9,657 nt of DNA, taken from positions 1 to 9,657 of the forward strand of contig PWUB01000169.1 of assembly GCA_003563755.1 (NCBI GenBank). Direction: 5' to 3'. The position numbers were made by a program, and so were the translations under genes. The stretch comes from Clostridia bacterium. Its GTDB lineage: Bacteria; Bacillota_E; SLMV01; PUMD01. This document shows, piece by piece, positions 1 to 9,657 of this stretch. A model generated the notes under the pieces. It saw only the letters and a list, made by a program, of their open reading frames with translations. It did not search any database and was not told where the DNA came from. How positions within the stretch are numbered: the first letter of the stretch is position 1; each line of letters opens with the position of its first letter.

Positions 1-250
1 CCTCGCAGATACGATCCGCGACCGGCACCACTTCAGCCGCCACCACGTCTACCAGGTTGCTCAGGTGCCGCAGCAGCTGCACAACCCTGACCTCATCGGT
101 GTCCAGGCAGACGTTCATGCGGGCGAAACCGGGATCAGCGCAGGGTCCAACGACGAGGCTGTCAATATTGAAACCACGCCGGCCGAACACTCCGGCAACC
201 CGGCTGAGAACACCCGGTTGATGATGAACCAAGATACCCAGGACCTGCAA
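1..250 (-). CDS. ilvN: Acetolactate synthase small (regulatory) subunit, 3' end cut by window edge
   Basis: This is the regulatory subunit of acetolactate (acetohydroxyacid) synthase, which makes the first committed intermediate of valine/isoleucine/leucine synthesis; the subunit activates the catalytic subunit and confers valine feedback. The visible 83 residues are the N-terminal ACT domain: MQVLGILVHHQPGVLSRVAG, then a VFGRRGFNIDSLVVGP stretch, an ADPGFARM segment and LSNLVDVV, in the order and spacing of the IlvN/IlvH family. The start must be the TTG at 250-248: an in-frame TGA lies a few codons upstream, no ATG or GTG lies between, and a strong ribosome site sits 7 bases ahead. The rest of the gene (end of this ACT domain and the C-terminal domain) is outside the window. 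No ilvB is upstream; instead a riboswitch leader begins the transcript directly, so ilvN seems to be the first gene of its operon. Family call is seen in sequence; role is established knowledge. Confidence 0.93.
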   Translation of the reverse strand, partial: MQVLGILVHHQPGVLSRVAGVFGRRGFNIDSLVVGPCADPGFARMNVCLDTDEVRVVQLLRHLSNLVDVVAAEVVPVADRICE

Positions 251-257
251 GGCTCCC

Positions 258-266
258 TCACCTCCT
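258..266 (-). promoter_or_regulatory. Ribosome binding site of ilvN
   Basis: AGGAGGTGA on the minus strand is a near-perfect anti-16S match, with 7 bases to the TTG codon at 250. It decides the TTG start, since the reading frame contains no ATG or GTG between the upstream in-frame stop and this point. Confidence 0.8.
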
Positions 267-295
267 CGTCCTCACCGCGGGGCCACTCCTGGTTG

Positions 296-360
296 AAAAA
301 TGCCAAAGACCCCGGCGGCCGGTTCCGTCCTCAGATGGGGAACCTGCCGCCCGGGTCTTT
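296..360 (-). terminator. Riboswitch-controlled intrinsic terminator (attenuator) ahead of ilvN
   Basis: On the minus strand AAAGACCC, GGCGGC and GGTTCC (360-338) pair with GGAACC, GCCGCC and GGGTCTTT (326-305). This gives about 20 pairs interrupted by two single mismatches, with a 12-base loop. After GGCA comes a run of five T (300-296). The 5' arm uses the ACCC and TTCC segments that the upstream aptamer needs for its P3 and P1 helices, so terminator and folded aptamer are mutually exclusive. The expected logic is that ligand binding prevents the terminator and turns ilvN on. The U-run is displaced by four bases from the stem, which is slightly unusual. The inverted repeat could also work on the plus strand (it ends TCTTTTAT), but no plus-strand gene ends there. 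Confidence 0.8.
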
Positions 361-459
361 TATACCCACGGTGTAATCACATGACTCCGTGAAATTGTAC
401 CGCTCGGACCAGCCAACCGGGAAAGATCCCCGGTGCGGAACCCTAGGTACACTTCCCTC
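338..459 (-). ncRNA. ykkC-family riboswitch aptamer (probably the ppGpp-sensing subtype)
   Basis: The minus strand carries the hallmark ykkC-yxkD conserved blocks in order: CTAGGGTTCCG (446-436), GGCTGGTCCGAGCGG (414-400), ACACCGTG, and GGGTATAAAAGACCCGGG (367-350). Helices fit: GGGAA (457-453) with TTCCC (342-338) as P1; GTACC (450-446) with GGTAC (401-397); an internal CCGGG/CCCGG hairpin; CACGG with CCGTG; and GGGT/ACCC closing the ATAAAAG loop (P3). Known ykkC subtypes sense guanidine, ppGpp, PRPP or nucleoside diphosphates. The ppGpp subtype is the one associated with branched-chain amino-acid genes, so placement directly before ilvN points to ppGpp. Family membership is seen directly; the ligand is inference from context, and discriminating nucleotides were not checked against an alignment. 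Confidence 0.88.
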
Positions 460-479
460 ATGACCTCTCGATTTCAAGC

Positions 480-510
480 ATTATAACTGCACCATGCCGA
501 CGTTTGTCAA
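480..510 (-). promoter_or_regulatory. Sigma-A type promoter of the ilvN leader
   Basis: On the minus strand a perfect TTGACA (510-505) and a perfect TATAAT (485-480) are separated by 19 bases. The spacer is longer than the usual 17, but both hexamers are consensus. Transcription would start near 473, about 15 bases before the aptamer's P1 strand, which is the right place for the riboswitch transcript. The promoter lies upstream of pheA's GTG start and diverges from it. Confidence 0.75.
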
Positions 511-550
511 CCCCCAATCTGAAATGAGTGCCTCAATCCGGGACTTGGGC

Positions 551-580
551 TTGTCAAACCGCGGGGGCGGGTGGTTTACT
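551..580 (+). promoter_or_regulatory. Possible pheA promoter
   Basis: TTGTCA (551-556) and TTTACT (575-580) are separated by 18 bases on the plus strand, 85 bases before the GTG start of pheA. The -10 box matches consensus at four of six positions. This is a weak pattern match, offered because a divergent promoter must exist somewhere in 511-664 and nothing better was seen. Confidence 0.3.
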
Positions 581-650
581 GAGTACCAGGTTTCGCGGAG
601 GACAAGCGAAAGGAGCAGGAAACATCCCCGGATGAGAGTGCCCGGGGGGA

Positions 651-656
651 AGGAGG
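651..656 (+). promoter_or_regulatory. Ribosome binding site deciding the pheA start
   Basis: AGGAGG lies 8 bases before the GTG at 665. The in-frame alternatives at 494 (ATG) and 632 (ATG) lack a comparable site at proper distance. Confidence 0.75.
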
Positions 657-664
657 AGGAACCC

Positions 665-1528
665 GTGACCACGGTCGCTTTCCAGGGAGAACACGGTGCG
701 TATTCAGAGGAGGCCGTTCGGCGGCACTTCGGTGAGGGGGTGAAGACCCTCCCCTGCCGTGCTTTCGAGGACATCTTCCGGGCGGTGGGCGGGGGACGGG
801 CGCGCCTGGGAGCGCTGCCCGTGGAAAACTCCCGGGCCGGCAGCATAAACAAGGCCTATGACCTGCTTCTGGACAACGACCTGAAGATTCATGGAGAGCT
901 CCTGCTGCGCGTGCAGCACAACCTCCTGGCGGTGCCGGATTCCCCGGAGGGGATCACCCACGTGCGCAGTCATCCGCAGGCCCTGGCCCAGTGCGAGGAG
1001 TATCTCAACCGCCAGGGCTACACGGCCGTTCCCTGGTATGATACCGCGGGAAGTGCGAAGGATCTGGCGGAGGAGCCCGCCGCCGGGGTGGCGGTGATAG
1101 CGAGCAGGTTGGCCGCTGAAACCTACGGCCTCGAGGTAGTCGCGCCGAACATCGAGGATTCGCCCCACAACTACACACGCTTCTTCCTGGTAGGCGAGGG
1201 AGACCCAGAGAGGACGGATGAGGCCAAGACCAGCCTGGTATTTGCCGTCCCCCACTCTCCAGGTTCCCTGGTGGCGGCACTGGGTGAGCTCTCAGGACGA
1301 AGCATCAACCTCTGCAAACTCGAAAGCCGCCCGCGTCCCAACAGGCCGTGGGAGTATATTTTCTACGTGGATTTTGAGGGACACTGGATGGATGCAAACT
1401 GCCGTGATGCCATCGTGGCCCTTCTCAACCGTGCGGCCTTCGTGAAGCTCCTGGGCAGCTATCCACCCGCGAGCCCCACAGGGGACGGCGGCAGTCAGAC
1501 AGCGCAGAGCGAACTGCTGCAGATCTGA
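665..1528 (+). CDS. pheA: Prephenate dehydratase with C-terminal ACT domain
   Basis: It converts prephenate to phenylpyruvate in phenylalanine synthesis (cytosolic, monofunctional, no chorismate mutase domain). In the 287-residue product the catalytic PDT domain spans roughly 1-180, opening with [15 protein letters not shown], containing [10 protein letters not shown] (51-60) and ending with the TRF motif (Thr171-Arg172-Phe173) that carries the key catalytic threonine. An ACT domain follows at about 188-265, with a GSLV variant of the GALV motif (200-203) and the ESRP motif (220-223). These are the phenylalanine-binding signatures, so feedback inhibition by Phe is expected. Length is typical for the family. 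The GTG at 665 is chosen because an AGGAGG (651-656) sits 8 bases ahead and homology begins at once; the frame is open back to 494, but that stretch overlaps the divergent ilvN promoter and shows no family similarity. The gene appears monocistronic, convergent with a decayed MazG fragment. Confidence 0.95.
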
Positions 1529-1549
1529 CGCCTGGGCCTCCGATGCCTG

Positions 1550-1804
1550 TTACGATGGGCCGCCGGGCCCCGGGAAGCGCCGGGCATTTTGGTCCATCTT
1601 GTCTCTCACCGCTGACGCAAGGTCGATGTCGAGCTGGTTCGCCAGGGAGAAACAGTACATCACGACGCCGGCGATCTCCTCACGTGCTCGCGCCATCTCC
1701 TCGGTACCGCGGAGTCGCCCTGCTTCCTCGACGGTGCACCACCGAAACAGCTCCATGAGTTCAGCTGTAGCAGTGGTTGGGACGGTCTGGAGCCCGAGGA
1801 GGGC
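1550..1804 (-). pseudogene. Decayed MazG-like nucleotide pyrophosphohydrolase fragment
   Basis: The last ~77 codons of this frame resemble the C-terminal two thirds of small all-alpha MazG-like NTP pyrophosphohydrolases. AELMELFRW matches the (E)AAELLELFQW helix, REEIAGVVMYCFSLANQLDIDLASAV matches the EELADVLIYLL..A..LGIDLEEAV helix, and DKMDQNARRFP matches the K...N..RYP ending. The N-terminal portion (the ERDWxxFHxPKNLA part) is missing: only about 17 unrelated codons separate AELMELF from an in-frame TAG at 1807-1805, and the other two frames are also stopped. The metal-binding Asp of the usual ELAD motif is Gly here (EIAG). An internal ATG at 1756 could start a 68-residue peptide, but it would lack the first helix. 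Truncation plus loss of the key Asp makes a nonfunctional remnant the best reading; a shortened protein of new function is possible. Confidence 0.6.
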
Positions 1805-2112
1805 CTAGCCCCCATTCCTATTCAAACCCGGGTGACCCTTTACTCGGTAACTGTCCCGCCCTGGATGAAGCACGCCAGAGTGTCTGAGCAGAGATCACAC
1901 CGCATGAGGGGGCATCGGGACATCCCCTCGCTGGTCATGAGACTGCGACAGCACCCGCAGACAATGAATCAAAGGGTATATCGGATGAATTTGCAGCAAG
2001 CTGAGGCAGGCTCAAGATCGGACGAAACGACTTCCTCCTCGACACTGAAGAGTTTCCGCGAGTAAACCGCCCCGCGAGTACAGCCCCACAGGTCGGTGTC
2101 TTTCCGCTGGAG
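1805..2112 (-). other. Region downstream of mce without a convincing gene
   Basis: About 308 bases lie between the MazG remnant and the end of mce. On the minus strand the frame continuing past the mce stop stays open for 49 codons with no ATG/GTG/TTG start, meets a TGA at 1971-1969, then stays open to a TAA at 1842-1840. The last part is cysteine-rich (FIVCGCC, then CPLMRCDLC, then a further Cys) and contains an ATG at 1938 that could encode 32 residues, but without a proper ribosome site. TACTCGCGG occurs twice close together just after mce. No clear intrinsic terminator was seen. Confidence 0.4.
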
Positions 2113-2520
2113 TCACTGTTTTCGCTCTTCAACCAGTTCTAGGAGCACCCCTTTGGCGCTCTTGGGATGTATGAAGGCGACTCGAGCGTTCCCGACGCCG
2201 CGTCTTGCTTCTTCATCGATGAGCTGTACGCCAGATTCCTTCAACTGCTCCAGCATTCCATCAATGTCGTCGACGTTGAAAGCCAGGTGATGAATACCCT
2301 CGCCTCTTCTTTCTATGAATCTGCCCACGGTGCTCTCCGGGTCGGTGGGCTCGAGGAGTTCGATCGCCGTATCGCCCAGAGCCAGCATGGCCACTCGCAG
2401 CTGCAGTTCCGGCAGCTCCTCCCGCTTCTTCACCTCAAGGCCCAGAACATCCCGATACAGGGTCAACGCATCGGCAATGTCACGGACGGCAATACCTATG
2501 TGCTGTGCTCTTCTTATCAT
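2113..2520 (-). CDS. mce: Methylmalonyl-CoA epimerase
   Basis: It interconverts (2R)- and (2S)-methylmalonyl-CoA, linking propionyl-CoA carboxylase or transcarboxylase product to the mutase. The 135-residue protein is a two-module glyoxalase/VOC fold of the normal family length. RAQHIGIAVRDIADALTLYRDVLGLE is the first beta-alpha-beta module, with metal ligand His7; IELLEP (53-58) follows, with a second ligand region; EGIHHLAFNVDDI (74-86) holds the conserved His77-His78; and GVLLELVE (124-131) gives Glu128, the usual last metal ligand. The ATG at 2520 is preceded by TGGAGGGAT at good spacing. It lies 33 bases after meaB and is the last gene of the cluster. VOC proteins can be confused with lactoylglutathione lyase, but the HHLAF motif and adjacency to meaB and a mutase make the epimerase call secure. 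Confidence 0.95.
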   Translation of the reverse strand: MIRRAQHIGIAVRDIADALTLYRDVLGLEVKKREELPELQLRVAMLALGDTAIELLEPTDPESTVGRFIERRGEGIHHLAFNVDDIDGMLEQLKESGVQLIDEEARRGVGNARVAFIHPKSAKGVLLELVEERKQ

Positions 2521-2544
2521 GGACTATCCCTCCACAGAAGAATT

Positions 2545-2562
2545 GGTGTGTTCTCACACACC
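2545..2562 (-). other. Hairpin with GNRA-type loop spanning the meaB stop codon
   Basis: On the minus strand GGTGTGT, loop GAGA, ACACACC form a perfect 7-bp stem with a GNRA-class tetraloop. The meaB stop TGA is inside it. No U-run follows, so it is not a classical terminator; it could affect translation coupling to mce or mRNA stability. Structure is seen; role is unknown. Confidence 0.5.
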
Positions 2563-3480
2563 CTCATTTCTGAGCGCCTTCCATATCTCATCTGCCACCG
2601 CATGAGGGCTGTCAGAGGGAACCGGCTCATCGCGCTGGCTCAGGATCTCCTGGACATACCTGTCCAACCTGTCTCGGAGGATCGCGCGAACCTCCTCATG
2701 ATGGCGCCGGCATCTCCTCTCGTGCAGGAGTCCCGCGCCTCGAGAGATCCTGTGGTGCTCGTCCAGCGTCGACAGCAGTGTCTCGAGCCCAGTTTCCTTT
2801 TCTGCACTGGTCATAAGAATCGGGGGTTGCCATACCTGATCGTCAAAGTGCGCAAAGCGCAAATTTCTCTCGAGCATCACCTTCACGCGCTCCGCACCGT
2901 GAAGGTCCGATTTGTTCACCACGAGGACATCGCCTATTTCGGTGATACCGGCCTTGATCGCCTGAATGTCATCGCCGAGGCCCGGAACGAAAATGACCAC
3001 CACCGTATCTGCCATTTTCCTCACATCGATTTCCGATTGCCCGACGCCGACGGTCTCAAGGAAGATGTAGTCCTTGCCGAAGGCCTCGATGGCTGTGATG
3101 GCGTCATGAACCGCTCGGGCCAGGCCTCCGAGACTGCCGCGAGTCGCCATGCTCCGGATGAACACCCCGGGATCAGTAGCTAAGTCCTGCATCCTCGTCC
3201 GGTCTCCCAGCAGCGCACCTCCCGTGAGAGAGCTCGTCGGATCAACCGCCAGCACTCCTACCGTCTTGTGCTTCGCTCGCAGCCGTTTGATGAGTCGGTC
3301 GGCGAGAGTGCTCTTGCCCGCTCCGGGCGGGCCCGTGATCCCGATTATGTGGGAGTGTCCCGTGACAGGGCGGAGCTCTGCCAGAATATCGACGGCCGTC
3401 TCATCTCCATCTTCGATCAAACTGATGAGACGGGCCAGTGCCAACACCTTGCCGTCCTTGACTCCTGATGCCAGGTTCAT
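2554..3480 (-). CDS. meaB: Methylmalonyl-CoA mutase-associated GTPase (MeaB/ArgK family)
   Basis: A SIMIBI-class P-loop GTPase that gates delivery of adenosylcobalamin to B12-dependent acyl-CoA mutases and protects them from inactivation. In the 308-residue form: Walker A GPPGAGKS (50-57), AVDPTS (79-84), DRTRM (93-97, switch region), ETVGVGQSE (142-150, G3/switch region) and NKSD (189-192, G4 guanine specificity). The C-terminal ~60 residues form the helical dimerisation arm, rich in charged residues. The ATG at 3480 is preferred because MNLASGVKDGKVLALARLIS aligns with the usual family N-terminus. A TTG at 3495 gives five extra residues and has a GAGAGG a few bases upstream, so it remains possible. 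The gene sits between mcmA (156-base gap) and mce (33-base gap), the classic MCM neighbourhood, and probably serves both mutases of the cluster. Older databases call the family ArgK / LAO transport ATPase, a misnomer. Confidence 0.96.
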   Translation of the reverse strand: MNLASGVKDGKVLALARLISLIEDGDETAVDILAELRPVTGHSHIIGITGPPGAGKSTLADRLIKRLRAKHKTVGVLAVDPTSSLTGGALLGDRTRMQDLATDPGVFIRSMATRGSLGGLARAVHDAITAIEAFGKDYIFLETVGVGQSEIDVRKMADTVVVIFVPGLGDDIQAIKAGITEIGDVLVVNKSDLHGAERVKVMLERNLRFAHFDDQVWQPPILMTSAEKETGLETLLSTLDEHHRISRGAGLLHERRCRRHHEEVRAILRDRLDRYVQEILSQRDEPVPSDSPHAVADEIWKALRNEGV

Positions 3481-3636
3481 ACTGTTAGTTCCCAACCGCC
3501 TCTCACCGGTACACGCTTTGCTGGATAAAGCCGGGTCCCGCGCCTTCCTCTGGCCGCATCCCCGATCGCATGATCAAGATCATCCCACCCAGACTTCTAC
3601 GACCATTGCGGCGTTTTCCGATGTTTGATCCGGGAG

Positions 3637-5316
3637 TCAGAGCACCGATGGAGCCTTGTACTCCCCGAGAACCTCACGCAGCGCACCGCACATTTCACCG
3701 AGGGTGGCTTCAGCCCGGACCGCATCGATAAGGTGAGGCATGAGATTGTCAGTTTTTGCCGCCGCCTCCTGAATCGCGCGCAGTGATCGATCCACCTGGC
3801 CCTCATCTCGTTGCATCCTGAGTCGCCCGAGCCTTTCTCTCTGATTCTCTTCGATCCTCGGGTTCAAGCGCAAAATGCTCCAGTCAGGTTCTTCTTCGGT
3901 TTGATAGCGGTTCACTCCAACTACCACGCGCTCCTCCGCTTCCACGGCCTGTTGATAGCGATAGGCGCTTTCCTGGATTTCACGCTGCATGTATCCAGCC
4001 TCGATGGCCGCGGGAGCTCCACCCAGGGTATCGATTTCATCTATGAGTTCCATGGCTCCTTCTTCGATCTCGTTGGTCTTATGTTCCACGCAGTACGAAC
4101 CAGCGAGGGGATCGATGGTGTCGGCAACCCCGCTTTCGTGAGCGATGAGCTGCTGCGTCCTCAGGGCGATGCGGACGGATTCTTCTGTCGGGAGGGCCAG
4201 GGCCTCGTCGCGGGAATTAGTGTGCAATGATTGCGTGCCACCCAGGACCGCTGCCAGGGCTTGAAGCGCAACGCGGATTATGTTGTTATCCGGTTGCTGG
4301 GCGGTGAGGGTGCAACCTGCGGTCTGGGTATGGAAGCGAAGGCGACAAGACTTCTCGTTTTCCGCACCCAGTCGTTCCTTCATGATCCGGGCCCAGAGTC
4401 TCCGGGCAGCTCGAAACTTGGCGACTTCCTCCACAATGTCCGAGTGGGCAGCAAAGAAGAAGGACAACCTGGGTGCGAAAGCATCGACTTGCATGCCGGC
4501 CTCGATCGCTCGCTCCACGTATGCAATGGCGTTAGCCAGCGTAAAAGCCACTTCCTGAATCGCGGTGCATCCCGCTTCTCTCATGTGGTAACCACTGACA
4601 CTGATGGTATTCCAGTTGGGAACCTCCCGGGCGCAGAACTCGATGACATCCGTTACCAGTCGCATACTGGGTTCGGGTGGGAATATGTACGTTCCTCGAG
4701 CCACATATTCCTTCAGGATGTCATTCTGTACGGTACCGGAAAGCTCACTGGGAGCCAGGCCCTGTCTCTCACCTACCACAATGTACATGGCCAGCAAGAT
4801 GGCCGCGGGAGCATTGATGGTCATGGACGTGCTGACCTCATCCAGAGGAATGCCGTCGAACAGGAGCTGCACATCCCGGACCGAATCCACGGCGACTCCC
4901 ACCCTACCGACCTCGCCTATCGCCATGTCGTGGTCCGAATCGTAACCGATTTGTGTGGGGAGATCGAAGGCCACGCTCAACCCGGTCTGGCCTTGTTCAA
5001 GGAGATATCGATACCTCAGGTTCGATTCTTCGGCAGACCCGAACCCTGCATACTGCCGCATTGTCCAGAGGCGTCCTCGATACATCGTGGGTTGAGCGCC
5101 TCTCGTAAACGGGAATGCCCCTGGGTATCCCAGGTCGCGATTGTAGTCGATGTCTCTAATGTCCAGGGGCGTATACATGCGCCCGATGGGTTCATCGGAG
5201 ACCGTCTTGAACTCGTCCCTTCGCTCCGGGAACCGAGTCAGGGCCTTGGTGACCCGGTCCTTTTCCCATCGTCTCAGCTGCTCTTGGATTTCCAGCAATG
5301 CCTCGATGTCGAACAT
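3637..5316 (-). CDS. mcmA: Methylmalonyl-CoA mutase large (substrate-binding) subunit
   Basis: It catalyses the adenosylcobalamin-dependent interconversion of (R)-methylmalonyl-CoA and succinyl-CoA. The 559-residue protein is the TIM-barrel, acyl-CoA-binding half only; the B12-binding domain is a separate polypeptide, as in many archaea and Firmicutes. The substrate-selecting residues match the Propionibacterium mutase even in numbering: RQYAGF gives Tyr89, KEYVARGTY gives Arg207 (binds the substrate carboxylate) and SGYHMREAG gives His244. Arg82, Ser114 and Gln197 are also present. [14 protein letters not shown] and [10 protein letters not shown] are conserved barrel segments. The N-terminal helix ([13 protein letters not shown]) is the usual partner-contacting segment. 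The ATG at 5316 has only a weak upstream GGTAGG but matches the family start. The 179-base gap before it is long for an operon and holds a weak promoter-like pair (TTGCTA 5418-5413, TAAAAC 5396-5391). No own B12 subunit is adjacent; it may share the one at 6782-7177. Confidence 0.95.
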
Positions 5317-5495
5317 GAAGACCTACCCGCCTTCCTCTCCACACGGCTCCCGAAAACGCCTCGTCGTCGGCCTGCTCCAGTCTCGATCACGTTTTACCGC
5401 TGTCATCCGGCATAGCAAGAACCCATATGTCCTGTGTGATCTAGAATGGATGCAACAGGTAGGAGCCTCCCCGCGACGCCTGTGGAGAACGGTCA

Positions 5496-6635
5496 TCACT
5501 TAAGCAGTGATGCCGATATCACCATGCGCATAACTTCCGATGTTCCCTCGTAAATCTCCGTGATCTTCGCGTCACGCAGCAACCGCTCAACGATATAGTC
5601 CTTCATGTAGCCGTAGCCGCCGTGGATCTGGATCGCCTTTGAAGTCACATCCATGGCCGTCCGGGAGGCAAAGAGCTTGGCCATGGCGATTTCGGAAGTG
5701 GCCCGCTCTCCCTTGCCGTGCAGGTAAGCGGCCCTGTTCACCAGCAACCGCGAAGCATCGATCTCCGTTTTCATGTCAGCCAGCATCCACTGGATGGCCT
5801 GGAGCCTGGCGATCGGGCGGCCAAACTGTTCCCGCTCTTTTGAATAAGCCACGGACAAGTCGAGGGCCCTCTGTGCGATACCGACAGCCTGACAGCCGAT
5901 GCCTATGCGCCCTCCGTCCAGAGTGGCCATGGCGATCTTGAAACCCTCTCCTTCACCGCCCAGTCTGTTCTCTTCGGGAACCTCGCAGTCCTCCAGAACC
6001 ACGTCCGCGGTCTGTGATGCGCGGATACCGAGCTTGTCTTCCGGTTCCCCGAAGCTGACGCCCGGCATATCCTTGTCGACCACAAATGCCGTCAAACCCC
6101 TGGCCCCTTGCTCACGATCGCTCGATGCGAAGACGATGTAGCAGTCGGCGACACCAGCGTTGGTGATGAAACACTTGCGGCCATTGAGTACGTAGCGATC
6201 GCCCTCTTTCTCCGCCGTCGTCTCAATAGCGGCGGCGTCAGAGCCAGCCTGCGGCTCGGTCAGTGCAAATGCGCCCAGGCGCTCGCCGGAGATGCAATCA
6301 GGCAGGATACGCTGTTTTTGCTCGTCAGTCCCGAACTTCCAGATGGCGTCCATGAACAGGGAGTTTAGTACTTCAAAGATGACGCCGGTGGCAGCGCACG
6401 CCCGGGACACCTCTTCCACACAGATGGCATAGCTAACCCAATCGGCTCCCGCGGCGCCGATCTCCTCGGGCAGCGTCATGCCCAGGTAGCCGTACCGCGC
6501 CAGTGCTTGGATGTTATCGTGGGGAAACTCGCCCGACTCATCGTAAGCCTTGGCCCGGGGTTCCAACTCCTTTTCGGCGAGATCCCTGATCGCATCCCTG
6601 ATCGTCAGCTGAACATCGTTCAAGTCGAAATTCAT
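5496..6635 (-). CDS. Short-chain acyl-CoA dehydrogenase (butyryl-/isobutyryl-CoA type)
   Basis: An FAD-dependent enzyme that introduces the alpha,beta double bond into a short acyl-CoA and passes electrons to an electron-transfer flavoprotein. The 379-residue protein has the full family layout: helical N-terminal domain (1-120), FAD-contact segment AFALTEPQAGSDA (122-134), FITNAG (156-161), beta domain to about 230, and a C-terminal helical domain with REQFGRPI (268-275), QIHGGYGY (336-343) and IYEGTSEVMR (361-370). Glu363 in that last segment is the catalytic base at the position used by short/medium-chain enzymes rather than the isovaleryl- or long-chain position. The ATG at 6635 is chosen over 6650 because GAGGAG lies 7 bases ahead. 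Its place between the two mutases suggests oxidation of butyryl-CoA or isobutyryl-CoA, linking to the isomerase encoded upstream; sequence alone cannot separate straight from branched substrates. No etfAB is in the window. Confidence 0.93.
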   Translation of the reverse strand: MNFDLNDVQLTIRDAIRDLAEKELEPRAKAYDESGEFPHDNIQALARYGYLGMTLPEEIGAAGADWVSYAICVEEVSRACAATGVIFEVLNSLFMDAIWKFGTDEQKQRILPDCISGERLGAFALTEPQAGSDAAAIETTAEKEGDRYVLNGRKCFITNAGVADCYIVFASSDREQGARGLTAFVVDKDMPGVSFGEPEDKLGIRASQTADVVLEDCEVPEENRLGGEGEGFKIAMATLDGGRIGIGCQAVGIAQRALDLSVAYSKEREQFGRPIARLQAIQWMLADMKTEIDASRLLVNRAAYLHGKGERATSEIAMAKLFASRTAMDVTSKAIQIHGGYGYMKDYIVERLLRDAKITEIYEGTSEVMRMVISASLLK

Positions 6636-6686
6636 CTCATCACTCCTCATGGAGAATATACGGGCGGGTCATGCATAATCGCCGTC

Positions 6687-6725
6687 GATCAGAGGCCGAG
6701 GGTTTCGCCTCTGGTCACCGTGACC
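6687..6725 (+). repeat. Overlapping inverted repeats between icmB and the dehydrogenase gene
   Basis: In the 146-base gap between icmB and the acyl-CoA dehydrogenase gene, GATCAGAGGC (6687-6696) and GCCTCTGGTC (6707-6716) form a 10-bp stem (one G-T) with a 10-base loop. A perfect palindrome GGTCAC-C-GTGACC (6713-6725) overlaps its right arm. No T-run is present on either side. This could be an operator or an mRNA-stability element; the two folds compete. Confidence 0.4.
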
Positions 6726-6781
6726 GGGTATCACTCGCCGGCAGGCACACCGACCCCAACGACATGGTCCGCATGACCACG

Positions 6782-7177
6782 TCAGTGCCCGACGTTTTGT
6801 CTGATGAACTCCACGATCCTCTCAGTGGACGTACCGGGACCAAAGACCTCAGCCACGCCCTTGCTTTTCAGTTCCTCCGCGTCTTCAACCGGAATTATGC
6901 CTCCCACGACCACGAGGACATCATCCATACCTTGATCAAGCAGAAGATCGATCACCTTCGGCACGAGTGTCAGATGCGCACCGGACAGGATACTGAGCCC
7001 CACAACCTTCACATCTTCCTGCAGCGACGAGTGCGCTATCTGTTCAGGCGTCTGGTGCAGGCCCGTATAGACAACCTCGAACCCGGCATCGCGCAGTGCC
7101 CGCACAACGACTTTAGCTCCCCGATCATGACCGTCAAGTCCCGGCTTTGCCACCAGTACCCTGATCTTCTTATCCAC
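6782..7177 (-). CDS. icmB: B12-binding small subunit of acyl-CoA mutase (isobutyryl-/methylmalonyl-CoA mutase)
   Basis: A free-standing cobalamin-binding subunit that holds adenosylcobalamin and pairs with a large mutase subunit. The 131-residue protein is a complete Rossmann-like B12 domain: [10 protein letters not shown] has the DxHxxG motif (Asp15, His17, Gly20), with His17 the lower cobalt ligand in base-off/His-on binding. SIL (62-64) is the SxL motif, GGIIP (92-96) the GG motif, and VFGPGT (111-116) the closing signature. Length is normal for the separate small subunit. The start is GTG at 7177, with GAGGAGG about 10 bases ahead; a nearby ATG at 7181 is out of frame and stops after three codons. 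It lies 23 bases after the icmA stop, so the two are surely co-transcribed and probably one enzyme. It is the only B12-binding subunit in the window, so it may also serve the mcmA product. It resembles the MCM C-terminal domain equally, so the symbol follows from adjacency. Confidence 0.9.
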
Positions 7178-7200
7178 GCATTATCGACCTCCTCATGGAA

Positions 7201-8820
7201 CTAGTACACAGGCTTTTCCCTGTACTCACCAAACGCATCCCGGAACACGTCGATTATCTCACCCTCGCTGCAGTAAGCGTTCACCGCCTCGATCACCGCC
7301 GGCATCACGTTGGCGCCGCTGGTAGTCGCATCCGCCAGACGCTTGAGACAGGCCCGTACCTGCCTCTCGTCACGTTCCTTCTTCACCCTCTCCAGGTTGC
7401 TGATCTGCCACTGTTCGAGTTCGGTCTGAGTCCTCAACACCTCGATCTCAGGTGGTTTTTCCGTCACATGCTTGTTGACCCCGACGATAGCACGATCACC
7501 CGTCTCGATTTCCTGGTGGTAGCGATAGGATGCGTCGGCGATCTCCTGCTGGAAGAATCCGTGGTCAATCGCCGGTACAACCCCTCCCAATTCCTCTATC
7601 TGGTGGAAATAGTCCCTTGCCTCTCGCTCCAGTCGATTGGTCATCGCCTCAATGCAATACGAACCGCCGAGCGGATCCACCGTGTTTGCCACCCCCGATT
7701 CTTCGGCCAGTATCTGTTGGGTACGCAGAGCGATCGTGACCGCCTCTTCGGTCGGAACCGCCCACGCCTCATCAAACGAATTCGTGTGCAGAGACTGTGT
7801 TCCCCCGAGTACGGCCGCTAACGCCTGCACGGCCGTTCGCACCACGTTGTTATAGGGTTGCTGGGCAGTAAGCGAGCACCCGGCCGTCTGGGTATGGAAT
7901 CTCAGCAACCACGACCTGGGGTTCTTGGCTCCAAATTCCTCCTTCATCGCCCGGGCCCAGATGCGCCTGGCCGCCCGGTATTTGGCGATCTCCTCCAGGA
8001 AATCGTTGTGGGCATTGAAGAAAAACGAGAGCCTGGGTGCGAACGCATCAACGTCCAGTCCGGACTTGATTCCGCGCCGTACGTACTCAAACCCGTTGGC
8101 GAGGGTGAACGCCAGCTCCTGAGCGGCGGTCGAACCGGCCTCACGGATGTGGTATCCGGATATGCTGATAGTGTTCCACTGCGGCACCTGTTCACTGCCG
8201 AACTCGAATGTATCAGTGACGAGACGCAGCGACGGCTCGGGCGGGAAGATGAACGACTTCTGGGCTATGTACTCTTTCAGAATATCATTCTGGATAGTTC
8301 CCGATATTCGTTTCCAGTCGGCTCCCTGCTTCTTGGCCACCGCCAGATACATGGCCCACAGCACAACGGCGGGACCGTTGATGGTCATCGACGTTGTGAT
8401 TTCGTCCAACGGAATCTGATCGAACAGTACCTCCATATCCGCGAGCGTATCGATGGCGACCCCGATCCGGCCCACTTCGCCCTGAGCACGTTCGTGATCG
8501 GAGTCATAACCCATGATCGTCGGCATATCGAAGGCCACCGATACCCCCGTCTGTCCCTGCTCCAGGAGGTACCGGTATCGCTGATTTGACTCGCGGGCCG
8601 TACCGAACCCCGCAAATTGCCGCATGGTCCACAGGCGCCCCCGATACATGGTGGAGTGAACGCCCCGCACAAACGGATACTCCCCCGGTTCACCGAGGTC
8701 GCGCTCGTAATCAAGAGCCTTCACATCCTCAGGCCCGTAAACTCGCTTCACCTCCGCCCCGGAAATGGTGGTGCACTTCTTCCTGTGCTCCCGGGGCGTG
8801 TTCCCCTCTTTCTGAGCCAC
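7201..8820 (-). CDS. icmA: Isobutyryl-CoA mutase-type large subunit of a B12-dependent acyl-CoA mutase
   Basis: A paralogue of the mcmA product with a changed active site. In the 539-residue form, RQFAGF gives Phe69 and KEYIAQKSF gives Gln187, where methylmalonyl-CoA mutase has Tyr89 and Arg207; His224 (SGYHIREAG) equals His244. Phe plus Gln is the published signature of isobutyryl-CoA mutase, which reversibly converts isobutyryl-CoA to butyryl-CoA. An Ala is kept in VSVAFDMPT where 2-hydroxyisobutyryl-CoA mutase has Asp, arguing against that enzyme. The product has no B12 domain; the small subunit is encoded next. The start is uncertain: GTG at 8820 has GGGGGG nine bases ahead, TTG at 8826 has no room for a site, and a TTG at 8877 would add 19 residues without a ribosome site. 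The N-terminus is about 20 residues shorter than in relatives (the W-containing helix seen in mcmA is missing). Likely the first recognisable gene of the cluster. Confidence 0.9.
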
Positions 8821-9657
8821 TGTGACCAACCCCCCAGCAATCAAGATTCTCAGCAGCACTGGTCCCGATATCCTCAAGTATTGAGACCGTCAGCGCAGTC
8901 CTCGCCTATCCTCGATCATCACCACAATCGCTACCGACACCGCGAGCAACTGACCCACGTGCGACCCCATTAGCCTACCGTGCGGGTCCAAGGCAGGACG
9001 GTGATCACCACTCCCGAAGGTAACTGCAGACAGATGCAAACAGGTTGGAGCTTCCTCCTGCCTTTGTCAGGTCTATTCAATGCTACGCCATCTAACTCCT
9101 GCAAACTACATCGAGAAACCACATCAACAACGGCCGTAAGCATTGGCCGTGAGTCCGGCAACGTTTATAGTGCACCGCGATTTCCACGATGAGCGTGTCT
9201 ACGTATGACGTGTAAATGAGAAAGAGAACGATGTGAAGCGGCGATGAGTTAACTGCGAGTCCAGCCAGTCCAGCATATCCATGATGCCGTGCCTGTCTTG
9301 ATGAAAGAGCGGTGGCCTGCTGAGGCTGGAGCTGTCAATTCCAGAATGCATCTGCCGGGGAGAGTAGGGGTGGTGCGGTTGGTGCTGGGTCGCCTCGTGA
9401 GTACCCACGGTGCGTTCCTCAACCATGTCATCGTAACCCCCCACGGGGTTCAGGAGACTGGGGTGAGTGAAGACTCTGCCCGGTGCGGTGGCGAGAACCC
9501 ACACAATCTTCAACTCCTTCGCCGGCATTCTGCCCGTCATCGGTTTTCACCTGGTAAGTGGTCCGGCCCATGTACAGTCCCGGATACTCCAGGATGCCCC
9601 TGGGCTGGCTCCTCCTGTCGCCGACCATGCTCCGTTCAGGCCAGCACATACATACGA
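8821..9657. other. Upstream region of the mutase cluster, no recognisable gene
   Basis: About 840 bases contain several overlapping open frames but no family similarity I can name. Minus-strand frames at 9199-9540 (113 residues) and 9428-9649 (73 residues), and a plus-strand frame from ATG 9346 running off the right edge, overlap one another and lack good ribosome sites. A GTG at 9520 in the 9199-9540 frame has GGAG about nine bases ahead and is the best candidate start. Small symmetric elements are a perfect palindrome GGTGATCACC (9000-9009) and a hairpin ACGGCC/GGCCGT with a 9-base loop (9130-9150). No B12 riboswitch signature and no convincing promoter for the mutase genes was found. Confidence 0.4.

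Follow-up and report, generated by a model that had tools for sequence, protein, structure and literature searches.

The ppGpp riboswitch, which makes up subtype 2a of the ykkC class, reportedly goes back to a founding study by Sherlock, Sudarsan and Breaker in 2018. Published comparators of this subtype include the T. mathranii G96A structure (PMC6031431) and the Cba ppGpp riboswitch (PMC10687018). According to the accessible parts of PMC6031431, PMC5912903, PMC7266159 and PMC10687018, from which the ppGpp riboswitch consensus used here was taken second-hand, the ppGpp riboswitch and the PRPP riboswitch (subtype 2b) are both ON switches, the former lying before branched-chain, glutamate-synthase and natA genes and the latter before purine genes. 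In the accessible part of PMC6031431, residue 49 is given as A in guanidine-I riboswitches and as a pyrimidine in subtypes 2a and 2b, while G96 is more than 97% conserved in PRPP aptamers and is absent or replaced by A, C or U in ppGpp aptamers. The partner of C75 is given there as G96 in the PRPP aptamer or as the guanine of ppGpp. Subtype 2b is described as a Firmicutes class in the accessible text of PMC5912903, which places 127 of the 257 published 2b RNAs behind a guanine aptamer, as guanine-PRPP tandems. The available part of PMC11109978 adds that in Firmicutes a ppGpp riboswitch sometimes controls ilvB.

ykkC-class RNAs upstream of branched-chain genes are already known, and the locus described here is an additional member. 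The stretch of DNA analysed (the window) is an entire contig of 9657 bases, which ends in codon 83 of an ilvN gene, with ilvB and ilvC beyond view. The leader of this ilvN is in all likelihood a ppGpp riboswitch of subtype 2a that controls transcription by antitermination, and it probably heads an operon that begins ilvN-ilvC.

Layout of the ilvN leader

Read from the sequence, the minus strand from 510 to 248 carries a promoter, a ykkC aptamer, an overlapping terminator hairpin, a Shine-Dalgarno sequence and the TTG start of ilvN, in that order. The promoter is of sigma-70 type (480-510, minus), with TTGACA at 510-505 and TATAAT at 485-480 separated by a 19-nt spacer, and the RNA is estimated to start near 472. 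A consensus promoter scan of the window returned no promoter at the leader, because spacers of 16-18 nt only were allowed. The aptamer (338-457, minus) is enclosed by the five-pair helix P0, formed from its ends (457-453/342-338), and contains P1 (450-446/401-397) and the two pairings of P3 (371-369/349-347 and 367-365/355-353). The Shine-Dalgarno sequence GGAGG lies at about 265-261 and the TTG start at 250, so that this last element occupies 2-265 on the minus strand; the frame 250-2 stops at the contig end after 83 codons, and the 83-residue fragment matches TIGR00119, the acetolactate synthase small subunit, with 72.9 bits against a cut-off of 56.9.

The intrinsic terminator hairpin (305-360, minus) has arms at 360-339 and 326-305 and comprises 18 pairs by our own count, with a computed energy of -41.1 kcal/mol, and the four bases GGCA separate it from a run of five U (UUUUU, 296-300). 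A terminator scan picked out a small hairpin directly before the U-run (316-302), and the full 18-pair hairpin is larger. In the 5' arm of the terminator (360-339) lie the 3' strands of P3 (355-347) and the greater part of the 3' strand of P0 (342-338), and the aptamer fold and the terminator are therefore mutually exclusive. The preliminary description had placed a promoter, an aptamer, a mutually exclusive terminator, a Shine-Dalgarno sequence and a start codon in this leader, and all of them are present, the coordinates given being exact.

The conserved blocks of the ykkC scaffold are all found in the window (CUAGGGUUCCG, CUGGUCCRAG, ACACCG and the AAAA loop), and of 200 dinucleotide-shuffled versions of the leader, 198 fold less well than the leader itself (z = -3.15). 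In an alignment of 28 relatives including the window, 96.8% of the cells for the 20 named pairs of P0, P1, P1a and P3 are paired, a figure biased towards the window because the structure was drawn on it. Two-sided changes occur in four of the five pairs of P0 and likewise in four of the five of P1. Over all 20 pairs they fill 40 cells, as compared with 12.2 on average after shuffling of the columns and no more than 15 after sliding of the partner strand. P1a and P3 are nearly invariant, and the covariation support therefore comes from P0 and P1. Both the P1/P3 pairing and the conserved blocks noticed in the preliminary description are thus present, with the pairs shared among relatives and P1 covarying.

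Apart from the leader, the window holds a divergent prephenate dehydratase gene (665-1528, plus), whose named relatives are Chloroflexota (Anaerolineales, 75%; Caldilinea and its kin, about 70%). The neighbouring genes are Bacillota-like, namely a mutase (75% to a Clostridia MAG) and an acyl-CoA dehydrogenase (mostly Bacillota at about 60%, with one Acetobacteraceae MAG at 69%), and the Chloroflexota-like gene beside them may reflect either transfer or an unplaced lineage. These belong to a cluster on the minus strand (2113-8877) comprising a methylmalonyl-CoA epimerase, a MeaB-type GTPase, two separate large subunits of acyl-CoA mutases (559 and 558 aa), a small subunit that binds B12 and an acyl-CoA dehydrogenase, all named by reading the sequence except one mutase and the dehydrogenase, for which a protein search was used. 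The presence of two mutases suggests a branched-chain or hydroxyacyl-CoA route.

Class and subtype of the aptamer

A cmscan of both strands against 4227 Rfam families, at E up to 1, matched a single family, RF00442 (Guanidine-I), at 457-346 on the minus strand, and no ykkC subtype 2a or 2b family. The match spans the full model (1-107) with 57.0 bits and an E-value of 2.7e-8 for the whole window. Assignment to the ykkC class, as first proposed, is borne out by this match, though its score lies below the gathering score of 63.

Relatives were collected by a subtype-2 pattern scan of one genome per species in GTDB 220, which yielded at least 119 stretches and in which a pyrimidine at position 49 was required. 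Among the stretches listed together with the window there were 122 pattern matches, 57 of which, including the window, have an upstream TAGGG[TC]TCC block no more than 75 bases away. The remaining 65 were not carried forward at that stage, being mostly chance matches; some of them are real RNAs with other spacing (L003, L027, L032, L054 and L114) and re-entered the later site tally. Copies with identical flanks were removed (L157 and L164 among those fetched). The structure of P3 divides the 57 into two groups of 31 and 26 among the matches listed: the first has the P3 5' strand CCG-U-GGG with NGCGG-NAGGTTCC (28 aligned), and the second CCG-NN-GGG with CGGGTAGGTTTC (23 aligned).

NCBIfam searches with 23 frames downstream of first-group RNAs other than that of the window gave ilvE (10), ilvN (2), a branched-chain binding protein (2), a paaK-like gene (2) and one each of ilvB, leuA, a larA-like gene, an ABC ATPase and a GNAT acetyltransferase, with two frames matching no family; six frames of the second group gave purB (2), purK (1) and no family (3). 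A purine-riboswitch aptamer lies directly upstream of both 2b-type loci that were scanned with Rfam for it (L003 and L009). On the strength of these downstream genes and purine aptamers, the first group was taken as 2a and the second as 2b. Three candidates first counted as 2a by pattern were withdrawn: L003, which scores as 2b and has the purine aptamer upstream, L032, which shares the P3 motif of L003, and L016, of unclear class (39.2 bits with the 2a profile described below and 57.8 with the 2b profile), which was entered in neither profile.

Removal of L003 and L032 from 81 pattern sites left 79 2a-type sites listed, including the window. Their first recognised gene is ilvE at 29, ilvN at 8, livK-like at 7, glutamate synthase and paaK-like at 5 each, ilvB, an NSS transporter and a 396-aa permease at 4 each, leuA at 3, and ilvD, larA-like and an amidohydrolase at one each, with seven lacking an assignment; glutamate synthase, the NSS transporter, the permease and the amidohydrolase were named by reading the protein sequences and not by family search. 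None of the first genes at these 79 sites matched the PurB, PurK or PurL references.

Several further observations were made in this set. At six sites (L015, L018, L024, L041, L084 and L086, from Sporomusa, a Selenomonadales MAG and two Bacillota MAGs) a 2a-type RNA stands directly before a paaK-like CoA ligase or a larA-like racemase, with ilvN further on in L024 and L084; paaK-like and larA-like genes are not named among the 2a contexts in the available parts of the published accounts. Multiple 2a-type RNAs occur in the genomes G006 (leuA, ilvN and glutamate synthase), G004 (livK-like and NSS) and G147 (permease and livK-like), which may possess small ppGpp regulons. A 2b-type RNA, L014, precedes a 1267-aa frame on a contig labelled Chloroflexi; since 2b is described as a Firmicutes class in the source cited above, this is read as a binning error or a transfer. 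No 2a RNA was found in the 201 genomes searched from the phylum of that MAG.

Two profiles without base pairs were built, R1 from 27 2a-type RNAs with the window excluded and R2 from 23 2b-type RNAs. The window scores 77.8 bits with R1 and 56.4 with R2, a preference of about 21 bits for 2a. Among 27 other loci scored, all 22 of 2a type prefer R1, with margins from 6.6 (L129) to 39 (L060), and all four of 2b type (five sites) prefer R2. Five loci were kept out of both profiles to serve as tests (L060 and L097 of 2a type; L001, L010 and L080 of 2b type). The result is a classification and not an independent benchmark, because several of the loci scored almost duplicate sequences used for training (L131 has the sequence of L051).

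The markers taken from the accessible part of PMC6031431 can be placed in the window by alignment. The G48 and C49 equivalents lie at 402-403 (minus), with the pyrimidine C at position 49 (402), and the C75-A76-C77 equivalents at 371-373 (minus), with C75 at 373. The P3 5' strand is CCG-U-GGG, with one base between the pairings as in the 2a group, and the 3' tail is CGGCAGGTTCC, not CGGGTAGGTTTC. Of the 2b features, the CCG-NN-GGG strand, the tail CGGGUAGGUUUC and a purine gene are absent, and a G near position 96 is present. Together with the gene context, these features make it very probable that the leader senses ppGpp. The ppGpp subtype proposed at the outset is accordingly the one favoured by the pyrimidine at 49, C75-A76-C77, P0, the profile margin and the branched-chain gene downstream.

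RF00442 being the only family matched, a guanidine-I riboswitch (subtype 1) would be the literal reading of the Rfam result. This we regard as extremely improbable, for the score falls short of the curated cut-off, and the same family also matches six of nine 2a-type loci (44.7-61.1 bits; the other three gave no match) and the two 2b-type loci scanned with Rfam (63.1 and 68.6 bits). Against it, too, are the C in place of A at position 49, the presence of P0 and of the conserved 3' tail, and the ilvN gene downstream.

Guanosines in the P3 bulge

The 3' strand of P3 in the window is CCC-GG-GCGG, with a two-base bulge GG at 351-352 (minus), in which 351 is the likely equivalent of position 96, the alignment of the bulge being uncertain. 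At the 79 2a-type sites listed, the base before GCGG is A in 61, T in 9 and G in 9, in a tally that prints a CA bulge as A; the T class consists of T (5), GT (2), TT (1) and AT (1), and the G class of G (4), TG (3), AG (1) and GG (1). A GG bulge was found neither at the 78 other 2a-type sites listed nor in the 154 and 250 genomes searched by class, sets that partly overlap earlier searches. Of the eight other G-bulged 2a-type sites, three precede glutamate synthase (L140, L143 and L144) and two ilvB (L139 and L141), while an amidohydrolase (L138), ilvE (L013) and an NSS-type transporter (L142) follow one site each.

When 250 genomes from the class to which G006, a Negativicutes MAG, belongs were searched for NG bulges, seven sites came up. 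Four of them stand before a strong glutamate-synthase match (74-79%), namely L186, L187, L188, which is L140 and already counted, and L192, which lacks the usual upstream blocks; L189 and L190 stand before a weak glutamate-synthase match (22-24% identity), and L191 before a gene without assignment. No NG bulge was found in 154 genomes of another class. An earlier, looser pattern for G-bulged 2a RNAs had matched in 6 of 113 genomes without the AAAA loop, in a chance-like manner, and was tightened.

The GG bulge, set against the strong conservation of G96 in PRPP aptamers, is what speaks for a PRPP riboswitch (subtype 2b) with a guanosine at or beside position 96. Such a riboswitch is very unlikely here: both the 3' tail and the 5' strand of P3 follow 2a, the 2b profile lies 21 bits lower, the gene downstream is ilvN, and both the eight other G-bulged sites and the NG sites, six of seven of which precede a strong or weak glutamate-synthase match, are found before the genes named above. 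A G in the P3 bulge is unlikely on its own to mean PRPP, because it goes with 2a-type genes, and it is probably without effect on the ligand. With eight other 2a-type sites carrying a G, mostly before 2a-type genes, the published rule of no G at 96 in ppGpp aptamers looks not to be strict.

The leader might instead still be transcribed but have lost its switching, either because the GG bulge pairs with C75 and so occupies the pocket, or because the terminator is leaky. The GG bulge is confined to the window among the 79 2a-type sites listed, and the U-run is offset from the hairpin by GGCA, both of which would fit such a loss. The helices and the remaining contact residues are all preserved, however, and the hairpin energy is the second lowest of the 79 sites, compared over stretches of unequal length, with five U in the ten-base tail, equal to the median of the 79; we hold a loss of switching to be very improbable. 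There is also a slight chance that 2a-scaffold RNAs with a P3-bulge G, which is part of GG in the window and occurs as NG or a single G at other sites, chiefly upstream of ilv and glutamate-synthase genes, form a distinct specificity group. In such RNAs the G would compete with the guanine of ppGpp for C75, so that the switch would have a higher threshold for ppGpp, sense both ppGpp and PRPP, or prefer a related alarmone.

Switching, operon context and comparison with known systems

For the preferred reading, a ppGpp riboswitch of subtype 2a, a switching mechanism can be proposed. Without ligand, the 18-pair terminator hairpin would take up the 3' strands of P3 and P0, and transcription would stop near 296. 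Upon amino-acid shortage ppGpp would rise and bind at the P0-P3 junction with its guanine paired to C75, and the bound ppGpp would hold P0 and P3 and block the hairpin, allowing RNA polymerase to read into ilvN. The Cba ppGpp riboswitch is described as working in this way in the accessible part of PMC10687018, with ppGpp stabilising the end helix against a terminator. The ligand, the ON direction and an ilvC past the contig end are what we infer, by analogy, from the published family.

Folds of leader prefixes, taken every 4 nt from 110 to 190 nt (21 folds), predict P0 paired at 138-150 nt, neither fold at 154 nt and the terminator from 158 nt. The checked P3 pairs appear in none of the 21; this absence may either count against the reading or arise because secondary-structure prediction ignores the tertiary contacts by which such an aptamer is held together. 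At each of the 79 2a-type sites listed, the terminator region is predicted to take part in a hairpin of 10 pairs or more, a count made without a shuffle control. The attenuator layout with antitermination, as first suggested, thus gains support from the overlap of the terminator arm with the aptamer strands. Points against the ppGpp reading are the GG bulge with respect to the rule in the accessible part of PMC6031431, the five-base U-run offset by four bases, the absence of P3 from the prefix folds, the 19-nt promoter spacer and the position of ilvB and ilvC outside the view.

The preliminary description called the ilvN stand-alone, for which a contig that ends inside the gene gives no support, and regarded a leader on ilvN, rather than ilvB, as notable. 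The latter view is not supported either, as ilvN is the first recognised gene at seven of the 78 other 2a-type sites listed (L054, L092, L106 and L173-L176, the last four of which look like close kin), and ilvC follows in all seven, L106 continuing to ilvB. Because of this, and because the leader layout of L054 is like that of the window, ilvC is expected next to the window's ilvN. No description of ilvN-first ppGpp riboswitches was found in the literature searched, a search that did not extend to the founding paper.

At L139, L173-L176, L092 and L106, a 2a riboswitch is followed by a T-box before ilvB or ilvN-ilvC, L174-L176 being assigned by motif or likeness. The T-box between the 2a RNA and ilvN in L173 scores 52.4 bits (E = 1e-8), well below the cut-off of 93, that before ilvB in L139 scores 92.2 bits, also sub-threshold, and those of L092 and L106 are T-box-like motifs read by eye. 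Such leaders may respond to two inputs, ppGpp and uncharged tRNA. The T-box leaders on ilvN-ilvC (L173, L092 and L106) share with the window the upstream 2a RNA, while no T-box was found in the window by cmscan at E up to 1.

Among single leaders, L054, from an uncultured Firmicutes MAG, resembles the window in having a 2a RNA with ilvN as the first recognised gene, in L054 about 146 nt downstream and followed by ilvC. It differs in its CA bulge, and in the window the gene is truncated by the contig end. The PRPP riboswitch has the fold and a G near position 96 in common with the window and differs in the P3 5' strand, the tail, the purine genes and the frequent guanine aptamer (the 127 of 257 noted above for the available text of PMC5912903). 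The comparison suggests that 2a can be separated from 2b more safely by the 3' tail and by how long the 5' strand of P3 is, both in agreement with the downstream genes, than by position 96 alone. The filter of PMC10687018 may, by its own account in the part available, exclude some ppGpp riboswitches, and filters that drop every RNA with G at 96 would lose 2a-type leaders like the one described here. The NDP riboswitch (2c) and the orphan subtype 2d, with NUDIX/HAD hydrolase genes and EamA/TauE transporter genes, respectively, are set apart from the window by the gene alone, which is ilvN.

Compared with the ppGpp riboswitch itself, the window differs by the GG in the P3 bulge and by having ilvN first, and its ligand assignment is a prediction. 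It resembles that riboswitch in the P0 scaffold, the pyrimidine at 49, C75-A76-C77, a terminator formed from the 3' strand of the aptamer and a branched-chain gene downstream. The locus adds one more case, in an uncultured bacterium of a Bacillota-like lineage not yet placed, in which the stringent response probably controls acetolactate synthase directly through an RNA.
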